From the NCBI RefSeq assembly GCF_001905885.1, contig NZ_LIYH01000002.1:363591-427590 (forward strand): DNA of 64,000 nucleotides. The letters are read 5' to 3'. Of this stretch, positions 1-64,000 are shown piece after piece. The position numbers and the translations under genes are program-made. The DNA is from Streptomyces sp. CB03234 (GTDB taxonomy: Bacteria; Actinomycetota; Actinomycetes; Streptomycetales; Streptomycetaceae). Each line of letters starts with the position of its first letter. Within the stretch, counting starts at the first letter, position 1. Below the pieces are notes generated by a model. The model was not told where the DNA came from. It was given only the letters and a program-made list of their open reading frames with translations, and did no database searches.

Positions 1-1
1 G

Positions 2-82
2 AGCACGACCGACGTCGCCGGGTCGCAGTACCTGTCGGACGGCACGGGCATCTGGCGCCTGTGGCAGCTCAACTGGATCTAG
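2..82 (+). CDS. C-terminal end of an unidentified protein (truncated by window edge)
   Basis: The first 26 codons visible read in one frame to a TAG at 80-82 and end in the residues WRLWQLNWI. The bulk of the gene lies outside the window and the piece is too short to assign a family. Its last 14 bases overlap tail to tail with the end of the TetR gene on the other strand. Codon choice fits the surrounding GC-rich genes, so it is probably a real gene end, but nothing can be said about function. Confidence 0.5.
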   Translation, partial: STTDVAGSQYLSDGTGIWRLWQLNWI

Positions 83-821
83 GCGCTGTTCTCTTGGCGG
101 CGACCGCGCCCGGCATGAACTCCTCCAGCACCTCGTGCACCTGCCGCACCAGCGGCCGCAGCACCCGGAACCGGGACAGCGCGATCGCCCGCGCGGCGAT
201 GGGCGCGGTGCGCTCGACGAGGCGGCGGCTGCGCTCGGTGCCCTCCGTCCGGTCGTACACCCAGAACAGCACCAGGCCCATCTGCATCAGCCACATCAGG
301 TGCGGGAGCTGCCCGGCCAGTTCCGGCGCGGTCTTGGTGTCGGAGCCGGAGAGCACCCGCTCGTGGATGGAGACGGCGGCCTCGCGGGCGGCGACCGACT
401 CGTCCGAGAAGGGGCTGAGCGGGCTCTCGGGGTCGGCGGCGTTCTTGAAGAACTGGGTCGCGAAGGGGTGGTACGGCTCGGCCACGTCCAGCCACGTCAG
501 CAGCGCGTCCCGGATCCGTACCGCGAGGTCCTTGTCGCCCGCGAGGACGGGCTGGACCGCCGCCTCGTGCTCGGCGGCCAGCCGGTCGTAGAAGCCCTGG
601 ACCAGGTGCTCCTTGGAGGAGAAGTAGTAGTAGGCGTTGCCGACGGAGACGCCCGCCTCCTGGGCGATGGCCCGCATCGTCGTCTTGTCGTACCCGCGCT
701 CCTGGAAGAGCCGAAGCGCGGTTTCGAGGATGAGGGTGCGGGTCTGCTCGCTCTTGGGGGCCTTGGCGGGCCGGGCGGGCTTCGGCGCCTGGGCGTCCGT
801 CACGTCGTTCACGTCCTTCAC
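69..821 (-). CDS. TetR/AcrR family transcriptional regulator
   Basis: The product has about 250 residues. An N-terminal TetR helix-turn-helix spans roughly residues 22-68 (ALRLFQERGYDKTTMRAIA, then GVSVGNAYYYF), with the SKEHL segment typical of the family. A long helical ligand-binding and dimerisation domain follows. The GTG at 819-821 is chosen because it places the HTH at the usual distance from the N-terminus; longer in-frame reading runs into the neighbouring pseudogene. A TetR dimer normally represses an adjacent gene until a small molecule binds. The obvious neighbour here is the broken DUF393 gene whose stop lies 11 bases upstream, so the natural target may be lost or elsewhere. The ligand is unknown. 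Confidence 0.85.
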   Translation of the reverse strand: MKDVNDVTDAQAPKPARPAKAPKSEQTRTLILETALRLFQERGYDKTTMRAIAQEAGVSVGNAYYYFSSKEHLVQGFYDRLAAEHEAAVQPVLAGDKDLAVRIRDALLTWLDVAEPYHPFATQFFKNAADPESPLSPFSDESVAAREAAVSIHERVLSGSDTKTAPELAGQLPHLMWLMQMGLVLFWVYDRTEGTERSRRLVERTAPIAARAIALSRFRVLRPLVRQVHEVLEEFMPGAVAAKRTAPRSS

Positions 822-832
822 GCTGCCCGAGC

Positions 833-1114
833 CTAGTGGGGCGTGTCCGGTACGCCGCACCGGCCGTCCCCGCACCCCCGGCCGCCCGCCGGTGCGAGGA
901 CCTCGCGCCACCTGGCGGCGGCGAGGACGGTGGCCCGGGCGAAGGGCATCCCGGCCGGGGTGGCCAGCCAGTGGGCCTTGGACCGGTACTCGGCCAGAGC
1001 CCACAGGCAGACGATGAACGCGGCGGTCGAGCGGTAGACCTGGCCGGCGTCCCCGACGACCGTGATCTCCTCCAGCGCGGCCCGGTGGTCCAGGCCGACC
1101 GCCTTTGGACATGT
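833..1114 (-). pseudogene. Decapitated DUF393 (DCC-type thiol-disulfide oxidoreductase-like) remnant
   Basis: The open frame on the minus strand encodes 93 residues (LEEITVVGDAGQVYR, AAFIVCLWALAEYR, HWLATPAGMPFARA). This resembles the C-terminal half of actinobacterial DUF393 proteins. The N-terminal half, which should carry the D/Y-D-x-x-C-x-x-C motif, is absent: an in-frame TGA lies at 1115-1117 and there is no plausible start codon. The stop is just upstream of the TetR start, so the intact ancestor was probably in one operon with the regulator. The family assignment is from memory of the conserved C-terminal block. An alternative is a small protein starting at an internal ATG, which is less likely. 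Confidence 0.6.
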
Positions 1115-1135
1115 TCAAATTGCTGGGGTGGGCGG

Positions 1136-1501
1136 TCAACCGGCGTGGATCCAGGTCCAGATCGCGAGGGCCGTGGGCGCCGGGCAGGCCAGGGCGCCGG
1201 TGAGCAGCAGGCGGGTCGACGGGGCCGTCCGGCGGATGCCGGGCGCGCATGCCAGGGCGATGACGGCGGCGGCGGCACCGGCGACGATCAGGGCGCACCG
1301 CAGAAGGAAGCCGCCCATCGGTGCCCCGGCCGCCGCGCCCCAGACCGCCGCCATGGCCACCAGGCACGTCAGCCACGCGAGCGAGGCGAGGGTGACCGCC
1401 CACAGCACCGCGGCCAGGACGGCCACGACAGGCCGCCCCCGGCGAGGCCGGGGTGCCGGCCGCCATGGTCCTCGGGGGGTCGCGTATGTGCCGTGGTTCA
1501 C
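1136..1501 (-). CDS. Small integral membrane protein, function unknown
   Basis: The 121-residue product has a short Arg/Pro-rich N-terminus and about three hydrophobic helices (starting near VVAVLAAVLWAVTLAS, FLLRCALIVAGAAAAVI and LLLTGALACPAPTALAIW). A GTG start at 1501 is preceded by an AAGGAC ribosome binding site at good spacing; longer in-frame starts have no such site. It is read in the same direction as the DUF393 remnant and TetR gene. No domain was recognised. Confidence 0.6.
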   Translation of the reverse strand: MNHGTYATPRGPWRPAPRPRRGRPVVAVLAAVLWAVTLASLAWLTCLVAMAAVWGAAAGAPMGGFLLRCALIVAGAAAAVIALACAPGIRRTAPSTRLLLTGALACPAPTALAIWTWIHAG

Positions 1502-1612
1502 CGTCAGGTCCTTCCGTGCGCGCGGGTGTGCACCATGCTCGCGGCGGGGACACCGCCACCACATGGGCGCGGATGCTCATCTCCGCACGGGGCCGTACCT
1601 ACGCGACCGCGG

Positions 1613-3700
1613 TCACCCGGCCGGTGCCGCCGCCACCTCCGTGAACAGAGCGACGTCCCGCAGCGCCTCCGACAGGACCAGCGGCGGCACCGCCCCCGTC
1701 CCGGCCGCCTCCCACGGGGCGCGCGGACCGCCCTGGCCCCGCTCGAAGCGCAGCGCCCCCGTGACGCACCGGGACGCGACGCCCCCGTCCGCGTCCCGCC
1801 GGTCCACCAGCTCCAGCGGCAGCACCGCCCGCCACACCGGCTCCGCCCCGGCCGGCAGATCACCGCGCCGGGGCAGCTCCCGCACCATCTCCGTGGCGTA
1901 CCCGGCGCCGAAGTACCCCAGATGCCCGCCTCCCCAGCCCCGCTCACCCATCAGCGCCCGCACCCGCCCGTACTCCAGGACCCGCCCCCCGGCCGGAACG
2001 CCCACGCCCCGGTACACCTCCCGCAGCACCTGCCGGAACGGCTGGCGCGCCGCCCGCTCACCCAGCACCGCCCGCCACTCCCGTATCTCGTCCTCGTCCG
2101 CCCGCACCGGGTGCCACAGCCGCAGCCGAGCCCCCGCGCCGACGGGCGTCGCCGTCCCCTCCGCGCCCGCGAGCGCCCACCCGCCGGCCGCCCGCTCCGG
2201 CACCCCGGAAACCCAGCCCGTCCCGGCCGCGGACCCGTCCTCGCACACCTCCCACACCAGCGCCCTCGCCAACGGCCCCGTCACCGGATGGTCGGCGTAG
2301 TACCGCTCCCAGTCGGCGCCCGGCCATCGCGTGCCCGCCACCAGGTGCTCCTCCAGCCGCGCCCGCTCGGCCGCCAGCAGGGCCCGCAGCCGCTTCGACG
2401 CCTCCCGGACGGCCGCCACCCGCTCGCCGTGCTCCTCCCGCACCGCCTTGGGCGCCGACTTCAGCACCTGCCCCTGCGGGCCCCGGAAGCTCAGCGAGGC
2501 GGTGGCCGACGGCTCCACCGACAGCACGGCCGTGTACGCCCCCAGCTCCTCCTCCCGCATCCCGCGCGCGTCCAGCCCCAGGGACGGCACCCCGCGCTCG
2601 GCGAGCATCGACGGCGTGAGCCCGCTGCGGGCCGCCACCGCGTCGAGGGACGTGGCGATGCCCTTCAGCACCGTCCTGTTGCGGACCCTGCCCTTCAACC
2701 GGCCCAGCCACCGCACCGCCTGCTCGCCCTCGGCGCCCTCGAACTCGCCGAGCACCGCCACCGCCCCCGTCGCGATCCGCGCGTCACGGCACCAGCCGCC
2801 CGAACCGCCCGTGCCCGTACCCGCGTTGAGGGCCACCCGGCCGATCGCCGGCACCACCCAGCCGCCCCGCAGCGCGGCCGCCGCCCACACCAGGCCCCGC
2901 ACCAGCCGCTCGTTGCGCTCGCCCGCGATGCCCGCCCACCGCCGGACACCCCACGACTGCGGCGCGACCACCAGATGTTCCGGCTGCTCCGCCATGCCCT
3001 CCAGCAGGGCCCGTACGACCTCCTCGCCCCGCTCCGCCTCCGCCAGCAGCTCGGCGGCCCGCTTCCGCCACCGCTTGGTGGCGCGCGTCTTGTCCTGGCC
3101 GGCGCAGTGCTCCAGGAACGCGACCACCCCCGGGCCGCCCAGCAGCCCGGTGTGCTCGGCCCGCATCCGGGGCCCGTAGTCGTCCTCGTCGTCCAGCAGG
3201 GTGGCCGGCAGGCCCGTGCCGTCCTCCACGTCCGGCCCGATCAGGGCGTCCAGCCGCCGCCGTATCACCGCGTTCGTCGCGTCCTCGTCCTGGTCGCCCC
3301 AGGCCGACAGCGACGCCGTGCGCGCGGCACGCAGAAGCATCCGGTCGCAACCGCCGGACTCCACCGCGGCGGACAGGGGCAGCAGCATCAAGGGCGCGAA
3401 CTGCTGGAGCAGTTGCTGTGGATCGACCAGCGCCTCCGCACCCACCAGCCGGCGCAGCAGCTCGTCCGCCTCCGCGGCCGACCACCCCAGCCGCCGTGTC
3501 GACAGCCACGACACCGCCCACTCGTTGCCCCGGCCGGCGCCGCTGCGGCACAGCTTCTCGTGGAACCACAGCGCCGCCCGCCGCTGCTCCGCCACCGTCA
3601 GCGACTGCAGCAGCTCCTGCACCTCGGCGCCGCCCCCGGTGCGCTCCCGCACCCCCGCCTCGTACAGCCTGACTTCCAGGCTCTTCTCGGTCCCCACCAT
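1613..3700 (-). CDS. DUF4132 domain protein
   Basis: The predicted protein of 695 residues starts at the ATG at 3698-3700 (MVGTEKSLEV). It is mostly charged and helical, with HEAT-like alternating hydrophobic segments in the first 400 residues. A block around RLRALLAAERARLEEHLV followed by RWPGADWERYYADHP and a W/R-rich tail is characteristic of DUF4132 proteins, which are distantly related to E. coli MolR/YehI. No signal peptide or membrane segment is evident, so it is probably cytoplasmic. The biochemical role of the family is not established. The gene stands alone between a membrane protein and a ferredoxin gene of the same strand. Confidence 0.8.
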   Translation of the reverse strand: MVGTEKSLEVRLYEAGVRERTGGGAEVQELLQSLTVAEQRRAALWFHEKLCRSGAGRGNEWAVSWLSTRRLGWSAAEADELLRRLVGAEALVDPQQLLQQFAPLMLLPLSAAVESGGCDRMLLRAARTASLSAWGDQDEDATNAVIRRRLDALIGPDVEDGTGLPATLLDDEDDYGPRMRAEHTGLLGGPGVVAFLEHCAGQDKTRATKRWRKRAAELLAEAERGEEVVRALLEGMAEQPEHLVVAPQSWGVRRWAGIAGERNERLVRGLVWAAAALRGGWVVPAIGRVALNAGTGTGGSGGWCRDARIATGAVAVLGEFEGAEGEQAVRWLGRLKGRVRNRTVLKGIATSLDAVAARSGLTPSMLAERGVPSLGLDARGMREEELGAYTAVLSVEPSATASLSFRGPQGQVLKSAPKAVREEHGERVAAVREASKRLRALLAAERARLEEHLVAGTRWPGADWERYYADHPVTGPLARALVWEVCEDGSAAGTGWVSGVPERAAGGWALAGAEGTATPVGAGARLRLWHPVRADEDEIREWRAVLGERAARQPFRQVLREVYRGVGVPAGGRVLEYGRVRALMGERGWGGGHLGYFGAGYATEMVRELPRRGDLPAGAEPVWRAVLPLELVDRRDADGGVASRCVTGALRFERGQGGPRAPWEAAGTGAVPPLVLSEALRDVALFTEVAAAPAG

Positions 3701-3773
3701 GACCACGACGGTAGGGCACGGCACTGACAACCCGGCCGACCCGGCGGGGCGGCGCCCCGCCGGGTGGTCACCG

Positions 3774-3965
3774 TCAGGTCGCCACCTTGATGGCACCCAC
3801 CGGGCACGCCCGGGCCGCCTCCCGCACCAGCGGGCTCCCGGCGCCGTCCTCGCCGCCCGGCACCAGCTCGCTGAACCCGTCGTCGTCCTGGGTGAAGACC
3901 GCCGGCGCGGTCAGGGCGCACTGCCCGGCACCGATGCAGACGCCCTTGTCGATCACAATGTCCAT
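3774..3965 (-). CDS. Ferredoxin, [3Fe-4S] type, partner of the adjacent P450
   Basis: This is a 63-residue acidic protein with the spaced cysteines CIGAGQC and a later CP. The pattern (C-x5-C, then C-P) lacks the fourth cysteine and so fits a [3Fe-4S] cluster, as in Streptomyces P450 ferredoxins. It would pass single electrons from a ferredoxin reductase to the upstream-encoded P450. The start at 3965 has a GAGGG site eight bases away. An earlier in-frame ATG at 3983 overlaps the P450 stop (ATGGTGA) and is also possible. Both genes are on the minus strand and clearly co-transcribed. Confidence 0.9.
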   Translation of the reverse strand: MDIVIDKGVCIGAGQCALTAPAVFTQDDDGFSELVPGGEDGAGSPLVREAARACPVGAIKVAT

Positions 3966-3976
3966 CACAACCGCCC

Positions 3977-5167
3977 TCACCATGTGACGGGGAGCTCCAG
4001 CATCCCCTGGATCGTGTCCCCCGGTTTGAACGGGATCTCCCCGGCCGGCGCCGCCAGGCGCAGCCCCGGCAGCCGCTCGAAGAGCGTCCGCAGCGCGATC
4101 TCCATCTCGGCCCGCGCCAGGTTCTGCCCCAGGCACTGGTGGATGCCGAAGCCGAACGCGACATGGTGGCGGGCGGACCGGTGCCAGTCCAGCGTGTCGG
4201 GTTCGGCGTACGCGGAGGTGTCCCGGTTGATCACCGACGTCGAGAAGACGACGCCGTCGTCCGCCCGGATCGTCACCCCCGCGATGTCGATGTCCTCCCG
4301 CGCCACCCGCAGCATCCCGTCGGCGATGGACAGGAACCGCAGCAGCTCCTCCACGGCGGTGGGCATCAGCGCCGGGTCGGCCTTCAGCTCGGCCAGCTGC
4401 TCCGGGTGCTGGAGCAGCGTGAACGTACCCAGCGAGATCATGTTCGCCGTGGTCTCGTGACCTGCCACGAGCAGGATGGTGGCCAGCTCGATGAGCAGCT
4501 GCTTGTCGAGCCGGCCCTCGGCGAGCTGCTGTGCGACCAGGTCGTCGAGGACGCCGTCCCCGCGTTTGTCGCGTTTACGCTCGATCAGATCGCCGAGGTA
4601 GCCCTCCAACTGCTCACGGGCGTCCTCGATGTCCCGCGCCGCCGGGCCGCGCAGCAGCCGGCGCGACTGCTCCTCGAAGAAGTCGTGGTCGGCGTACGGC
4701 ACGCCCAGCAGGTCGCAGATGACGATGGACGGCACCGGCAGGGCGAAGTCGGACACCAGCTCGGCCGGCGGGCCCTGGGCGACCATGGCGTCGATCAGCT
4801 CGTCCACCGTCCGCTGGATGCGCGGCCGCAGGTCGGCCGTGCGCTTGAGCGTGAAGCTCGGGATGAGCATCCGCCGCTGCGCGTTGTGCTCGGGGTCGTC
4901 CACGCCCAGCAGGGCGGCACGGCGGCGGCTGCGTACGGCCGCGAAGCGCTCCGTGGGGGCCGGGAACGCCTCATGGGTGGAGTCGGTGGACAGCCGCTGG
5001 TCGGACAGGAGTCGGCGGGCGGTGGCGTGCCCGGTGACCATCCACACCGAGCGGCCGTCGTAGAGCGTGACCCGGGACAGTGGGCGCGACTCGCGCAGCG
5101 GTGCGTAGGCGGTGGGCGGGTGGTAGGGGCAGGAGCGGTCCTGGGGGAACGCGACGGCTTCCGTCAT
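3977..5167 (-). CDS. Cytochrome P450, probably CYP105 family
   Basis: The 396-residue soluble P450 carries the oxygen-binding I-helix motif AGHETT (about residues 235-240), a K-helix E-x-x-R (EELLR) and the haem loop FGFGIHQCLGQ with the proximal cysteine at about residue 345. It would hydroxylate or otherwise monooxygenate a small molecule using electrons from the ferredoxin encoded immediately downstream. CYP105 enzymes act in xenobiotic breakdown and natural-product tailoring, and the substrate cannot be read from the sequence. No biosynthetic cluster surrounds it. The CYP105 assignment rests on overall resemblance to Streptomyces class I P450s and is less sure than the P450 call. Confidence 0.92.
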   Translation of the reverse strand: MTEAVAFPQDRSCPYHPPTAYAPLRESRPLSRVTLYDGRSVWMVTGHATARRLLSDQRLSTDSTHEAFPAPTERFAAVRSRRRAALLGVDDPEHNAQRRMLIPSFTLKRTADLRPRIQRTVDELIDAMVAQGPPAELVSDFALPVPSIVICDLLGVPYADHDFFEEQSRRLLRGPAARDIEDAREQLEGYLGDLIERKRDKRGDGVLDDLVAQQLAEGRLDKQLLIELATILLVAGHETTANMISLGTFTLLQHPEQLAELKADPALMPTAVEELLRFLSIADGMLRVAREDIDIAGVTIRADDGVVFSTSVINRDTSAYAEPDTLDWHRSARHHVAFGFGIHQCLGQNLARAEMEIALRTLFERLPGLRLAAPAGEIPFKPGDTIQGMLELPVTW

Positions 5168-5274
5168 GGGGACCTCGCGGGGGGTGAGTCGGATTGCCGA
5201 TCTCCACTACATGCCCGAGGCATCCATCTGGTCTACGCGTAGTTCGGCCAAACCACCGGTATGGGCGACGCGCA

Positions 5275-5316
5275 CGCCGCAGGGCCCGCTCCCTCACGGG
5301 AGCGGGCCCTGCGGCG
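5275..5316 (-). terminator. Strong hairpin terminator after sdhB
   Basis: A perfect 19-bp stem (left arm CGCCGCAGGGCCCGCTCCC) closes a TCAC loop. It lies 30 bases beyond the sdhB stop and just upstream of the P450 promoter region, so it should end the sdh transcript and insulate the P450 gene. Confidence 0.85.
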
Positions 5317-5345
5317 AGACGCCGGAAAGCGGACGCCGGGAGGTG

Positions 5346-6104
5346 TCAGTAGCGGCGCGTGATCAGCGCGCGCTTCACTTCCTGGATCGCCTTGGTGACC
5401 TCGATACCGCGCGGGCAGGCGTCCGTGCAGTTGAACGTGGTGCGGCAGCGCCACACGCCGTCCTTGTCGTTGAGGATCTCCAGCCGCTGCTCACCGGCCT
5501 CGTCGCGCGAGTCGAAGATGAAGCGGTGGGCGTTGACGATCGCGGCCGGACCGAAGTACTGGCCGTCGTTCCAGAACACCGGGCAGGACGACGTGCACGC
5601 GGCGCACAGGATGCACTTGGTGGTGTCGTCGAACCGCTCGCGGTCCTCGGCGGACTGCAGCCGCTCACGCGTCGGCTCGTTGCCCTTGGTGACGAGGAAG
5701 GGCATGACGTCGCGGTACGCCTGGAAGAACGGCTCCATGTCCACGACCAGGTCCTTGAGGACCGTCAGGCCCTTTATGGCCTCGACCGTGATGGGCTTGT
5801 CCGGGTTGATGTCCTTGATCAGCGTCTTGCAGGCGAGCCTGTTCTTGCCGTTGATCCGCATCGCGTCGGAGCCGCAGATGCCGTGCGCGCAGGAGCGCCG
5901 GAAGGTCAGCGAGCCGTCGACGTCCCACTTGATCTTGTGGAGGGCGTCGAGGACACGCTCCTTGGGGTCGATCTCGATCTGGAAGTCCTGCCACTGCGCC
6001 TCGTCCGAGACCTCCGGGTTGAACCGGCGGATCCGGAAGGTCACCGTGATGTAGGGGGAGGCGGCGGAGTCCGCCTCGACCTTGTCCAGTACGGGGGTAG
6101 CCAT
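5346..6104 (-). CDS. sdhB: Succinate dehydrogenase iron-sulfur subunit
   Basis: The 252-residue subunit carries three Fe-S clusters and moves electrons from the flavoprotein to quinone in the TCA cycle and respiratory chain. An N-terminal ferredoxin-like domain has the [2Fe-2S] residues CAHGICGSDA and LAC. The C-terminal domain has CILCAACTSSCP and CTDACPRGI for the [4Fe-4S] and [3Fe-4S] clusters. Its ATG overlaps the sdhA stop (TGATG), implying translational coupling. It is the last gene of sdhCDAB and is followed by a hairpin terminator. Length is normal for the family. Confidence 0.97.
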   Translation of the reverse strand: MATPVLDKVEADSAASPYITVTFRIRRFNPEVSDEAQWQDFQIEIDPKERVLDALHKIKWDVDGSLTFRRSCAHGICGSDAMRINGKNRLACKTLIKDINPDKPITVEAIKGLTVLKDLVVDMEPFFQAYRDVMPFLVTKGNEPTRERLQSAEDRERFDDTTKCILCAACTSSCPVFWNDGQYFGPAAIVNAHRFIFDSRDEAGEQRLEILNDKDGVWRCRTTFNCTDACPRGIEVTKAIQEVKRALITRRY

Positions 6105-7858
6105 CAGTACTTACGCTCCATCGGCTGGTAGCGGGTCTGGACGACGGGCTTGTAGTCGAGACGCACGGTCTCGGAGCCGTCGGCGCCGACCTCGCGGTAC
6201 GCCATGGTGTGGCGCATGAAGTTGACGTCGTCGCGGTTCGGGTAGTCCTCGCGGTAGTGACCGCCGCGGGACTCCTTGCGGGCCAGTGCCGAGACGGCCA
6301 TGACCTCGGCCAGGTCGAGCAGGTTGCCCAGCTCGATGGCCTCCAGCAGGTCCGTGTTGAACCGCTTGCCCTTGTCCTGGATGGCCACGTTCTTGTACCG
6401 CTCGCGCAGCTCGGCGATCTTCTCGACCGCCGTCTTGATCGTCTGCTCGGTGCGGAACACCATCACGTTGGCGTCCATGGTCTCCTGCAGCTCCTTGCGC
6501 AGCACCGAGACCCGCTCGCTGCCGGTGGAGTTGCGCAGGCGCTCGACCTGGTCCCGTACGAAGGAGGCGGGGTCCTCGGGCAGGTCGACGTAGTCGGCCT
6601 TGGCCGAGTACTCGGCGGCGGCGATGCCGGCGCGCTTGCCGAAGACGTTGATGTCCAGGAGCGAGTTGGTGCCCAGGCGGTTGGCGCCGTGCACCGACAC
6701 GCACGCGACCTCGCCGGCGGCGTACAGACCCGGCACGACGGTGGTGTTGTCGGCCAGGACCTCACCCTCGACGTTGGTCGGGATGCCGCCCATCGCGTAG
6801 TGCGCGGTCGGCTGGATCGGGATCGGGTCCGTGTAGGGCTCGATGCCGAGGTACGTGCGCGCGAACTCGGTGATGTCCGGGAGCTTGGCGTCCAGCTGCT
6901 CCGGCGGCAGGTGGGTGAGGTCCAGGTAGACGTGGTCGCCCTCGGGACCGCAGCCGCGGCCCTCGCGGATCTCCGTGTAGATGGAGCGGGAGACGACGTC
7001 ACGCGACGCGAGGTCCTTCATGACGGGCGCGTACTTCTCCATGAAGCGCTCGCCGTCCTTGTTGCGGAGGATGCCGCCCTCACCACGGGCGCCCTCCGTC
7101 AGCAGGATGCCCATGCGCCAGATGCCCGTCGGGTGGAACTGGAAGAACTCCATGTCCTCCAGCGGCAGGCCGCGCCGGTAGCAGGCGGCCTGGCCGTCAC
7201 CGGTCAGGGTGTGGGCGTTGGACGTCACCTTGAAGAACTTGCCGGTGCCGCCGGACGCGTAGATCACGGCCTTCGCCTGGAAGACGTGGATCTCGCCGGT
7301 GGCCAGCTCGTAGGCGACCACACCGGAGGACGTCTTGACGCCGTCGATCTCGGTGATGAGCTGGTCGAGGACGTAGAACTCGTTGAAGAACTCCACGCCC
7401 TCCTTGACGCAGTTCTGGTACAGCGTCTGGAGGATCATGTGGCCGGTGCGGTCCGCGGCGTAGCAGGACCGGCGGACCGGCGCCTCGCCGTGGTTGCGGG
7501 AGTGGCCGCCGAAGCGGCGCTGGTCAATCGTCCCGTCCGGGGTCCGGTTGAACGGCAGGCCCATCTTCTCCAGGTCGAGGACGGCGTCGATGGCCTCCTT
7601 CGCCAGGATCTCGGCGGCGTCCTGGTCGACCAGGTAGTCACCGCCCTTGACCGTGTCGAAGGTGTGCCACTCCCAGTTGTCCTCCTCCACGTTCGCCAGC
7701 GCGGCGGCCATGCCGCCCTGCGCGGCGCCCGTGTGGGAGCGGGTGGGGTAGAGCTTCGTGAGCACGGCGGTACGGCTGCGCTTCGTCGCCTCGATGGCGG
7801 CGCGCATGCCCGCGCCACCGGCGCCGACGATGACGGTGTCGTACTTGTGGATCTTCAT
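6104..7858 (-). CDS. sdhA: Succinate dehydrogenase flavoprotein subunit
   Basis: The 584-residue protein has an N-terminal FAD-binding GAGGAGMRAA motif and SHTGAAQGG, which holds the histidine expected to link covalently to FAD. The substrate/capping domain includes HPTGIW, an RNKDGERFM segment and HYAMGG. It oxidises succinate to fumarate on the cytoplasmic face of the membrane. The ATG at 7856-7858 follows sdhD by a short gap. Size and motifs agree with SdhA rather than with fumarate reductase or L-aspartate oxidase, since paired SdhC/SdhD anchors are encoded upstream. Confidence 0.97.
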   Translation of the reverse strand: MKIHKYDTVIVGAGGAGMRAAIEATKRSRTAVLTKLYPTRSHTGAAQGGMAAALANVEEDNWEWHTFDTVKGGDYLVDQDAAEILAKEAIDAVLDLEKMGLPFNRTPDGTIDQRRFGGHSRNHGEAPVRRSCYAADRTGHMILQTLYQNCVKEGVEFFNEFYVLDQLITEIDGVKTSSGVVAYELATGEIHVFQAKAVIYASGGTGKFFKVTSNAHTLTGDGQAACYRRGLPLEDMEFFQFHPTGIWRMGILLTEGARGEGGILRNKDGERFMEKYAPVMKDLASRDVVSRSIYTEIREGRGCGPEGDHVYLDLTHLPPEQLDAKLPDITEFARTYLGIEPYTDPIPIQPTAHYAMGGIPTNVEGEVLADNTTVVPGLYAAGEVACVSVHGANRLGTNSLLDINVFGKRAGIAAAEYSAKADYVDLPEDPASFVRDQVERLRNSTGSERVSVLRKELQETMDANVMVFRTEQTIKTAVEKIAELRERYKNVAIQDKGKRFNTDLLEAIELGNLLDLAEVMAVSALARKESRGGHYREDYPNRDDVNFMRHTMAYREVGADGSETVRLDYKPVVQTRYQPMERKY

Positions 7859-7880
7859 GCGGATTTCCTCAGCCCCGTGC

Positions 7881-8360
7881 CTAGCGGATGTTCGGGTCGA
7901 AGGTGAAGATCACCAGCGTGCCCAGAAGGATGGTGAACACCGTGGCGGTGTACAGCAGGCCCTTGAGCCACAGGCGCGTGTTCGGGCGCTCGGCGTAGTC
8001 GTTGATGACGGTACGCAGGCCGTTGGCGCCGTGCAGCATCGCCAGCCACAGCATCAGCAGGTCCCAGACCTGCCAGAACGGGGACGCCCAGCGGCCCGCC
8101 ACGAAGGCGAAGCCGATCTTGGAGACGCCGCCGTCCAGGACGAGCTGGATCAGCAGGTGGCCGATGACGAGGACGACCAGCACGATGCCGGACAGGCGCA
8201 TGAAGAGCCACGCGGCCATCTCGAAGTTGCCACGGGTCGACTTCGGGGTCTTCCCCGTCCGCTTGCGGGGCGGCTCGATGAGGGGAGCCGGGTTGTCGAC
8301 GTCGTAGAGGCTCTCGTCCTCGACGGGGCCGACGGCGGACTTGGTCAGATCAGTGGACAT
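7881..8360 (-). CDS. sdhD: Succinate dehydrogenase hydrophobic anchor subunit
   Basis: The 159-residue protein has a hydrophilic N-terminus and three transmembrane helices (beginning near MRLSGIVLVVLVIGHL, WDLLMLWLAMLHG and LLYTATVFTILLG). The histidine in VIGHLLI is a candidate haem b ligand and the HGANGLR segment is typical of SdhD. It starts at ATG 8358-8360, eight bases beyond the sdhC stop. With SdhC it anchors the catalytic subunits and forms the quinone site. Confidence 0.93.
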   Translation of the reverse strand: MSTDLTKSAVGPVEDESLYDVDNPAPLIEPPRKRTGKTPKSTRGNFEMAAWLFMRLSGIVLVVLVIGHLLIQLVLDGGVSKIGFAFVAGRWASPFWQVWDLLMLWLAMLHGANGLRTVINDYAERPNTRLWLKGLLYTATVFTILLGTLVIFTFDPNIR

Positions 8361-8368
8361 GTCTGGCG

Positions 8369-8749
8369 TCAGCTCCCGAACACTTCGCGTACGGCGTGGC
8401 CGAGGACGGGGTAGAGGGCGCCCACCATCAGGACGAACCAGATGCCCATCACGGCCCAGAACATCTGCTTCTGGTAGCGCGGGCCCTGGGACCAGAAGTC
8501 CACGGCGATCACGCGAAGGCCGTTGAGCGCGTGGAAGAGGATGGCCGCGACAAGGCCGTATTCCAGCAGCGCGACGAGCGGAGTCTTGTAGGTGGCGACG
8601 ACCTCGTCGTAGGCCTCGGGGGAGACGCGGACGAGAGCGGTGTCCAGCACGTGTACGAACAGGAAGAAGAAGATGAGGACGCCGGTGACTCGATGAGCCA
8701 CCCACGACCACATGCCTTCCCGGCCGCGGTACAGCGTTCCAGCCGGCAC
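8369..8749 (-). CDS. sdhC: Succinate dehydrogenase cytochrome b556 subunit
   Basis: This is the first gene of the sdh operon, encoding 126 residues with three membrane helices. It has the SdhC signature W-S-W-V-A-H-R-V-T-G near the N-terminus, HVLDTALV and the FHALNGLR motif with a probable haem-ligand histidine. The GTG start at 8749 has a GGAGGG site eight bases upstream. The order C-D-A-B and short gaps show one transcription unit. The 135 bases between here and the upstream decarboxylase gene should hold the operon promoter; no clear consensus was picked out. Confidence 0.93.
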   Translation of the reverse strand: MPAGTLYRGREGMWSWVAHRVTGVLIFFFLFVHVLDTALVRVSPEAYDEVVATYKTPLVALLEYGLVAAILFHALNGLRVIAVDFWSQGPRYQKQMFWAVMGIWFVLMVGALYPVLGHAVREVFGS

Positions 8750-8884
8750 GGAAAAACCCTCCGGGAGCGGGGATCAGGGTCGGCCGGCTTCGATGTCGGT
8801 CTGACCCGGCCGGGTACGGTCCACCGGCCCCGGTCATCGTAGCGACGACTTGTCGGTTCCCTCGCCCGGGGTCCTCAGGTGTGA

Positions 8885-9544
8885 TCAAACAGGCACGGAC
8901 GGGCTACCTGAGGGGCCCGGTCGTCCGATCAGACGGGACAAACGGGCACGAGCCAGGCGCCGCAGCTCGTCGGCGGCGATCGCCCGCTCCTCGTCCCGCT
9001 GGTTTCCCAGGCGCGAACGGATACCGGCCAGCGCCTGGTCCAGGTACTCCTCGGGCCGGTGGCCGTCGAGGCAGATCACGAACGCGTGACGGAAGCGGTC
9101 CTCGTACGCCGTGCGCGCGGCGTCCCACGCCAGGTGGGCGGCCGCGTGGGTGCCCGGCGGCAGGGCGAACGAGGTCTCGTCGGCCAGCGCCTCGTCGAGG
9201 TCGGCGCCGACCAGGTCGTAGCCGGCCTCGTCGGCGGCGGCGAGGAGGGCGTCGAGCGTGGGGTACGGGCGGTGGGCGGCGATCCGCCGCGCCCAGCGGC
9301 GGCTGCCGCAGCAGGCGAGCAGCGCGGCCTCGGCGGCACCGGCCGGGGCGGCGTTGAACCGGACGAGCCCTTCGGCTCCTCCGAGGGAGTGGGAGGCGCG
9401 GGCCTGGGCAGGTATGGCGCGGGTACGGGTGGCTCCGGGGCGCGCGGTTCCGGGCGCGGCGGTCTCGGGCTGGGGGTGCCGGGGGCGGGCGGTCCCCGCG
9501 GTGGGCGGTCGCTTCGGGGCGCCTGCGGTGGAGTCGCCGGCCAT
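8885..9544 (-). CDS. uraD: OHCU decarboxylase (ureidoimidazoline decarboxylase)
   Basis: The 219-residue protein has a roughly 60-residue Pro/Thr/Ala-rich, probably disordered N-terminal extension. The decarboxylase domain follows (GLVRFNAAPAGAAEAALLAC, then RRIAAHRPYPTLDALL with the expected catalytic histidine, and AYEDRFRHAFVICLDG near the end). The enzyme converts 2-oxo-4-hydroxy-4-carboxy-5-ureidoimidazoline to S-allantoin in urate breakdown. No other urate-pathway gene is adjacent, which is unusual because uraD usually sits with the HIU hydrolase and urate oxidase genes. The ATG at 9544 is chosen because it is the first start of the coherent frame. Family confidence is high and activity is inferred. 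Confidence 0.82.
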   Translation of the reverse strand: MAGDSTAGAPKRPPTAGTARPRHPQPETAAPGTARPGATRTRAIPAQARASHSLGGAEGLVRFNAAPAGAAEAALLACCGSRRWARRIAAHRPYPTLDALLAAADEAGYDLVGADLDEALADETSFALPPGTHAAAHLAWDAARTAYEDRFRHAFVICLDGHRPEEYLDQALAGIRSRLGNQRDEERAIAADELRRLARARLSRLIGRPGPSGSPSVPV

Positions 9545-9707
9545 CGTGGGCTCCTCGAAAAGGACAGCGGGAGATGAGGGGAAGGTGTGAGGGAAGGGGC
9601 ACAACGTTACCCAGGGTGAGCGTGCGCTGTACGTGAGATGCGAGAAGTTCACTCGGAAGGGAGAGTTTCCGTACACCCATGGACCGCCCATGGACGGAGG
9701 TAAGCGC

Positions 9708-11357
9708 GTGAACCGGCATTCCACAGGGGGTCTCGTCGCGGCCGTGGTGCTCTCCCTCACGGTCGCGGGCTGCGGGAACGGCGGCGACGGCGACCGGGGC
9801 ACGGCGGCGCCCGGCACCGCGACGACTCCGGCGGCCACCACCCCGAAGGCCACCACCCCGAAGGCCACCACCCCGAAGGCCACGACCCCCGAGGCGTCGC
9901 CGACTCCGTCACCCACACGGACGTATCCGCTCTCCGTCCCGCCCCGCACCATCCCCTCCGTACGCGACCACGAACCCGCCCGCGGCCCCGGCTGGCGGCC
10001 CGGCGGCGGCAGCGCGGTCGTCGTCGCCAAGGGCAGCGGCGTCCTCGCGGACGAGGCCCGGCTGCTCGCCGGCGAGCTGAAGACGGCGTACCGCGGCGAG
10101 GCCGCCGCCCGCACCGGCGACATCGAGCTGGCGCTGAACACCGGGCAGGCCGGCGGGCCCGAGTCGTACACCCTGACCACCCGGGGCGGACGGGTACGGA
10201 TATCCGCGCCGGACCAGGCCGGGGTCTTCTACGGCACCCGGACCGTCAAGCAGGCGCTCCGCTCCGGCGGCGCCGTGCCGGAGGGCGTCATCCGCGACCG
10301 GCCCGCCAAGCCGCAGCGCGGCCTGAACCTCGACATCGCCCGCAAGCACTTCAGCGCGGCCTGGATCGAGGAGCGGCTGCGCGACATGGCCGACCTCAAG
10401 CTCAACCAGCTCGGCCTGCACTTCTCGGACGACCAGGCTTTCCGCATCGAGTCCAGCTCGCACCCCGAGGTGGTCTCCCAGCCGCACCTGACCAAGGCCG
10501 AGGTACGCCGCATCGTGGCGCTCGCCAACCGGCTGCACATCAGCGTCGTCCCCGAGATCGACTCGCCCGGACACCTCGGCGCCGTGCTGCGGGCGCACCC
10601 GCGGCTCCAGCTGCGCAACGTCCAGGGCACGCCCCGGCAGGGTGCCATCGACATCTCCAAGCCCGAGTCGGCGCGGATCGTCGATGACCTGCTGCGCGAG
10701 TACGCCGACCTGTTCCCCGGCCCCTGGTTCCACATCGGCGCCGACGAGTACCAGGCGCTGACCGTGCGCGACCCGGCCGCCTCCTACCCGCAGCTCGCCC
10801 GGGCCGCGCGGCAGAAGTACGGCCAGGGCGCGGGCGTCGAGGACCTGGCGACCGGCTGGCTGAACGACCGCGCGGCCGTCGTCAGCGCCGAGAAGAAGAA
10901 GGCCAAGGCCTGGAACGACGGCTTCTTCGCCGGAGGCGCGGTGAACGCCCACAAGGACATCGAGGTCGAGTACTGGACGGGCAAGGAGATCGGCGCGCGC
11001 GAACCGGTCGAGTACCTGCGCGAGGGCCGCCAGGTGGTGAACCTCAACGACGAGTACCTCTACTACGTGCTCGGCGAGCCGAACCAGTTCACGTACCCCA
11101 CCGGCCGCCGCATCTACCAGGAGTGGACGCCGCTGGTGCTGCGCGGCTCGTCGGCGGTGCCGGAGCGGTACGCGGACCAGATCCTCGGCGGCCGGTTCGC
11201 CGTCTGGTGCGACCTGGCGAACTCCCAGACGGCCGAGCAGGTGGCGAACGGCATCCGGATGCCGCTGCGGGCGGTCGCCCAGAAACTGTGGGACCCGGCC
11301 CGGCCACAGCTGACGTGGGAGGACTTCCGGGCACTGGCTGACCGGCTGTCCGGCTGA
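9708..11357 (+). CDS. GH20 beta-N-acetylhexosaminidase, lipoprotein
   Basis: The secreted lipoprotein of 549 residues begins at a GTG behind a perfect GGAGG site. A signal peptide with lipobox LTVAGC and a Thr/Pro/Ala-rich linker made of 5-residue repeats come first, then an N-terminal GH20b-like domain and the TIM barrel. The barrel shows RGLNLDIARKHF, LHFSDDQAFRIE and HIGADEY, where D346 and E347 would be the catalytic Asp-Glu pair of substrate-assisted retaining hexosaminidases. It should cleave terminal GlcNAc or GalNAc from chitin fragments or peptidoglycan-related glycans outside the membrane. No DasR-type site was spotted upstream. Confidence 0.9.
   Translation: MNRHSTGGLVAAVVLSLTVAGCGNGGDGDRGTAAPGTATTPAATTPKATTPKATTPKATTPEASPTPSPTRTYPLSVPPRTIPSVRDHEPARGPGWRPGGGSAVVVAKGSGVLADEARLLAGELKTAYRGEAAARTGDIELALNTGQAGGPESYTLTTRGGRVRISAPDQAGVFYGTRTVKQALRSGGAVPEGVIRDRPAKPQRGLNLDIARKHFSAAWIEERLRDMADLKLNQLGLHFSDDQAFRIESSSHPEVVSQPHLTKAEVRRIVALANRLHISVVPEIDSPGHLGAVLRAHPRLQLRNVQGTPRQGAIDISKPESARIVDDLLREYADLFPGPWFHIGADEYQALTVRDPAASYPQLARAARQKYGQGAGVEDLATGWLNDRAAVVSAEKKKAKAWNDGFFAGGAVNAHKDIEVEYWTGKEIGAREPVEYLREGRQVVNLNDEYLYYVLGEPNQFTYPTGRRIYQEWTPLVLRGSSAVPERYADQILGGRFAVWCDLANSQTAEQVANGIRMPLRAVAQKLWDPARPQLTWEDFRALADRLSG
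9837..9896 (+). repeat. 15-bp tandem repeats encoding a TTPKA linker
   Basis: Three exact copies of ACCACCCCGAAGGCC and a fourth degenerate copy run in frame inside the GH20 lipoprotein gene and encode T-T-P-K-A repeats between the lipid anchor and the enzyme. Copy number is likely to vary between strains, changing the length of the wall-spanning tether. Confidence 0.85.
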
Positions 11358-11443
11358 CCGGCTGACCGGCGGCTGAGATACGGTGCGCGGGCGGTACGCG
11401 ACCGGTCGCGTACATGACGTGACTACGGGGGATCGGCTCGACC

Positions 11444-12223
11444 ATGCTGTGCACCACCTGCGGGATGAACACCGCCTCGACCGGACAGGGCGTCTGCGGC
11501 GCCTGCGCGGTGCCGGCGCCCGCCGCCGGGCCCTTCCTCCGCTCACCCGTGGGCCTCGGTCGCGCCGTCGTCGTCCTGCTGTGCTTCGTGATCGTCGTGG
11601 ACCTGTTCGCGGTCTTCGCCGACGAGCATATGCACCGGTTCGCCCGTGACGTGGCGGCGGGCCACTGGGAAGGGCCGGTGTCCGAAGCCGATCGGGCGGA
11701 CCTGCTCATGGCATGGGCGGGCAGGCTGCAGGTGCTGTCCGTGGTCGCGACCGCCGTCGTCTTCATCAGCTGGCTCCACCGCGTGCGGCGGAACGCCGCC
11801 GTCTTCGCCCCGGACGTGCTGACCAGCGGGGCGGGGTGGGCGATCGGCGGCTGGTTCGTCCCCGTCGTGAACCTGTGGATGCCGCGCCGTATCACCCGCG
11901 AGAGCTGGCGGGCGAGCACACGTGCCCCCTACGGCGCCCCGGCGAAGAACGAGCGCGCCACCATTCTCAACGTGTGGTGGGCGCTGTGGGTCCTGACGGC
12001 TCTCCTCGGGCGGGGAGCGGGGATGGCGTACGACAAGGCCGACACGTTTCACGAGATCATGAGTGCCACCCGGCTGCTGGTGGTCGCCGACGCCGTGAGC
12101 GTCGCGGCCGCCCTGTGTGCCATCCTCGTCGTCCGCCGGCTGACGGCGATGCAGCACGCCAAGGCCATGCGGGGACCCGTCCCGACCGTCGCAGAACCGA
12201 TGGTTTCCGGCCACACGCAGTGA
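11444..12223 (+). CDS. DUF4328 family membrane protein with N-terminal zinc ribbon
   Basis: The 259-residue protein opens with two close cysteine pairs (CTTCGMN and CGAC), a probable metal-binding ribbon. Four or so membrane helices follow: AVVVLLCFVIVVDLF, VVATAVVFISWLHR, the GWFVPVVNLWMPRR segment that typifies DUF4328, and a C-terminal pair. The role of DUF4328 is unknown. The ATG at 11444 puts the first cysteine at residue 3. It lies 57 bases before a hypothetical gene on the same strand and could share its transcript. Confidence 0.75.
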   Translation: MLCTTCGMNTASTGQGVCGACAVPAPAAGPFLRSPVGLGRAVVVLLCFVIVVDLFAVFADEHMHRFARDVAAGHWEGPVSEADRADLLMAWAGRLQVLSVVATAVVFISWLHRVRRNAAVFAPDVLTSGAGWAIGGWFVPVVNLWMPRRITRESWRASTRAPYGAPAKNERATILNVWWALWVLTALLGRGAGMAYDKADTFHEIMSATRLLVVADAVSVAAALCAILVVRRLTAMQHAKAMRGPVPTVAEPMVSGHTQ

Positions 12224-12280
12224 CGAATTCCGGCCGAGCGGCGCAGTAAGGGGAGTACGCGTCCGCGACGGGAGACGTCC

Positions 12281-12790
12281 ATGAGTCAGAGCGCGCAGGA
12301 ACTGATCGCCGAGGCCGGCGAACGGGGGCTGGCCGCCTCCGCACTGGCCTGCCTCGACCGCTGCCTTCCCCTGCTCGACCCCGCGCCCGACGACCTCCTC
12401 CGCCCGCTGTGGCAGAGCGTGGCCGAGGGCGGGGCGGGCTGGGCCGAGCGGCTGGGGGAGGTACGGGCGGCGCTGGAGGAGACCGACGACGCCGACTCCG
12501 CCGTACTCGTACGGAAAATGCTCGGCGCCGCCCCGTCCGAGTGGGACGGGGCGGCGCTGCGCGCATGGGCGGAGGCGTGCTCCCTCACCGCGCTGGAACT
12601 GCACCAACAGCTCGGCGGCGGGCCGTTGGTGGAGGCCGAGGAACGGCGCCAGGTGCGGATCCTGGAGTTCCTCGCCGGCACACCGTCCGACGGCCCGCCC
12701 GCCGCCGGGCTCCGGCCGGTACTGGAGGTGTCGGCCGAGGCCCGGCGGGTGCTGCGGGCCGTGGTCTCGCGCCGCGAACGCGGCGCGTGA
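12281..12790 (+). CDS. Hypothetical acidic alpha-helical protein
   Basis: The 169-residue soluble protein is rich in Ala, Leu and Glu, with predicted helical stretches (SAQELIAEAGERGLAASAL, LGEVRAALEETDDADSA). A GGGAGACG site precedes the ATG. No domain was recognised. It is followed by a convergent large secreted amidase gene. Codon use matches neighbours, so it is likely genuine. Confidence 0.6.
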   Translation: MSQSAQELIAEAGERGLAASALACLDRCLPLLDPAPDDLLRPLWQSVAEGGAGWAERLGEVRAALEETDDADSAVLVRKMLGAAPSEWDGAALRAWAEACSLTALELHQQLGGGPLVEAEERRQVRILEFLAGTPSDGPPAAGLRPVLEVSAEARRVLRAVVSRRERGA

Positions 12791-12805
12791 CCCCGCGCCA
12801 ACGGC

Positions 12806-15529
12806 TCAGGGCGCCAGCAGGCGGCCGATGTTCAGGCCCGTCCCGGCTCCCAGGCTGTTGACGCCGTAGTAGATGCCGGACGACGGGACGACGCCGGACG
12901 TGCTGCTGTTGTCCAGCTGCAGGATCACGCCGTTGTTGGCGGACTCGCCGTCCGCGCCGAGCGCCAGGTCCGCCCGGCCGTAACCGGACAGATCGGTCAG
13001 CACGACCGCCGCGCCGAGCCGCTCGTTCGGGGCCGAGTCACCGGGCACCCCGGTGGTGTCCTCGGAGTACGTGACCGAGCCGGTCGCCGTCATGCCGGTG
13101 GACGAGCCGCGCAGCAGGATCACCTGCCCGGCGTTGGCCTGGTTCACCCCGCCCCGCGTCAGGTCCTCGCCCGGCAGGCCGGTCAGGACGTCCCCGTACC
13201 CGTCGAGGTTGACGTCACCGATCGCGACGGACGCGCCCATCGTGTCGCCGGACTCGTCGGTGTCGGGCACACCGGTGGAGTTCTGCTGGAACGTGGCGCG
13301 GCCGGTCGCCGTCAGGCCGGTGGCGGAGCCCAGCACCTGGGCGACCGCGCCGCCGGTGGCGGTGTGGCCCGACTCGGTGCCGTTGGGCTGGCCGATCGCG
13401 AGGTCGTCGTACCCGTCGCCGTTGATGTCGCCGGCGGCGAGCGAGCGGCCGCCGCGCGGGTAGAGGACGCCGATCCGCTCCAGGCCGTTCGCCGTGCCCT
13501 TCAGGGCGACGATCCGGCCGACGCCGGAGGAGTCGCGGTAGGTGATCGCGGCGTCCGCGTACCCGTCCTTGTTGAAGTCGCCGCTCGCGGCGGACGCGAA
13601 GGACACCACCGAGGTGTTGGCCGTGTCGCTCAGGTAACCGGCCTTCGTCGGGTACGAGGCGTTCTTCGACTCGAACACCCACCAGCGGCCCGGGATGCCG
13701 GGCGCGACCGACAGCACGTCGGCCTTGCCGTCGGCGTTGAAGTCGCCCATGGTGACGGCGGTGCCGAGCTTGTCCCCGCTGCGCCGATAGGCGGGCGAGG
13801 TCATGTACGAGACACCGGAGTCGAGCTTCGGCCCGTTGAGGACGGTGACCGAACCGGTGTCCGTGTGGCCCGAGTCGTCGTCCTCGCCGGGCGCGCCGAC
13901 CGCCAGGTCCGCGTAACCGTCACCGTTGAAGTCGCCGTACGCGGTGGCCGTGCCGAAGGAGTCGGAGGCCTCGTTGTCTCCCGGCACGCCGGTGCTGTTC
14001 TGGTCGATCGTGAGGCGCGAGGTGAGGCTCGGCCCGTCGGTGGTGCCGCGCACCACCTTCACCTGGCCCGCGCCGGACGCGTACTTGGGCAGCGGGGCGA
14101 CCAGGTCGGTGATGCCGTCACGGTCGATGTCGGCGGTGGGGACCGCCGAGTTGCGGCCCGGGCCGGCGGCGAAGGCGCGGATGTCGGACAGCTCGGAGTA
14201 CAGGTTGCGGCCGGGGCAGGCGGTCGCGAAGGCGTCGCGGTGACCGGAGATCACGTTGAGCGTGGCGCTCTCGCCCTCGTCCCACACGCCGGTGTTGCCC
14301 TGGGCGGTCAGCGTGACCTTGCCCTGCGGGTCGCCGCCGTACTGCCCGAGCTTCCAGGCGGCGACGCGGGCGGCCGACTCCAGCGCGGCCCGGGTCGGCT
14401 TGGCGGCGGGCTTGCCGGCGGCGGCGTCGCCCTCGAAGTCGCCGAGGAAGGCGATACCGGTGGAGTAGCTGTTGAAGCCGTACGTGTGCGCGCCCTTGAC
14501 CGGCAGGTCGACGCCGCCGCCACGGCCCTCGAAGACCCGGCCGCACTTGTCGACGAGGAAGTTGTAGCCGAGGTCGTTCCAGCCCTCGGTCTTCACGTGG
14601 TACGTCATGATCGCGCGGACCATGGCGGGGGACTGGGCGCAGCTGTAGTTGTTGGTGTCGACGGTGTGGTGGACGAACACCGCCTGGATCTTGTCCAGGT
14701 ACTCCGGCGGGTCGTCGACGATCGACTCGTCGGCGCCCCACTCGGCGCGCGAGATGATCGGCGGCCGGTTGACGGTGGACGGCGGCGGGACGGGGACGGT
14801 CGCGGTGGGGGTGGGGGTGGGCGTCGCGGTGGGCGTCGTCTCCGTGGGCGCCGGCGTGGTCTCCGTGGCGGTGGAGGTGGCGGTGGCTGTGGCGGTCGGC
14901 TCGGTCGTCGCCGGAGCGGTCGTCGTCGCCGTCGCCGTGTCCGCCGGAACCGGCTCGGTGGTCTCCTCGACCGCGTACGCCGCGTACGCCGCGTTCTCGG
15001 CCGCGAGGGTGGGCTCCGCCTCACGGCCCTTCGGCAGGGCCGCCCCGTTCGCCGACTCGGCGGCTGTGACGCCAGGGTCGACCAGGTGCACCTTCAGGTC
15101 CTTGGGCAGGGCCTTGCCGGAGGTCACCTTGACCTGGACGGCGGTGGAGGGGCCGACCCAGGTGGGCTCGGACGCCCCGCGCTCGGGGACCTCCGCGCCG
15201 TCGGGGAGGTGGGAGTCCAGGTCCAGCGGCTGCCAGTCGGTCCACTTGCCGGTCACGGCGTCCCGGGTACGCACCCTGGCGTCGCCCGTCACCCGGGTCT
15301 TCGCGTCGCCCCAGCCGATGCCGACGAGCGAGAACTCCTCGGTCTCGGTGCTCGGCAGCGTCCGCTCGCCGGCCTTGCCCCCGCCGAGCCCCAGCGTCCG
15401 CAGCTTCGCCGGCCGCTCGGCCGGGCCCTTGGCCGGCCCGTCGCCGGACGGACCGGCCACGGCGACGGTGACCATTCCCGCGCCGCCGGCCACGACGGCG
15501 GCGAGAGTCAGCCAGGTTCTGCGTTTCAT
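12806..15529 (-). CDS. Secreted PGRP-type N-acetylmuramoyl-L-alanine amidase with FG-GAP repeats
   Basis: The modular exported protein has about 907 residues. After a signal peptide (MKRRTWLTLAAVV) and a Thr/Ala/Pro-rich linker comes a peptidoglycan-recognition/amidase domain. It has FVHHTVDTN, YNFLVDKCG, SGHRD and ACPG, giving the zinc-site His, His and Cys and the catalytic Tyr. The last half has about six to seven FG-GAP/integrin-like repeats with Ca-binding cores such as GDFNGDGYADLA and GDINGDGYDDLA, forming a probable beta-propeller. It would cut the amide between MurNAc and L-Ala in peptidoglycan, and the propeller probably binds wall, glycan or protein partners. A GTG 51 bases upstream is an alternative start. 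Confidence 0.85.
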   Translation of the reverse strand: MKRRTWLTLAAVVAGGAGMVTVAVAGPSGDGPAKGPAERPAKLRTLGLGGGKAGERTLPSTETEEFSLVGIGWGDAKTRVTGDARVRTRDAVTGKWTDWQPLDLDSHLPDGAEVPERGASEPTWVGPSTAVQVKVTSGKALPKDLKVHLVDPGVTAAESANGAALPKGREAEPTLAAENAAYAAYAVEETTEPVPADTATATTTAPATTEPTATATATSTATETTPAPTETTPTATPTPTPTATVPVPPPSTVNRPPIISRAEWGADESIVDDPPEYLDKIQAVFVHHTVDTNNYSCAQSPAMVRAIMTYHVKTEGWNDLGYNFLVDKCGRVFEGRGGGVDLPVKGAHTYGFNSYSTGIAFLGDFEGDAAAGKPAAKPTRAALESAARVAAWKLGQYGGDPQGKVTLTAQGNTGVWDEGESATLNVISGHRDAFATACPGRNLYSELSDIRAFAAGPGRNSAVPTADIDRDGITDLVAPLPKYASGAGQVKVVRGTTDGPSLTSRLTIDQNSTGVPGDNEASDSFGTATAYGDFNGDGYADLAVGAPGEDDDSGHTDTGSVTVLNGPKLDSGVSYMTSPAYRRSGDKLGTAVTMGDFNADGKADVLSVAPGIPGRWWVFESKNASYPTKAGYLSDTANTSVVSFASAASGDFNKDGYADAAITYRDSSGVGRIVALKGTANGLERIGVLYPRGGRSLAAGDINGDGYDDLAIGQPNGTESGHTATGGAVAQVLGSATGLTATGRATFQQNSTGVPDTDESGDTMGASVAIGDVNLDGYGDVLTGLPGEDLTRGGVNQANAGQVILLRGSSTGMTATGSVTYSEDTTGVPGDSAPNERLGAAVVLTDLSGYGRADLALGADGESANNGVILQLDNSSTSGVVPSSGIYYGVNSLGAGTGLNIGRLLAP

Positions 15530-15635
15530 GCTCAGAGGTCTGTACGCGTGCGCTTTGCGTCGCGGGCTCAAATGCCCCACTCCTCAGAAAAGTCGTGCCG
15601 GGAATTCGCTTTTACTGTTTACGGCTTGTTCGCGG

Positions 15636-15929
15636 TCAGTCGGGGGCCGGTGCACGTGGCGCGCCTGGACCGTTCCAGGGCAGGGTGACGGCCTTCTCGA
15701 CCGCCGCCGCGCCGTTTGTGGCGCCCCCCGCGTACGAGATTTCGACGGTGCCGGTCCCGGTGACCTCGTAGGTCACATCGGCGGTCGGCACGGCCCGTGG
15801 CGCGGGCCGGTCCTCGGTGTTCAGGACGCCGTAGCCGACGAGACCGCCGCAGGCGAGCAGGACGGCACCGGCGATCGCCGGACCGCGCCGGTCCGGGCCG
15901 GGCTTTTCGGATTCCGTGCTGCATGCCAT
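15636..15929 (-). CDS. Short MmpS-like membrane-anchored protein
   Basis: The 97-residue product has one N-terminal membrane helix (AIAGAVLLACGGLVGYGVL) and an external piece DVTYEVTGTGTVEISYAG followed by VTLPWN. This matches the first strands of MmpS transport-accessory proteins. Family members usually run about 140 residues with a second conserved half including a late cysteine, but this one ends soon after the LPWN motif. It is therefore either a truncated gene or a compact variant. No MmpL transporter is adjacent. The ATG is at 15927-15929. The family call is from motif memory. Confidence 0.55.
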   Translation of the reverse strand: MACSTESEKPGPDRRGPAIAGAVLLACGGLVGYGVLNTEDRPAPRAVPTADVTYEVTGTGTVEISYAGGATNGAAAVEKAVTLPWNGPGAPRAPAPD

Positions 15930-16088
15930 GGGAGTGCGGCTTTCCGTGAATCGAGTTCGATGCGGAACCGGGCGGTTATACACCACCCGCCCGACCCGGC
16001 GCGAGCGACCGGAAAAATCGGACGTATCGGCGCCCTTTCGACCCCGAACTGCCCTGATTGTCCGAACGGCTGACTCACCGTCAGGCAC

Positions 16089-16116
16089 TTGACTGGAAAT
16101 CGCGCCGCAGTATGCA
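16089..16116 (+). promoter_or_regulatory. Candidate sigma-70-type promoter
   Basis: TTGACT and TATGCA are separated by 16 bases in a stretch noticeably poorer in GC than its surroundings, between the MmpS-like gene and the Imm21 gene (15930-16333, about 400 bases with no complete gene). It would drive rightward transcription into a broken reading frame. Confidence 0.3.
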
Positions 16117-16205
16117 AAGCCGGTCCGGAAACCTCCGGCCGGCTCGTTCCGTGTGCCCATTTCGCGTGCGCCGAAATAGGCGCATTGCGAAAGGGATCGA
16201 TGTGA

Positions 16206-16352
16206 AGATTCCGTACCTTCCCGTTCTACCCGTCGTCCGACGACACCTCGGTGAAATGGGCTGCGGGGCAGCGGGCCGAGGCCCCGGAGGGGTTCTGGAC
16301 GTCCTTCGCACATGACGTCGAGACCGGGGACTACTACGAGGGATCGTTGTAG
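16206..16352 (+). pseudogene. Possible C-terminal remnant of a broken small gene
   Basis: After an in-frame TGA at 16203-16205, an open frame of 48 codons has coding-like composition (SSDDTSVKWAAGQRAEAPEG, then FWTSFAHDVETGDYYEGSL) and ends at TAG 16350-16352. It has no convincing start unless GTG at 16251 is used. It overlaps the tail of the Imm21 gene by 19 bases. The acidic Trp/Tyr-rich tail would suit an immunity-type protein, but this is a guess. Confidence 0.3.
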
Positions 16353-16888
16353 CTCAGGAGCTGCACCAGACCGATCCATGTGTGCTCGTCGGCCTTGGTG
16401 TGGACGGCGCGGACCCTCCAGGTGCCGGCGGGCAGTGGGACGGGTGCTTGCTCCGGCAGACCGCCGCCCGGGTACGCGACGTCCAGGTCGGTGCCGGCGC
16501 TCACCGAGTCCATGAGCACCGCCGGGCCGTCCGTCGTCCAGGTGCCGCAGTCCTCCCAGGCGGTCGAGGGGCTCGTGAGGACGCGCTCGGCCGCGGCGGT
16601 CAGCTCGGCTTCGGACGAGGCCGCCAGCCATCGCAGGAAGGCGCGGTGCTCCGGGAGGTAGCAGGTGGTGGCGGGTTCGTCCCCAAGGATCAGGGCCTCG
16701 GACTCCCCGCCTCTGATCGCGATCGCCTCGGCCAGGTCCTCCACCGCGCACGCCCGGTCGTAGTCGTCCGGCGTATCGGTGTCGCCGACGATCATCCCGC
16801 CTTCGGTGCAGCCGCCCCATCCGGCCAGCGCGGAAACGGGAACGACGGCGAGGGGCCCGCCCATTGACTCCACCCAGGTGCGCTTCAT
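16334..16888 (-). CDS. Imm21-family immunity-like protein
   Basis: The 184-residue acidic cytoplasmic protein shows the Imm21 pattern: WVESMGGPL at the start, DDYDRACAVEDL, ILGDEPATTCYLPEH, FLRWLA, VLMDS and a final LPAGTWRVRAVHTK. Imm21 proteins are thought to neutralise polymorphic toxins delivered by neighbouring cells. No toxin gene is visible here, so it is an orphan immunity gene or has a housekeeping role. The ATG at 16888 is used. The next gene, divergent, is a SUKH-type protein, another common immunity fold. Confidence 0.72.
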   Translation of the reverse strand: MKRTWVESMGGPLAVVPVSALAGWGGCTEGGMIVGDTDTPDDYDRACAVEDLAEAIAIRGGESEALILGDEPATTCYLPEHRAFLRWLAASSEAELTAAAERVLTSPSTAWEDCGTWTTDGPAVLMDSVSAGTDLDVAYPGGGLPEQAPVPLPAGTWRVRAVHTKADEHTWIGLVQLLSYNDPS

Positions 16889-16941
16889 GGCGTCAGTGTG
16901 CACTCGGCCACTGACAAGACCCTGGCTGCCGGGTGGTATCC

Positions 16942-17484
16942 ATGGGCCGCATGGACACCGAACACGCCCACCCCGCTGACCTCGCCGCACTTCGCGCCGC
17001 CTTCGACGTGGACGACGGTGGTGAATCGGCGCTGGGCTGGGACGCCGTGCGGGCCTTCGAGGCGGAGCACGGCATCGTGGTGCCCGAGCCGTACCGGACG
17101 TTCGTCGCCGAGATGACCGACGGCTCGTATGCCGGGCCGCCGGACTACGGGTTGGTGGGGCTGGCCGAGCTGCCGAACGACTGGGGAGACGGCCGACCGC
17201 AGCGGGATCTGAGCCGGCCCTTTCCGTTGACCGAGGCGTGGCTGTGGGAGGACGACGAGAGGCCGGAGGAGGAGATCGAGCCGATCCTCGGCCAGGTCTT
17301 CGACCATGGTTCGATCGTGCTCGGTACGGACGGTTGCGGCATGTACTGGCACCTTGTCGTCACCGGCCCGCAGCGTGGGCACATCTGGAACATCTGTGGT
17401 GAGGGCGCCATACCGTTCGGGGCGGGCTTCGCCGAGTGGGTCGCGCACTGGGCCGCGGGCAAGCCGTGGTTCGACGACGAGTGA
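16942..17484 (+). CDS. SUKH (SMI1/KNR4) family protein
   Basis: The 180-residue acidic protein has the SUKH hallmarks: an N-terminal helix region FEAEHGIVVPEPYRTFVAEM, DYGLVGLAEL, a central GSIVLGTDGCGMYWHLVVTG and the ending FAEWVAHWAAG. SUKH proteins are frequent immunity proteins for nuclease and deaminase toxins. The ATG at 16942 or the one nine bases later could start it. It is divergent from the Imm21 gene with a 53-base gap, so the two may share a control region. Confidence 0.8.
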   Translation: MGRMDTEHAHPADLAALRAAFDVDDGGESALGWDAVRAFEAEHGIVVPEPYRTFVAEMTDGSYAGPPDYGLVGLAELPNDWGDGRPQRDLSRPFPLTEAWLWEDDERPEEEIEPILGQVFDHGSIVLGTDGCGMYWHLVVTGPQRGHIWNICGEGAIPFGAGFAEWVAHWAAGKPWFDDE

Positions 17485-17562
17485 GGCGGCAGGGCAACCC
17501 TTTGGGGGAGTTGTGAGTCTCCTGAGTGATCACGCCGTGATCGCACTGACGAGGAGACCATC

Positions 17563-18657
17563 ATCACCGCCATACGCAAGACCCTGACCGCAACCGCAGT
17601 CGTCGGCGCCGTCCTGGCGGGTTCGGCCGCCTGCGGCACGGTGGAGCAGCTGTCCGCCGGGAAGAAGCTCGACCAGGCCTTCGAGAAGCTCGGCAAGGAG
17701 AAGTCGCTCTCCTTCGAGCTCGACCTGGACACCGACGCCAAGACCCTCAAGGCGCTGGACGCCGCGTCGGACCCGGAGCCCGGTGAGGAGATGCCCGACG
17801 AGGCCGCCGAGTTGCTCAGCGGCGCGAAGATCAGTGTCACCGTGCAGTCGAAGAAGCCGCTCGACGAGTCCGGCGAGAAGGACTTCATCGGCATGGCCAT
17901 GAAGTTCAGCAACGCGGACGGCGACCTCGTCGAGTACCGGGTCGTCGGGGACTACACGTACGTCCGCGCGGACATGGAAACCATCGCCAAGGTGGTGGAC
18001 AAGCCCCTGCCGCCCACCGACGACCTGCCCCCGGAGGCCGAGCCCTTCAAGAAGGTGATCGAGGGCGAGTGGGTCAAGTTCAACACCAAGGAGCTGGAGA
18101 AGACCGGCGAGGAGATGGGGCAGGCGCCCGGCGCCAAGCCCTCGCCGGAGCCCACTCTCGACGCCAAGACGCAGAAGAAGCTCGTGGAGGCCGTGCGCGA
18201 GGTCATCGCCCGCGAGGTCGACTTCAAGACCGCCGGTGGCGAGGACGGCACCGAGCACATCACCGCCACGGCCCCGTTCCGCACGCTGATCACCGAGCTG
18301 TTCGGCGAGATCCGCCCGTTCGCGAAGGACCTGCCGCCGGGCATGGAGCTGCCGACGGACAAGGACCTCAAGGACGCCCCGAACGCCAAGGTCACGGCCG
18401 ACTTCACGCTGAAGAACGGCGAGCTGACCGAGGTGAACATCGACCTCGCCAAGCTGGCCGAGGACGCCAAGGTCAAGAAGCTCGGCGTGGTGCTGCGGAT
18501 GAGCAAGGGCCAGACGCCCACGGCCCCGGCCGGTGCCACGGAGCTGAACCTGGAGGAGATCATGGGCGGCCTGGCCGGCGCCATGATGGACGAGGAAGGC
18601 GTCGGCGAGGACGGGCTCCCCGAGGACGGCTTCGCCTTCGAAGAGGAGCCCGTGTAG
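17563..18657 (+). CDS. Putative lipoprotein, apparently starting at ATC
   Basis: The frame encodes a clear lipoprotein signal (TAIRKTLTATAVVGAVLAG followed by SAAC) and then a Lys/Glu-rich extracellular protein of about 340 residues. There are LppX/LprG-like alternating strands such as GDLVEYRVVGDYTYVRADM and TAPFRTLITELFGEI. The only ATG/GTG/TTG upstream of the mature part is GTG 17641, which would remove the signal peptide. A strong GAGGAG at 17551-17556 sits six bases before ATC 17563 (three before ATC 17560), so initiation at ATC is the most economical reading. A terminator follows at 18674. Ligand or role unknown. Confidence 0.75.
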   Translation: MTAIRKTLTATAVVGAVLAGSAACGTVEQLSAGKKLDQAFEKLGKEKSLSFELDLDTDAKTLKALDAASDPEPGEEMPDEAAELLSGAKISVTVQSKKPLDESGEKDFIGMAMKFSNADGDLVEYRVVGDYTYVRADMETIAKVVDKPLPPTDDLPPEAEPFKKVIEGEWVKFNTKELEKTGEEMGQAPGAKPSPEPTLDAKTQKKLVEAVREVIAREVDFKTAGGEDGTEHITATAPFRTLITELFGEIRPFAKDLPPGMELPTDKDLKDAPNAKVTADFTLKNGELTEVNIDLAKLAEDAKVKKLGVVLRMSKGQTPTAPAGATELNLEEIMGGLAGAMMDEEGVGEDGLPEDGFAFEEEPV

Positions 18658-18673
18658 CCGTCAGGGGCACATC

Positions 18674-18702
18674 CTGGGGCGGCGTCCATTGCGCCGCCCC
18701 AG
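18674..18702 (+). terminator. Hairpin terminator after the lipoprotein gene
   Basis: An 11-bp GC-rich stem (CTGGGGCGGCG with its complement) and a 7-base loop begin 17 bases after the lipoprotein stop. The next 250 bases to 18956 hold no recognisable gene. Confidence 0.8.
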
Positions 18703-18956
18703 AGTCATGCTGTTGGCCCGGTTCACAAGGGTGCTCTGCGTGAGTTGCCCTCCTCTGGCTCTTCCTGCAGTTCATGCCCCTCGCGGACCGGGTACGCCAT
18801 GTGCGGCCTCGGGGTGTGCTGCCTGGGGTTCGGCGTGGCGGCCCTGTGGGCGGCGGAGGATCTCGGTGTGTTCGGTGGGTTCTGACCCGGCCGTCCGGGG
18901 GGACTCGTCGTCACAGGCGGTTGGCGGTACAGGCCCGGGACTGCGGGAGGTCGGCG

Positions 18957-19256
18957 ATGGCGAGGGGTCGGCGAGTGGATCCCGTGCAGATCCTGATCCG
19001 GGTCGGCGACACCGATCCGGACGTCGGCGGGAACGAAGAGGCCTACCAGGAGTGGGTGTACCTGGCCCGCGAGGCCGGGTGGGACGTGGTCGAGAGCCCG
19101 GGGTTCCAGGAGCCCAGGGACGGCGGTACGCAGTGCGGCCTGGTGGAGATCGAGGGCGTCGCGTACCGCATCCACTACGGGCCGCGCGCCCGCCTCGACC
19201 TGGCGGACGGCGACACGGTGCTGGGGTACGCCGCCTGGGCCGAGCCCGTACAGTGA
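18957..19256 (+). CDS. Small hypothetical protein
   Basis: The 99-residue acidic protein (DPVQILIRVGDTDPDVG near the start, REAGWDVVESPGF in the middle, GDTVLGYAAWAEPVQ at the end) has no membrane segment or signal. A GGGAGG site seven bases before ATG 18957 supports this start over longer frames. The stop codon lies within a perfect 10-bp inverted repeat that precedes the XRE gene. Family not recognised. Confidence 0.6.
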   Translation: MARGRRVDPVQILIRVGDTDPDVGGNEEAYQEWVYLAREAGWDVVESPGFQEPRDGGTQCGLVEIEGVAYRIHYGPRARLDLADGDTVLGYAAWAEPVQ

Positions 19257-19269
19257 GTAACTGTACGGG
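19245..19269. promoter_or_regulatory. Perfect 10-bp inverted repeat before the XRE regulator gene
   Basis: CCCGTACAGT and its exact complement are separated by five bases, about 63 bases upstream of the XRE gene start and overlapping the previous stop codon. It could be the operator for the XRE protein or a weak terminator; there is no following T-run. Confidence 0.5.
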
Positions 19270-19332
19270 TACGGTGGGTGGACGGTACGCGTGACCTCCT
19301 GTGAGCATGGGTGACCCGACGCGGGGTGGACC

Positions 19333-20181
19333 ATGAACGACCCGGGGGTCACCGGCATGACAGAAAGCATCATCGAGCCCGAACGCTCCGAGAGCCTCAG
19401 GACCTTCGGCGCCGTACTCCAGGCGTTCCGCGAGAACGCGCGGTACACGCAGGAGGAACTGGCGACGGAGCTGGGGTACTCGGTCCATTACCTCGCCTCC
19501 GTGGAGCAGGGCCGGCGTTTCCCCACGCATGAGTTCGTCGAGCGGGCCGAGGAGAAGCTCGAGGCCTTCGGCGCGCTGCGGAAGGCGTCACGGCACCTGA
19601 CCCGGAAGCCGGGGCTGGCGGTGTGGTTCCGGAAGTGGGCGCTGCTGGAGGCGTCGGCGATCAGCCTGGACACGTACGAACCGCGGGTGGTCCCGGGGTT
19701 GTTGCAGACGGAGGCGTACGCGCGGGTGCTGTTCCGGGGCCAGTTGCCGCCGCTGAGCGACGAGCAGGTGGACGAGCAGCTGGCGGCGCGGCTGGAGCGG
19801 CAGAAGTTGCTCCGGGAGCGGCCGAACTCGGCGTACAACTTCGTCATCGAGGAGCACCTGTTCCACCATCACGTGGGCGGGGCGGAGGTGACGCGGGAGC
19901 TGCTCGATCATGTGCTGGGCGTGATGGAGCTGCGGAATGTGGCGGTGCAGGTCCTGCCGCTGGACCGGGGGCACCATGCTGCGGTGGACGGGCCGATTCG
20001 ACTGGCGGAGACGCCGGAGAATCAGTGGCTCGGGTACTGCGAGGGGCAGGAGCACGGCATCTTCGTCGTCGATCCCAAAACGATCAGCGTGCTTCAGATG
20101 CGCTATGGGAAACTGCGAGCGCAGGCCCTCACTCCCCAGGACTCCCGGGGTCTGCTGTCGCGACTGCGAGGAGCGCTATGA
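19333..20181 (+). CDS. XRE-family regulator with DUF5753
   Basis: The 282-residue protein has an N-terminal lambda-type helix-turn-helix (about residues 25-75: LQAFRENARYTQEELATELG, SVHYLASVEQGRRFP) and a DUF5753 domain (YEPRVVPGLLQTEAYAR, then LNV-type strands ending in the GIFVVDP region). It belongs to the large Streptomyces group that pairs with DUF397 proteins, some of which influence development and antibiotic production. Its stop overlaps the DUF397 start (ATGA), so the two are translationally coupled. Confidence 0.92.
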   Translation: MNDPGVTGMTESIIEPERSESLRTFGAVLQAFRENARYTQEELATELGYSVHYLASVEQGRRFPTHEFVERAEEKLEAFGALRKASRHLTRKPGLAVWFRKWALLEASAISLDTYEPRVVPGLLQTEAYARVLFRGQLPPLSDEQVDEQLAARLERQKLLRERPNSAYNFVIEEHLFHHHVGGAEVTRELLDHVLGVMELRNVAVQVLPLDRGHHAAVDGPIRLAETPENQWLGYCEGQEHGIFVVDPKTISVLQMRYGKLRAQALTPQDSRGLLSRLRGAL

Positions 20182-20429
20182 GCACCAACGAACTGGCCTG
20201 GTTCAAGAGCAGCTACAGCGGAGGCGACGGCGACAGCTGTGTCGAAGTCGCTCTCTCCTGGCACAAGTCGAGCTACAGCGGCGGCTCCGGTGACGACTGC
20301 GTCGAGGTCGCCAGCTGCCCCTCCACCATCCACGTCCGCGACTCCAAGGTCCCCTCCGGGCCCCAGCTCGCCCTGTCGCCGACCGCCTGGTCCTCCTTCG
20401 TCACCTACGCGACGGTGGCCGCCCGTTGA
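20178..20429 (+). CDS. DUF397 protein with duplicated core motif
   Basis: The 83-residue protein partners the XRE regulator. DUF397 proteins normally carry one W-x-K-S-S-Y-S...C-V-E-V-A block. This one carries two in tandem (WFKSSYSGGDGDSCVEVA and WHKSSYSGGSGDDCVEVA), then VRDSKVPSGPQLALSP and a W-x-x-F ending. The duplication at 20196-20313 probably arose by slippage or unequal crossover. Many DUF397 proteins act as antagonists or co-regulators of their XRE partner; activity here is inferred. It begins inside the XRE stop codon. Confidence 0.88.
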   Translation: MSTNELAWFKSSYSGGDGDSCVEVALSWHKSSYSGGSGDDCVEVASCPSTIHVRDSKVPSGPQLALSPTAWSSFVTYATVAAR

Positions 20430-21064
20430 CCACCGCCCCCGTCAGCGCCGATGACGTCCTGACCGCCGTCCGCCTCGCGGTGGGCACCCTCCGCCTGGCG
20501 GACGGCGACGCCGACTGGGACGCCAAGGCCGGGTCCCTGGAGTGGACGTGCTGGGAGACGGTCGAGCACCTGGCGGACGACCTGTTCGCGTACGCCGCCC
20601 AGCTCGGCCCCGAGCGCCCGCCCCTCGACGACGAGGTGCCGTTCCTGTGGGAGGCGCGGCGGCCGGGCGGACCCGCCAACGTCACGTACGCCGACCGGAG
20701 GGCCGGGCCCGCCGGACTGCTCCAGGTGCTGGAGGCGTGCGGGTCCATGCTCGCCGCGATGGTGCGGGTCACGCCTCCGCACGTGCGGGCGTACCACGGG
20801 TTCGGGGTGTCCGACCCGGAGGGCTTCGCCGCGATGGGCGTCGTCGAGACCCTCGTACACGCGCATGACGTCACCCAGGGGCTCGGCCTGCCCTGGAGCG
20901 CGCCGCCGAAGCTGTGCCACCGCGTCCTGCTGCGGCTCTTCCCCGACGCCCCGACGGACACACCGGCGTGGGACACCCTCCTGTGGGCGACCGGCCGGGG
21001 CGAGATCCGGGGCCGGGAGCGGTTGACGTCCTGGCGCTGGTACGGGGACGTCGCAGACGACTGA
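20426..21064 (+). CDS. DinB-like/mycothiol-dependent maleylpyruvate isomerase-fold protein
   Basis: The 212-residue protein uses TTG 20426, overlapping the DUF397 stop (TTGA). It has the four-helix DinB/MDMPI arrangement, with WETVEHLADDLFAYA early and VETLVHAHDVTQGLG later supplying histidines for a divalent metal site. Such proteins often use mycothiol or act as metal-dependent transferases. The tight coupling to the XRE/DUF397 pair suggests it is their regulated output, which is inference. Confidence 0.75.
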   Translation: MTTAPVSADDVLTAVRLAVGTLRLADGDADWDAKAGSLEWTCWETVEHLADDLFAYAAQLGPERPPLDDEVPFLWEARRPGGPANVTYADRRAGPAGLLQVLEACGSMLAAMVRVTPPHVRAYHGFGVSDPEGFAAMGVVETLVHAHDVTQGLGLPWSAPPKLCHRVLLRLFPDAPTDTPAWDTLLWATGRGEIRGRERLTSWRWYGDVADD

Positions 21065-21164
21065 GCGTTGCGAATGGTTGTACGAGTGGTGTGAAGTCGC
21101 CGTATGAGAAGCCACACGTTCCGTTCAGCGTGACGATCGAGGCGCCCGGGTCGCTGGGTCTGGC

Positions 21165-21596
21165 ATGGATGGGGACTTCAGCACACTGCCGGGCGCTCGG
21201 AACGTCCGTGCCTATGTGACGCAGTTCGTGGCGCGGGTGACCGAACGGAACCGGCTGCCGCTCGACTTCAGCGTCGCCAGCCTCCGGCTCGTCGACCTGG
21301 TGGTGGACGGGCTGAGGCGCGACCAGCCCGAGCGGTCGCGGGTCGAGCCGTTCCTGTGCGGGCTCGGTGCGTACGCCGGGGAGGTGATCGTGCGGCGGGC
21401 CGGGGCGGAGTGGGTGGACTTTGACGCCGGGCAGCGGGAGTACTTCGGGCAGCCGGTCGGCATCGTGATGCCTGACGGGCGGGCCTGGAACCCGCTGGGC
21501 AAGGTCGTGAACCGGTTCGAGGCGGGGTCCGAGGAGTCCGTACAGCACTTCTATCTGATGTTGCACGGGCGCGCCGGTCGCAAGGTGCTGCTGTGA
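21165..21596 (+). CDS. Hypothetical protein, possibly DUF6278-like
   Basis: The 143-residue soluble protein begins at ATG 21165. The middle region LGAYAGEVIVRRAGAEWV followed by FGQPVGIVMPDGRAWNPLGK resembles a small alpha/beta fold seen in uncharacterised Streptomyces proteins. The sequence ends FYLMLHGRAGRKVLL. No catalytic motif was recognised. It precedes the sigma factor operon by about 65 bases on the same strand. Confidence 0.55.
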   Translation: MDGDFSTLPGARNVRAYVTQFVARVTERNRLPLDFSVASLRLVDLVVDGLRRDQPERSRVEPFLCGLGAYAGEVIVRRAGAEWVDFDAGQREYFGQPVGIVMPDGRAWNPLGKVVNRFEAGSEESVQHFYLMLHGRAGRKVLL

Positions 21597-21662
21597 CACT
21601 TCCGGCTGCCCGGGCGCAGAGAAGGGTGGGGGATCTGTGACGGGCGGCGCGAAGAGGGCAGT

Positions 21663-22223
21663 GTGGGGGCGTACGACACGGAGCTCGGCGCTGCCGTCGA
21701 GCGCGCCCAGCAGGGGGACGAGGACGCGTTCGCGCAGGCGTACCGGCTGGTCCACCCAGGGCTGCTCGGATACGTACGCGGGCTCGTCGGCGACGATGCG
21801 GAGGACGTGGCCGCCGATGCGTGGCTGGAGATCGCCCGGGACCTCGGGCGGTTCCAGGGCGACGGCGCGGGTTTCCGCGGGTGGACGGCGACCATCGCCC
21901 GCCACCGGGCGCTCGACCATCTGCGCAAGCAGAAGCGAAGCCCCCGTACCTCTTTAATCGAACAAGACGTACTGGATCTGCCGGGCGGCCAGGACACGGC
22001 CGCCGCGGCGCTGGAGAGCCTCTCGACGGAGCAGGCGCTCGCGATGATTCGCGGGTTGCCGCGCGAGCAGGCCGAAGCGGTGCTGCTGCGTGTGGTCGTG
22101 GGCCTGGACGGCCCGGCGACCGCGCGGGTGCTGGGCAAGCGGCCGGGAGCGGTGCGCACCGCCGCGTACCGAGGACTGAAGAAACTCGCCGGGCGACTGG
22201 CGCAGGGCGGAGCTTGGGGATGA
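21663..22223 (+). CDS. ECF-type RNA polymerase sigma factor (copy 1)
   Basis: The 186-residue sigma factor has region 2 (about residues 10-80: GDEDAFAQAYRLVHPGLLGY, DDAEDVAADAWLEIARDL, FRGWTATIARHRALDHLR) and region 4 (LPREQAEAVLLRVVVGLDG, KRPGAVRTAAYRGLKKLAG). It would direct RNA polymerase to a small regulon. The start is GTG 21663. Its stop overlaps the next gene (ATGA), which encodes a single-pass membrane protein likely to control it. It is closely related to the sigma factor 1.5 kb downstream. Confidence 0.92.
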   Translation: MGAYDTELGAAVERAQQGDEDAFAQAYRLVHPGLLGYVRGLVGDDAEDVAADAWLEIARDLGRFQGDGAGFRGWTATIARHRALDHLRKQKRSPRTSLIEQDVLDLPGGQDTAAAALESLSTEQALAMIRGLPREQAEAVLLRVVVGLDGPATARVLGKRPGAVRTAAYRGLKKLAGRLAQGGAWG

Positions 22224-23107
22224 GCAGGGACAGGAACCCGCGCGAAGCGGACGGTGTCGCCGCGGTGCCGGCCGCGCTGCTGGCGGCTGCCGTGCGGGGC
22301 GGTGAGGTCGACCCGGCGGCCGAGGAACGCGCGGTCGCCGCTTTCCGGGCGGCCCGGGACGAGGGCGCGCACGCGGCGGGCAGGACCCGGCGGCGCGACG
22401 ACTGGAGGCCGGCCCGGGAGCGGCGGCGGCGGCGTTCGCTGCGGGCCACGGCGATGGGGCTGGCGGCGACCGTGCTGCTGGGCGGTGTCGCTGTGGCGGC
22501 GCAGACCGGCGCGATCCGCTCGCCGTTCGGCGGCGGGGACGGCGGGGCGGCTCCGAAGCCCGGGCCTTCGACGGCGTCCACGCCGGACGGCGGTGTGTCC
22601 GGTACGCCGGTCGCGGAGTGGCAGCGTACGCAGCAGCGCCCGACGGCACGGCCGACGCGCTCGACGCCCACGCCCGGTGCCGACAAGGGCCAGGACCAGG
22701 GCCAGGAGCAGGGCAAGAACCAGGGCAGTGACAGGGGCAACGGTTCGGGGAAGGGAGCCGAGGGGGGCGGAGCCGGTGGTCGCCCCGGCGGGAAGCCCGG
22801 CCAGAAGCCCGACGGCAAGCCGGGGCCGGAGCCCGGTGCGACGGGGTCCGGTGCCAGAGCGGGCGGTACGAAGGCGGGCGGTACGACGGCCGGCCGGAAG
22901 CCGGGTGCCGATCCGGCGCCGGCGGGGCCGGGCGCCCCTTCCGGCAACGGCACGGGCAGTGGCAGCGGGAGTGGCAGTGGCACGGCCAAGGGCACAGGCA
23001 CAGGCACGGGCAACGGCGGCGGCCACGACCACGGTGGCAAAAGCGGCAAGAGTGACAAGAGCGGCGGCGGCGAGAGCGCCACGCGCGGCCAGGGCGGGAA
23101 GCCGTGA
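22220..23107 (+). CDS. Single-pass membrane protein with long Gly/Thr/Lys-rich tail, probable sigma partner (copy 1)
   Basis: The 295-residue protein has an Arg-rich cytoplasmic segment of about 75 residues (VDPAAEERAVAAFRAARDEG), then one membrane helix (MGLAATVLLGGVAVAAQTG). Over 190 low-complexity residues of Gly, Lys, Ser and Thr follow outside. Translational coupling to the sigma gene and the same arrangement in the downstream pair suggest an anti-sigma-like function. However, no zinc anti-sigma HxxxCxxC motif is present, so the mechanism would be atypical. The tail could span the wall as a sensor. Confidence 0.7.
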   Translation: MSRDRNPREADGVAAVPAALLAAAVRGGEVDPAAEERAVAAFRAARDEGAHAAGRTRRRDDWRPARERRRRRSLRATAMGLAATVLLGGVAVAAQTGAIRSPFGGGDGGAAPKPGPSTASTPDGGVSGTPVAEWQRTQQRPTARPTRSTPTPGADKGQDQGQEQGKNQGSDRGNGSGKGAEGGGAGGRPGGKPGQKPDGKPGPEPGATGSGARAGGTKAGGTTAGRKPGADPAPAGPGAPSGNGTGSGSGSGSGTAKGTGTGTGNGGGHDHGGKSGKSDKSGGGESATRGQGGKP

Positions 23108-23328
23108 CCTGCACCCGGGTCCGGGGCGGAGGACGACCGGGGCCGCCACCCCCCACAGGAGAGGCCCCGGTCGTCGTCCACGGGTCCGCTGTACGGCCCC
23201 GTACTCCTATCAGCGCCACCCGTGCGGTTTCTGTCACACCGCACTGCGTCAACGTGATGTTGCAGGTTGTACAAGACATGGACGTGACGCCGGATGACCA
23301 CGTAGCGTGCTGCTGCGCGCCGGGCGTA

Positions 23329-24117
23329 GTGACGGCGGTGACCAGCCGCGATGACGAACAGGTAGTGGGAGTGCTGGGGGACGACGCGGAGCTGACCACC
23401 GCAGTGCTCGCGGCGCAGGACGGGGACGAGGACGCCTTCCGTGCTGTGTACCGCGCCGTGCACCCGCGGTTGCTCGGCTACATACGCACGCTGGTCGGCG
23501 ACGCCGACGCGGAGGACGTCGCGTCGGAGTCGTGGCTCCAGATATCCCGCGACCTCGACCGGTTCAGCGGGGACGCCGACCGCTTCCGGGGCTGGGCGGC
23601 CCGTATCGCCCGCAACCGCGCCCTCGACCACTTGCGCATGCGGGGCAGGCGCCCCGCCATAGGCGGGGACGAGACCGAACTCACCGACAAGCCGGCCGAG
23701 TCCGACACCGCGGGCGAGGCGATGGAAGCCCTGGCCACCGGCCGCACCATGAACCTCATCGCGCAACTCCCGCAGGACCAGGCCGAGGCGGTCATCCTGC
23801 GTGTCGTCGTCGGGCTGGACGCCAAGAGCGCCGCCAAGACGCTGGGCAAGCGGCCCGGCGCCGTACGCACCGCCGCGCACCGTGGACTGAAGCGGCTGGC
23901 CGAGCTGCTGGACGCGGACACGGACACGGCCGCGGGCGCCGAAGCGGGCACGGGCGCCGAAGCGGGCGCGAGGGCCGCCGCCGACGCGGGGCGCGACTCG
24001 ACCGGAACCGCGTCCGGCGCGCTGGGCGCCGTACCGCCACAGCCCAAGCGCCGAGTGGGTTCCGGGGCGCGTGCCGGTGTGACGCATTGGCGCTCGCGCA
24101 CGCAGAAGGACATGTGA
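23329..24117 (+). CDS. ECF-type RNA polymerase sigma factor (copy 2)
   Basis: The 262-residue sigma factor has region 2 (GDEDAFRAVYRAVHPRLLGY, DAEDVASESWLQISRDLD, FRGWAARIARNRALDHLR) and region 4 (LPQDQAEAVILRVVVGLDA, KRPGAVRTAAHRGLKRLAE). An Ala-rich tail ends in a conserved-looking THWRSRTQKDM. GTG 23329 is chosen because homologues start with a short MT-rich leader; GTG 23365 is an alternative. The 220 bases upstream contain no gene and should hold its promoter. The stop overlaps the next start (TGATG). Confidence 0.9.
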   Translation: MTAVTSRDDEQVVGVLGDDAELTTAVLAAQDGDEDAFRAVYRAVHPRLLGYIRTLVGDADAEDVASESWLQISRDLDRFSGDADRFRGWAARIARNRALDHLRMRGRRPAIGGDETELTDKPAESDTAGEAMEALATGRTMNLIAQLPQDQAEAVILRVVVGLDAKSAAKTLGKRPGAVRTAAHRGLKRLAELLDADTDTAAGAEAGTGAEAGARAAADAGRDSTGTASGALGAVPPQPKRRVGSGARAGVTHWRSRTQKDM

Positions 24118-25232
24118 TGGCCGACGAGCGGGATGAATGGCTCGACCAGGACGCGGCGGAGAGACTGCTGCGGGGTGAACCTGTCGGCCCCGTCGACGAT
24201 CACGCGTGGGAGCGGGCCCGGCGAGTGGCGCGGGCGCTGGACGCCATGCGCGCGGCCGCGGACCCCGCGAGGGGCGGGCTGCCGGGCGAGGAGGCCGCGC
24301 TGGCGGCGTTCCGTGAGGTACGGGCGGAGAAGGCCGCCGGGGCGCGGGCCGCTGTGACACCGTTGTCCGGCGTGCCGGGCGTCTCGGACGTACCGGACCT
24401 CGGGACCGTACACGACCGGCTGGGGCCCCGTCGGCGCATGCGCTGGGCGCGGCCCGTGCGGTGGGGCCTGGCCGCTTCGGTCGCCGGGCTGACCGTCGGC
24501 GGCGTGGCCGTGGCGGCCGGTACGGGCGTGCTGCCCGTCCTGGGCGGCGACAGCGAGCCGGTGCCCGCCGTGTCGGTGTCCGCCGAGCCCGCCCCCGGTA
24601 CGTCGGCGTCGGGTGACCCGACCGGTGGGTCGGGTTCCGCCACGCCCGGGACGGCCGGCGAGCCGGGGAGCGTGCCGCCGTCCGGGTCGGCGACGCCCGG
24701 CACGGGCACGGACCGTGTTCCGGGGCGGCCGGACCATGGGCGGACCGGTGGCGTCGGGGGCGACGACGGCTCGGGTGGCGGGCCCGGCAGCGCCACGGGT
24801 GACGGTGACGGCGGCGGGTCGGGTTCGGGTACCGGCTCCGGTCCGGGTGCCGATACGGGTGACACCTGGTTCGCGCAGACCGTGCGGGACTGCCGTGACT
24901 ACCGCGACGGCCGCCTCGACCCCGAGCGCAAGAAGCTGCTGGAGGAGGACGCGCGGGGCGCGGCCAACCTCAAGCGCTTCTGCGACAAGGTGCTGGCCGG
25001 CGACGCGCAGCACCAGAACGGCACCAGCGGCGGTTCGGGCGGCGGCAATGGCGCCGGCGGCACCGGTACCGGCAGCGGCGGCAGCGGCTCGGGCGGTGGC
25101 GCCGGTGGCGGCGAGGACGAGGGCCGCGACGGCGGCGAAGAGGGCGCCGACTCCGACGCGGCGCGCCCGACCGTCTCCTGGAGCCCGCTGGCCCCCGCGC
25201 TCTCCGTACGTCGGACCGGCCTGGTCTTCTGA
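24117..25232 (+). CDS. Single-pass membrane protein with Gly/Ser-rich exterior, probable sigma partner (copy 2)
   Basis: The 371-residue protein has about 115 cytoplasmic residues (EWLDQDAAERLLRGEPVG, HAWERARRVARALDAMRAAA), a membrane helix (WGLAASVAGLTVGGVAVAAG), and a long Gly/Ser/Thr-rich exterior. The exterior contains a small ordered island (TWFAQTVRDCRDYRDGRLD, then LKRFCDKVLAG) with two cysteines that could pair. It is overlapped by the sigma gene start-stop and matches the design of the upstream copy, supporting a sigma/membrane-regulator unit. No classic anti-sigma motif is seen. Confidence 0.72.
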   Translation: MADERDEWLDQDAAERLLRGEPVGPVDDHAWERARRVARALDAMRAAADPARGGLPGEEAALAAFREVRAEKAAGARAAVTPLSGVPGVSDVPDLGTVHDRLGPRRRMRWARPVRWGLAASVAGLTVGGVAVAAGTGVLPVLGGDSEPVPAVSVSAEPAPGTSASGDPTGGSGSATPGTAGEPGSVPPSGSATPGTGTDRVPGRPDHGRTGGVGGDDGSGGGPGSATGDGDGGGSGSGTGSGPGADTGDTWFAQTVRDCRDYRDGRLDPERKKLLEEDARGAANLKRFCDKVLAGDAQHQNGTSGGSGGGNGAGGTGTGSGGSGSGGGAGGGEDEGRDGGEEGADSDAARPTVSWSPLAPALSVRRTGLVF

Positions 25233-25383
25233 CCCCCTCTGGCCCCTCTGACCAGCGGTTTCAAAATTTCTTCCGCAGAGGTGTGACGTTTTTCCGGCCT
25301 GTGGCGCAGTACTGAGTGAGCCGACTGGTCATCGGCAGCGCGAAGAGCCGGGGTTCCCCCCGTACCTACGGCTCAGCGCACAT

Positions 25384-25422
25384 GGCGCGGGCGGGACACG
25401 TTCCCCCGGTCCCGCCCGCGCC
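25384..25422 (-). terminator. Hairpin terminator after the L,D-transpeptidase gene
   Basis: A 14-bp stem (GGCGCGGGCGGGAC and complement) with an 11-base loop starts 18 bases beyond the transpeptidase stop. It sits between two convergent genes and may serve both. Confidence 0.8.
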
Positions 25423-25440
25423 CTCTCTTCTCCCCACTGC

Positions 25441-26298
25441 TCACCAGTGGACGACGACCTTGTCGCCGACCTTCACCTGGCCGAACACGGCAGCGAGCCG
25501 GTCCATGTCCCGCACGTTGACGCAGCCGTGCGAGCCGCCGTTGTAGCCGCGGGCCTTGAAGTCCGACGAGTAGTGCACCGCCTGACCGCCGCTGAAGAAC
25601 ATCGAGTACGGCATCGACGTGTGGTAGAGCGTCGACTCCCACTCCCGCTCCTTGCGGTCGACCTTGAAGATGCCTTCGCGGGTCGGCGTGTTCTCGGAGC
25701 CGAAGCGGACGTCCATCGCGGAGACGACCTTGCCGTCGATCATCCAGGCGAGGGTCCGGCTCTCCTTGCTGATGCACAGCACCCGGCCCGTCATACAGCG
25801 CGCGTCGGGCTTGTCCAGCTCGTTGGTGGTCGGCGGCCGCAGCTCTTCGGCGGTCGGCTTGCGCGAGGCGGCCGTCAGCTTCTCCCACGTCGTCCCGTCG
25901 ACCGTGCCGGTGGCGGGCAAGGCCCGCGTCTTCTGGAAGGACGAGACCGCCTTGGCGGTCATCGAGCCGTAGAAGGCGGTGGGGCTGCGGTGGAAGTGGC
26001 CGAGCTGGCGCAGCCGCGCCTGGAGTTCGCGTACCTGCTCGTTCTCCGTACCCTCCGCCATCAGCACCTTCGCGGCAGGCGACGAGGCCGGGGCGGAAGC
26101 CGTCGGCTCGGCGCCGCCGGCGGCGGACGCGCCGGACGACGGCGAGGGAGAGGGAGAGGGAGAGGCCGCGGGCGACGCGGCCGACGGCGAGGCCGACACC
26201 CCGGCCGCCCCCACGGCCTGGGTGGTGCAGCCGGTGGCGGCCAGGGCGACGGCGGCAGCGGCCAGTACTGCTCTGCGTATGACGGACGTACGGTGCAC
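25441..26298 (-). CDS. L,D-transpeptidase lipoprotein (YkuD domain)
   Basis: The 285-residue lipoprotein (lipobox LAATGC) has a Ser/Pro/Ala-rich linker and a peptidoglycan-binding type 1 domain (ENEQVRELQARLRQLGHFHR, then AVSSFQKTRALPATGTVDG). A C-terminal YkuD domain carries VHYSSDF and the catalytic SHGCVNV cysteine motif. It should make 3-3 cross-links or attach proteins to peptidoglycan outside the membrane, a carbapenem-sensitive reaction. GTG 26298 is chosen because it gives a complete signal peptide. A second, differently built L,D-transpeptidase is encoded at 47142. Confidence 0.93.
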   Translation of the reverse strand: MHRTSVIRRAVLAAAAVALAATGCTTQAVGAAGVSASPSAASPAASPSPSPSPSSGASAAGGAEPTASAPASSPAAKVLMAEGTENEQVRELQARLRQLGHFHRSPTAFYGSMTAKAVSSFQKTRALPATGTVDGTTWEKLTAASRKPTAEELRPPTTNELDKPDARCMTGRVLCISKESRTLAWMIDGKVVSAMDVRFGSENTPTREGIFKVDRKEREWESTLYHTSMPYSMFFSGGQAVHYSSDFKARGYNGGSHGCVNVRDMDRLAAVFGQVKVGDKVVVHW

Positions 26299-26480
26299 AG
26301 GAGCCCCCCGAATCGATGATCTGTACCTAATGGATGCTTCCCAGGGGTGCTTGGTTGCGCACCGCGGCGCATGCTGTGAGGAAGGTCCCAGCGTGCGGCT
26401 CTCCACCGGCCGCACGCCCGCCGCTACAGTCCGTCGCGAGGGTCGGTACCAGCGAGTAGGTCTATCGGAGGGCACAGCAC

Positions 26481-28061
26481 ATGGCGCGCGAGTCGGAGTC
26501 GGGACTTCCCATTGAGCCGGTGTACGGGCCGGACGCCCTCAGCGGATGGAACCCCGACGAGAAACTGGGCGAACCGGGCTCGTACCCCTTCACGCGCGGT
26601 GTCTACCCGACCATGTACACCGGCCGGCCCTGGACGATGCGGCAGTACGCCGGTTTCGGCACCGCCGTCGAGTCCAACGCCCGCTACAAGCAGCTGATCG
26701 CCAACGGCACCATGGGCCTGTCGGTCGCCTTCGACCTGCCGACCCAGATGGGGCACGACAGCGACGCGCCGATCGCGCACGGCGAGGTCGGCAAGGTGGG
26801 CGTGGCGATCGACTCGATCGACGACATGCGCGTGCTGTTCGGCGGGATCCCGCTGGACAAGGTCTCCACGTCGATGACGATCAACGCCCCGGCCGCTCTC
26901 CTGCTCCTGCTCTACCAACTCGTCGGCGAGGAGCAGGGCGTCCCGGCGGACAAGCTGACGGGCACCATCCAGAACGACGTGCTCAAGGAGTACATCGCAC
27001 GCGGCACGTACATCTTCCCGCCGAAGCCGTCGCTGCGGCTGATCGCCGACATCTTCAAGTACTGCAAGGCCGAGATCCCGAAGTGGAACACGATCTCGAT
27101 CTCCGGCTACCACATGGCGGAGGCCGGGGCGTCGCCCGCGCAGGAGATCGCGTTCACCCTCGCGGACGGCATCGAGTACGTCCGTACCGCTGTCGCCGCC
27201 GGCATGGACGTGGACGACTTCGCGCCCCGCCTGTCGTTCTTCTTCGTCGCCCGCACCACCATCCTGGAGGAGGTGGCGAAGTTCCGGGCCGCGCGGCGGA
27301 TCTGGGCGCGGGTGATGCGGGACGAGTTCGGCGCGAAGAACCCCAAGTCGCTGATGCTGCGCTTCCACACCCAGACGGCGGGCGTGCAGCTGACGGCCCA
27401 GCAACCCGAGGTGAACCTGGTGCGCGTCGCCGTGCAGGGCCTGGCGGCCGTCCTCGGCGGTACGCAGTCACTGCACACCAACTCCTTCGACGAGGCCATC
27501 GCGCTGCCCACCGACAAGAGCGCCCGCCTGGCGCTGCGCACGCAGCAGGTCCTGGCGTACGAGACGGACGTCACCGCCACCGTCGACCCGTTCGCCGGGT
27601 CGTACGTCATCGAGAAGATGACGGACGACGTGGAGGCCGCCGCCCTCGAACTCATGACGAAGGTCGAGGACCTCGGCGGCGCGGTCAACGCGATCGAGCG
27701 CGGCTTCCAGAAGAACGAGATCGAGCGCTCCGCCTACCGCATCGCGCAGGAGACCGACTCCGGCGAACGCGTCGTCGTCGGCGTCAACCGCTACACGCTC
27801 GACGAGGAGGAGCCCTACGAGCCGCTGCGCGTCGACCCGGCGATCGAGGCCCAGCAGGCCGAGCGCCTCGCCAAGCTGCGCGCCGAGCGCGACCAGGCGG
27901 CGGTCGACGCGGCGCTCGCCGAGCTGAAGAAGGCGGCCGAGGGCACGGACAACGTCCTGTACCCGATGAAGGACGCCCTCAAGGCGCGGGCCACGGTCGG
28001 CGAGGTGTGCAACGCGCTGCGTGAGGTGTGGGGGACGTACGTCCCGACGGACGCTTTCTGA
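26481..28061 (+). CDS. Acyl-CoA mutase large subunit (methylmalonyl-CoA mutase type, no B12 domain)
   Basis: The 526-residue protein covers only the substrate-binding TIM barrel; the C-terminal cobalamin domain with D-x-H-x-x-G is absent, so a separate small subunit must supply B12. The motifs [18 protein letters not shown] and [14 protein letters not shown] retain the Tyr and Arg that in methylmalonyl-CoA mutase contact the substrate carboxylate, whereas isobutyryl-CoA mutases have Phe and Gln. This favours a carboxylated acyl-CoA substrate. A GGAGG site precedes the ATG. No small subunit or MeaB chaperone gene is adjacent. Confidence 0.88.
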
Positions 28062-28086
28062 CCCGTCCGGTGTGACGGACGCCAAG

Positions 28087-28118
28087 GCGGAGTGTCGTAC
28101 CCCCGTGCGACACTCCGC
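28087..28118 (+). terminator. Hairpin between the mutase gene and the LysE gene
   Basis: An 11-bp stem (GCGGAGTGTCG and complement) with a 10-base loop follows the mutase stop by 25 bases and ends only three bases before the LysE-type ATG. It should terminate the mutase transcript and, on any read-through, would hide the LysE ribosome binding site. Confidence 0.75.
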
Positions 28119-28121
28119 TTC

Positions 28122-28778
28122 ATGCTGGGTGTCACCGATCTGCCGACCTATCTCGCGGGTCTCGTCCTGATCATTCTCCTGCCGGGGCCGAATTCGCTGT
28201 ACGTGCTGTCCGTGGCCGCCCGCCGCGGCGTCCGGACCGGGTATGTCGCCGCCTCCGGCGTGTGGTGCGGCGACACGGTGCTGATGACGCTGTCGGCGGC
28301 CGGTGTCGCCTCGCTGCTCCAGACGAACGCGCTGCTGTTCGGGATCGTGAAGTACGCGGGCGCCGGCTACCTGTCCTGGCTGGCCCTCGGCATGCTGCGC
28401 GCGGCCTGGGGCATGTGGCGCACCCGTCGCGAGCGGGCGGCGGAGGAGCCCGGCGAGCCCGGCCCGGCGCCCGTGTCCGAGCGGCCGTTCCGGCGGGCCT
28501 TCGTGATCAGCCTGCTGAACCCCAAGGCGATCCTGTTCTTCATCGCGTTCTTCGTCCAGTTCGTGGACCCGGCGTACCAGTACCCGGCGCTCTCCTTCCT
28601 GGTGCTCGGCTCGCTCGCGCAGGCGGCGAGCGTCCTCTACCTCACGCTGCTGATATTCACCGGTACGCACCTGGCCGCCGCGTTCCGCCGCCGCAAGCGC
28701 CTGTCCGCCACCGCCACCTCGGCGGCGGGCGCGCTGTTCCTCGGCTTCGCGGTGAAGCTGTCGCTCACGAGCGCGTGA
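28122..28778 (+). CDS. LysE/RhtB family amino-acid exporter
   Basis: The 218-residue membrane protein has six hydrophobic helices. It carries the LysE hallmark LPGPNSLYVLSVAARRG in the first helix-loop and FVISLLNPKAILFFIAFF in the middle. It would export an amino acid or derivative across the plasma membrane; the ligand is not predictable. ATG 28122 is preferred because an earlier GTG at 28092 lies inside the hairpin. No ribosome binding site is visible, so it may be leaderless. Confidence 0.88.
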   Translation: MLGVTDLPTYLAGLVLIILLPGPNSLYVLSVAARRGVRTGYVAASGVWCGDTVLMTLSAAGVASLLQTNALLFGIVKYAGAGYLSWLALGMLRAAWGMWRTRRERAAEEPGEPGPAPVSERPFRRAFVISLLNPKAILFFIAFFVQFVDPAYQYPALSFLVLGSLAQAASVLYLTLLIFTGTHLAAAFRRRKRLSATATSAAGALFLGFAVKLSLTSA

Positions 28779-28799
28779 CTTTGCTGTCGATGACGGTAC

Positions 28800-28821
28800 G
28801 TACACACCCGCGAGTGTGTAC
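28800..28821. promoter_or_regulatory. Inverted repeat operator of the Phd/YefM antitoxin gene
   Basis: GTACACAC and its exact complement GTGTGTAC are spaced by six bases and end nine bases before the antitoxin ATG. Antitoxins of this family autorepress by binding such palindromes, so this is a likely operator. Confidence 0.7.
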
Positions 28822-28830
28822 AGTCCTGTC

Positions 28831-29097
28831 ATGGATACCTACCCGCTCGTTGAAGCGCGCAACCAGTTGGGTCAGCTCGTCGGTCGGGTCCGGCACGGCC
28901 GCGAGCACATCCTGATCAGCGAGTACGGCAAGCCTGCCGCAGCCCTCGTCCCGATAGAGGAGCTGGAAGAGCTCGAACGCCTGCGGGACGAAGCCGATAT
29001 CGCCGAGGCAAGGGCCCGCGAGTCCGTTCCGACCGGACCGCCGATGACGCACGAGCAGGTCACGGAGATCCGGGAACCGGTCGTCAGGACGCCCTGA
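28831..29097 (+). CDS. Phd/YefM-family antitoxin, no toxin gene adjacent
   Basis: The 88-residue protein has the N-terminal DNA-binding fold (TYPLVEARNQLGQLVGRV, HILISEYGKPAAALVPI) followed by a charged helix and a flexible tail. Its normal partner would be a RelE or Doc toxin encoded immediately downstream. Instead the next gene is convergent and overlaps the last 14 bases. It is therefore an orphan antitoxin or a stand-alone regulator, preceded by a good palindromic operator. Confidence 0.88.
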   Translation: MDTYPLVEARNQLGQLVGRVRHGREHILISEYGKPAAALVPIEELEELERLRDEADIAEARARESVPTGPPMTHEQVTEIREPVVRTP

Positions 29098-30385
29098 CGA
29101 CCGCGCGCCGGAAGCGGCGCGCCCACCGGAGCAGGCGGCGCGCCAGCGCGTTGCGCGGCACCGGGACGCCGCCCGGGAGCCCGAGCACGGTGAGGCGGCG
29201 GCGCCTGAAGTAGCGGCGGGAGCGGGCGTCGAGGTGGGCGGACAGGTACCGTTCGGCCGCCGGGCGGAGATCGGGGCGGACCTGGGGCTGCATCGCGAAG
29301 CCCACGGCGTGGAGGAGGCCGGTGAGGTCCTCCACGCCGTGGGCCTCGCCGGTCTCCAGGTCCGGCAGCAGCGCGTCGACGATGGTCACCGGCACCCGGT
29401 TGCTGTTCTGGTACGGGGAGAGGCGGTCCAGCAGCATCCCGGTGCCGAGCCGGGCGACCGGCAGGTCGTAGAAGCGGGCCGCCGTGAACAGCCCGGTCGA
29501 GAAGCAGGCCACCACCAGCGCGGGCCGCAGTCGGCGGAAGAGGACCTCCGCGAGGACGGGCCGGTCGAGCACGGTCAGTTCGGCGCCCAGGGCGTCCGCC
29601 TCCCGCTCCAGGGTCCGCGACCAGGACGCGGGGGCCACCGGGTGGGGCTTGAAGACCAGGTGCCGGTGCCCGCGTGCCACGGCGCCGCGCACCATCCGTA
29701 CATGCAGCTCCTCCTCCTCGGCGGGGGAGAGGATGCCGAGGGCGGACAAGTACTGGCCCAGGAGCAGGGCCGGGCCCTCGGGGGCGTCCAGGGGCCCGGC
29801 GTCCGCCAGTTCGGCCACGACCTTCGTGAACGCCTCCGCCGCCACCACCTCCGCCGCCGCCCCGAACTCCGCCAGCAGCAGCGGCCGCAGCCCCGGCACC
29901 AGGTCCAGGTGCAGCAGCCGCCGCACCCGCTCGCCGACCAGCGGGTCCAGCTTGTTGCGCGTCGGGCCGTAGCTCATCAGCCCGTCCGCGTACACGTCGA
30001 TCGCCGCGTCCGGGAACAGCTGCGCGAGCGTCAGCGCGGGCGCCACCTGGAGGGACTCCAGGACCAGCTCCACCCGGTCCTCGCCCAGTCCCCACAGCAG
30101 CCGCAGATACCGCTCCCACAGCGGTACGTCGTCCGGCCGCGGCGACCAGCCGCCCGGGTGGAACGGCGCGATGGTGTCGTTCCACGACAGGACGGAGTCG
30201 AAGCGGTCGCGCAGCCGCTCGAAGCCCGGCATCCGGTCCAGCGGGACGGCCGTCTCCGGTATCGCCGCGTTGTTCGCGACCAGCAGCAGCCGGCGGTCGG
30301 CGGGCGGGAAACAGCCGCTGTCCAGGGCGGCGGCGAGGGTGACGGCGCCGTAGAGGGTGGAGGCGTAGAAGATCTGGGTGGTCAT
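29084..30385 (-). CDS. Polysialyltransferase-like glycosyltransferase
   Basis: The 433-residue soluble protein (MTTQIFYASTLYGAVTLAAA at the start) resembles the bacterial alpha-2,8-polysialyltransferase family. It has an N-terminal nucleotide-sugar-free Rossmann half, YADGLMSYGPTRNK in the middle, LVFKPHPVAP with the key His-Pro, and VVACFSTGLFTAA in the C-terminal half. It should add nonulosonic acid residues from a CMP donor to a surface glycan. Its ATG overlaps the upstream GT2 stop. The CMP-sugar genes are in the divergent operon, supporting the assignment. Confidence 0.78.
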   Translation of the reverse strand: MTTQIFYASTLYGAVTLAAALDSGCFPPADRRLLLVANNAAIPETAVPLDRMPGFERLRDRFDSVLSWNDTIAPFHPGGWSPRPDDVPLWERYLRLLWGLGEDRVELVLESLQVAPALTLAQLFPDAAIDVYADGLMSYGPTRNKLDPLVGERVRRLLHLDLVPGLRPLLLAEFGAAAEVVAAEAFTKVVAELADAGPLDAPEGPALLLGQYLSALGILSPAEEEELHVRMVRGAVARGHRHLVFKPHPVAPASWSRTLEREADALGAELTVLDRPVLAEVLFRRLRPALVVACFSTGLFTAARFYDLPVARLGTGMLLDRLSPYQNSNRVPVTIVDALLPDLETGEAHGVEDLTGLLHAVGFAMQPQVRPDLRPAAERYLSAHLDARSRRYFRRRRLTVLGLPGGVPVPRNALARRLLRWARRFRRAVVRAS

Positions 30386-31371
30386 GCCGTGGCCTCCAGG
30401 GCGGCGGAGCCCGCTACGGGGCGGCGGCGCAGCCCGCGCAGCCGGGACGCCCGCTCGGCGTCCATCGTGTCGAGGGCGTCGTTCAGAATGTGCTGCGGCA
30501 TCCGTTTCAGGGCGGCCGCGCTCAGCGTGCGCAATTTCCGCGCGACCGGCGCCTCGAACCGTTCCACCGAGCCCAGATGGTGAGCGATGATCGCGCAGTA
30601 TGTGCGTACGGCTTTCGGCAGCAGCCTTTCCGCATCCGGGTCTTTCGCCGTTTCCGCCAGTACCTGGTCGAAAGCGCGGATGAAATCCAGCTGTCGAATG
30701 TCGCCGATTTGTGTGAGGGACGAGGAGACACCGCGCCGGTAGAAGACGCCGAGCGTACCGATCGCCGCGAAGGAATCCGCCTCGCGATGCAGCCGCCATA
30801 TCCACGGCCGGTCCTCGGCGGTGCGCAGACCGTCGGTGAAGTGCAGCAGCCCCCGGTCGACGAGGCGCCGGTGGTACATCCCGGCCCAGGCGTACGGGTA
30901 GTCGACGGAGGTGGACCGCTCGGCCGGCAGGATCGCGTCGCGCGGCCGCAGCACGACCCCGCGCCGGCCCACCGGAACGCGGTGCACGGTACGGGACTTG
31001 GCCGTGCACCGCACATGGTCCGTACGGACGAAGTCGCAGCCCAGCTCCTCGATCGTGGCGAGGACCCGGGCGAAATGGCCGGGCGCGAGCCAGTCGTCGC
31101 CGTCGAGGAACGCCAGGTACTCGCCACGGGCCGCGTCGATACCGGTGTTGCGGGCGGTGGCCAGCCCGCCGTTGCGTTCGTGGCGGAGCAGCACCGCCCC
31201 CGGCAGGTCGCGCGCCGCACGCGCGAGGATCTCCGGCGTCCCGTCCGTCGAACAGTCGTCGACGAGCAGGAATTCGAAGTCCTCGCGGGCATTGGCACGC
31301 AGGCTCATCAGGGTGTCCGGGGCGTATGTCTGCACGTTGTAGAACGGCACGACGACGGAGAGCTTGACCAC
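30382..31371 (-). CDS. Family 2 glycosyltransferase
   Basis: The 329-residue GT-A enzyme has the start VVKLSVVVPFYNVQTYA, DFEFLLVDDCSTDGTPEIL, NGGLATARNTGIDAARG and the metal-binding FLDGDDW. It uses a nucleoside-diphosphate sugar to extend a glycan on the cytoplasmic side. GTG 31371 is chosen because homologues begin right at the first strand; longer frames up to GTG 31503 lack family similarity, although a GGAGG lies in front of one ATG. It is the leading gene of the leftward pair with the polysialyltransferase-like gene. Confidence 0.88.
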   Translation of the reverse strand: MVKLSVVVPFYNVQTYAPDTLMSLRANAREDFEFLLVDDCSTDGTPEILARAARDLPGAVLLRHERNGGLATARNTGIDAARGEYLAFLDGDDWLAPGHFARVLATIEELGCDFVRTDHVRCTAKSRTVHRVPVGRRGVVLRPRDAILPAERSTSVDYPYAWAGMYHRRLVDRGLLHFTDGLRTAEDRPWIWRLHREADSFAAIGTLGVFYRRGVSSSLTQIGDIRQLDFIRAFDQVLAETAKDPDAERLLPKAVRTYCAIIAHHLGSVERFEAPVARKLRTLSAAALKRMPQHILNDALDTMDAERASRLRGLRRRPVAGSAALEATA

Positions 31372-31560
31372 CCGCGAGACGGTAGGCGCAGCCACCGTCA
31401 TTCGGCCCGACCGGGAAAGGGATGCGCGGTGAACACTGAGCGGCGCGCTCATTAACCGGATTGCCTCCGGATCTCCGCCGGATTGCCGCCAGACGCTGTT
31501 CACCGTTTGTTGCGGCCGAGTTGGGCCGGGCGGGCCGTGCGCCTTTCTAACGTCCTCGGC

Positions 31561-32835
31561 GTGCCCTCACGCAACCGTGAAGCGGTGCGGATCGCGGTAC
31601 TCGCGGACTCCGACACCCGATGGAAATGGGGCGCCCTGACGGCGCGCCGCATCAGCCCGCCCTCCGACACCCGGGTGACCGGCTTCGTCCTGCGCGGCCG
31701 GGCCACCCCGACCGCGCGCCAGCTCGCCGAGGTCGGCGCCGACGTGGCCGCCCCTCGGGAGGTGACCGGGGCGGAGTTCCTCCGCGCGGTGCGGGACGAG
31801 GCGTACGACGTGGTCGTCCTCGCGCTCGTCGGCGGCACCGTCCAGGCGATGCTGCACGGCCTGGCCGGGATGGTGCTGCCGCGCCGCCCGGTGGTCGTCA
31901 CCGGCTATGTCGGCGTCGTGTACGAGAAGCTCGCCGACGGGCTGCTGCTGCGGCACGGGGCGGACGTCGTGCTCGCCAACTCGGCCGCCGACGCCCGGCG
32001 GTTCCGCGCCGTGTACGAGGGCGTCGGCGCCGACGCGTCGGCGGTGGTCGAGGCGGCGCTGCCGTTCCTCGGCGGGGCGCCCTACACGCCGGTGCCGGAC
32101 CGGGACACCGTCGTGTTCGCCGCGCAGCCCTCCGTACCGGCGTCGCGGGCCGACCGCGCGTACCTGCTGCGCCGGCTGGTCGAGCACGCCCGGCTGCACC
32201 CGCACCGCGAGGTGCTGCTGAAGCTCCGCTCCAAGCCGGGCGAGCACACCACGCACGTGGAGGAGCACCCGTACCAGAAGCTGGCCCGTGGTCCGCTGCC
32301 GCCCAACTTCCGCCTCGTCCACGGCCACATGGGCGAGGTCCTCGACCGCACCGATCTGCTGGTCACCGTCTCCTCGACGGCCGCGCTGGAGGCCCTGCAC
32401 CGGGGCGTGCCGACGGCGGTCCTGACCGACCTGGGCGTACGCGAGGTGCTCGGCAACCACCACTTCATCGGCTCCGGGCTGCTGACCTCCTGGGACCGGC
32501 TGGACGGCGGCCACCGCCCGCGCCCGGACGCCGCCTGGCTGGCGGACCAGGGCGTGGCGCCGGACGGCTCGTACGAGACGGCCTTCGACGCGGCCCGCGC
32601 CCGCGTCCTCGACCTGCTGGCCGCGCCCGCGCTGCCCCCGATCGCCCCGTACTACACGCCCGGGACCGCCCCCGGATACCTCCCGGGCGTGCTGGCCCGC
32701 CACCGCCTGGACACCACCACCGAGCCGCCCGCCACGAGCCCGGTACGCCGCCTGCTGCGCGACGCGGCCCGCGGCCTCTACCGCCACGGGGTCCAGCGCG
32801 TGGCCCCGGCGATCCGCCGCCTGGGGGAACTGTGA
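31561..32835 (+). CDS. DUF6716-type putative glycosyltransferase
   Basis: The 424-residue protein opens with VRIAVLADSDTRWKWGALTA and has a GT-B-like two-domain pattern. Donor-side motifs include LKLRSKPGEHTTHVEEHPYQ and VSSTAALEALHRGVPTAVL. It heads the rightward operon, its stop overlapping the cytidylyltransferase start (GTGA). It is predicted to transfer or polymerise a sugar of the nonulosonate polymer. The family name is from memory of Streptomyces annotations; specificity is unknown. GTG 31561 places the first beta strand near the N-terminus. Confidence 0.72.
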   Translation: MPSRNREAVRIAVLADSDTRWKWGALTARRISPPSDTRVTGFVLRGRATPTARQLAEVGADVAAPREVTGAEFLRAVRDEAYDVVVLALVGGTVQAMLHGLAGMVLPRRPVVVTGYVGVVYEKLADGLLLRHGADVVLANSAADARRFRAVYEGVGADASAVVEAALPFLGGAPYTPVPDRDTVVFAAQPSVPASRADRAYLLRRLVEHARLHPHREVLLKLRSKPGEHTTHVEEHPYQKLARGPLPPNFRLVHGHMGEVLDRTDLLVTVSSTAALEALHRGVPTAVLTDLGVREVLGNHHFIGSGLLTSWDRLDGGHRPRPDAAWLADQGVAPDGSYETAFDAARARVLDLLAAPALPPIAPYYTPGTAPGYLPGVLARHRLDTTTEPPATSPVRRLLRDAARGLYRHGVQRVAPAIRRLGEL

Positions 32836-34352
32836 CCGCCCGCCCCACGGCCCCGCCACCGCCACCGCCCCCGGACCGCCCGGCGCCCACAGCGCGCGTG
32901 ACGGCGCCCGGCCACTCCGCCCGGCCCACCGTGCTCGCCGTCATACCCGCCCGGGGCGGCTCCAAGGGCGTACCCGCCAAGAACCTGGCACCGGTCGGGG
33001 GCATACCCCTGGTCGCCCGAGCCGTACGGGCCTGCCTGGGCGCCCGGCGCGTGACGGACGTGGTCGTCTCGACGGACGACCCCGCCATCGCCGACACCGC
33101 CCGCGCGGCGGGCGCCCAGGCGGTCCACCGGCCGGCCGCCCTGTCCGGCGACACGGCGACCAGCGAGGCGGCGGTGCTCCACGCGCTGGACGCCTTCGAG
33201 GCCCTGCACGCCCGCCCGGTGGACGTCGTCCTGCTGGTCCAGTGCACCAGCCCGTTCCTGACCGCGTCGGACGTGGACGGCGTCGCCGCCCGGATCCTGG
33301 CGGACGGCGCCGACACGGCCCTGACGGTCGCCCCGTCCCACGGCTTCCTCTGGCGCGAGACCCCGCCCCCGGCGACCGACGACACGGAGACGGACACGCC
33401 AGGCGCGCCGGGCACGCAGCACGGCGCGGGCGTCACGCCGCCCCCGGCGACGGGCGACGCCTCCCGCCCCACCGGGACCGAGCGGCCGGGCACACCGAAC
33501 ACGTTGGGCACGCTGTCCACGCCGGACCCGCGTCCGGACGCGCAGCACGGACCGGGCCGCACGGCTCCACCGGCGGCCGCCCACGGCGGCTACGGCGCTC
33601 ACGGCGCTCACGGCGCTCACGGCGCTCACGGCGTGAACCACGACAAGGCCCACCGCCCCCGGCGCCAGGACCGGGAGCCCGAGTACCTGGAGACGGGCGC
33701 CGCGTACGGGATGGACGCGCGCGGGTTCCGTACCCACCGGCACCGGTTCTTCGGCCACACCGCGCTCGTCGTCACCGACCCCGCCCGCGTCCTGGAGGTC
33801 GACGACCCGCACGACCTGGCCCGCGCCCGCGCGCTGGCGCCCCTCCTCGACGAGCCCGCCACTCCCACCGCCGCCGACGTCGACGCCGTCGTCCTCGACT
33901 TCGACGGCACCCAGACCGACGACCGCGTCCTCATCGACTCCGACGGCCGCGAACTCGTCGCCGTACACCGGGGCGACGGCCTCGGCGTCGCCGCGCTGCG
34001 CCGCGCCGGCGTGCGGCTGCTGATCCTGTCCACCGAGACGAACCCCGTCGTCGCCGCCCGCGCCCGCAAGCTCGCCGTCCCCGTCCTGCACGGCGTCGAC
34101 CGCAAGGACGTGGCGCTCAAGCACTGGTGCGACGACCACGCCATCGACCCCCAGCGGGTGCTCTACGCCGGCAACGACGTCAACGACCTGCCCTGCTTCG
34201 GGCTCGTCGGCTGGCCCGTCGCCGTCGCGAGCGCCCACGACTCCGTACGGGCCGCCGCCCGCGCCGTCACCACCACCCCCGGCGGCGCGGGCGCGATCCG
34301 TGAGATCGCGGCCTGGCTCCTCGGCCCCACCCTGCACACCCCCGCAACGTAA
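32832..34352 (+). CDS. CMP-nonulosonate (sialic acid-type) cytidylyltransferase fused to HAD phosphatase, with large internal insertion
   Basis: The 506-residue bifunctional enzyme has an N-terminal NeuA-type domain (VLAVIPARGGSKGVPAKN, VDVVLLVQCTSPFLTASD, PEYLETGAAYGMDARGF) that activates a nonulosonic acid with CTP. The C-terminal HAD domain (VDAVVLDFDGTQTDDRVL, LILSTETNP, VLYAGNDVNDLPCFG) has the nucleophile Asp and would remove a 9-phosphate. About 90-100 Pro/Thr/Gly/His-rich residues, including AHG repeats, interrupt the cytidylyltransferase domain between HGFLWR and RRQDREPEYL. GTGA overlap with the previous gene; NeuB follows. Confidence 0.87.
   Translation: MTARPTAPPPPPPPDRPAPTARVTAPGHSARPTVLAVIPARGGSKGVPAKNLAPVGGIPLVARAVRACLGARRVTDVVVSTDDPAIADTARAAGAQAVHRPAALSGDTATSEAAVLHALDAFEALHARPVDVVLLVQCTSPFLTASDVDGVAARILADGADTALTVAPSHGFLWRETPPPATDDTETDTPGAPGTQHGAGVTPPPATGDASRPTGTERPGTPNTLGTLSTPDPRPDAQHGPGRTAPPAAAHGGYGAHGAHGAHGAHGVNHDKAHRPRRQDREPEYLETGAAYGMDARGFRTHRHRFFGHTALVVTDPARVLEVDDPHDLARARALAPLLDEPATPTAADVDAVVLDFDGTQTDDRVLIDSDGRELVAVHRGDGLGVAALRRAGVRLLILSTETNPVVAARARKLAVPVLHGVDRKDVALKHWCDDHAIDPQRVLYAGNDVNDLPCFGLVGWPVAVASAHDSVRAAARAVTTTPGGAGAIREIAAWLLGPTLHTPAT
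33594..33629 (+). repeat. Four tandem 9-bp repeats inside the cytidylyltransferase insertion
   Basis: GGCGCTCAC is repeated four times in frame, encoding Gly-Ala-His units within the disordered insertion. Slippage here can change the length of the insertion without breaking the frame. Confidence 0.9.
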
Positions 34353-34364
34353 GGAACCGCAACG

Positions 34365-35249
34365 ATGAACCGCCTCCGCACCCTCGGCCGCAAGACCGCC
34401 GGCCCGGACCGGCCTGTCTACATCACCGGCGAGATCGGCATCAACCACAACGGCGACCTCGACAAGGCCATCGCCCTCGTCGACGCCGCCGCCGACGCGG
34501 GCTGCGACGCCGTGAAGTTCCAGAAGCGCACCCCCGAGATCTGCACCCCGCGCGACCAGTGGGACATCGAGCGCGACACGCCCTGGGGCCGGATGACGTA
34601 CATCGACTACCGCCACCGCGTGGAGTTCGGCGAGGACGAGTACCGCGCCATCGACGAGCACTGCCGCGAGCGCGGCATCGACTGGTTCGCCTCCCCGTGG
34701 GACACCGAGGCCGTGGCGTTCCTGGAGAAGTTCGACCTCCCCGCCCACAAGGTCGCCTCCGCGTCCCTCACGGACGACGAGCTGCTGCGTGCGCTGCGCG
34801 CGACCGGCCGCACGGTGATCCTCTCCACCGGCATGTCGACCCCGAAGCAGATCCGCCACGCCGTGGAGGTCCTCGGCAGCGACAACATCCTGCTGTGCCA
34901 CGCCACTTCCACCTACCCGGCGAAGGCGGAGGAGCTGAACCTGCGCGTCATCCAGTCCCTGATGCGGGACTACCCGAACATCCCCATCGGCTACAGCGGC
35001 CACGAGACGGGCCTGCAGACCACGCTCGCCGCCGTCGCGCTCGGCGCCTGCTTCGTCGAGCGCCACATCACCCTCGACCGCGCCATGTGGGGCTCCGACC
35101 AGGCGGCCTCCGTCGAGCCGGGCGGCCTCGCCCGTCTCGTACGCGACATCCGCACCATCGAGACCGCGCTCGGCGACGGCGTCAAGAAGGTGTACGAGTC
35201 GGAGCTCGGCCCCATGAAGAAGCTCCGCAGGGTCCCGGCCACGGTATGA
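34365..35249 (+). CDS. neuB: NeuB-like nonulosonic acid synthase
   Basis: The 294-residue TIM-barrel enzyme condenses phosphoenolpyruvate with an N-acyl-mannosamine or mannose-type sugar (or its 6-phosphate). Motifs are ITGEIGINHNGDLDKA, GCDAVKFQKR, STYPAKAEELNL, GYSGHETG, VERHITLDR and GSDQAASVEP. The antifreeze-like SAF domain usual in bacterial NeuB is absent, so the protein is about 50 residues shorter. Together with the HAD phosphatase fused to the upstream cytidylyltransferase, this suggests a phosphorylated route such as Kdn-9-phosphate. The ATG is 13 bases after the previous stop. Confidence 0.9.
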   Translation: MNRLRTLGRKTAGPDRPVYITGEIGINHNGDLDKAIALVDAAADAGCDAVKFQKRTPEICTPRDQWDIERDTPWGRMTYIDYRHRVEFGEDEYRAIDEHCRERGIDWFASPWDTEAVAFLEKFDLPAHKVASASLTDDELLRALRATGRTVILSTGMSTPKQIRHAVEVLGSDNILLCHATSTYPAKAEELNLRVIQSLMRDYPNIPIGYSGHETGLQTTLAAVALGACFVERHITLDRAMWGSDQAASVEPGGLARLVRDIRTIETALGDGVKKVYESELGPMKKLRRVPATV

Positions 35250-36283
35250 CCACCGCCTCCTCGCACCTGGCCTTCGTCGAGAGTCCCGTCCAGCTCCTGA
35301 ACGTCCTGGAGTGGACCCACCACGCCGGCCGCCCCGACCTCACCATCGTCGTGCTGTCGCCCACCGACCCGATGTCGCGCGGCCAGCTGCGCCGCATGGC
35401 CCAGCTCGCCCGCGACGAGGGGTTCACGGTCCGCTGGCAGGAGGCCCGGGGCGGCCGTGGCGCACTGCCACGGGCGCTGCGGGAGCTGGCGCCGGCCCTG
35501 GTGCGCGCCGAGCGGGTGATCATCGGTGATCCGTTCTCCCGTTACGTACAGCTGCTGCTGACGCTCTTCGGGCCGCGCGCCCTCACGGTGGTCGACGACG
35601 GCACGGCCACCATGGAGTTCGCCGCCCAGCTCGCCCGGGGCGAACGGCTGGTGCGCTGGCACCGCCGCGGCGTACGGGGCCCGCGCGAACTGGCCCTCGC
35701 GCCGGTCACCGCCCTGGCCCGCCGCCGGCTCGCCCCCGGGCGACGGCGCAGCGTGGAGATCTTCACCGCCCTGCCGGTCGAGGCGCCGGCGGGCACCACC
35801 GTCACCGTCAACCGTTTCGCCTGGACCCGCGGCCGATTCGGCCCGCCCCGGCTGACCCGGGGCGCGGACCTGGTGGGCACCTCGCTGGTGGAGACGGGCG
35901 TGGTGGACCCCGACCGGTACGCCGAGGCCGTCGCCGCGCTGGCCGCCGCCCACGGCGCCACGCGCTACTTCGCGCACCGCCGCGAGAGCGTGGAGAAGCT
36001 GCACCGGATAGCGGTGGAGACGGGCCTGGAGATCGTCCGGCCGGACCTGCCGCTGGAGCTGATCGCCCGGCGCGGCCCGATCGGCCGTACGGTGCTGAGC
36101 TTCCCCTCCACGGTCGTGCACACGCTGCCGGCGGCGCTCGTGGGCACCGGCGTCACCATCGCCGTGTGCGGGATAGCGCCGGAGTGGCTGCGCGAGACCG
36201 CCTCGCCCCGGGCGCAGGGCTTCCTGGCGGGGGTGGCCGAGTCGGCGCGGTCGGTGCACGGCCTGTCGCTCACGGGAGCGTGA
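35246..36283 (+). CDS. Sialyltransferase-like glycosyltransferase
   Basis: The 345-residue protein begins SHLAFVESPVQLLNVLEW and has ALTVVDDGTATMEFAAQL, ATRYFAHRRESVEKL and TVLSFPSTVVHTLP. This order (acidic-Gly motif, basic HRRE motif, Ser/Thr-rich C-terminal motif) recalls CMP-sialic-acid-dependent GT-B enzymes such as GT52 and polysialyltransferases. Its start overlaps the NeuB stop (ATGA), tying it to the CMP-nonulosonate supply. It is probably the transferase that consumes the activated sugar, though membership was judged by eye. Confidence 0.6.
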   Translation: MTTASSHLAFVESPVQLLNVLEWTHHAGRPDLTIVVLSPTDPMSRGQLRRMAQLARDEGFTVRWQEARGGRGALPRALRELAPALVRAERVIIGDPFSRYVQLLLTLFGPRALTVVDDGTATMEFAAQLARGERLVRWHRRGVRGPRELALAPVTALARRRLAPGRRRSVEIFTALPVEAPAGTTVTVNRFAWTRGRFGPPRLTRGADLVGTSLVETGVVDPDRYAEAVAALAAAHGATRYFAHRRESVEKLHRIAVETGLEIVRPDLPLELIARRGPIGRTVLSFPSTVVHTLPAALVGTGVTIAVCGIAPEWLRETASPRAQGFLAGVAESARSVHGLSLTGA

Positions 36284-36522
36284 CCGCTCTCACCGCGAGC
36301 GTAGGAAACCGCCCCACCGGGTACCCGATCACGAACGCGAACACCTGACCGGAAGCAGACCGAGAGAGATCGACAAAAGCCTGAAAACGCGTGAGTTTAC
36401 CCACTTCGCCCTGCCCTCAAGCCCGCTGCCCAGGGTTTCTTTCCCCTATCGGGCTGAAGTTTTGTAGATCACACGTTAGTTGAGGGCGAAACGCGCCTAC
36501 CCTTTCATGGGTGAACAAGGTG

Positions 36523-37743
36523 ATGTCCCGCGACCCCGAAACAGACGTTCCCGGCGATACGCCCCTGCTCGGCGCGCTGCCCGAGAGCCTGCGCGCCGAG
36601 TTGATCGCGTTCCGCCGGGATGTGCACATGCATCCCGAGCTGGGCTTCCAGGAGTTCCGCACCACCGCGGCGATCAAGACGCGGCTCGAAGCGGCGGGGC
36701 TCACCCCCCGGATCCTCCCCGGCGGCACCGGGCTCATGTGCGACATCGGTACGTGGGACGGCGTACGCCCCATGCTGGCGATCCGCGCCGACATCGACGC
36801 GCTGCCCATCCCGGACACCAAGACGGACGTCCCGTACCGCTCCACCGTGCCGGACCGGGCCCACGCCTGCGGCCACGACGTGCACACCACCGTCGTCCTC
36901 GGGGCCGGCCTGGTGCTGGCGGACCTGGCCCGGGAGGGCCTGCTGCCGAACGCGGTACGTCTGATCTTCCAGCCCGCCGAGGAGGTCATGCCGGGCGGCG
37001 CGATCACCGCCATCGACGCCGGCGTACTGGACGGCGTGGGACGGATCGTCGCCGTGCACTGCGACCCGCGCGTGGACGCGGGCCGGATCGGGCTGCGCAC
37101 CGGGGCGATCACCTCCGCCTGCGACCGGCTGGAGGTCACCCTCGACGGGCCCGGCGGTCACACCGCGCGCCCGCACCTGACGACCGACATGGTCACCGCC
37201 GCCGCCCGCGTCGCCGTCGACGCGCCCGCGCTGCTGTCCCGCCGGATCGACACCCGTGCCGGGCTGGTCCTGACCTGGGGCCGCATCGAGGCGGGGCACG
37301 CGCCCAACGTCATCCCGCAGCGCGCCGAGCTGGGCGGCACGGTCCGCTGCCTGGACCTGGAGGCCTGGCGGCACGCCCCGGACCAGGTGTACGCGGCGAT
37401 CGACGAGGTGGCGACGCTGCACGGCGCCAAGTGCCAGATCGAGTACGTCCGGGGCGTCCCGCCCGTCGTCAACGACGCCTCCGTCGCGCAGCTGCTGCAC
37501 GACGCGATGGAGGCGCGGTGCGGGGCGTACGCGATCGAGGACACCGAGCAGAGCCTGGGCGGCGAGGACTTCTCCTGGTACATGGAGCACGTCCCCGGCG
37601 CGATGGCCCGCCTGGGCGTCCGCCGCCCGGGTGATACGGCCAGGCTCGACCTGCACCGGGGCAACTTCGACGTCGACGAGCGGGCCATCCAGGTCGGCGT
37701 CGAGCTCTTCACCGCCGCCGCGCTCATCGACGGCGGTCTCTGA
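36523..37743 (+). CDS. M20-family amidohydrolase/peptidase
   Basis: The 406-residue cytosolic metal-dependent hydrolase has DVHMHPELGFQEFRTT, the metal motifs ADIDALPI, ACGHDVH and FQPAEEVMPGG, the dimerisation domain LDGPGGHTARPH, and the late LGGEDFSWYM. Related enzymes deacylate N-acyl amino acids, hippurate or indole-amino acid conjugates; the substrate is not clear. GTG 36511 in the same frame is an alternative start. It stands alone, with 240 bases before it free of genes and 230 after it that include the nucleoside operator. Confidence 0.88.
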   Translation: MSRDPETDVPGDTPLLGALPESLRAELIAFRRDVHMHPELGFQEFRTTAAIKTRLEAAGLTPRILPGGTGLMCDIGTWDGVRPMLAIRADIDALPIPDTKTDVPYRSTVPDRAHACGHDVHTTVVLGAGLVLADLAREGLLPNAVRLIFQPAEEVMPGGAITAIDAGVLDGVGRIVAVHCDPRVDAGRIGLRTGAITSACDRLEVTLDGPGGHTARPHLTTDMVTAAARVAVDAPALLSRRIDTRAGLVLTWGRIEAGHAPNVIPQRAELGGTVRCLDLEAWRHAPDQVYAAIDEVATLHGAKCQIEYVRGVPPVVNDASVAQLLHDAMEARCGAYAIEDTEQSLGGEDFSWYMEHVPGAMARLGVRRPGDTARLDLHRGNFDVDERAIQVGVELFTAAALIDGGL

Positions 37744-37904
37744 CCCCCGCGCCGCCCCGCAACGGGCCCGCCACGAGGCTCACCCGACCCGCCATTTCCG
37801 GTCACCAACCGGCAGTGCCCCATTACGCCTCGTGGCGGTATCGCGGACGTCATGCGCTGTTCGCGTCGATCTGGTAACGGCTACCGAACAGGCCTTTACC
37901 TGAC

Positions 37905-37922
37905 ATCTACGCGCGTTACGAT
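37905..37922. promoter_or_regulatory. Imperfect copy of the nucleoside-gene operator before bmp
   Basis: ATCTACGCGCGTTACGAT matches the palindrome CTACGCGCGTAG over 10 contiguous bases, with a degenerate right end. It lies 55 bases upstream of the BMP lipoprotein start, where a repressor could cover the promoter. Confidence 0.6.
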
Positions 37923-37976
37923 CGCCGCGAAACCAGCGCCGGAAGAGGCGCTTAGGTCAGGTCGAAGGAGCCTCCC

Positions 37977-39020
37977 TTGCGCCGGATCACCAGGATCGCA
38001 ACTGTGGGCGTCGCATCCGCGGCACTCGCGCTCAGCGCCACCGCGTGTGGCGGAAAAACGTCGGACAGCGCTTCCGACGGCGAAGCCAAGGCAGCCATCG
38101 CGTACGACATCGGTGGCCGTGGCGACCAGTCGTTCAACGACGCCGCTTTCGCCGGCCTGGAGAGGGCCGAGAAGGAACTCGACATCAAGGGTGCCGAGGC
38201 CGAGCCCAGCGAGGGCGAGGGCGACCCGGACAAGGTCCAGCGCCTGACCGAGCTGGCCCGCGCCGGCAACAACCCGGTCATCGGTGTCGGCTTCGCGTAC
38301 GCGCCCGCCATCGCCGAGGTCGCGCCGAAGTTCCCGAAGACCACCTTCGGCCTGATCGACGACACCTCGAAGACCGGCAAGAACATCGCCAACCTGGTGT
38401 TCAACGAGGAGCAGGGCTCCTACCTGGCCGGTGTCGCCGCCGCCAAGGTGACCAAGTCCAAGACCGTCGGCTTCATCGGCGGTGTCGAGACCCCGCTGAT
38501 CAAGAAGTTCGAGGCGGGCTTCGTCCAGGGCGTCAAGGACACCGACAAGAACGTCAACGTCAAGGTCCAGTACCTGACGCAGCCGCCGGACTTCGGTGGC
38601 TTCTCCAAGCCCGACCTCGGCAAGGCCGCCGCGCAGGGCCAGCTCGACGCCGGCGCCGACGTGATCTACGCCGCCGCCGGTCTCGCCGGCTCGGGCTCGA
38701 TCGAGGCCGCCGCCAAGGCCAAGAAGTGGGCCATCGGCGTCGACTCCGACCAGTACAACCAGAAGGGCCTGGCGGCCTACAAGGAGTACATCCTCACCTC
38801 GGTGACCAAGGACGTCTCCGACTCCGTCTACAACCTGATCAAGTCGGTCAAGGACGGCAAGCCGCAGTCCGGTGAGGTCCGTTACGGCCTCGACAAGGAC
38901 GGCGTGGGCCTGGCCGCCTCCAACCCGGCGTACACCAAGATGACCGCCGTGACCGCCGCGGTGAACAAGGCCAAGGCCGACATCATCGCCGGCAAGATCA
39001 AGGTCAAGACCGCTCCGTAA
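37977..39020 (+). CDS. bmpA: BMP-family nucleoside-binding lipoprotein
   Basis: The 347-residue substrate-binding lipoprotein (lipobox LSATAC) belongs to the nucleoside ABC importer. The fold of the BMP/PnrA family is evident from AIAYDIGGRGDQSFNDAAF, VIGVGFAYAPAIAEVAPKFP, TVGFIGGVETPLIKKFE and WAIGVDSDQYNQ. PnrA-type proteins bind purine and pyrimidine nucleosides in a cleft with a conserved Asp and Phe. The start is TTG 37977, with a strong GAAGGAG six bases upstream. It has its own operator and is followed by a hairpin, so it is transcribed at least partly separately from the transporter operon downstream. Confidence 0.93.
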   Translation: MRRITRIATVGVASAALALSATACGGKTSDSASDGEAKAAIAYDIGGRGDQSFNDAAFAGLERAEKELDIKGAEAEPSEGEGDPDKVQRLTELARAGNNPVIGVGFAYAPAIAEVAPKFPKTTFGLIDDTSKTGKNIANLVFNEEQGSYLAGVAAAKVTKSKTVGFIGGVETPLIKKFEAGFVQGVKDTDKNVNVKVQYLTQPPDFGGFSKPDLGKAAAQGQLDAGADVIYAAAGLAGSGSIEAAAKAKKWAIGVDSDQYNQKGLAAYKEYILTSVTKDVSDSVYNLIKSVKDGKPQSGEVRYGLDKDGVGLAASNPAYTKMTAVTAAVNKAKADIIAGKIKVKTAP

Positions 39021-39046
39021 CCGCGCGGCCGGAACGTGGTTTCCGC

Positions 39047-39085
39047 GGGTCCGGAAGGGGTGGCGCCGCCGCCCTCTCCGGACCC
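39047..39085 (+). terminator. Hairpin after the BMP lipoprotein gene
   Basis: A 9-bp arm GGGTCCGGA pairs with TCCGGACCC across a GC-rich interior that can extend the stem. Located 27 bases beyond the stop, it would limit read-through so that the binding protein is made in excess of the transporter. Confidence 0.6.
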
Positions 39086-39161
39086 GGACCATGTCCCGCG
39101 CCCCACGGTCCCGCGCCCCGGGCACCCCGTCGGGGGCCCCTGGTTTCTCCCCTTCGCTGTC

Positions 39162-39175
39162 GCTACGCGCGTAGA
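39162..39175. promoter_or_regulatory. Nucleoside-gene operator before the ABC transporter operon
   Basis: Perfect palindrome CTACGCGCGTAG (39163-39174) about 80 bases upstream of the ATPase start. The same 12-mer is found before add and deoC and in imperfect form before bmp. Confidence 0.75.
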
Positions 39176-39251
39176 GCCCCGCGCGGCGCGATAGCTTCGG
39201 GATCTGCCCCCTCCCGCTCACCCGCTCCTTTCCCGCCAAGGAGAGTGCGTC

Positions 39252-40828
<1,577 letters not shown>

Positions 40829-40832
<4 letters not shown>

Positions 40833-41938
40833 AGAAGTTCGACAAGGACCGGCTGATCCTGGGCCTCGCCGGCCCGGTGCTCGCCCTGGTCGTGGCCTTC
40901 CTGCTCACCACCGTGGTGCTGCTGGTCTCGGGCCGGGACCCGTTCGGGCTGTACCCGCTGATGGTCGACAGCGCGCAGTACGTCGACGTCCAGGTCAACA
41001 TCCTCAACCAGACCGGCACGTACTACCTCGCCGCGCTGGCCGTCGCCATCGGCTTCCGGATGAACCTGTTCAACATCGGTGTGGACGGCCAGTACCGCCT
41101 CGCGGTGATGCTCGCCGCGGTCGCCGGCGCCGCCGTCACGCTGCCCGGGCCGCTGCACATCCTGCTGATCGTGGTCGTCGCCATGGTCGTCGGCGCCCTG
41201 TGGGCCGGCATCGCGGGCATCCTGAAGACCACGCGCGGCGTCAGCGAGGTCGTCGCGACGATCATGCTCAACGCCATCGCCAACAGCATGATCGCCTGGC
41301 TGATCCTGCCCGCCAACTTCGGTGTGCAGCTCCCCGGCTCCAACGACCTGACGACCGGTGAGATCCCCGAGTCCGGCTGGATGCCCGGCCTGGACCTGGA
41401 CGGCGGCACCGTCTACGGCTTCACCTTCGTCGCCTTCGCGCTGGGCATCGTCTACTGGTTCGTCCTCAGCCGCACCCGCTTCGGCTTCGACCTGCGCGCC
41501 ACCGGCGCCAGCGGCACCGCCGCCCAGGCGAGCGGCGTGGACGCCAAGAAGATGGTCCTCACCGCCATGCTGATCTCGGGCGCGGTCGCCGGCCTCGCCG
41601 GCATGCCGATGCTGCTCGGCCAGACCCACACGTACAGCCTGAGCTTCCCCGTCGGTGTCGGCTTCACGGGCATCACCATCGCCCTGCTCGGCCGCAACAG
41701 CCCCGTCGGCATCTTCTTCGCCGCCCTGCTCATCTCCTTCCTGGAGAAGACCGCGGGCTCCCTGGAGACCCAGGGCTACGAGAAGGAGATCACCACGATC
41801 ATGCAGGGCCTGATCGTGATCGCGGTCGTCGTCTCGTACGAACTCGTCCGGCAGTACGGGCTGCGCCGTCAGCAGCAGAAGGTCGGCGAGGAGCTTGCCG
41901 CCCAGGCCCGCGAGAAGAAGGAGGCCGTGGCTCCGTGA
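40829..41938 (+). CDS. Nucleoside ABC importer permease 1
   Basis: The 369-residue membrane protein has about 8-10 helices of the BPD_transp_2 family (RMNLFNIGVDGQYRLAVM, TTRGVSEVVATIMLNAIAN, FGFDLRATGASGTAAQASGV with the EAA-like loop). It forms the channel with the second permease and is energised by the upstream ATPase. The ATG overlaps the ATPase stop. A charged C-terminal tail faces the cytoplasm. Confidence 0.94.
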
Positions 41939-42029
41939 ACGACGCACGCATGGCCGCCGGGCCGCAGACGACCACGAAAGCCGCACCGCTGCGCCGTGCG
42001 GGCGGAGAAGCAAACGAGTTGAGGGCAGC

Positions 42030-43301
42030 ATGAGCGAGTCCACGAGCACTGTCACGGCCGCGGCCGCGGCGCCCAAGAAGGGCGGCGGACGCCGCCGGCT
42101 GTCCCTGCCCGTCATCCTGCTGCTCATCGCGGGCGGCCTGGCCCTGTTCTCGCTGGTCCGTGTCATCAGCGGCGCGAACGACCTCACCTCCGTGGGCCAG
42201 ATCTCCGGCGCCCTGCAGCTGGCCATCCCGATCGGCCTGGCCGGCCTCGGCGGCCTGTGGGCCGAGCGGGCCGGCGTGGTCAACATCGGCCTCGAAGGCA
42301 TGATGATCCTCGGCACCTGGTTCGGCGCCTGGGCCGGCTACCAGTGGGGCCCGTGGACCGGTGTCGCGCTCGGCATCCTCGGCGGGGTGCTCGGTGGGCT
42401 GCTGCACGCGCTGATGACGGTCACGTTCAACGTCAACCACATCGTCTCCGGTGTGGCGATCAACATCCTCGCCGTCGGCGTCACCCGCTACCTGTCGAAC
42501 TTCACGTTCGCGGAGGCCGAGGGCGGCTCGTCGAAGCAGTCGCCGCGCATCGACCAGATCACCGACATCACCATCCCCGGGATGTCGGACGGACTGGCCG
42601 ACCTCCAGGCCAAGCACTGGTTCTTCGTCTCCGACCTCGCGGGCGTCCTCGGCGGCCTGGTCACCAACCTGTCGCTGCTCACCGTCGTCGCGCTGCTGCT
42701 GATCCCCGCCACCTGGTGGATCCTGTGGCGCACGGGCTTCGGCCTGCGGCTGCGCTCGTGCGGTGAGAACCCGGTCGCCGCCGAGTCCCTGGGCGTCAAC
42801 GTCTACAAGTACAAGTACATCGCCGTGCTCGTCTCCGGTGCCCTCGCGGGCCTCGGCGGTGCCTTCCTGGCCATCGTCTCCACCGGTATCTACCAGGAGG
42901 GCCAGACCGGCGGCCGCGGCTACATCGGCCTCGCGGCGATGATCTTCGGCAACTGGATGCCGGGCGGCATGGCCCTCGGCGCCGGACTGTTCGGCTTCAC
43001 CGACAGCCTCAAGCTGCGCGGAGGCGCGGAGAACGTCCACGCCATGCTCCTGCTGCTGGCGATCCTGCTGGCCGCACTGGTCATCTGGCAGCTGTACAAG
43101 AAGCGGTACGTGGCCGCCGCCGTCGCCACCGCCGTGTCGGCCGGGCTCTTCGCCTGGTACGCGCTCACCGACGCGCTGCCCAGCCAGTTCGTCGACGCCG
43201 CGCCGTACGTCACCACCCTGCTGGTGCTGGCCGTCTCCGCGCAGCGGCTGCGGATGCCCAAGGCGGACGGCATGCCGTACAAGAGGGGCCAGGGCAAGTG
43301 A
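42030..43301 (+). CDS. Nucleoside ABC importer permease 2
   Basis: The 423-residue permease of the same family has WAERAGVVNIGLEGMMILG, VNHIVSGVAINILAVG and FGLRLRSCGENPVAAESLGV. Two extra C-terminal helices (AAAVATAVSAGLFAWYAL and VTTLLVLAVSAQRL) follow the core. ATG 42030 has a GAGGG site; a longer frame upstream lacks one. The gap of 91 bases after permease 1 contains no hairpin. Its stop overlaps the cdd start (GTGA). Confidence 0.94.
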   Translation: MSESTSTVTAAAAAPKKGGGRRRLSLPVILLLIAGGLALFSLVRVISGANDLTSVGQISGALQLAIPIGLAGLGGLWAERAGVVNIGLEGMMILGTWFGAWAGYQWGPWTGVALGILGGVLGGLLHALMTVTFNVNHIVSGVAINILAVGVTRYLSNFTFAEAEGGSSKQSPRIDQITDITIPGMSDGLADLQAKHWFFVSDLAGVLGGLVTNLSLLTVVALLLIPATWWILWRTGFGLRLRSCGENPVAAESLGVNVYKYKYIAVLVSGALAGLGGAFLAIVSTGIYQEGQTGGRGYIGLAAMIFGNWMPGGMALGAGLFGFTDSLKLRGGAENVHAMLLLLAILLAALVIWQLYKKRYVAAAVATAVSAGLFAWYALTDALPSQFVDAAPYVTTLLVLAVSAQRLRMPKADGMPYKRGQGK

Positions 43302-43687
43302 CGTCCGACCCGTGGCAGGGGCTGCGCGACGCCGCCCGCGAGGCCATGACCCACGCGTACGCCCCCTACTCCGGCTACGCGGTGGGCGCGGCGGCCCTCG
43401 TCGACGACGGGCGCACGGTCACCGGGTGCAACGTGGAGAACGCCTCGTACGGCATCGGCCTGTGCGCCGAGTGCGGGCTGGTCTCCCAGCTCCAGGCCAC
43501 GGGCGGCGGCCGGCTCACGCACTTCGTGTGCGTGGACGGGCGCGGCCAGGTGCTGGTGCCGTGCGGCCGCTGCCGGCAGCTGCTGTACGAGTTCGGCGGC
43601 GACGAACTGCTGCTGGACACCCCGGCGGGCGTGCTGACGCTCGCCGACATGCTGCCGCAGGCGTTCGGGCCCCAGCACCTCACCTAG
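43298..43687 (+). CDS. cdd: Cytidine deaminase
   Basis: The 129-residue homotetrameric-type deaminase has YAPYSGYAVGAA, CNVENASYG, the zinc/catalytic CAECG (Cys and proton-shuttle Glu) and PCGRCRQLL. It converts cytidine and deoxycytidine to uridine and deoxyuridine in the cytoplasm. Overlap with the permease gene couples uptake and deamination. Followed by a hairpin at 43692. Confidence 0.95.
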   Translation: MTSDPWQGLRDAAREAMTHAYAPYSGYAVGAAALVDDGRTVTGCNVENASYGIGLCAECGLVSQLQATGGGRLTHFVCVDGRGQVLVPCGRCRQLLYEFGGDELLLDTPAGVLTLADMLPQAFGPQHLT

Positions 43688-43691
43688 GACG

Positions 43692-43728
43692 GGACGACCC
43701 TTCCGCGCTGTCCGCGGAGGGGTCGTCC
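43692..43728 (+). terminator. Hairpin between cdd and deoA
   Basis: A 16-bp stem with one mismatch (GGACGACCCTTCCGCG left arm) and a 5-base loop, followed by a pyrimidine-rich stretch with short CTGCTTCTCC direct repeats. It may attenuate rather than stop transcription, since deoA continues in the same direction 75 bases later with no operator of its own. Confidence 0.75.
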
Positions 43729-43802
43729 TTCTCCACCCCACTGTTCTTCTCCCTGCTTCTCCCTGCTTCTCTCTGCGCGTACTGGAAGGAATCCTTAAAG
43801 CC

Positions 43803-45080
43803 ATGGACGCGATTTCCGTCATCCGCACCAAGCGGGACCGGGGCGAGCTGAGCCCCGAGCAGATCGACTGGGTCATCGACGCCTACACGCGCGGCGAGGT
43901 CGCCGACGAGCAGATGTCGGCGCTGGCGATGGCGATCCTGCTCAACGGCATGAACCGTACGGAGATCGCCCGCTGGACCGCCGCGATGATCGCCAGCGGT
44001 GAGCGGATGGACTTCTCCTCCCTGTCCCGCCCCACCGCCGACAAGCACTCCACGGGCGGCGTCGGCGACAAGATCACCCTGCCGCTCGCGCCGCTGGTCG
44101 CCGCGTGCGGCGCCGCCGTACCGCAGCTGTCCGGCCGGGGCCTCGGCCACACCGGCGGCACGCTCGACAAGCTGGAGTCCATCCCCGGCTGGCGGGCGCT
44201 GCTGTCCAACGAGGAGATGCTGCACGTCCTCGACACCACCGGCGCGGTGATCTGCGCGGCGGGCGACGGCCTCGCCCCCGCCGACAAGAAGCTGTACGCG
44301 CTGCGCGACGTCACCGGCACGGTCGAGGCGATCCCGCTGATCGCGTCCTCGATCATGTCCAAGAAGATCGCCGAGGGCACGGGCTCGCTGGTCCTGGACG
44401 TCAAGGTCGGCTCGGGCGCGTTCATGAAGAACATCGCCGACGCCCGCGAGCTTGCCTCCACCATGGTGGGCCTGGGCACCGACCACGGTGTGAAGACCGT
44501 CGCGCTCCTCACCGACATGTCGACCCCGCTGGGCCTCACCGCGGGCAACGCCCTGGAGGTCCGCGAGTCCGTCGAGGTCCTCGCGGGCGGCGGCCCCGCC
44601 GACGTCGTCGAGCTGACCCTCGCGCTCGCCCGCGAGATGCTCGACGCGGCCGGCATCAAGGACGCCGACCCGGCGAAGGCCCTCGCCGACGGCTCCGCGA
44701 TGGACGTCTGGCGCCGCATGATCGCCGCCCAGGGCGGCGACCCGGACGCCGAACTTCCCGTCGCCCGCGAACAGCACGTCGTCACCGCCCCCTCCTCGGG
44801 CGTCCTGACCCGCCTCGACGCGTACGGCGTCGGCGTCGCCGCCTGGCGCCTGGGCGCCGGCCGCGCCCGCAAGGAGGACCCGGTCCAGGCGGGCGCCGGC
44901 ATCGAACTCCACGCCAAGCCGGGCGACACGGTCACGGCGGGCCAGCCCCTCCTCACCCTCCACACGGACACCCCGGAGAAGTTCGACTACGCACTCAAGT
45001 CCCTGGACGGCGCCTACGACATCGCGGCCGGCGGCACGGCGCACGAGCCGAGCCCGGTGGTGTTGGAACGTATCGCCTGA
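43803..45080 (+). CDS. deoA: Thymidine phosphorylase
   Basis: The 425-residue pyrimidine nucleoside phosphorylase has the N-terminal helical domain AISVIRTKRDRGELSPEQ, the signature STGGVGDKITLPLAPL, SGRGLGHTGGTLDKLES and KKIAEGTGSLVLDVKVG. It cleaves thymidine or deoxyuridine with phosphate to base and deoxyribose-1-phosphate. Together with cdd, add and deoC it completes nucleoside breakdown. The gene ends with a strong hairpin. Confidence 0.96.
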   Translation: MDAISVIRTKRDRGELSPEQIDWVIDAYTRGEVADEQMSALAMAILLNGMNRTEIARWTAAMIASGERMDFSSLSRPTADKHSTGGVGDKITLPLAPLVAACGAAVPQLSGRGLGHTGGTLDKLESIPGWRALLSNEEMLHVLDTTGAVICAAGDGLAPADKKLYALRDVTGTVEAIPLIASSIMSKKIAEGTGSLVLDVKVGSGAFMKNIADARELASTMVGLGTDHGVKTVALLTDMSTPLGLTAGNALEVRESVEVLAGGGPADVVELTLALAREMLDAAGIKDADPAKALADGSAMDVWRRMIAAQGGDPDAELPVAREQHVVTAPSSGVLTRLDAYGVGVAAWRLGAGRARKEDPVQAGAGIELHAKPGDTVTAGQPLLTLHTDTPEKFDYALKSLDGAYDIAAGGTAHEPSPVVLERIA

Positions 45081-45102
45081 CCAGCCGTGCCCTCGTACGG
45101 GT

Positions 45103-45136
45103 GAACGGGGCCGGTGGACCTCCACCGGCCCCGTTC
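45103..45136 (+). terminator. Strong terminator of the nucleoside operon
   Basis: A perfect 15-bp stem (GAACGGGGCCGGTGG and complement) with loop ACCT starts 22 bases after deoA. It ends 42 bases before the Uma2 pseudogene. Confidence 0.88.
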
Positions 45137-45178
45137 GGCATGCTGGGATCGGTGACGCACCGATATGAGGAGACCGCC

Positions 45179-45767
45179 ATGAGGGCACTCGCCGTCGAGT
45201 CTCAGCCGAACAGCGGCGACGACTGGGACGAGCTCGTCCAGTTCTGGGAAGAGCTGGACGCACCCGAGGGCTGCAAGGTGGAGATCATCGAGGGGATCGT
45301 CACCGGGTCACCGACGCCCGCCAACAACCACAACAGCGTCGCGCACAAGGTGCACAGGCGTTTGTACACAGCGATCCCCGAGGACTGGGGCGTACCAGAC
45401 CCTCGCCGTCGCCATCCCCTCCCGCCAGGGCATGTTCATCCCGGATCTGGTCGTGGCTCCGGAAGCCGTGCTGAACGAACCCGGCCACTACATCCCCGCC
45501 ACCGCCGCCGAACTGGTCGTCGAGATCACCGCGAAGTCCAACGCCAACCACGACCGTGTCGAGAAGCTGCACGGCTACGCCACGGCGGGCGTGCCTCTCT
45601 ACCTGCTGCTGGACAGCTGGCACACAGGGCGCCCCACGGCGACGCTGTACGGCGAGCCGAAGAACGGCATGTACCGCGTGCTCGACACAGTGAAGTACGG
45701 CGAGGAGCTGCGCCTCCCCGCCCCCTTCGACCTCACCATCGACACCAGTGAGTTCCCCGCCGGCTGA
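45179..45767 (+). pseudogene. Uma2-family endonuclease gene split by a frameshift
   Basis: Starting at ATG 45179 behind GAGGAG, the frame encodes WDELVQFWEELDAPEGCKVE and IIEGIVTGSPTPANNHN, the N-terminal half of a Uma2 (PD-D/ExK-fold) protein. At about 45391-45393 the reading shifts: the expected continuation YQTLAVAIPSRQGMFIPDLV, LVVEITAKSNANHD, YLLLDSWH is found in another frame to the stop at 45767. Restoring two bases (or removing one) near GGGGCGTACCAG would join them. The gene is inactive unless the shift is a sequencing error. Confidence 0.8.
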
Positions 45768-45819
45768 GCCCCGCGCTGTCCACCGATGAGTTCCGCCCCC
45801 GGCTCGGGTCTCCTTCCAT

Positions 45820-46173
45820 GTGGACACCACGGATCCGATCGTCCTGCGCGTCGCCGGCGTCATCGAGCCCGCCGACGTACCCCGCCTCTGCGAGGAGCTG
45901 ACCGCCCTGCTCATGGGGAGCGGCGGGGGCGACGTCGTCTGTGACGTCGGCGGGGTCACCCGGCCGGACCTCGCCACCGTCGAGGCGCTCGCCCGGCTCC
46001 GGCTGACCGCTCAGCGGCTGGGCCATCGGATGGCCGTACGCGGCGCGCAGCCCGCCTTCCGGGAGCTGCTGGAGCTGGTCGGGCTGGACGGGCTGCTCGG
46101 TGAGGTCACGCCTCCAGCCGCTCCGGGAGATCGAACAATGGGAACCAGCGCTTCACGTCCAGGAACGACGTGA
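45820..46173 (+). CDS. STAS-domain protein (anti-sigma factor antagonist type)
   Basis: The 117-residue protein has STAS-like strands and helices (DPIVLRVAGVIEPADVPRLC, DVVCDVGGVTRPDLATVEAL). The usual D-S phosphorylation position reads T-R-P-D, so partner-switching by Ser phosphorylation is uncertain. GTG 45820 has no good ribosome binding site. Its last 68 bases overlap antisense to the end of the sigma factor gene, an unusually long convergent overlap. It could belong with that sigma factor functionally. Confidence 0.6.
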   Translation: MDTTDPIVLRVAGVIEPADVPRLCEELTALLMGSGGGDVVCDVGGVTRPDLATVEALARLRLTAQRLGHRMAVRGAQPAFRELLELVGLDGLLGEVTPPAAPGDRTMGTSASRPGTT

Positions 46174-47071
46174 TGCCCGAGACCTTTCCGTCCACGATCT
46201 CGATGACCATGAGCGCCCACGGGCTGAAACCGCCCTCCGGATCCGGGTGGTAGTGCGCGAACGCCGGCGTGCCGTTGGCCACCACCGGAACCAGCCGCGA
46301 GCCCCGGCACACCTCGCCGACGCCCAGCATCCAGCCCGTGATGTCGTCGTGGCCCCGGAGCCACAGGTCGTAGGGCGGCATGGACAGCGTGGCGTCCTCG
46401 TGGAGCAGCGCGGTCAGCGCCGCCATGTCGTACCCCTCGAACGCCGCCACGTACCGGTCGAGGAGCTTTCGCTGCTCCTCGTCGAGCGGGTCGGCCGTGT
46501 CGGTCCTCGCCGGTTCGGACTCGGCGAGCGTCGCCCGCGCCCGCTGCAACGCGCTGTTGACCGACGCGACCGAGGTGCCGAGCAGCTCCGCCACCTCACT
46601 CGCCTTCCACGCCAGCACCTCGCGGAGGATCAGCACCGCCCGCTGCTTGGGCGGCAGGTGCTGGAGCGCCGCCACGAACGCGAGGCGCACCGTCTCCCGG
46701 GCCACCGCCGTCTCCGCCGGGTCGGCGACCGACGGCATCACCCGCCCGTCCGGCACCGGCTCCAGCCAGGTGACCTCCGGGCGCGAGTTCAGCTGCGCCT
46801 GCGCCACCGGGGTCGGCGCGGTCAGGTCCATCGGCCGCGCCCGGCGGTTGCCCGCGTTCAGCGCGTCCAGGCACACGTTCGTCGCGATCCGGTACAGCCA
46901 GGAGCGCACCGAGGACCGGCCCTCGAACTTCTCGAAACTCCGCCACGCCCGGACCATGGTGTCCTGGACGGCGTCCTCCGCCTCGAAGGCCGATCCCAGC
47001 ATGCGGTAGCAGTACCCGGTCAACTCGGTCCGGTACTGCTCCAGTTGGTCCTGTACGGCCGCATCGCTCAT
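46106..47071 (-). CDS. ECF sigma factor with C-terminal SnoaL-like domain
   Basis: The 321-residue sigma factor has region 2 (YRTELTGYCYRMLGSAFEAE, DAVQDTMVRAWRSF, VRSWLYRIATNVCLDAL), region 4 (LPPKQRAVLILREVLAWKAS, VASVNSALQRARATL) and a C-terminal domain of about 120 residues (LLDRYVAAFEGYDMAALTAL, WLRGHDDITGWML). The latter is of the SnoaL/NTF2-like fold and replaces a separate anti-sigma factor in several ECF groups (TIGR02960-like). The stimulus is unknown. ATG 47071 starts the conserved region. Confidence 0.9.
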   Translation of the reverse strand: MSDAAVQDQLEQYRTELTGYCYRMLGSAFEAEDAVQDTMVRAWRSFEKFEGRSSVRSWLYRIATNVCLDALNAGNRRARPMDLTAPTPVAQAQLNSRPEVTWLEPVPDGRVMPSVADPAETAVARETVRLAFVAALQHLPPKQRAVLILREVLAWKASEVAELLGTSVASVNSALQRARATLAESEPARTDTADPLDEEQRKLLDRYVAAFEGYDMAALTALLHEDATLSMPPYDLWLRGHDDITGWMLGVGEVCRGSRLVPVVANGTPAFAHYHPDPEGGFSPWALMVIEIVDGKVSGITSFLDVKRWFPLFDLPERLEA

Positions 47072-47141
47072 GGTGTCCACCCCTGTCGCGCTTCCCCTTG
47101 CCTCACTCACGGAAGCTACAGGAGGGCACTGACAACGCGGG

Positions 47142-47846
47142 TCAGGTTCCGGGCTTGCGCCCGTAGACGTACACGTCGTCGCCGTTCTTCAAACGGTTCC
47201 AGTACGCCTTCGCGTCGGCGGGCCGCATGTTCACGCAGCCCCGTGAACCGGGCGGGTTGTACATGGACTTGGTGACGGAGTGGAAGGCCTGTCCGCCGTC
47301 GAAGAACTGCGCGTACGGCATCCGGACGTCGTAGAGCGTCGACCAGTGGTCGATGTTGCGGTAGTAGATCTTCCTCGCGCCGGTACGGGTCTCGTCGCCG
47401 TCGCGGCCGGTCCGCACCGGCACCGGCCCGTACGTCAGCCTGGCGCCGTCCTGGATCCAGCTCAGCTGCCGCGTCAGGTCCACGCACGCGATGCGCCCCT
47501 TGTCGGTGGGGCACTTCCCCGCCGCGTTGGGGTTCTTCCCCGCGGCCCGCTGCTGGAGGATCGTGTTCATCGTGCGCCAGGTGACCTCCCCGGCGTATCC
47601 GATGGTCGGTGTGATCCCGTGCCAGCGCTGGAACGTCTGGATCGCCTTGCAGTCGGCCGGCGACTGCTTCCCGTCCACCGGCCGGCCCATGAACTTCTCG
47701 ACCTGCCGCTGGTACGGCCCGGTCGACGTCGTACAGGACGCCGCCTGCGCCGGCGCCGTGCCCAGCGCGACCGTCAGCGGCACGATCATCCCCGTGAGCC
47801 CGAGCGCGACCCCGGCTCTCCCGCGTATCCCACCCACGTCCACCAC
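47142..47846 (-). CDS. Secreted L,D-transpeptidase
   Basis: The 234-residue exported protein has a signal peptide ending near APAQA, a peptidoglycan-binding-like segment (DCKAIQTFQRWHGITPTIGY) and a YkuD domain with YDVRMPYAQFFDGGQAFHS and the catalytic GSRGCVNM. The residue before Gly-Cys is Arg rather than the usual His of SHGC, a variant seen in actinobacterial paralogues. It probably makes 3-3 cross-links in the wall. Unlike the lipoprotein paralogue at 25441 it is not lipid-anchored. Confidence 0.9.
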   Translation of the reverse strand: MVDVGGIRGRAGVALGLTGMIVPLTVALGTAPAQAASCTTSTGPYQRQVEKFMGRPVDGKQSPADCKAIQTFQRWHGITPTIGYAGEVTWRTMNTILQQRAAGKNPNAAGKCPTDKGRIACVDLTRQLSWIQDGARLTYGPVPVRTGRDGDETRTGARKIYYRNIDHWSTLYDVRMPYAQFFDGGQAFHSVTKSMYNPPGSRGCVNMRPADAKAYWNRLKNGDDVYVYGRKPGT

Positions 47847-47870
47847 TCCCCCTGGAGCCCCTTGTGGTTG

Positions 47871-49160
47871 TTATGCCCTTAGGACGCGCGGGGAAGCGGT
47901 GTGGTTGTACGTTTCGCGAGACGTGCGGTTCTGTACGCGCGCGGCGTGCGTCCCGTACAGGGTGAGGGAGACGACGCCGAGGACGGCGACCAGCCCCAGC
48001 AGGACCGTGCCCGTCCAGCCGCCGGCGTGGAAGGCGACCGCGCCGAGCGTGCCGCCCACGCTGCTGCCGATGTAGTACGCCGACTGGTACAGCGCCGACG
48101 CCTGTGCCCGGCCCGTCTTCGCCGTGCGGCTCACGGAGGAGGAGGCGACCGCGTGTCCGGCGAAGAACCCGGCCGTGATCAGCACCAGGCCGAGGAGCAC
48201 CGACGCCAGCGCGTCCGACAGCGACAGCAGCAGACCGGCGGCCGTCGTGGTCACCGCGAGGTACAGCGCCCCGCGCCGTCCCATCCGGCCGACCAGCTTG
48301 CCGGCCGCGGCCGACGACACCGTACCGACCAGGTAGACCAGGAAGATCGAGCCGATCACGCCCTGCGGCAGCGAGAACGGCGCCTCGACGAGCCGGTAGC
48401 CGATCACCGTGTACACGGCGCCGAAGACCGTCATGAACAGCGCGCCGATCGCGTACAGCCGCATCAGCAGCGGGTCCGACAGGTGCGTCCGAACGGTCCG
48501 CGCCAGGGCGCGGGGCCGCAGCGACCCGGCGGCGAAGTGCCGCGCCTTGGGGATCATCAGCCGGAACACCACCGCGCACACCAGCGCCATCAGCCCCACC
48601 ACGGCGAGCGCCGCCCGCCAGCCCCACAGCTGGGCCGCCCAGCCGGTGACGATCCGGCCGCTCATGCCGCCGATGCTGTTGCCCGCCACGAACAGGCCGA
48701 TCGCGGCGACCAGCGCCTTCGGCCGCACCTCCTCCGCCAGGTACGCCATCGCCGACGCGGGCAGCCCGGCGAGCGCGGCGCCCTGCACGGCGCGCAGCGC
48801 CACCAGCCACTCCAGGCTCGGCGCGAACGGCACGAGCAGGCCGAGGGCGACGGCGACCGCGAGGGAGGCGGTCATCATCGTGCGGCGGCCGAACCGCTCG
48901 GACAGGGCGCTCAGCGGCAGGACGCACAGGGCGAGCGCGCCGGTCGCGGCGGACACGGTCCAGCTGGCGGCCGAGGCGCTCACGCCGAAGTCGGCGGAGA
49001 CGGCCGGGAGCAGGGCCTGCGTCGCGTAGAGGAGGGCGAAGGTGGCGACTCCGGCGGCGAAGAGCGCGAAGCTCATCCGGCGGTAGCCGGGGCGGCCGGG
49101 GGAAAGGCGAGTGTCGGCGACCGCTTCGGTGGCGGCCGCCTTGGTACTGGCGGAAGGCAT
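47871..49160 (-). CDS. MFS transporter (YnfM-like)
   Basis: The 429-residue membrane protein has 12 predicted helices, an N-terminal MFS signature (LSALSERFGRRTMM after helix 2), VRPKALVAAIGLFVAGNSIG and AGKLVGRMGRRGALYLAV after helix 8. It is probably an efflux pump. It is divergent from a LysR gene 62 bases away, the classic arrangement in which the LysR protein controls the transporter. Substrate unknown. Confidence 0.9.
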   Translation of the reverse strand: MPSASTKAAATEAVADTRLSPGRPGYRRMSFALFAAGVATFALLYATQALLPAVSADFGVSASAASWTVSAATGALALCVLPLSALSERFGRRTMMTASLAVAVALGLLVPFAPSLEWLVALRAVQGAALAGLPASAMAYLAEEVRPKALVAAIGLFVAGNSIGGMSGRIVTGWAAQLWGWRAALAVVGLMALVCAVVFRLMIPKARHFAAGSLRPRALARTVRTHLSDPLLMRLYAIGALFMTVFGAVYTVIGYRLVEAPFSLPQGVIGSIFLVYLVGTVSSAAAGKLVGRMGRRGALYLAVTTTAAGLLLSLSDALASVLLGLVLITAGFFAGHAVASSSVSRTAKTGRAQASALYQSAYYIGSSVGGTLGAVAFHAGGWTGTVLLGLVAVLGVVSLTLYGTHAARVQNRTSRETYNHTASPRVLRA

Positions 49161-49201
49161 GTCTCGACCGTAGGCACCCCCGCTTCATGCGTCCAATGCA
49201 T

Positions 49202-49221
49202 GGAACGGCTTTAATCGTTCC
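49202..49221. promoter_or_regulatory. Inverted repeat in the MFS-LysR divergent gap
   Basis: GGAACG and CGTTCC are separated by eight A/T-rich bases, immediately before the LysR ATG. It is a reasonable site for LysR autoregulation and control of the divergent transporter gene. Confidence 0.5.
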
Positions 49222-49222
49222 C

Positions 49223-50188
49223 ATGGCGCATAACCACAGCTCACGGGAGTGGCTGTCACCGAACAGTAACGAAGAAGACATGGGGCTGCTGCTTGCGCCG
49301 CGGCTCGCGTACTTCGCGGCGGTCGCCCGCCACGAGCATGTGACGCGCGCCGCGCACGACCTGGGCGTGCCGCAGTCGACGCTGTCGCGGGCCATGGTCC
49401 GCCTCGAACAGGACCTGGGTGTCGCGCTGTTCGCCCGCAAGGGCCGCACGGTATCGCTCACTCCGGCGGGGCGCACCTTCCTGGCCTCCGCCGAGCGGGC
49501 GCTGGCGGAGGTGGAGCGGTCCGCCGACGCGGTACGGGTGGACGCGGACCCCTCGGCGGGGCGGGTCGCCTTCGGGTTCCTGCACACCATGGGTTCGGAG
49601 ACCGTACCCGAGCTCATCCGCGCCTTCCGGGTCGACCACCCCAGGGTCCGCTTCACGCTCGTCCAGAACTACGGCGAGGCCATGATCGAGCGCCTTCGCG
49701 CCGGCGACCTGGACCTGTGCCTGACCTCACCGGTCCCGGACGCCCCCGACCTGGTCGCCCGCCGCCTGGACGAACAGCGCCTCCGCCTCGTCGTCCCGGA
49801 CGACCACCGGCTGGCCGCCCGCAAGCGCGTCCGCCTCGCGGAGGCCGCCGACGAAACGTTCGTCACCCTGGAGCCGGGCTACGGGCTGCGCCGCATCACC
49901 GACGCCCTGTGCGCCGAGGCGGGCTTCACCCCGCGCGTGGCCTTCGAGGGCGAGGAGGCCGAGACGCTGCGCGGCCTGGTCGCGGCCGGGCTCGGCGTGG
50001 CTCTCCTGCCGCCCCCGGCCGTCGCCCGCCCCGGCGTCGTCGAGCTCACGGTCACGGCCCCGCGCGCCGCCCGCGAGATCGGCGTCGCCTGGCTCGACGG
50101 CCACCCCGACACACCCCCGGTGGCCGCCTTCAAACGGTTCCTGCTCTCCCGCCGGGGCCGTCTGCTCTCCGGGGCCGACACCGCCTAG
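49223..50188 (+). CDS. LysR family transcriptional regulator
   Basis: The 321-residue regulator has an N-terminal winged helix (about residues 21-80: LLAPRLAYFAAVARHEHVTR, LGVPQSTLSRAMVRLEQDLG) and a periplasmic-binding-like effector domain (GRVAFGFLHTMGSETVPELI, AGLGVALLPPPAV). It probably activates or represses the divergent MFS gene in response to a small molecule. ATG 49223 is used; homologues may start at the ATG 57 bases later, closer to the HTH. Confidence 0.92.
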   Translation: MAHNHSSREWLSPNSNEEDMGLLLAPRLAYFAAVARHEHVTRAAHDLGVPQSTLSRAMVRLEQDLGVALFARKGRTVSLTPAGRTFLASAERALAEVERSADAVRVDADPSAGRVAFGFLHTMGSETVPELIRAFRVDHPRVRFTLVQNYGEAMIERLRAGDLDLCLTSPVPDAPDLVARRLDEQRLRLVVPDDHRLAARKRVRLAEAADETFVTLEPGYGLRRITDALCAEAGFTPRVAFEGEEAETLRGLVAAGLGVALLPPPAVARPGVVELTVTAPRAAREIGVAWLDGHPDTPPVAAFKRFLLSRRGRLLSGADTA

Positions 50189-50955
50189 CGCCGCAGGGCG
50201 TTGCCGAACCCCGAGGCCAGCGGCATCCGCAGGCCCAGCGGCGGGGGCGCGGCGAAGGCGTCGGCGACCGGGCGGGAGAAGGGGTGGGCGAACAGCGCGC
50301 CCAGGACGAAGTCGGTGACCAGCGCGACCACTTCCTCGTGGTGCTCGCGCAGCGCGTGGCCGTCCGAGTGGACCTCGAAGCGGCAGGTGTCCCGGTTGGC
50401 CTTCTTCGCGCGCTCCGCCAGCCGGTACGACAGCTCCGGATCCGTACGCGTGTCATTCGTGCCGTGCACGATCATCACCCGGCGTCCGGCGAGCTGTTTC
50501 ACCGGTTCGGGTGCCGCCGCCACGTCGTCCTCCGGCAGCCAAGGGGCAAGTGCCAGCACCGAGTTGACGGCCGTGTGGCCCGCCGCGCGCAGCGCCGCCC
50601 GGCCGCCCATGCCGCGCCCGGCGAGGCAGACCGGGACGTCGCCGTATCGTCGTACGACCTCCGAGGCCGCCCACCGCGCGTCCGCCGCGAGCCGCGCGTC
50701 CGCGCCGTTCCAGCCGCGCCCCCGGTAGCGCACCACATGGGCCACCAGCCCCTCCGAACGCCCCGCCCGGGCCAGGCGGCGCGCCAGCGGCAGGGCCGCC
50801 GCGTGCGCGACCGGCGACGGGCCGCGCCCCGAGACCGGCTCCCCGTCCGGGAGGAGCAGCAACACGCCGCCCACCGCCGAAACGGACGCCCCCACGGGCC
50901 GGCCCAGCCTGGGCGCCCGCGCGCCCGACGTACCTACGAGTGCGTGGTGTGCCAT
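50185..50955 (-). CDS. Alpha/beta-hydrolase-fold protein lacking the serine nucleophile
   Basis: The 256-residue protein has a dienelactone-hydrolase-like layout: GGVLLLLPDGEPVSGRG, VAHVVRYRGRGWNG, a nucleophile elbow reading CLAGRGMGGRAAL, the acid in VHGTNDTRTDP and a histidine in HSDGHALREH. The elbow has Gly where G-x-S-x-G enzymes have Ser, so catalysis by the usual route is not possible. It may be a pseudoenzyme or a degenerating gene. Tail-to-tail with the LysR gene, four bases shared. Confidence 0.78.
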   Translation of the reverse strand: MAHHALVGTSGARAPRLGRPVGASVSAVGGVLLLLPDGEPVSGRGPSPVAHAAALPLARRLARAGRSEGLVAHVVRYRGRGWNGADARLAADARWAASEVVRRYGDVPVCLAGRGMGGRAALRAAGHTAVNSVLALAPWLPEDDVAAAPEPVKQLAGRRVMIVHGTNDTRTDPELSYRLAERAKKANRDTCRFEVHSDGHALREHHEEVVALVTDFVLGALFAHPFSRPVADAFAAPPPLGLRMPLASGFGNALRR

Positions 50956-51042
50956 GGCAGAACAGTCTCAGAAGACGAGGTGTACGCCACTCGTACGCGC
51001 GGTCACTGTTACGTATCGACAGCCGTGCGAAAGAGGTTCCCT

Positions 51043-51054
51043 CTACGCGCGTAG
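51043..51054. promoter_or_regulatory. Nucleoside-gene operator before add
   Basis: Perfect palindrome CTACGCGCGTAG ending 16 bases before the add ATG, identical to the copies before the ABC operon and deoC. So close to the start it would block initiation or elongation. Confidence 0.78.
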
Positions 51055-51070
51055 GGGCTAGAGTTCGAAA

Positions 51071-52225
51071 ATGACGAGCCAGACACCCACCATCCCTACC
51101 GCGGACCAGATCCGCCGCGCCCCCAAGGTGCTGCTCCACGACCACCTCGACGGCGGTCTGCGCCCCGGCACGATCATCGACCTCGCCGACGCGACCGGAT
51201 ACACGGCGCTGCCCGAACACGAGCCGGACAAGCTCGGCATCTGGTTCCGCGAGGCCGCCGACTCCGGTTCGCTGGAGCGCTACCTGGAGACCTTCGCGCA
51301 CACCTGCGCCGTCATGCAGACCCGCGAGGCCCTCGTCCGCGTCGCCGCCGAATGCGCCGAGGACCTCGCCGAGGACGGCGTCGTGTACGCGGAGGTCCGC
51401 TACGCGCCCGAACAGCACCTGGAGAAGGGCCTCACCCTCGAAGAGGTCGTCGAAGCCGTCAACGAGGGCTTCCGCCTCGGCGAGCGGCGCGCCCGCGACA
51501 ACGGCCACCGCATCCGCGTCGGCGCCCTGCTCACCGCCATGCGGCACGCCGCCCGCGCCCTGGAGATCGCCGAACTCGCCAACCGCTACCGCGACAACGG
51601 CGTCGTCGGCTTCGACATCGCGGGCGCCGAGGCCGGCTACCCGCCCACCCGCCACCTCGACGCCTTCGAGTACCTCAAGCGCGAGAACAACCACTTCACC
51701 ATCCACGCGGGCGAGGCCTTCGGCCTGCCGTCGATCTGGCAGGCCCTGCAGTGGTGCGGCGCCGACCGCCTCGGCCACGGGGTGCGCATCATCGACGACA
51801 TCCAGGTCGCCGAGGACGGCACCGTCACGCTCGGCCGCCTCGCCGCGTACGTACGCGACAAGCGCATCCCGCTGGAGCTGTGCCCGACGTCCAACCTGCA
51901 GACCGGTGCCGCCGCGTCGTACGCCGAGCACCCCATCGGGCTGCTGCGCACCTTGCACTTCCGGGCCACCGTCAACACCGACAACCGGCTGATGTCGGGC
52001 ACCAGCATGAGCCGTGAATTCGAGCTACTGACCGAGACGTTCGGCTACACGCTCGACGACATGCAGTGGTTCACCGTCAATGCGATGAAATCAGCTTTCA
52101 TTCCTTTCGACGAACGCCTGGCGATGATCAACGACGTGATCAAGCCCGGGTACGCCGAGTTGAAGTCCGAATGGCTGTTCCGCCAGACCGCCACGACCAG
52201 CGAATCCTCGCCGAAGACGCCCTGA
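51071..52225 (+). CDS. add: Adenosine deaminase
   Basis: The 384-residue zinc enzyme converts adenosine and deoxyadenosine to inosine and deoxyinosine. It has [14 protein letters not shown] (two zinc His), [13 protein letters not shown] (catalytic HAGE), [20 protein letters not shown] and [11 protein letters not shown] (zinc/catalytic Asp). It lies alone behind a nucleoside operator, apparently monocistronic. Length is slightly above the bacterial average because of a C-terminal tail. Confidence 0.96.
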
Positions 52226-52238
52226 CGGCAGCATCCGC

Positions 52239-52270
52239 AAACGGCCGGGAATTCCATGACCTGGCCGTTT
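52239..52270 (+). terminator. Possible terminator after add
   Basis: AAACGGCC pairs with GGCCGTTT across 16 bases. An alternative pairing CCGCAAAC (52235-52242) with GTTTGCGG (52276-52283) overlaps it, so two mutually exclusive hairpins can form in the gap to the next gene. Confidence 0.45.
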
Positions 52271-52353
52271 CGGGTGTTTGCGGGGGTCACGGAACGATGA
52301 CTAAGTTGCAGAGCCGCTCATCTTTCCCCGAGTTCCCCCAAGGACGAGTTTCG

Positions 52354-52680
52354 ATGAAGCAGTCTGCCGCCAAGACCCTCGGTGTCGCCGCCCTCGGCGC
52401 CGCGTTCGCCGCTGCCGCCGCCGGCACCGCATCCGCGGCCACCACGACGCCCACGAGCGCCGCGCTGGGCGCCGCCACCGCCACCGCGGTGCCGGTCCTC
52501 CAGTCCGCCGTCGAGCAGGCTCCGAACAGCGCCGCCGAGCTGCTGGCCACCGGTCAGGAGCTGACCGCCGCCGCCACCAAGAACGCTTCGATCCAGGGCG
52601 TTCCCGTCGACCCGGCCACCGTCACCGACCTCATCGGCGGCCTCCCCGTCGGCGGCACCCTCCCGGCGCTCGGAGCCTGA
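52354..52680 (+). CDS. Small secreted Ala/Thr-rich protein
   Basis: The 108-residue exported protein has a signal peptide (KTLGVAALGAAFAAAAAG, cleavage near ASA) and a mature part of about 80 residues (VLQSAVEQAPNSAAELLATG, then TVTDLIGGLPVGGTLPAL). No cysteines and no wall anchor. It has the same general design as the gene at 58402 (short, Pro/Ala/Thr-rich, ending in a Leu-Pro-Val-Gly motif). Function unknown; possibly a surface or extracellular structural protein. Confidence 0.68.
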   Translation: MKQSAAKTLGVAALGAAFAAAAAGTASAATTTPTSAALGAATATAVPVLQSAVEQAPNSAAELLATGQELTAAATKNASIQGVPVDPATVTDLIGGLPVGGTLPALGA

Positions 52681-52693
52681 GCCTCCGGCAGCC

Positions 52694-52748
52694 GCGTACG
52701 CGAACGGGGCGCGCACCTGGTGAAGGTGCGCGCCCCGTTCGCGTACGC
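52694..52748. terminator. 25-bp-stem bidirectional terminator
   Basis: A perfect 25-bp stem starting GCGTACGCGAACGGGGCGCG with a 5-base loop sits between the secreted protein gene and the convergent PspC gene. Its right arm runs into seven tandem copies of a 15-bp unit derived from that arm. Confidence 0.88.
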
Positions 52749-52841
52749 CCCGTTCGCGTACGCCCCGTTCGCGTACGCCCCGTTCGCGTACGCCCCGTTC
52801 GCGTACGCCCCGTTCGCGTACGCCCCGTTCGCGTACGCCCC
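52737..52841. repeat. Seven perfect 15-bp tandem repeats grown from a terminator arm
   Basis: GTTCGCGTACGCCCC is repeated seven times without mismatch. The first copy is part of the right arm of the terminator, so each later copy can pair with the same left arm in shifted register. Translation gives APFAY or RGVRE repeats, but there is no sign of a real gene, and the period has no spacers. Likely hypervariable between strains. Confidence 0.92.
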
Positions 52842-52859
52842 GTCGTCGTCGGCGGAGTG

Positions 52860-53060
52860 CTACCAGGCCGGCTTCGCGGCCTTCTCCGACGGCAGCAGTA
52901 TCCACAGCGCCAGGTACAGCAGGAACTGCGGTCCCGGCAGCAGGCACGACGCCACGAAGATCACGCGCATCGTCGTCGCGGAGGTGCCGAAGCGCCGCGC
53001 CAGCGCCGCGCACACTCCACCGATCATCTTTCCGTCGCGGGGGCGGACAAGTGCGGCCAT
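52860..53060 (-). CDS. PspC-domain small membrane protein
   Basis: The 66-residue protein has the PspC pattern (LVRPRDGKMIGGVCAALARR, then FGTSATTMRVIFVASCLLPG) and one or two membrane helices ending LLYLALWILLP. PspC domains take part in envelope stress responses. ATG 53060 gives the standard length. It stands alone between the repeat array and the VanZ gene. Confidence 0.85.
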   Translation of the reverse strand: MAALVRPRDGKMIGGVCAALARRFGTSATTMRVIFVASCLLPGPQFLLYLALWILLPSEKAAKPAW

Positions 53061-53139
53061 GGTGGGCTCCTTCGCGAGATGACGTCGATTCGTTCGAGTA
53101 ATTCCATCCTCGCCCGAAAGCCCCGGACAAAACGTCGGA

Positions 53140-53694
53140 CTAGGGGGCGATCCCGACCCTGGGAATCCTCGGGGTCGCACCCTGAGAGACGTCATCCCGC
53201 AGGACCCCCACCCTCTGGCCCCGTCCCAGCCCATGCCGCCGCCGCAGCCGCCCCCGCCAGGCCGGCACCACCGCCAGGTGCGCCAGCGCCACGCCCGCGG
53301 TGTTCAGCAGCAGCGCGTCCACGTCCACGACCCGCCCCGGCACCGCCGTCTGCAACAGCTCGATGCCCAGCGACACCAGCGCGCCCGCCAGGACCGTACG
53401 GGCCAGCGAGGCCCACGGGGAGACGTCCAGCCGGCCACCCGCCATGGGCAGCAGCACCCCGAGCGGCGCCAGCAGCAACAGCCCCTCGCCGATCCGTCTC
53501 GCCGCCTCTACCGGGCCCATCGCCAGATCGGCCTTTATCCCGGCCAACGGCTCCAGATTGGCCGCCGTCACCCACATCACGTCCAGCGGCCGGAGCGTCA
53601 GCCACCCCACGAGCACCAGATGGGCAAGGAGGAGAATGAGCCCCGCCGCGCGGAAGCGGATGACGGCACTGCCGCCCGAACCATGACGCTGCAC
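53140..53694 (-). CDS. VanZ-family membrane protein
   Basis: The 184-residue protein has about four or five helices and the VanZ pattern (LVLVGWLTLRPLD, then ANLEPLAGIKADL and GEGLLLLAPLGVLLP). The ending ELLQTAVPGRVVDVDALLLN is also typical. VanZ proteins confer low-level teicoplanin resistance in enterococci; the role in Streptomyces is unknown. GTG 53694 is used since homologues begin MQR-x-GSGGS. It follows the AfsQ lipoprotein gene on the same strand and may share its transcript. Confidence 0.85.
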   Translation of the reverse strand: MQRHGSGGSAVIRFRAAGLILLLAHLVLVGWLTLRPLDVMWVTAANLEPLAGIKADLAMGPVEAARRIGEGLLLLAPLGVLLPMAGGRLDVSPWASLARTVLAGALVSLGIELLQTAVPGRVVDVDALLLNTAGVALAHLAVVPAWRGRLRRRHGLGRGQRVGVLRDDVSQGATPRIPRVGIAP

Positions 53695-53759
53695 GCCCCC
53701 CAAGACGCACCACCCGGCACGATCGGTTCCGCTCCCATCCGCCGGGTCCGGCCGGCCGG

Positions 53760-54377
53760 TCAGGACGACGGGCGGGTCGGAGGCGCCGAGTCCGGGCGTT
53801 CCCTGAGCTGGGCCGTGCACGCGTAGCGGCGGGCCGGGTAGGGGCCCGGGCCGCCGAGGTGGGCGGTGCCGCCGTCGGCGGTCGCGCCGTTCTCCGCGTA
53901 CGTGCACACGATCTGCGACAGCGCCGCCGCGGGCAGGTCCTCGGGCTGGCGGCTCAGCCGCAGCGCGCCCTCCGGGTCGTCCGCACGCGCCGCCGACACG
54001 GTCAGCGGCCCCTCGACGGAGGTGGTGAACCCCGCCTCCCGCTCACCCGGCGACGGCTCCGCGAGGAGCTGGTTCAGCAGCGCCTGGGCCGTCGCCACCC
54101 GGCTGCCCTGCGGGTTCTTGTCGTCGGTCTGCGGAACCGTACGGTCCACCGCCTCCAGACCCGACGCGCACACCAGGTACACCCGGACCGGCACCGACTG
54201 CGCCTGCGAGCGCGACGCGACGTCCTCGCCCGACACGCTGCACGGCAGCCGCGACGGCGCGGCGCCCGCGTCGACCGGCACCGACGTCGTACGGATCCCG
54301 CAGCCGGAGGCGACGGCGGCGACCACGGCGACCCCCACGAGCGCGACGGCGCCCCGCCGCTCACGCACCACCCTCAT
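53760..54377 (-). CDS. Lipoprotein of the AfsQ locus
   Basis: The 205-residue lipoprotein (lipobox VASGC) begins at ATG 54377, overlapping the end of afsQ2 by 17 bases. The mature part has SQAQSVPVRVYLVCASGLEA, ALLNQLLAEPSPGEREAGF and LPAAALSQIVCTYAENGA, a GerMN-like arrangement with cysteines. Lipoproteins encoded with two-component systems in Streptomyces often tune the kinase (CseA is the example). Position and coupling suggest it senses or dampens AfsQ2. A gene in this position has been called afsQ3 in S. coelicolor, to my recollection. Confidence 0.8.
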   Translation of the reverse strand: MRVVRERRGAVALVGVAVVAAVASGCGIRTTSVPVDAGAAPSRLPCSVSGEDVASRSQAQSVPVRVYLVCASGLEAVDRTVPQTDDKNPQGSRVATAQALLNQLLAEPSPGEREAGFTTSVEGPLTVSAARADDPEGALRLSRQPEDLPAAALSQIVCTYAENGATADGGTAHLGGPGPYPARRYACTAQLRERPDSAPPTRPSS

Positions 54378-55857
54378 CACCGCCACCCTCCTGCTGCTCT
54401 TCCGGCGCCGTATCCGTACGCGACGCGTCACGCGGCAGCCGCAGCACGAACACCGCCCCGTCTCCGTCCGGCGAGTTGGCCGCCGTGATGTCACCGCCGT
54501 GGATCAGGGCGTTCTCCATCGCGATCGACAGACCGAGACCACTGCCCTCCGAACGCGGCCGCGACGCGCTCGCCTTGTAGAACCGGTCGAACACATGCGG
54601 CAGTACGTCCTCGGGGATGCCAGGCCCGTGGTCGCGCACCTCGATGACCAGGTCGTCGCCCTCCGTCCGCACCGCGACGCGCACCGGCGAGCCGCCGTGC
54701 TTGAGCGCGTTGCCGATCAGGTTCGCCAGGATCACGTCGAGGCGACGCGGATCGAGCCGCGCCATGATCCCGCGCTCGGCGTCCAGCTCCACCGCGTCCA
54801 GCCAGGCGCGCGCGTCGATGCACGCCGTGACCTGGTCGGCGACGTCGACGTCGTCCAGGACGAGCCGCGCCGTACCCGCGTCGAAGCGGGTGACCTCCAT
54901 CAGGTTCTCGACCAGCGTGTTCAGCCGCCGCGTCTCACTGACCACCAGCTTGACGGCCGGCGCGATCATCGGGTCGAGAGCGTCCTCTTCCTCCTCCAGC
55001 ACCTCCGTCACGGCGGTCAGCGCGGTCAGCGGCGTACGCAGCTCGTGCGACATGTCCGCGACGAAGCGACGACTCGACTCCTCCCGCGCGCTCATGTCCG
55101 CGACCTTCTTCTGCAGGCTCTCCGCCGCGCTGTTGAACGTCCGGGACAGCTCCGCCAGTTCGTCCGTCCCCGTCACGCGCAGCCGGGTGTCCAGCTCGCC
55201 CTCGCCCAGCCGCCGCGCCGCCTCCCCGAGCCGGTGCACCGGCTTCAGCACGGTCGTCGCCGCCGCCTGCGCGAGCAGCGCCGAACCGATCAGCGCCAGC
55301 GCGGTCGCGATCCCCAGCGACCAGGCGAGCGAGTTCAGGTCCTGCCGCTCCGGCTCCAGCGACTTGAGCATGTACCCGGTCGGCCCGCCACCCACGATCC
55401 GCGTACCGCCCACCAGGTACGGCGTGCCGTCGCGCGTCGTACGCTGCCAGAAGAGGTGGTACGGGTACTCGTTGCCGTCCGCCACCTCCTGCCGCTCGTT
55501 CACCGCGGCCCGCAGCGCCTCCGGCACGTCGTCCATGGTGAACCGGTCGGGATCCGACACCCCCACGATCGGCTTGCCCTTGGCCCGCTCGCCCAGCAGC
55601 ACCACGCCGTACCCGACACCGCCGGCCGACATCTCCTCGGCCGTCCGCCGCAGCTCCTCCTCCGTCGGCTGCAACGGCAGCGTGGCGGCACGCCGCTGCA
55701 TCTCCTGACGGAAGTTGTTCAGCGCCGAGTCCTGCGCACGCTTCAGCACCGCCTCACGGTTGAGCCAGTACGCGATCCCCGACGCGGACGCGGCGGCGGT
55801 CAGCGCGACGAGAGCGAAGACGACGACGAGGCGCAGCCGCAGACTCGTCCTTCTCAC
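54361..55857 (-). CDS. afsQ2: Sensor histidine kinase AfsQ2
   Basis: The 498-residue kinase has two membrane helices (LRLVVVFALVALTAAASAS and WSLGIATALALIGSALLAQ) flanking an external sensor of about 140 residues. A HAMP region, H-box FVADMSHELRTPL, N-box LIGNALKHGG, and ATP-binding DHGPGIP and GSGLGLSIA follow. It phosphorylates AfsQ1. GTG 55857 overlaps the afsQ1 stop. AfsQ1/Q2 in S. coelicolor respond to nitrogen source (glutamate) and control antibiotics and nitrogen metabolism; identity here rests on sequence and the divergent sigQ. Confidence 0.88.
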   Translation of the reverse strand: MRRTSLRLRLVVVFALVALTAAASASGIAYWLNREAVLKRAQDSALNNFRQEMQRRAATLPLQPTEEELRRTAEEMSAGGVGYGVVLLGERAKGKPIVGVSDPDRFTMDDVPEALRAAVNERQEVADGNEYPYHLFWQRTTRDGTPYLVGGTRIVGGGPTGYMLKSLEPERQDLNSLAWSLGIATALALIGSALLAQAAATTVLKPVHRLGEAARRLGEGELDTRLRVTGTDELAELSRTFNSAAESLQKKVADMSAREESSRRFVADMSHELRTPLTALTAVTEVLEEEEDALDPMIAPAVKLVVSETRRLNTLVENLMEVTRFDAGTARLVLDDVDVADQVTACIDARAWLDAVELDAERGIMARLDPRRLDVILANLIGNALKHGGSPVRVAVRTEGDDLVIEVRDHGPGIPEDVLPHVFDRFYKASASRPRSEGSGLGLSIAMENALIHGGDITAANSPDGDGAVFVLRLPRDASRTDTAPEEQQEGGGDEGGA

Positions 55858-56531
55858 GCAGGCACGTCCAGCCGGTAGCCCACACCACGGACCGTACGGA
55901 TCAGGGTCGGCGAGGACGGCACGTCCTCCACCTTCGCCCGCAGCCGCTGGACGCACGCGTCCACCAGCCGCGAGTCGCCCAGGTAGTCGTGCTCCCACAC
56001 CAGCCGCAGCAACTGCTGCCGCGACAGCGCCTGGCCCGGCCGGCGGGACAGCTCCAGCAGCAGCCGCAGCTCCGTCGGCGTCAGCTGGAGATCCTCACCG
56101 TTCTTCGTCACGGTCATCGCCGACCGGTCGATCACCAGCGACCCGAACGTCGCCGAGTCCGTCGACTCCCGCTCGCCGCGCCGCAGCACCGCCCGGATCC
56201 GCGCGTCCAGCACCCGGCCCTGCACCGGCTTGACGACATAGTCGTCCGCGCCGGACTCCAGGCCCACGACCACATCGATGTCGTCGCTGCGGGCGGTCAG
56301 CAGGATGATCGGCAACTGGTCGGTACGCCGGATGCGCCGGCACACCTCGAAACCGTCGATGCCGGGCAGCATCACGTCCAGCACGATCAGATCCGGCCGC
56401 TGCTCACGCAGCAGTTTCAGGCCGTCCTCGCCCGTCGCCGCGGTGGCCACTTTGTGGCCCTGGCGTGACAGCGAGAGTTCGAGGGCCGTGCGGATGGAAT
56501 CGTCGTCCTCGATCAGCAACAGGAAAGGCAC
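55854..56531 (-). CDS. afsQ1: Response regulator AfsQ1
   Basis: The 225-residue OmpR-type regulator has a receiver domain (LLLIEDDDSIRTALELSLS, LIVLDVMLPGIDGFEV with the phospho-acceptor Asp, ILLTARSDD, GADDYVVKP) and a winged helix (LTPTELRLLLELSRRPGQAL, DACVQRLRAKVEDV). Length and sequence agree with S. coelicolor AfsQ1 as I remember it. GTG 56531 gives exactly 225 residues. It is divergent from sigQ, with an AfsQ1-type binding site in the gap. Confidence 0.9.
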   Translation of the reverse strand: MPFLLLIEDDDSIRTALELSLSRQGHKVATAATGEDGLKLLREQRPDLIVLDVMLPGIDGFEVCRRIRRTDQLPIILLTARSDDIDVVVGLESGADDYVVKPVQGRVLDARIRAVLRRGERESTDSATFGSLVIDRSAMTVTKNGEDLQLTPTELRLLLELSRRPGQALSRQQLLRLVWEHDYLGDSRLVDACVQRLRAKVEDVPSSPTLIRTVRGVGYRLDVPA

Positions 56532-56579
56532 GCCGTCATTCTGTCCCATGGGGGCGGGACAGTTCGACCGCCGGGGGCT

Positions 56580-56595
56580 GTGACAGGTCTGTGAC
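56580..56595. promoter_or_regulatory. AfsQ1 binding box between afsQ1 and sigQ
   Basis: GTGAC-AGGTCT-GTGAC is an exact match to the published AfsQ1 consensus GTnAC-n6-GTnAC. It lies 49 bases upstream of afsQ1 and 85 bases upstream of sigQ, as expected for control of the divergent sigma gene. Confidence 0.88.
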
Positions 56596-56680
56596 AGTCG
56601 GCGGACACCGCTATGAACTGGCCAGGGCAAGCTCTTTGGCACACGGACCGAAGCAGACTCCAACCGACGGGGGGCGCGAG

Positions 56681-57418
56681 ATGAACGCACTGCACAGCAC
56701 CACCTCAAGCGCAGTTGTCACGCGTCTCCACGACGTCACGCGGAGCACGGAGAGGTCCGGTACGGAGAAGTCCGGTGCCGTGAACGGGCGGGGGTGCGTT
56801 CGCGGTACCGGGCGTCAGCACAAGGCGCCGTACATGGTCGCCGTGTCTGACGGGGGAGCGGCGTACGGGGAGGACTCGGGGGAGCGGACGAACCTCACGG
56901 AGGCGGAGTTCACCGCCTACGTGCGGGAGCGCCGCGCCTCCCTGTACGCCACCGCCTACCACCTCACCGGCGACCGGTTCGAGGCCGAGGACCTGCTGCA
57001 GAGCGCGCTGTTCTCGACGTACCGAGCCTGGGACCGCATCAGCGACAAGGCGGCGGTCGGCGGCTACCTGCGCCGCACCATGACGAACCTGCACATCAGC
57101 GCCTGGCGGCGGCGGAAGATCGACGAGTACCCGACCGAGGAACTCCCCGAGTCCGCCGGCGACACCGACGCGATGCGCGGCACGGAACTGCGCGCGGTGC
57201 TCTGGCAGGCGCTCGCCCGGCTGCCCGAACTGCAGCGCACGATGCTGGTCCTGCGCTACTACGAGGGCCGTACGGATCCGGAGATCGCGGAGATCCTGGA
57301 CATCAGTGTCGGCACGGTGAAGTCGAGCATCTGGCGCTCCCTGCGCCGGCTGCGCGAGGACGACGTCCTCAGCTTCGGCCGTGACGAGGAGGAGTCCTTC
57401 GGCCAGCTCGTGGCCTGA
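56681..57418 (+). CDS. sigQ: ECF sigma factor SigQ (SigE family)
   Basis: The 245-residue sigma factor has an N-terminal extension of about 70 residues, then region 2 (AYVRERRASLYATAYHLTGD, FEAEDLLQSALFSTYRAWDR, YLRRTMTNLHISAW) and region 4 (LARLPELQRTMLVLRYYEG, DISVGTVKSSIWRSLRRL). ATG 56681 is preferred over the internal ATG 56834 because the extension (MNALHSTTSSAVVTRLHDV) recurs in homologues. In S. coelicolor sigQ is activated by AfsQ1 and opposes antibiotic production. No anti-sigma gene is adjacent. Confidence 0.88.
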   Translation: MNALHSTTSSAVVTRLHDVTRSTERSGTEKSGAVNGRGCVRGTGRQHKAPYMVAVSDGGAAYGEDSGERTNLTEAEFTAYVRERRASLYATAYHLTGDRFEAEDLLQSALFSTYRAWDRISDKAAVGGYLRRTMTNLHISAWRRRKIDEYPTEELPESAGDTDAMRGTELRAVLWQALARLPELQRTMLVLRYYEGRTDPEIAEILDISVGTVKSSIWRSLRRLREDDVLSFGRDEEESFGQLVA

Positions 57419-57466
57419 AGGCAGGGGGGCCGGCCGCGGTTTCGGGGGAGACGGCGGGCGGCGATC

Positions 57467-57530
57467 GGGGGACGGGGGGAACGGGGAAACGGGGGACGGG
57501 GGGATCACGGGGGACAACGGGGTACGGGGG
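57467..57530 (+). repeat. Cluster of eight G-runs downstream of sigQ
   Basis: Runs of four to six G separated by two to five bases (mostly AC, AAC, ATCAC) fill the space between the sigQ stop and its terminator on the coding strand. They could fold into one or two G-quadruplexes in the mRNA or non-template strand. Confidence 0.8.
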
Positions 57531-57540
57531 AAAAAGCGCG

Positions 57541-57573
57541 GGGCCGGACAAGACGGGGGGTCTTGTCCGGCCC
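57541..57573. terminator. Terminator between sigQ and udk
   Basis: A perfect 14-bp stem (GGGCCGGACAAGAC and complement) with loop GGGGG lies between the convergent sigQ and uridine kinase genes and can serve both. Confidence 0.88.
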
Positions 57574-57624
57574 TCAGCTGTGTCCCGGGCGTTAGGTGTG
57601 TCCCGGGCCGTGTCCCCCGGGCCG

Positions 57625-58281
57625 TTACGCCGGTTCCGGGGCCCGCGTCGGGGCGGGGGCCGCCGGGGCGCGGTGGCGGCCGGCCGCGGCGGCGGCGAGG
57701 CGGCCCAGGGCCTCGGCCTTGTCGCAGGGGTGGGCGCCCAGAGCGGTCTGGCGGGTGACGATCGAGCGTTCCGTACGCATCAGGCGCCAGCCCCGGCGCA
57801 GCAGGACGGGCACCGACTTGCGGCCCTCGCGCAGGTCCCGCAGCAGCCGGCGGCGGAACGTGGTGGACGGGCGGCCGCGCAGGCACAGGGCGTCGGCCAG
57901 GACGCCGAGTTCCTGGCACCGCGCAACGATGTCCGCCGCGAAGATGCCCTCCGCCACGAACAGCGGCGTGCGCTCGATGTCGAGGACCTCCCGGCCGACG
58001 CGCGCGCTGGTGGCGATGTCGTACACGGGAACGGTCGTACGTCCGGTGGCGCACAGCTCCACGATGGTGGCCACGGCCGCGTCCGCGTCCCAGGACAGCG
58101 GGGAGTCCCAGTCGACGTCCGCGCTCCCCGGGACGAGCGGGAGCGTCGGGTCGTGGCCCTCCTTGTAGAAGTCGTCGAGGCGCAGCACGGGCAGGCCGGT
58201 GCGGGCCGCGAGGGAGGACTTGCCGGAGCCGGAGGGGCCCGCGAGCAGCACGACGCGGGTCGGGATCGGTTGGGAACTCAC
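57625..58281 (-). CDS. udk: Uridine kinase
   Basis: The 218-residue P-loop kinase (LLAGPSGSGKSSLA, then RLDDFYKEGHDPTLP with the Asp that activates the ribose hydroxyl, and YDIATSARVGREVLD) phosphorylates uridine or cytidine to the monophosphate. It represents nucleoside salvage, in contrast to the catabolic genes nearby, and has no CTACGCGCGTAG operator. GTG 58281 precedes the P-loop strand by 10 residues. The C-terminus is Ala/Pro/Arg-rich and probably disordered. Confidence 0.85.
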   Translation of the reverse strand: MSSQPIPTRVVLLAGPSGSGKSSLAARTGLPVLRLDDFYKEGHDPTLPLVPGSADVDWDSPLSWDADAAVATIVELCATGRTTVPVYDIATSARVGREVLDIERTPLFVAEGIFAADIVARCQELGVLADALCLRGRPSTTFRRRLLRDLREGRKSVPVLLRRGWRLMRTERSIVTRQTALGAHPCDKAEALGRLAAAAAGRHRAPAAPAPTRAPEPA

Positions 58282-58401
58282 GGGACACCAGTCTGAACCA
58301 TTGACCCGGTCGGGGGACCCCGTCAGGAGCCCGTTGGTATCGAGCATCACATCTCAAATACGGTGCGTACCCGATACGTTACGCAGGTGGCAGGAGCTTC
58401 C

Positions 58402-58764
58402 ATGACACGTCATACCTTGCTGAAGGCCGGGCTGACCGTTTCGGCCCTGGGCGCCGCCCTCGGTGTCACGGGGGGCACGGCGCACGCCCTGGTGCAGCCA
58501 CCACAGGTGCCGCAGTTGCCGAAGACGGACCCCCAGGCGGCCCTCCAGGCCACGATGGGCGCCGTGCCGCATGTGACGGGGGTGGCCAAGAACCTGAAGG
58601 TCAACCCGCTCGCGCAGACGGGGGTGGACCCGCTCAACAACGGGGTCGGTACGCAGGTCAGCGACTTCAAGCCGGTGGAGACGACCTCGGCGACCGGCTC
58701 CCTGACCAGCCTCCCGGCCGTGCCGGTGGCCGGGCCGGTGCTGGGCGGGGCCATTCCCGGCTGA
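58402..58764 (+). CDS. Small secreted Pro/Val-rich protein
   Basis: The 120-residue exported protein begins at ATG 58402 behind GGAG, with a signal peptide (LLKAGLTVSALGAALGVTG, cleavage near AHA). The mature part is rich in Pro, Val and Gln (QPPQVPQLPKTDPQAALQA, TGSLTSLPAVPVAGPVLGG). No cysteines or anchor. It is similar in layout to the gene at 52354. Function unknown. A bidirectional terminator follows. Confidence 0.68.
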   Translation: MTRHTLLKAGLTVSALGAALGVTGGTAHALVQPPQVPQLPKTDPQAALQATMGAVPHVTGVAKNLKVNPLAQTGVDPLNNGVGTQVSDFKPVETTSATGSLTSLPAVPVAGPVLGGAIPG

Positions 58765-58779
58765 GACCCAGGCGCACGA

Positions 58780-58823
58780 GAACGGCTCCGCTTCCCCCGG
58801 ACGGAGGGGAGGCGGAGCCGTTC
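58780..58823. terminator. Bidirectional terminator between convergent genes
   Basis: An 18-bp stem with one mismatch (GAACGGCTCCGC-rich left arm) and an 8-base loop separates the secreted protein gene and the aldehyde dehydrogenase operon end. Confidence 0.85.
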
Positions 58824-58836
58824 GGTACGAGTCGGC

Positions 58837-59739
58837 TCAGTAGGACGAGCCCGAGGCGCCCAGGGAGCCCGTGGGGTGCCAGACCGTCTTGGTCTCCAGG
58901 AACGCGGTCAGGCGGTGCGTGCCCGGGTCGGCGGTGAAGTCCTCGCCGTCCACAGCCTGGGGACGCAGGACGCGCTTGAGGTTGTCCGCGGCGGCGATCT
59001 CCAGCTCGCGGGCCAGCTCGGCGTCCGCGCCCGTCAGGTCGATGGCGTTGACGTCCTGGTGCGCGGCGAGCGGCGCCGCGATCTCGGCCGCCTTGCCGGA
59101 CAGGACGTTGACGACACCGCCCGGCAGGTCCGAGGTGGCCAGCACCTCGCCCAGGGACAGCGCCGGGAGCGGGGCCTTCTCGGAGGCGACGACGACCGCC
59201 GTGTTGCCGGTGGCGATCACCGGGGCGACGACGGAGACCAGGCCGAGGAACGACGACTCGCGCGGGGCGACGATCGCGACGACGCCGGTCGGCTCGGGGG
59301 TGGACAGGTTGAAGTACGGGCCGGCGACCGGGTTCGCCCCGCCCACGACCTGCCCGATCTTGTCCGTCCAGCCCGCGTACCAGACCCAGCGGTCGATGGC
59401 CGCCTCGACGACCTCGGCCGCCTTCGACTTGGACAGGCCCTCCGCGTGCGCCACCTCGTGCACGAACTGGCCCTTGCGGCCCTCCAGCATCTCGGCGACC
59501 CGGTAGAGGATCTGGCCCCGGTTGTACGCCGTCGCGCCCGACCAGCCGCCGAACGCCTTGCGCGCCGCGACGACCGCGTCCCGCGCGTCCTTGCGGGAGG
59601 AGAGCGGCGCGTTGGCCAGCCACTTGCCCTTGTGGTCCTGCACTTCGTACACCCGGCCGCTCTCGCTGCGGGGGAACTTGCCCCCGACGTACAGCTTGTA
59701 GGTCTTGAAGACGCTCAGACGGTCATTGTGCTCAGACAT
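58837..59739 (-). CDS. Truncated-type aldehyde dehydrogenase without catalytic domain
   Basis: The 300-residue ALDH-superfamily protein covers only the NAD-binding half: KTYKLYVGGKFPRSESGRVY, GRKGQFVHEVAHAEGLSKS, GVVAIVAPRESSFLGLVSVV and DLPGGVVNVLSGKAAEI. The F-T-G-S cofactor motif reads DLTGAD, and the C-terminal region with the catalytic Cys and Glu is missing. It is preserved as a coherent gene coupled to the full-length enzyme upstream (8-base overlap), so it is likely a structural partner or regulatory pseudoenzyme rather than debris. Confidence 0.85.
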   Translation of the reverse strand: MSEHNDRLSVFKTYKLYVGGKFPRSESGRVYEVQDHKGKWLANAPLSSRKDARDAVVAARKAFGGWSGATAYNRGQILYRVAEMLEGRKGQFVHEVAHAEGLSKSKAAEVVEAAIDRWVWYAGWTDKIGQVVGGANPVAGPYFNLSTPEPTGVVAIVAPRESSFLGLVSVVAPVIATGNTAVVVASEKAPLPALSLGEVLATSDLPGGVVNVLSGKAAEIAAPLAAHQDVNAIDLTGADAELARELEIAAADNLKRVLRPQAVDGEDFTADPGTHRLTAFLETKTVWHPTGSLGASGSSY

Positions 59740-61165
59740 CGAGGTACGCCTCCAGGCCGTGGCGGCCGCCCTCGCGGCCGAAGCCCGACTCCTTGTAGCC
59801 GCCGAAGGGCGAGGTCGGGTCGAACTTGTTGAACGTGTTGGCCCAGACGACGCCCGCGCGGAGCTTGTTCGCCACCGCGAGGATGCGGGAGCCCTTCTCC
59901 GTCCAGATGCCGGCGGACAGGCCGTACTGGCTGTTGTTGGCCTTGGCGACGGCCTCGTCCGGGGTACGGAACGTCAGCACCGACAGGACCGGGCCGAAGA
60001 TCTCGTCGCGGGCGATGGTGTGCGCCTGCGTGACGCCCGTGAAGAGCGTCGGGGCGAACCAGAAACCGGAGGTCGGGATCTCGCAGGCCGGGGACCAGCG
60101 CTCGGCGCCCTCCGCCTCGCCCGTCTCGGCCAGAGCCTTGATCCGGGCCAGCTGCTCGGCGGAGTTGATCGCGCCGATGTCGGTGTTCTTGTCCAGCGGG
60201 TCGCCGAGGCGGAGCGTCGACAGGCGGCGCTTGAGGGCGTCCAGCAGCTCGTCCTGGATGGACTCCTGGACCAGCAGGCGCGAGCCCGCGCAGCAGACCT
60301 GGCCCTGGTTGAAGAAGATGCCGGTGACGATGCCCTCGACGGCCTGGTCGATGGGGGCGTCGTCGAAGACGATGTTGGCGCCCTTGCCGCCCAGCTCCAG
60401 GGTGAGCTTCTTCTTCGTGCCCGCCACCTGGCGGGCGATGGCCTTGCCGACAGCGGTGGAGCCGGTGAAGGCGACCTTGTTCACGTCCGGGTGCTCGACG
60501 AGCGCGGCGCCGGCGTCCCCGTAACCCGGAAGGATGTTGACGACACCCTTCGGCAGGCCCGCCTGGCGGCAGATGTCCGCGAAGAACAAGGCGGACAGCG
60601 GGGTCGTCTCGGCGGGCTTGAGCACCACCGTGTTGCCGGTGGCGAGCGCCGGGGCGATCTTCCACGCGAGCATGAGCAGCGGGAAGTTCCAGGGGATGAC
60701 CTGGCCGGCGACGCCGAGCGGGCGCGGGTTCGCGCCGTAGCCGGCGTGGTCGAGCTTGTCGGCCCAGCCCGCGTAGTAGAAGAAGTGCGCGGCGACCAGC
60801 GGGAGGTCCGCGTCGCGGGTCTCCCTGATCGGCTTTCCGTTGTCCAGGGTCTCCAGGACGGCCAGCTCACGGCTGCGCTCCTGGATGATCCGGGCGATCC
60901 GGAACAGGTACTTGGCGCGCTCGGCGCCCGGCAGCGCCGACCACTTCTCGAACGCCTTGCGGGCGGCCTTCACGGCCCGGTCCACGTCCTCGGCGCCGGC
61001 CTGGGCGACCTCGGAGAGCACCTCCTCGGAGGCGGGCGAGATGGTCTTGAAGACCTTGCCGTCCGCGGCCTCGGTGAACTCGCCGTCGATGAACAGGCCG
61101 TAGGACGGCGCGATGTCGACGACCGAGCGGGACTCGGGGGCGGGTGCGTACTCGAACTTGGTCAT
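59732..61165 (-). CDS. NAD(P)-dependent aldehyde dehydrogenase
   Basis: The 477-residue enzyme has PWNFPLLMLAWKIAPALATG, FTGSTAVGKAIARQVAG, TLELGGKGANIVFDDA (general-base Glu) and FFNQGQVCCAGSRLLVQ (nucleophilic Cys). The ending is FGGYKESGFGREGG. Its position directly after deoC suggests it oxidises acetaldehyde, released by deoxyribose-phosphate aldolase, to acetate. The gap to deoC is five bases, so they form one operon governed by the operator upstream of deoC. Confidence 0.92.
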   Translation of the reverse strand: MTKFEYAPAPESRSVVDIAPSYGLFIDGEFTEAADGKVFKTISPASEEVLSEVAQAGAEDVDRAVKAARKAFEKWSALPGAERAKYLFRIARIIQERSRELAVLETLDNGKPIRETRDADLPLVAAHFFYYAGWADKLDHAGYGANPRPLGVAGQVIPWNFPLLMLAWKIAPALATGNTVVLKPAETTPLSALFFADICRQAGLPKGVVNILPGYGDAGAALVEHPDVNKVAFTGSTAVGKAIARQVAGTKKKLTLELGGKGANIVFDDAPIDQAVEGIVTGIFFNQGQVCCAGSRLLVQESIQDELLDALKRRLSTLRLGDPLDKNTDIGAINSAEQLARIKALAETGEAEGAERWSPACEIPTSGFWFAPTLFTGVTQAHTIARDEIFGPVLSVLTFRTPDEAVAKANNSQYGLSAGIWTEKGSRILAVANKLRAGVVWANTFNKFDPTSPFGGYKESGFGREGGRHGLEAYLDV

Positions 61166-61170
61166 GGTGA

Positions 61171-62121
61171 TCAGTCCACCGTCACGTAGTCGGGACCGGA
61201 GTAACGTCCGGTGGCCAGCTTCTGACGCTGCATCAGCAGGTCGTTGAGCAGGCTCGATGCGCCGAACCGGAACCAGTGGTTGTCCAGCCAGTCCTCGCCG
61301 ACGGTCTCATTGACCAGGACCAGGAACTTGATGGCGTCCTTGGTGGTCCGGATGCCGCCCGCGGGCTTCACCCCGACCTGTACCCCGGTCTGGGCGCGGA
61401 AGTCGCGCACCGCCTCCAGCATGAGCAGGGTGTTCGCGGGGGTGGCGTTGACGCCGACCTTGCCGGTCGAGGTCTTGATGAAGTCCGCCCCGGCGATCAT
61501 GCCGAGCCATGAGGCGCGGCGGATGTTGTCGTAGGTGGACAGCTCGCCGGTCTCGAAGATGACCTTCAGGCGGGCGGCGCCCGAGGCCTCCTTCACGGCG
61601 ACGATCTCCTCGTACACCTTCAGGTAGTCGCCCGCGAGGAACGCCCCGCGGTCGATCACCATGTCGATCTCGTCCGCCCCGGCGGCGACGGCGTCACGCG
61701 TGTCCGCGAGCTTGACGTCGAGGGCGGCGCGGCCGGCCGGGAAGGCGGTCGCCACGGAGGCGACCTTCACGTCCGTACCGGTCAGGACCGCCTTGGCGTG
61801 GGCCACCATGTCGGGGTAGACGCAGACCGCGGCGGTGCGCGGGGTGGTCCGGTCGGTCGGGTCGGGGTTGACGGCCTTGGCGGCGAGCGCCCGGACCTTG
61901 CCCGGGGTGTCCGCGCCTTCGAGCGTCGTCAGGTCGATCATCGAGATGGCCAGGTCGATGGCGTACGCCTTGGCCGTGGTCTTGATCGAACGGGTGCCGA
62001 GAGACGCTGCGCGCGCTTCGAGGCCGACGGCGTCGACGCCGGGCAGCCCGTGGAGGAAGCGGCGCAGTGTGCTGCCGGACGCGGTCACGTCAGCGAATGC
62101 GGGTGCTGTGGTGGTGGGCAT
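61171..62121 (-). CDS. deoC: Deoxyribose-phosphate aldolase
   Basis: The 316-residue class I aldolase cleaves 2-deoxyribose-5-phosphate to glyceraldehyde-3-phosphate and acetaldehyde. It has GADEIDMVIDRGAFLAGD (catalytic Asp), ARLKVIFETGELS (Schiff-base Lys), DFIKTSTGKVGVNATPANTL (second Lys) and GVKPAGGIRTTKDA. ATG 62121 is used; GTG 62130 in frame is also possible. It leads the operon with the two aldehyde dehydrogenase genes and has a nucleoside-type operator about 20 bases upstream. Confidence 0.95.
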   Translation of the reverse strand: MPTTTAPAFADVTASGSTLRRFLHGLPGVDAVGLEARAASLGTRSIKTTAKAYAIDLAISMIDLTTLEGADTPGKVRALAAKAVNPDPTDRTTPRTAAVCVYPDMVAHAKAVLTGTDVKVASVATAFPAGRAALDVKLADTRDAVAAGADEIDMVIDRGAFLAGDYLKVYEEIVAVKEASGAARLKVIFETGELSTYDNIRRASWLGMIAGADFIKTSTGKVGVNATPANTLLMLEAVRDFRAQTGVQVGVKPAGGIRTTKDAIKFLVLVNETVGEDWLDNHWFRFGASSLLNDLLMQRQKLATGRYSGPDYVTVD

Positions 62122-62140
62122 GGTCACCACTTGAGCATAT

Positions 62141-62152
62141 CTACGCGCGTAG
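62141..62152. promoter_or_regulatory. Nucleoside-gene operator before deoC
   Basis: Perfect palindrome CTACGCGCGTAG 19 bases upstream of the deoC ATG, in the same sense as the sites before add and the ABC operon. Confidence 0.78.
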
Positions 62153-62219
62153 CGGCCTGTACAGCCCCGGAGTGGAGGGTTGTGGAAAAGCGCTGGTGGT
62201 CACGGGTGCCGTGAGCTCT

Positions 62220-62235
62220 GTCACGCGCCTGTGAC
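62220..62235. promoter_or_regulatory. AfsQ1-box-like site upstream of the surface protein gene
   Basis: GTCAC-GCGCCT-GTGAC fits the GTnAC-n6-GTnAC consensus. Its right flank (GTGACAG, three variable bases, then GCGGACACC) is nearly the same as the flank of the true AfsQ1 box at 56580. It is 141 bases upstream of the surface protein start. Confidence 0.5.
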
Positions 62236-62375
62236 AGGGAGCGGACACCCCCCACACACAAGATCCATAACTTTGTTCACGCAGCCCGCCAGAACTCACC
62301 GGCCCCACCCGAACGAGCAGGCGGCATGCGGCTCTTCCTTCCTCATCCACTCTTCTTCAGCTTCACGGAGTCGTC

Positions 62376-63623
62376 ATGCGTTTCGCCCTTCGCACCGCCA
62401 TCGCCACCGCCGTCCTCGCCGGTGCCGCCCTCACCCCCGTGGCCGCGGCCACCACCGCCTTCGCCGCCGAGGGCACCCGGCCGGCGACCGCCGCCGACGC
62501 GAAGCCCGCTGCCTCGGACGCGGCCGGGGCCGCCACGGCCGTCACGCCGGACACGAAGCCCGCTGCCCCGGCCGACAAGCCCGCCGGCCCGGACGCCAAG
62601 CCGGCAGCGGGGAACAAGGGCGAGCGTGAGCCGGTCAAGACCGTGCAGCTCGTGGAGGGCATGTCCGCGCAGGTCTTCACGGTCGACGGCGCGTTCGAGG
62701 CCGACGTCCACAAGGGCGGCAAGACGCTGTTCACCCTCAAGGAGGGCGAGAAGCGGACGTACAACCGCGTCGAGGTGTACCTCAAGGCCGACGGCCGGGT
62801 GATCTCCCGCCAGGTCGACGAGGACATGGGCGCGCTGATCCGTACGGGCACCCTGAAGAACGGCACGTACGTCAAGATCTACCAGGTCAGCACGTACCAC
62901 CACCGCGCTGACGCCTTCATCGACGGTGAGTCGCTCGGTGTCCTGGACGCCAACGGCCGCTCGGTGGCCAGCCAGAACGACGTCCAGTACTTCGTCCTCA
63001 ACGCGGACGGTTCGACGTACAACTGGCTCGGTCTCGAGAACGTCGTGACGGGCGCCAAGCCGGGTGTGTACAAGCTGCCCAACGGTCAGCTCATCAAGAT
63101 CACCTACGCGGAGGGGCGCTACGCGGTCTCCTCGTGCGACAGCGACGGCTGCCCGAGGGGCGTTCTCTTCGTCGACGACACGGGCCGCGTCGTCTCGCGT
63201 ACGGGCTCGGCCGTCGTCGTTCTCGACCGGAACGGCACCTTCTCCCACTACATCATCGGCGCCGCCACCCAGAGCGCCGCCGTCTACGTCGGTGCCGACG
63301 TCCCGGGCACGGGCACGGACAAGGGCACGGACAAGGGCACGGACAAGGGCACGGGCACGGGCACGGGCACGGACAAGGGCGGCGACAAGGCCACGCCCAC
63401 CGCCACCGCGACCCCCACCGCGACCCCCGCCGCCACCACCGCGCAGGGCACCATCTCGCAGACGTCCGTCGTACCCAAGGGCGGCGTCGCCGCCGGTGCC
63501 GAGACGGCCGGCGAGAGCGACCACACCCTGCTGATCGCCTCCGGCGCGGGCGCCGCCGCGCTCTCCGCCGCCGGTCTGGGCTTCGTCGCCATGCGCCGCC
63601 GCCAGGCCGCCGACCGCGGCTGA
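62376..63623 (+). CDS. Secreted membrane-anchored surface protein, probable sortase partner
   Basis: The 415-residue protein has a signal peptide (RFALRTAIATAVLAGAALTP), an Ala/Pro/Lys-rich stretch, and a beta-rich domain of about 220 residues (VYLKADGRVISRQVDEDMG, VYKLPNGQLIKITYAEGRY, a CDSDGC loop). A Thr/Gly/Asp/Lys repeat linker leads to a C-terminal sorting-like region: VVPKGGVAAGAE, a hydrophobic helix LIASGAGAAALSAAGLGFV and the RRRQ tail. No LPxTG or LAxTG motif is present; P-K-G-G-V takes its position. The sortase gene follows at 63739. Confidence 0.78.
   Translation: MRFALRTAIATAVLAGAALTPVAAATTAFAAEGTRPATAADAKPAASDAAGAATAVTPDTKPAAPADKPAGPDAKPAAGNKGEREPVKTVQLVEGMSAQVFTVDGAFEADVHKGGKTLFTLKEGEKRTYNRVEVYLKADGRVISRQVDEDMGALIRTGTLKNGTYVKIYQVSTYHHRADAFIDGESLGVLDANGRSVASQNDVQYFVLNADGSTYNWLGLENVVTGAKPGVYKLPNGQLIKITYAEGRYAVSSCDSDGCPRGVLFVDDTGRVVSRTGSAVVVLDRNGTFSHYIIGAATQSAAVYVGADVPGTGTDKGTDKGTDKGTGTGTGTDKGGDKATPTATATPTATPAATTAQGTISQTSVVPKGGVAAGAETAGESDHTLLIASGAGAAALSAAGLGFVAMRRRQAADRG
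63305..63383 (+). repeat. GGCACGGACAAG-type tandem repeats
   Basis: Alternating 12-bp GGCACGGACAAG and 6-bp GGCACG units encode G-T-D-K and G-T repeats in the linker of the surface protein. Likely variable in length among strains. Confidence 0.85.
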
Positions 63624-63680
63624 TCACCCTCTCTGTCCCGTGACCTGATCCCCTGACCCGAGCAGGCCACTTCCACCCCA

Positions 63681-63716
63681 GGCGGGCCGCCGCGCACACC
63701 CCCGCGGCGGCCCGCC
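63681..63716 (+). terminator. Hairpin between the surface protein and sortase genes
   Basis: A perfect 14-bp stem (GGCGGGCCGCCGCG and complement) with an 8-base loop. It ends 22 bases before the sortase start and may attenuate it relative to its substrate gene. Confidence 0.8.
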
Positions 63717-63738
63717 GCCCACGTACCCAGGAGCCTCC

Positions 63739-64000
63739 GTGAAGCACCGGCTCGCCGTCGTGCTCATCGCCCTCGCCGGCGCGGCCGGCTGCGGCGCCCC
63801 GGCGGACAGCCCCGACGCCACGCCGCCCGCCCACGTCAAGCCCGCCACCGCCCCTCCCAAGGCGGGCGCCGAGGCCGCCGCCCCCATGGCCCGGTCCAAG
63901 CCCGTACGGGTCGAGATCCCCGCCGCGGGCGTCGACACCGGACCCGTGCTCGACCTCGGTCTCGCCGCCGACGGCACCGTCGAGGTGCCGTCCGTCGCCG
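63739..64000 (+). CDS. Class F-type sortase, N-terminal part (cut by window end)
   Basis: GTG 63739 has a CAGGAG site at good spacing. The 87 visible residues comprise a lipoprotein-like signal (RLAVVLIALAGAAGCG), an Ala/Pro-rich stretch and the first sortase strands (PVRVEIPAAGVDTGPVLDLG, then LAADGTVEVPSV). This is the usual opening of actinobacterial class F sortases. The catalytic His, Cys and Arg lie beyond the window. It probably anchors the upstream surface protein to the wall. Confidence 0.78.
   Translation, partial: MKHRLAVVLIALAGAAGCGAPADSPDATPPAHVKPATAPPKAGAEAAAPMARSKPVRVEIPAAGVDTGPVLDLGLAADGTVEVPSVA

Follow-up and report, generated by a model that had tools for sequence, protein, structure and literature searches.

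Tandem ECF sigma factor/membrane protein gene pairs in Streptomyces lie beside two conserved structured RNAs and promoter-like elements, suggesting an envelope-signalling circuit

Two sigma factor/membrane protein pairs of unequal standing

The window analysed here (64,000 nucleotides of Streptomyces sp. CB03234, contig NZ_LIYH01000002.1, positions 363,591 to 427,590) contains two consecutive gene pairs, each consisting of an ECF sigma factor and a single-pass membrane protein. In window coordinates, the protein-coding features of the two pairs are as follows.

21663..22223 (+): sigA, ECF sigma factor of the accessory pair A
22220..23107 (+): memA, single-pass membrane protein, with the head motif EERAVAAFR at about 22322-22348 and the ectodomain lost (no Cys)
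23371..24117 (+): sigB, core ECF sigma factor, with a conserved GTG start at 23371
24117..25232 (+): memB, single-pass membrane protein, proposed anti-sigma factor
24279..24314 (+): conserved head motif LPGEEAALAAFR of memB, at the start of helix 3 of the head model
24849..25001 (+): two-Cys, predicted three-helix ectodomain of memB

The initial annotation had described a tandem duplication of a sigma factor/membrane protein unit with start-stop overlaps, a near-identical sigma region 4, a shared EExAxAAFR pattern in the cytoplasmic heads, and no zinc-binding H-x3-C-x2-C motif, and on re-examination this description holds. Both sigma factors match Sigma70_r2 (PF04542) and Sigma70_r4_2 (PF08281) above cut-off and share the sequence KRPGAVRTAA; they are 61% identical to each other, whereas the next homologue in the genome is only 35% identical. 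The genes overlap within each pair (ATGA between sigA and memA, TGATG between sigB and memB). The head pattern reads EERAVAAFR in memA and EEAALAAFR in memB, and a profile-profile comparison (hhalign) joins the A and B head sets with a probability of 89.8%, although over only 23 columns and with both sets trimmed around the motif, so that this probability leans upward. The zinc motif is absent from both heads: memA contains no Cys at all, and memB contains two, both outside the membrane.

Two corrections are nonetheless required. The exterior of memB, previously described as a very long Gly/Ser/Thr stretch, is not all of low complexity: residues 247-300 are modelled as three helices (pLDDT 95-97 over residues 251-290), with a Cys pair (C259 and C289) that is invariant in 54 of 54 memB rows, namely the window and 53 further memB sequences that had not been chosen by Cys. 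This ectodomain is present in memB and most memA, but has been lost from the memA of this window. Note that a second alignment, of the window plus 58 ectodomains, was assembled using a Cys-pair pattern; Cys invariance in that set is by construction and was not used. In addition, the pairs are not equal partners. Pair B is core to the genus, being present in 37 of 37 same-genus genomes by hand count and, by a sigB match at E up to 1e-60, in 196 of 199 genus genomes, with GTGCTGGG at the start of sigB in 55 of 61 loci. Pair A is accessory and was counted by hand in 17 of the 37 genomes. MemB follows sigB in 158 of 162 B loci with enough sequence, the head being recognised by regular expression in 147 and by eye in 11 more; in the remaining 4 memB looks absent or broken. 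MemA counts likewise depend on a regular expression, by which 16 of 97 sigA loci gave no memA, some because they are cut by contig ends.

The membrane proteins beyond the genus

The initial annotation interpreted the pairs as a possible distinct class of wall-sensing sigma factor/regulator, and named co-occurrence in other genomes and a profile search for the head family as tests. This interpretation is partly supported. Co-occurrence does extend beyond the genus: 13 of 15 outside-genus ectodomain loci that were read have an ECF sigma factor upstream on the same strand, and 13 of 15 show a GE.AA.AAF-like head by eye, so that the ectodomain recurs beside ECF sigma factors in other Actinobacteria. 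The exceptions are two outside-genus loci without a sigma factor on the same strand, to which one same-genus locus may be added. The ectodomain profile finds a protein in 9 of 16 outside-genus sigma loci at E below 1e-4 (some of these loci are cut by contig ends), while 20 loci fetched around BldN-like sigma factors give nothing below E 0.8. The head profile, in contrast, is weak outside the genus and passes E 0.001 in only 2 of the 16 loci.

Searches for relatives of the membrane proteins were largely negative. We found no Pfam hit below E 0.1 in 54 memB sequences, and, among the 59 memA sequences searched (of 63 available), only weak hits, the best being DUF2613 at E 0.0015 in 5. PDB, Foldseek and VIA searches of memB and its head gave no usable sequence or fold match; the anti-sigma factor MucA appeared only at E 3.6 and, by VIA, on the ectodomain, and we give it no weight. 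The head (alignment of the window plus 112 of 134 listed heads) is modelled as three helices with a mean pLDDT of 77.8 and a pTM of 0.38; the class I anti-sigma domain is a three-helix bundle plus a fourth helix. A comparison with 14 RsbN-type heads gave hhalign probabilities of 0.46% for the B heads and 0.09% for the A heads; the sets compared had been trimmed around the motif and the outside-genus set (8 sequences) was found by a motif-like regular expression, so these values too lean upward. A distinct class is therefore possible, although a missing match does not show that the fold is new. We rejected the absence of the zinc motif as a sign of novelty, since about 44% of class I anti-sigma domains lack it (PMC7406223), and the suggestion that the pairs sense the wall rests only on the exterior and on a neighbouring L,D-transpeptidase gene.

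To establish whether sigma factor and head coevolve, we examined couplings in 135 of 166 B loci, having dropped loci with unclear head, unclear ectodomain or gaps. Sigma-head couplings were not enriched over sigma-ectodomain couplings: 31 of the top 50 sigma-memB couplings fall in the head against 30.4 expected. The best pair (sigma P160/head D9) was picked post hoc among about 14,000 and rests on two coincident branches. Coevolution thus gives no support to an anti-sigma role, which remains likely but inferred.

A promoter-like element at fixed spacing

What the initial annotation missed, besides the ectodomain, is a set of regulatory features: a promoter-like element, GTRAC[AG]-N15-RCGC[AT], and two unannotated structured RNAs flanking pair B.

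21592..21619 (+): promoter-like element before sigA
24078..24105 (+): promoter-like element before memB, inside the end of sigB
23211..23238 (-): promoter-like element on the minus strand between RNA1 and sigB
25282..25309 (+): promoter-like element before RNA2
12219..12246 (+): near-match of the element before a conserved small gene
12281..12790 (+): conserved small gene of unknown function (MSQSAQELIAEAGERGLAASALACLDRC), putative regulon member
23128..23206 (-): RNA1, putative small RNA, two hairpins, invariant loop UCUCCUGUGGGGGGUGGC
25313..25428 (+): RNA2, putative small RNA of about 115 nt, three hairpins, the last one terminator-like

At a spacing of 16 the element is found before memB in 157 of 161 distinct windows, before sigA in 83 of 97 distinct loci, before memA in 65 of 96, and outside the genus in 9 of 14 windows (13 loci). 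At that spacing it is found in 0 of 166 and 0 of 97 gene-body controls, and memB, memA and sigA windows read backwards give 0. Before RNA1 the element occurs in 163 of 164 loci that carry the RNA1 loop, with 45-56 nt between element end and loop; before RNA2 it occurs in 101 of 144 loci, and in its strict form in 78 of 101 loci that carry the RNA2 core. In front of the conserved small gene, the sequence in this genome has 2 mismatches to an earlier form of the pattern (8 such hits in the genome, reversed control 2) and is, by eye, one base off the later form; the strict element precedes the homologue of this gene in 25 of 33 upstream sites listed. The gene product has no Pfam hit at E 0.01. 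Across 15 genomes (this one and the 14 same-genus genomes whose matches were all listed) 73 of 118 matches, tallied by hand, lie within 10 kb of sigA/sigB, and 45 lie elsewhere; the reversed pattern gives 10 matches. Note that the motif was widened (R at position 3) after outside-genus sites had been seen.

Since the memB element lies within sigB, its conservation might simply reflect a conserved protein tail (VTHxRxRTQKDM). We rejected this as the main cause, because Thr, Val and Arg codons are more fixed there than elsewhere in sigB, beyond what the amino acids require, and because in one outside-genus locus the same element spans the sigma stop codon and so is not a protein motif. Nor is there support for an RNA hairpin at the sigB/memB junction (fold z 0.2). 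Other features fit a promoter less comfortably: sigB itself has no plus-strand element (0 of 166), the memB element would give a nearly leaderless mRNA, and 66 of 161 memB windows have a second RCGCW at spacing 13. A scan for sigma-70 promoters and terminators returned nothing.

Two conserved RNA structures flank pair B

RNA1 lies upstream of sigB on the minus strand. In the two-hairpin structure 98.6% of 1397 cells are paired, 9 of 20 pairs show two-sided changes, and 0 of 500 shuffles reach this value; the fold z is -3.7, and a 17-mer occurs once in 36 of 37 genus genomes. RNA1 alignments comprised 71 distinct sequences of 164 loci in one case and 70 of 151 distinct sequences in the other. 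A plus-strand reading was rejected: the main hairpin is 92.0% paired on that strand, the mispairs there becoming G-U on the minus strand, and the plus-strand fold z is only -1.6. The RNA1 loop holds UCUCCU, complementary to ribosome-binding sites.

RNA2 follows memB on the plus strand. Its fold z is -4.9, 99.5% of cells are paired against 37-46% when the structure is slid along the alignment, 7 of 33 pairs show two-sided changes, and again a 17-mer occurs once in 36 of 37 genus genomes. Few RNA2 pairs vary, so that shuffled pairing is still 98.7%, but two-sided cells number 20 against 1.6. Both RNAs thus show compensatory changes beyond shuffle and slide controls, although 14 of 115 B loci lack the second RNA2 core by regular expression. 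Neither corresponds to a family in Rfam: there were 0 matches at gathering threshold in the window, and six weak hits at E 1.3-5.5 between 20800 and 26600. We make no claim that the RNAs are unpublished, as our literature searches used no RNA sequence and did not extend to supplements.

A model of local regulation and its alternatives

How might these features be connected? The explanation we favour, which we hold to be somewhat more likely than not, is that sigma B is held at the membrane by memB, whose helical cytoplasmic head would be the anti-sigma part and whose two-Cys ectodomain would be the sensor. A signal outside (probably envelope stress), probably acting through regulated proteolysis, would free sigma B, which would then read GTRAC[AG]-N15-RCGC[AT] promoters located largely at its own locus: before memB (negative feedback), before sigA and most memA (the accessory copy), before a small conserved gene, and before the two RNAs, which would carry part of the response. 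The genes and their overlaps, their conservation, the ectodomain, the element with its fixed spacing and the covariation of the RNAs are established from sequence; that the head binds sigma, that proteolysis and an envelope signal are involved, that the element is a sigma B promoter, and that the RNAs are transcribed and regulate targets is inferred. A bolder version, in which a genus-wide circuit combines a new structural class of membrane anti-sigma factor carrying a two-Cys sensor with a largely local regulon whose main outputs are two dedicated small RNAs, one with a loop complementary to ribosome-binding sites, is not excluded but remains tentative, and we consider it less likely than not.

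Several other scenarios might account for parts of the pattern. The pair might be an ordinary ECF/anti-sigma pair of the RsbN (class III) or class I kind that has drifted beyond recognition, with nothing new in mechanism. Three helices without zinc fit class III as described in PMC7406223, and the closest other sigma factor in the genome looks like BldN and lies next to a protein that matches 6dxo_D. We regard this as doubtful given the lack of profile similarity to RsbN-type heads and of any fold match, even though a missing match does not exclude it, and it leaves the RNAs unexplained. Less likely still is that the membrane proteins are activators or envelope scaffolds co-expressed with the sigma factor; the absence of coevolutionary enrichment in the head and the 4 of 162 loci where memB looks absent or broken are compatible with this view, but overlapping gene order within the genus, sigma-first order in other families and a conserved helical cytoplasmic head argue against it.

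It is also possible, though in our view unlikely, that the element is an operator for another DNA-binding regulator, of which the sigma pair is only one target. Sites do lie on both strands near sigB and inside sigB, the -10-like half is unusual, and sigB lacks a plus-strand site. However, this reading sits poorly with the fixed spacing of 16, with the orientation toward gene or RNA starts, with the presence of the element before mem genes in other families, and with the extra copies of sigA on other contigs (in our numbering, contig C161 of genome G021, C7 of G025 and C8 of G032), which carry their own sites before sigA and memA. Similarly unlikely is that RNA1 and RNA2 are terminators or 3' ends of neighbouring mRNAs. 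RNA1 lies just after memA, RNA2 lies after memB, and the last RNA2 hairpin looks like a terminator, but against this stand the invariant loop, the better pairing of RNA1 on the minus strand, the promoter-like element 45-56 nt from the loop, and the presence of the structures in genomes without pair A and in a locus where no memB lies between sigma factor and RNA2.

SigB is in nearly all Streptomyces genomes examined, yet the targets of its apparent S. coelicolor counterpart SCO4866, an assignment that leans on gene order, are stated to be unknown in a paper on germination (PMC4367926); on acid shock SCO4866 is up and SCO4864 down (PMC2631018). The elements and RNAs provide a direct hypothesis for what sigma B controls: its own inhibitor, a second copy, one small protein and two RNAs. 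A sigma factor that answers through RNAs would be a new control layer for the envelope of antibiotic producers.

Comparison with known systems

In addition to the sources cited individually, the literature consulted included PMC8999054. BldN-RsbN of Streptomyces likewise combines an ECF sigma factor with a membrane anti-sigma factor, class III helices 1-2 binding sigma4 and helix 3 binding sigma2 (PMC7406223) and the anti-sigma factor being membrane-anchored (PMC8103513). The heads share no profile similarity, however, and the RsbN-type protein of this genome has DUF5667 outside the membrane rather than the two-Cys ectodomain.

SigD-RsdA of corynebacteria and mycobacteria features a membrane anti-sigma factor, envelope stress and site-1/site-2 proteolysis (PMC11175481), and the -35-like half of our element resembles the C. 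glutamicum sigma D motif GTAAC[A/G] (PMC6338062). RsdA is not known to carry a zinc motif. In contrast, the -10-like half RCGC[AT] differs from the sigma D GAT, and Pfam searches of memB and memA gave no RsdA-type hit. ShbA (NCBIfam NF007230), which is akin to SigD, is the closest curated family and the best NCBIfam hit of both sigma factors, but at 89.5 and 92.6 bits they score far below its cut-off of 209.

In its logic the proposed circuit resembles E. coli sigma E, where a membrane anti-sigma factor, RseA, restrains an ECF sigma factor that drives the small RNAs MicA and RybB. Rfam searches gave no hit for the RNAs described here, and these putative small RNAs flank the sigma operon itself.

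Genomic organisation of the two sigma factor pairs

The tandem arrangement lies in a Streptomyces genome and comprises the following genes:
21663-22223, sigA, ECF sigma factor of pair A
22220-23107, memA, membrane protein of pair A, overlapped by sigA through ATGA
23371-24117, sigB, ECF sigma factor of pair B, from a conserved GTG start to the stop codon
24117-25232, memB, membrane protein of pair B, overlapped by sigB through TGATG

Both sigma factors contain regions 2 and 4 and are 61% identical to each other, while the next sigma factor in the genome is 35%. The cytoplasmic heads of both membrane proteins carry EExAxAAFR. Profile comparison joins the A and B head sets at 89.8% and joins them to eight heads from outside the genus at 73% and 81%, although these matches extend over only 23 to about 40 residues and the sets had been trimmed or picked by the motif. 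The initial annotation, which described two consecutive sigma/membrane-protein pairs of shared architecture with start-stop overlap and a common head pattern, is therefore correct in what it observed.

Distribution across genomes

A sigB match at E up to 1e-60 is present in 196 of 199 genomes of the genus (193 of 194 good ones). In a set of 37 genomes of the genus, sigB-type rows are found in 37 and sigA-type rows in 17 (both counted by hand). In many of the 12-kb loci we retrieved, sigA lies about 1-2 kb upstream of sigB, and an L,D-transpeptidase and an acyl-CoA mutase follow. In one contig (locus L018, 6001-7951), however, pair B is on the opposite strand to pair A. Judging by gene order, these genes appear to be SCO4864-SCO4867 of S. 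coelicolor. SCO4864 and SCO4866 have been listed as ECF sigma factors, with SCO4866 up and SCO4864 down on acid shock (PMC2631018), and SCO4866 more than 3-fold up early in germination, its targets being described as unknown (PMC4367926).

The membrane proteins

We searched the membrane proteins against Pfam, which gave nothing below E 0.1 in 54 memB and only weak hits in 59 memA, the best being DUF2613 at E 0.0015 in 5. The structural model of memB predicts head helices at residues 11-18, 28-47 and 58-79 and an ectodomain of three helices between residues 247 and 300, with pLDDT 95-97 over 251-290. The two cysteines of this ectodomain are invariant in 54 of 54 memB rows that had not been chosen by Cys. 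A Cys pair was matched by regular expression in 139 of 144 full-length memB, one of the five misses being a spacing variant seen by eye, and in 60 of 81 memA. The memA described here and its close relatives (loci L009-L012), along with some others, lack it.

An ectodomain profile finds a protein at E below 1e-4 in 9 of 16 sigma loci from outside the genus (L118-L133, some of which are cut by contig ends), and nothing below E 0.8 in 20 loci fetched around BldN-like sigma factors. The head-core profile is much weaker, with only 2 of the 16 loci below E 0.001. In a class-wide sample the ectodomain profile hits 33 of 197 genomes, representing 15 of 90 genera. Of 15 outside-genus loci that we read, 13 have an ECF sigma factor upstream on the same strand and 13 show a GE.AA.AAF-like head by eye; loci L290 and L295 do not, nor does L271 in the genus (sigma only).

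Modelled alone (113 rows), the head gives three helices with mean pLDDT 77.8 and pTM 0.38 and no PDB match. It resembles RsbN in layout but not in profile. For comparison, one BldN-like sigma factor (locus L137, 1073-3272, minus strand) is accompanied by an RsbN-type partner that matches 6dxo_D at 4.6e-34 and carries DUF5667. The initial annotation noted that the zinc anti-sigma motif is missing and suggested that the proteins may form a distinct class. This interpretation is only partly supported: lack of zinc is common, applying to about 44% of class I domains (PMC7406223), and the head may or may not represent a new structural class.

No coevolutionary signal between sigma factor and head

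Using the ectodomain, which cannot touch the sigma factor, as an internal control across 135 pairs, we find that 31 of the top 50 inter-protein couplings fall in the head against 30.4 expected (top 10: 8 against 6.1; top 100: 59 against 60.8). This is a negative result. The top single pair links sigma residue P160, in KRPGAV, with head residue D9: N9 occurs only with A160 (8 of 13) and never with P (0 of 122), in two coincident branches. Keeping in mind that this pair was chosen after the fact, it proves nothing.

A promoter-like element at fixed spacing

The end of sigB carries GTGTGACGCAT-N10-CGGACGCAGAAGG, with codons that are fixed beyond the protein: Thr is encoded by ACG in 98% of cases in both tail columns, while the commonest codon of other Thr columns holds 53-92%. 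The same spacing recurs outside the genus, in one locus (L280) across the sigma stop codon. Written as GTRAC[AG] followed at spacing 16 by RCGC[AT], the element precedes memB in 157 of 161 distinct windows, memA in 65 of 96, sigA in 83 of 97 and outside-genus mem genes in 9 of 14 windows (13 loci). In gene-body controls that spacing occurs in 0 of 166 and 0 of 97 cases; 66 of the memB windows also have a second match at spacing 13. The memB, memA and sigA windows read backwards give none, and sigB itself has no plus-strand element (0 of 166).

In the 7.77-Mb genome TGTGACR-N14-SRCGCWG occurs six times, four of them in this locus, whereas the reversed pattern occurs 0 times; the other two matches lie inside open frames of 212-626 residues. 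In the 15 genomes whose matches were fully listed, 73 of 118 matches lie within 10 kb of sigA or sigB by hand tally, the other 45 lying elsewhere, and the reversed pattern gives 10. Extra sigA copies elsewhere carry their own two sites (genome G021, contig C161; G025, C7; G032, C8). A further site precedes a small conserved gene without a Pfam hit in 25 of 33 upstream sites inspected. In the sequence studied here this gene is a putative regulon member about 9 kb from the pair:
12219-12246, plus strand, near-match of the promoter-like element
12281-12790, plus strand, conserved small gene
12806-15580, minus strand, neighbouring large protein with repeats that, by eye, looks like a peptidoglycan-recognition/amidase protein

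Two conserved RNA structures flank pair B

Two unannotated structures accompany the element:
23128-23206, minus strand, RNA1, putative structured RNA
25313-25428, plus strand, RNA2, putative structured RNA after memB, running toward the 3' end of the L,D-transpeptidase gene

RNA1 was recognised as a hairpin about 240 nt upstream of sigB, a 17-nt segment of which occurs once in 36 of 37 genomes of the genus and in 0 of 24 others, and within 700 nt of sigB in 164 of 166 loci. In locus L112 (genome G030) the loop lies further off, about 1.4 kb upstream of sigB with coding-like sequence in between. Between RNA1 and sigB a minus-strand element points through the hairpin in 163 of 164 loci, 45-56 nt from the loop. 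Read on the minus strand (70 of 151 distinct sequences), two hairpins pair in 98.6% of cells and 9 of 20 pairs change on both sides; 0 of 500 shuffles reach this, and slid versions pair in 29-53%. Read on the plus strand, the main hairpin pairs in 92.0%. The plus-strand mispairs are G-U on the minus strand, so that the RNA most likely runs on the minus strand. The invariant loop is UCUCCUGUGGGGGGUGGC, and the fold z is -3.7 on the minus and -1.6 on the plus strand.

After memB, a plus-strand element precedes the second structure, RNA2. GCCGACTGGTCATCGGC is found in 113 of 115 B loci with enough sequence, a second core in 101 of 115, and a strict element in 78 of those 101; the 17-mer is single in 36 of 37 genomes of the genus and present in one of 24 others. 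RNA2 pairs in 99.5% of cells, against 37-46% in slid versions. Few pairs vary (shuffled mean 98.7%), but 20 cells change on both sides against 1.6 in shuffles, and 0 of 200 shuffles reach either value. The fold z is -4.9. The strand of RNA2 is less sure than that of RNA1, resting on the element and on lower energy (-56.7 against -46.6). Neither RNA matches a family in Rfam. RNA1 has an invariant GGGGGG and RNA2 a conserved CCCCCC, but a contact between them is speculation. In one genome (locus L134, G036, contig C18, 185500-189300) we found no memB beside sigB, and the sigma tail is gone, while the RNA1 and RNA2 17-mers remain, RNA2 right after the sigma factor; this constitutes a natural test case for an unrestrained sigma factor.

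A model for pair B and comparison with known systems

There is one scenario that would account for these patterns most economically: sigma B would be held by memB and, on release, would transcribe memB, pair A, a small gene and the two RNAs. What our analysis demonstrates is conservation at the level of sequence; binding, proteolysis, promoter use and RNA function are all inferred.

Individual parts of this putative circuit have known counterparts from which they differ. GTRAC[AG] resembles the -35 motif GTAAC[A/G] of C. glutamicum sigma D, whose -10 is GAT (PMC6338062) where the present element has RCGC[AT]. The best NCBIfam model for both sigma factors is ShbA, albeit below its cut-off. As a whole, we regard the system as a new variation on an arrangement already known: it would work like sigma E of E. 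coli with its small RNAs, without any claim of homology between the two.
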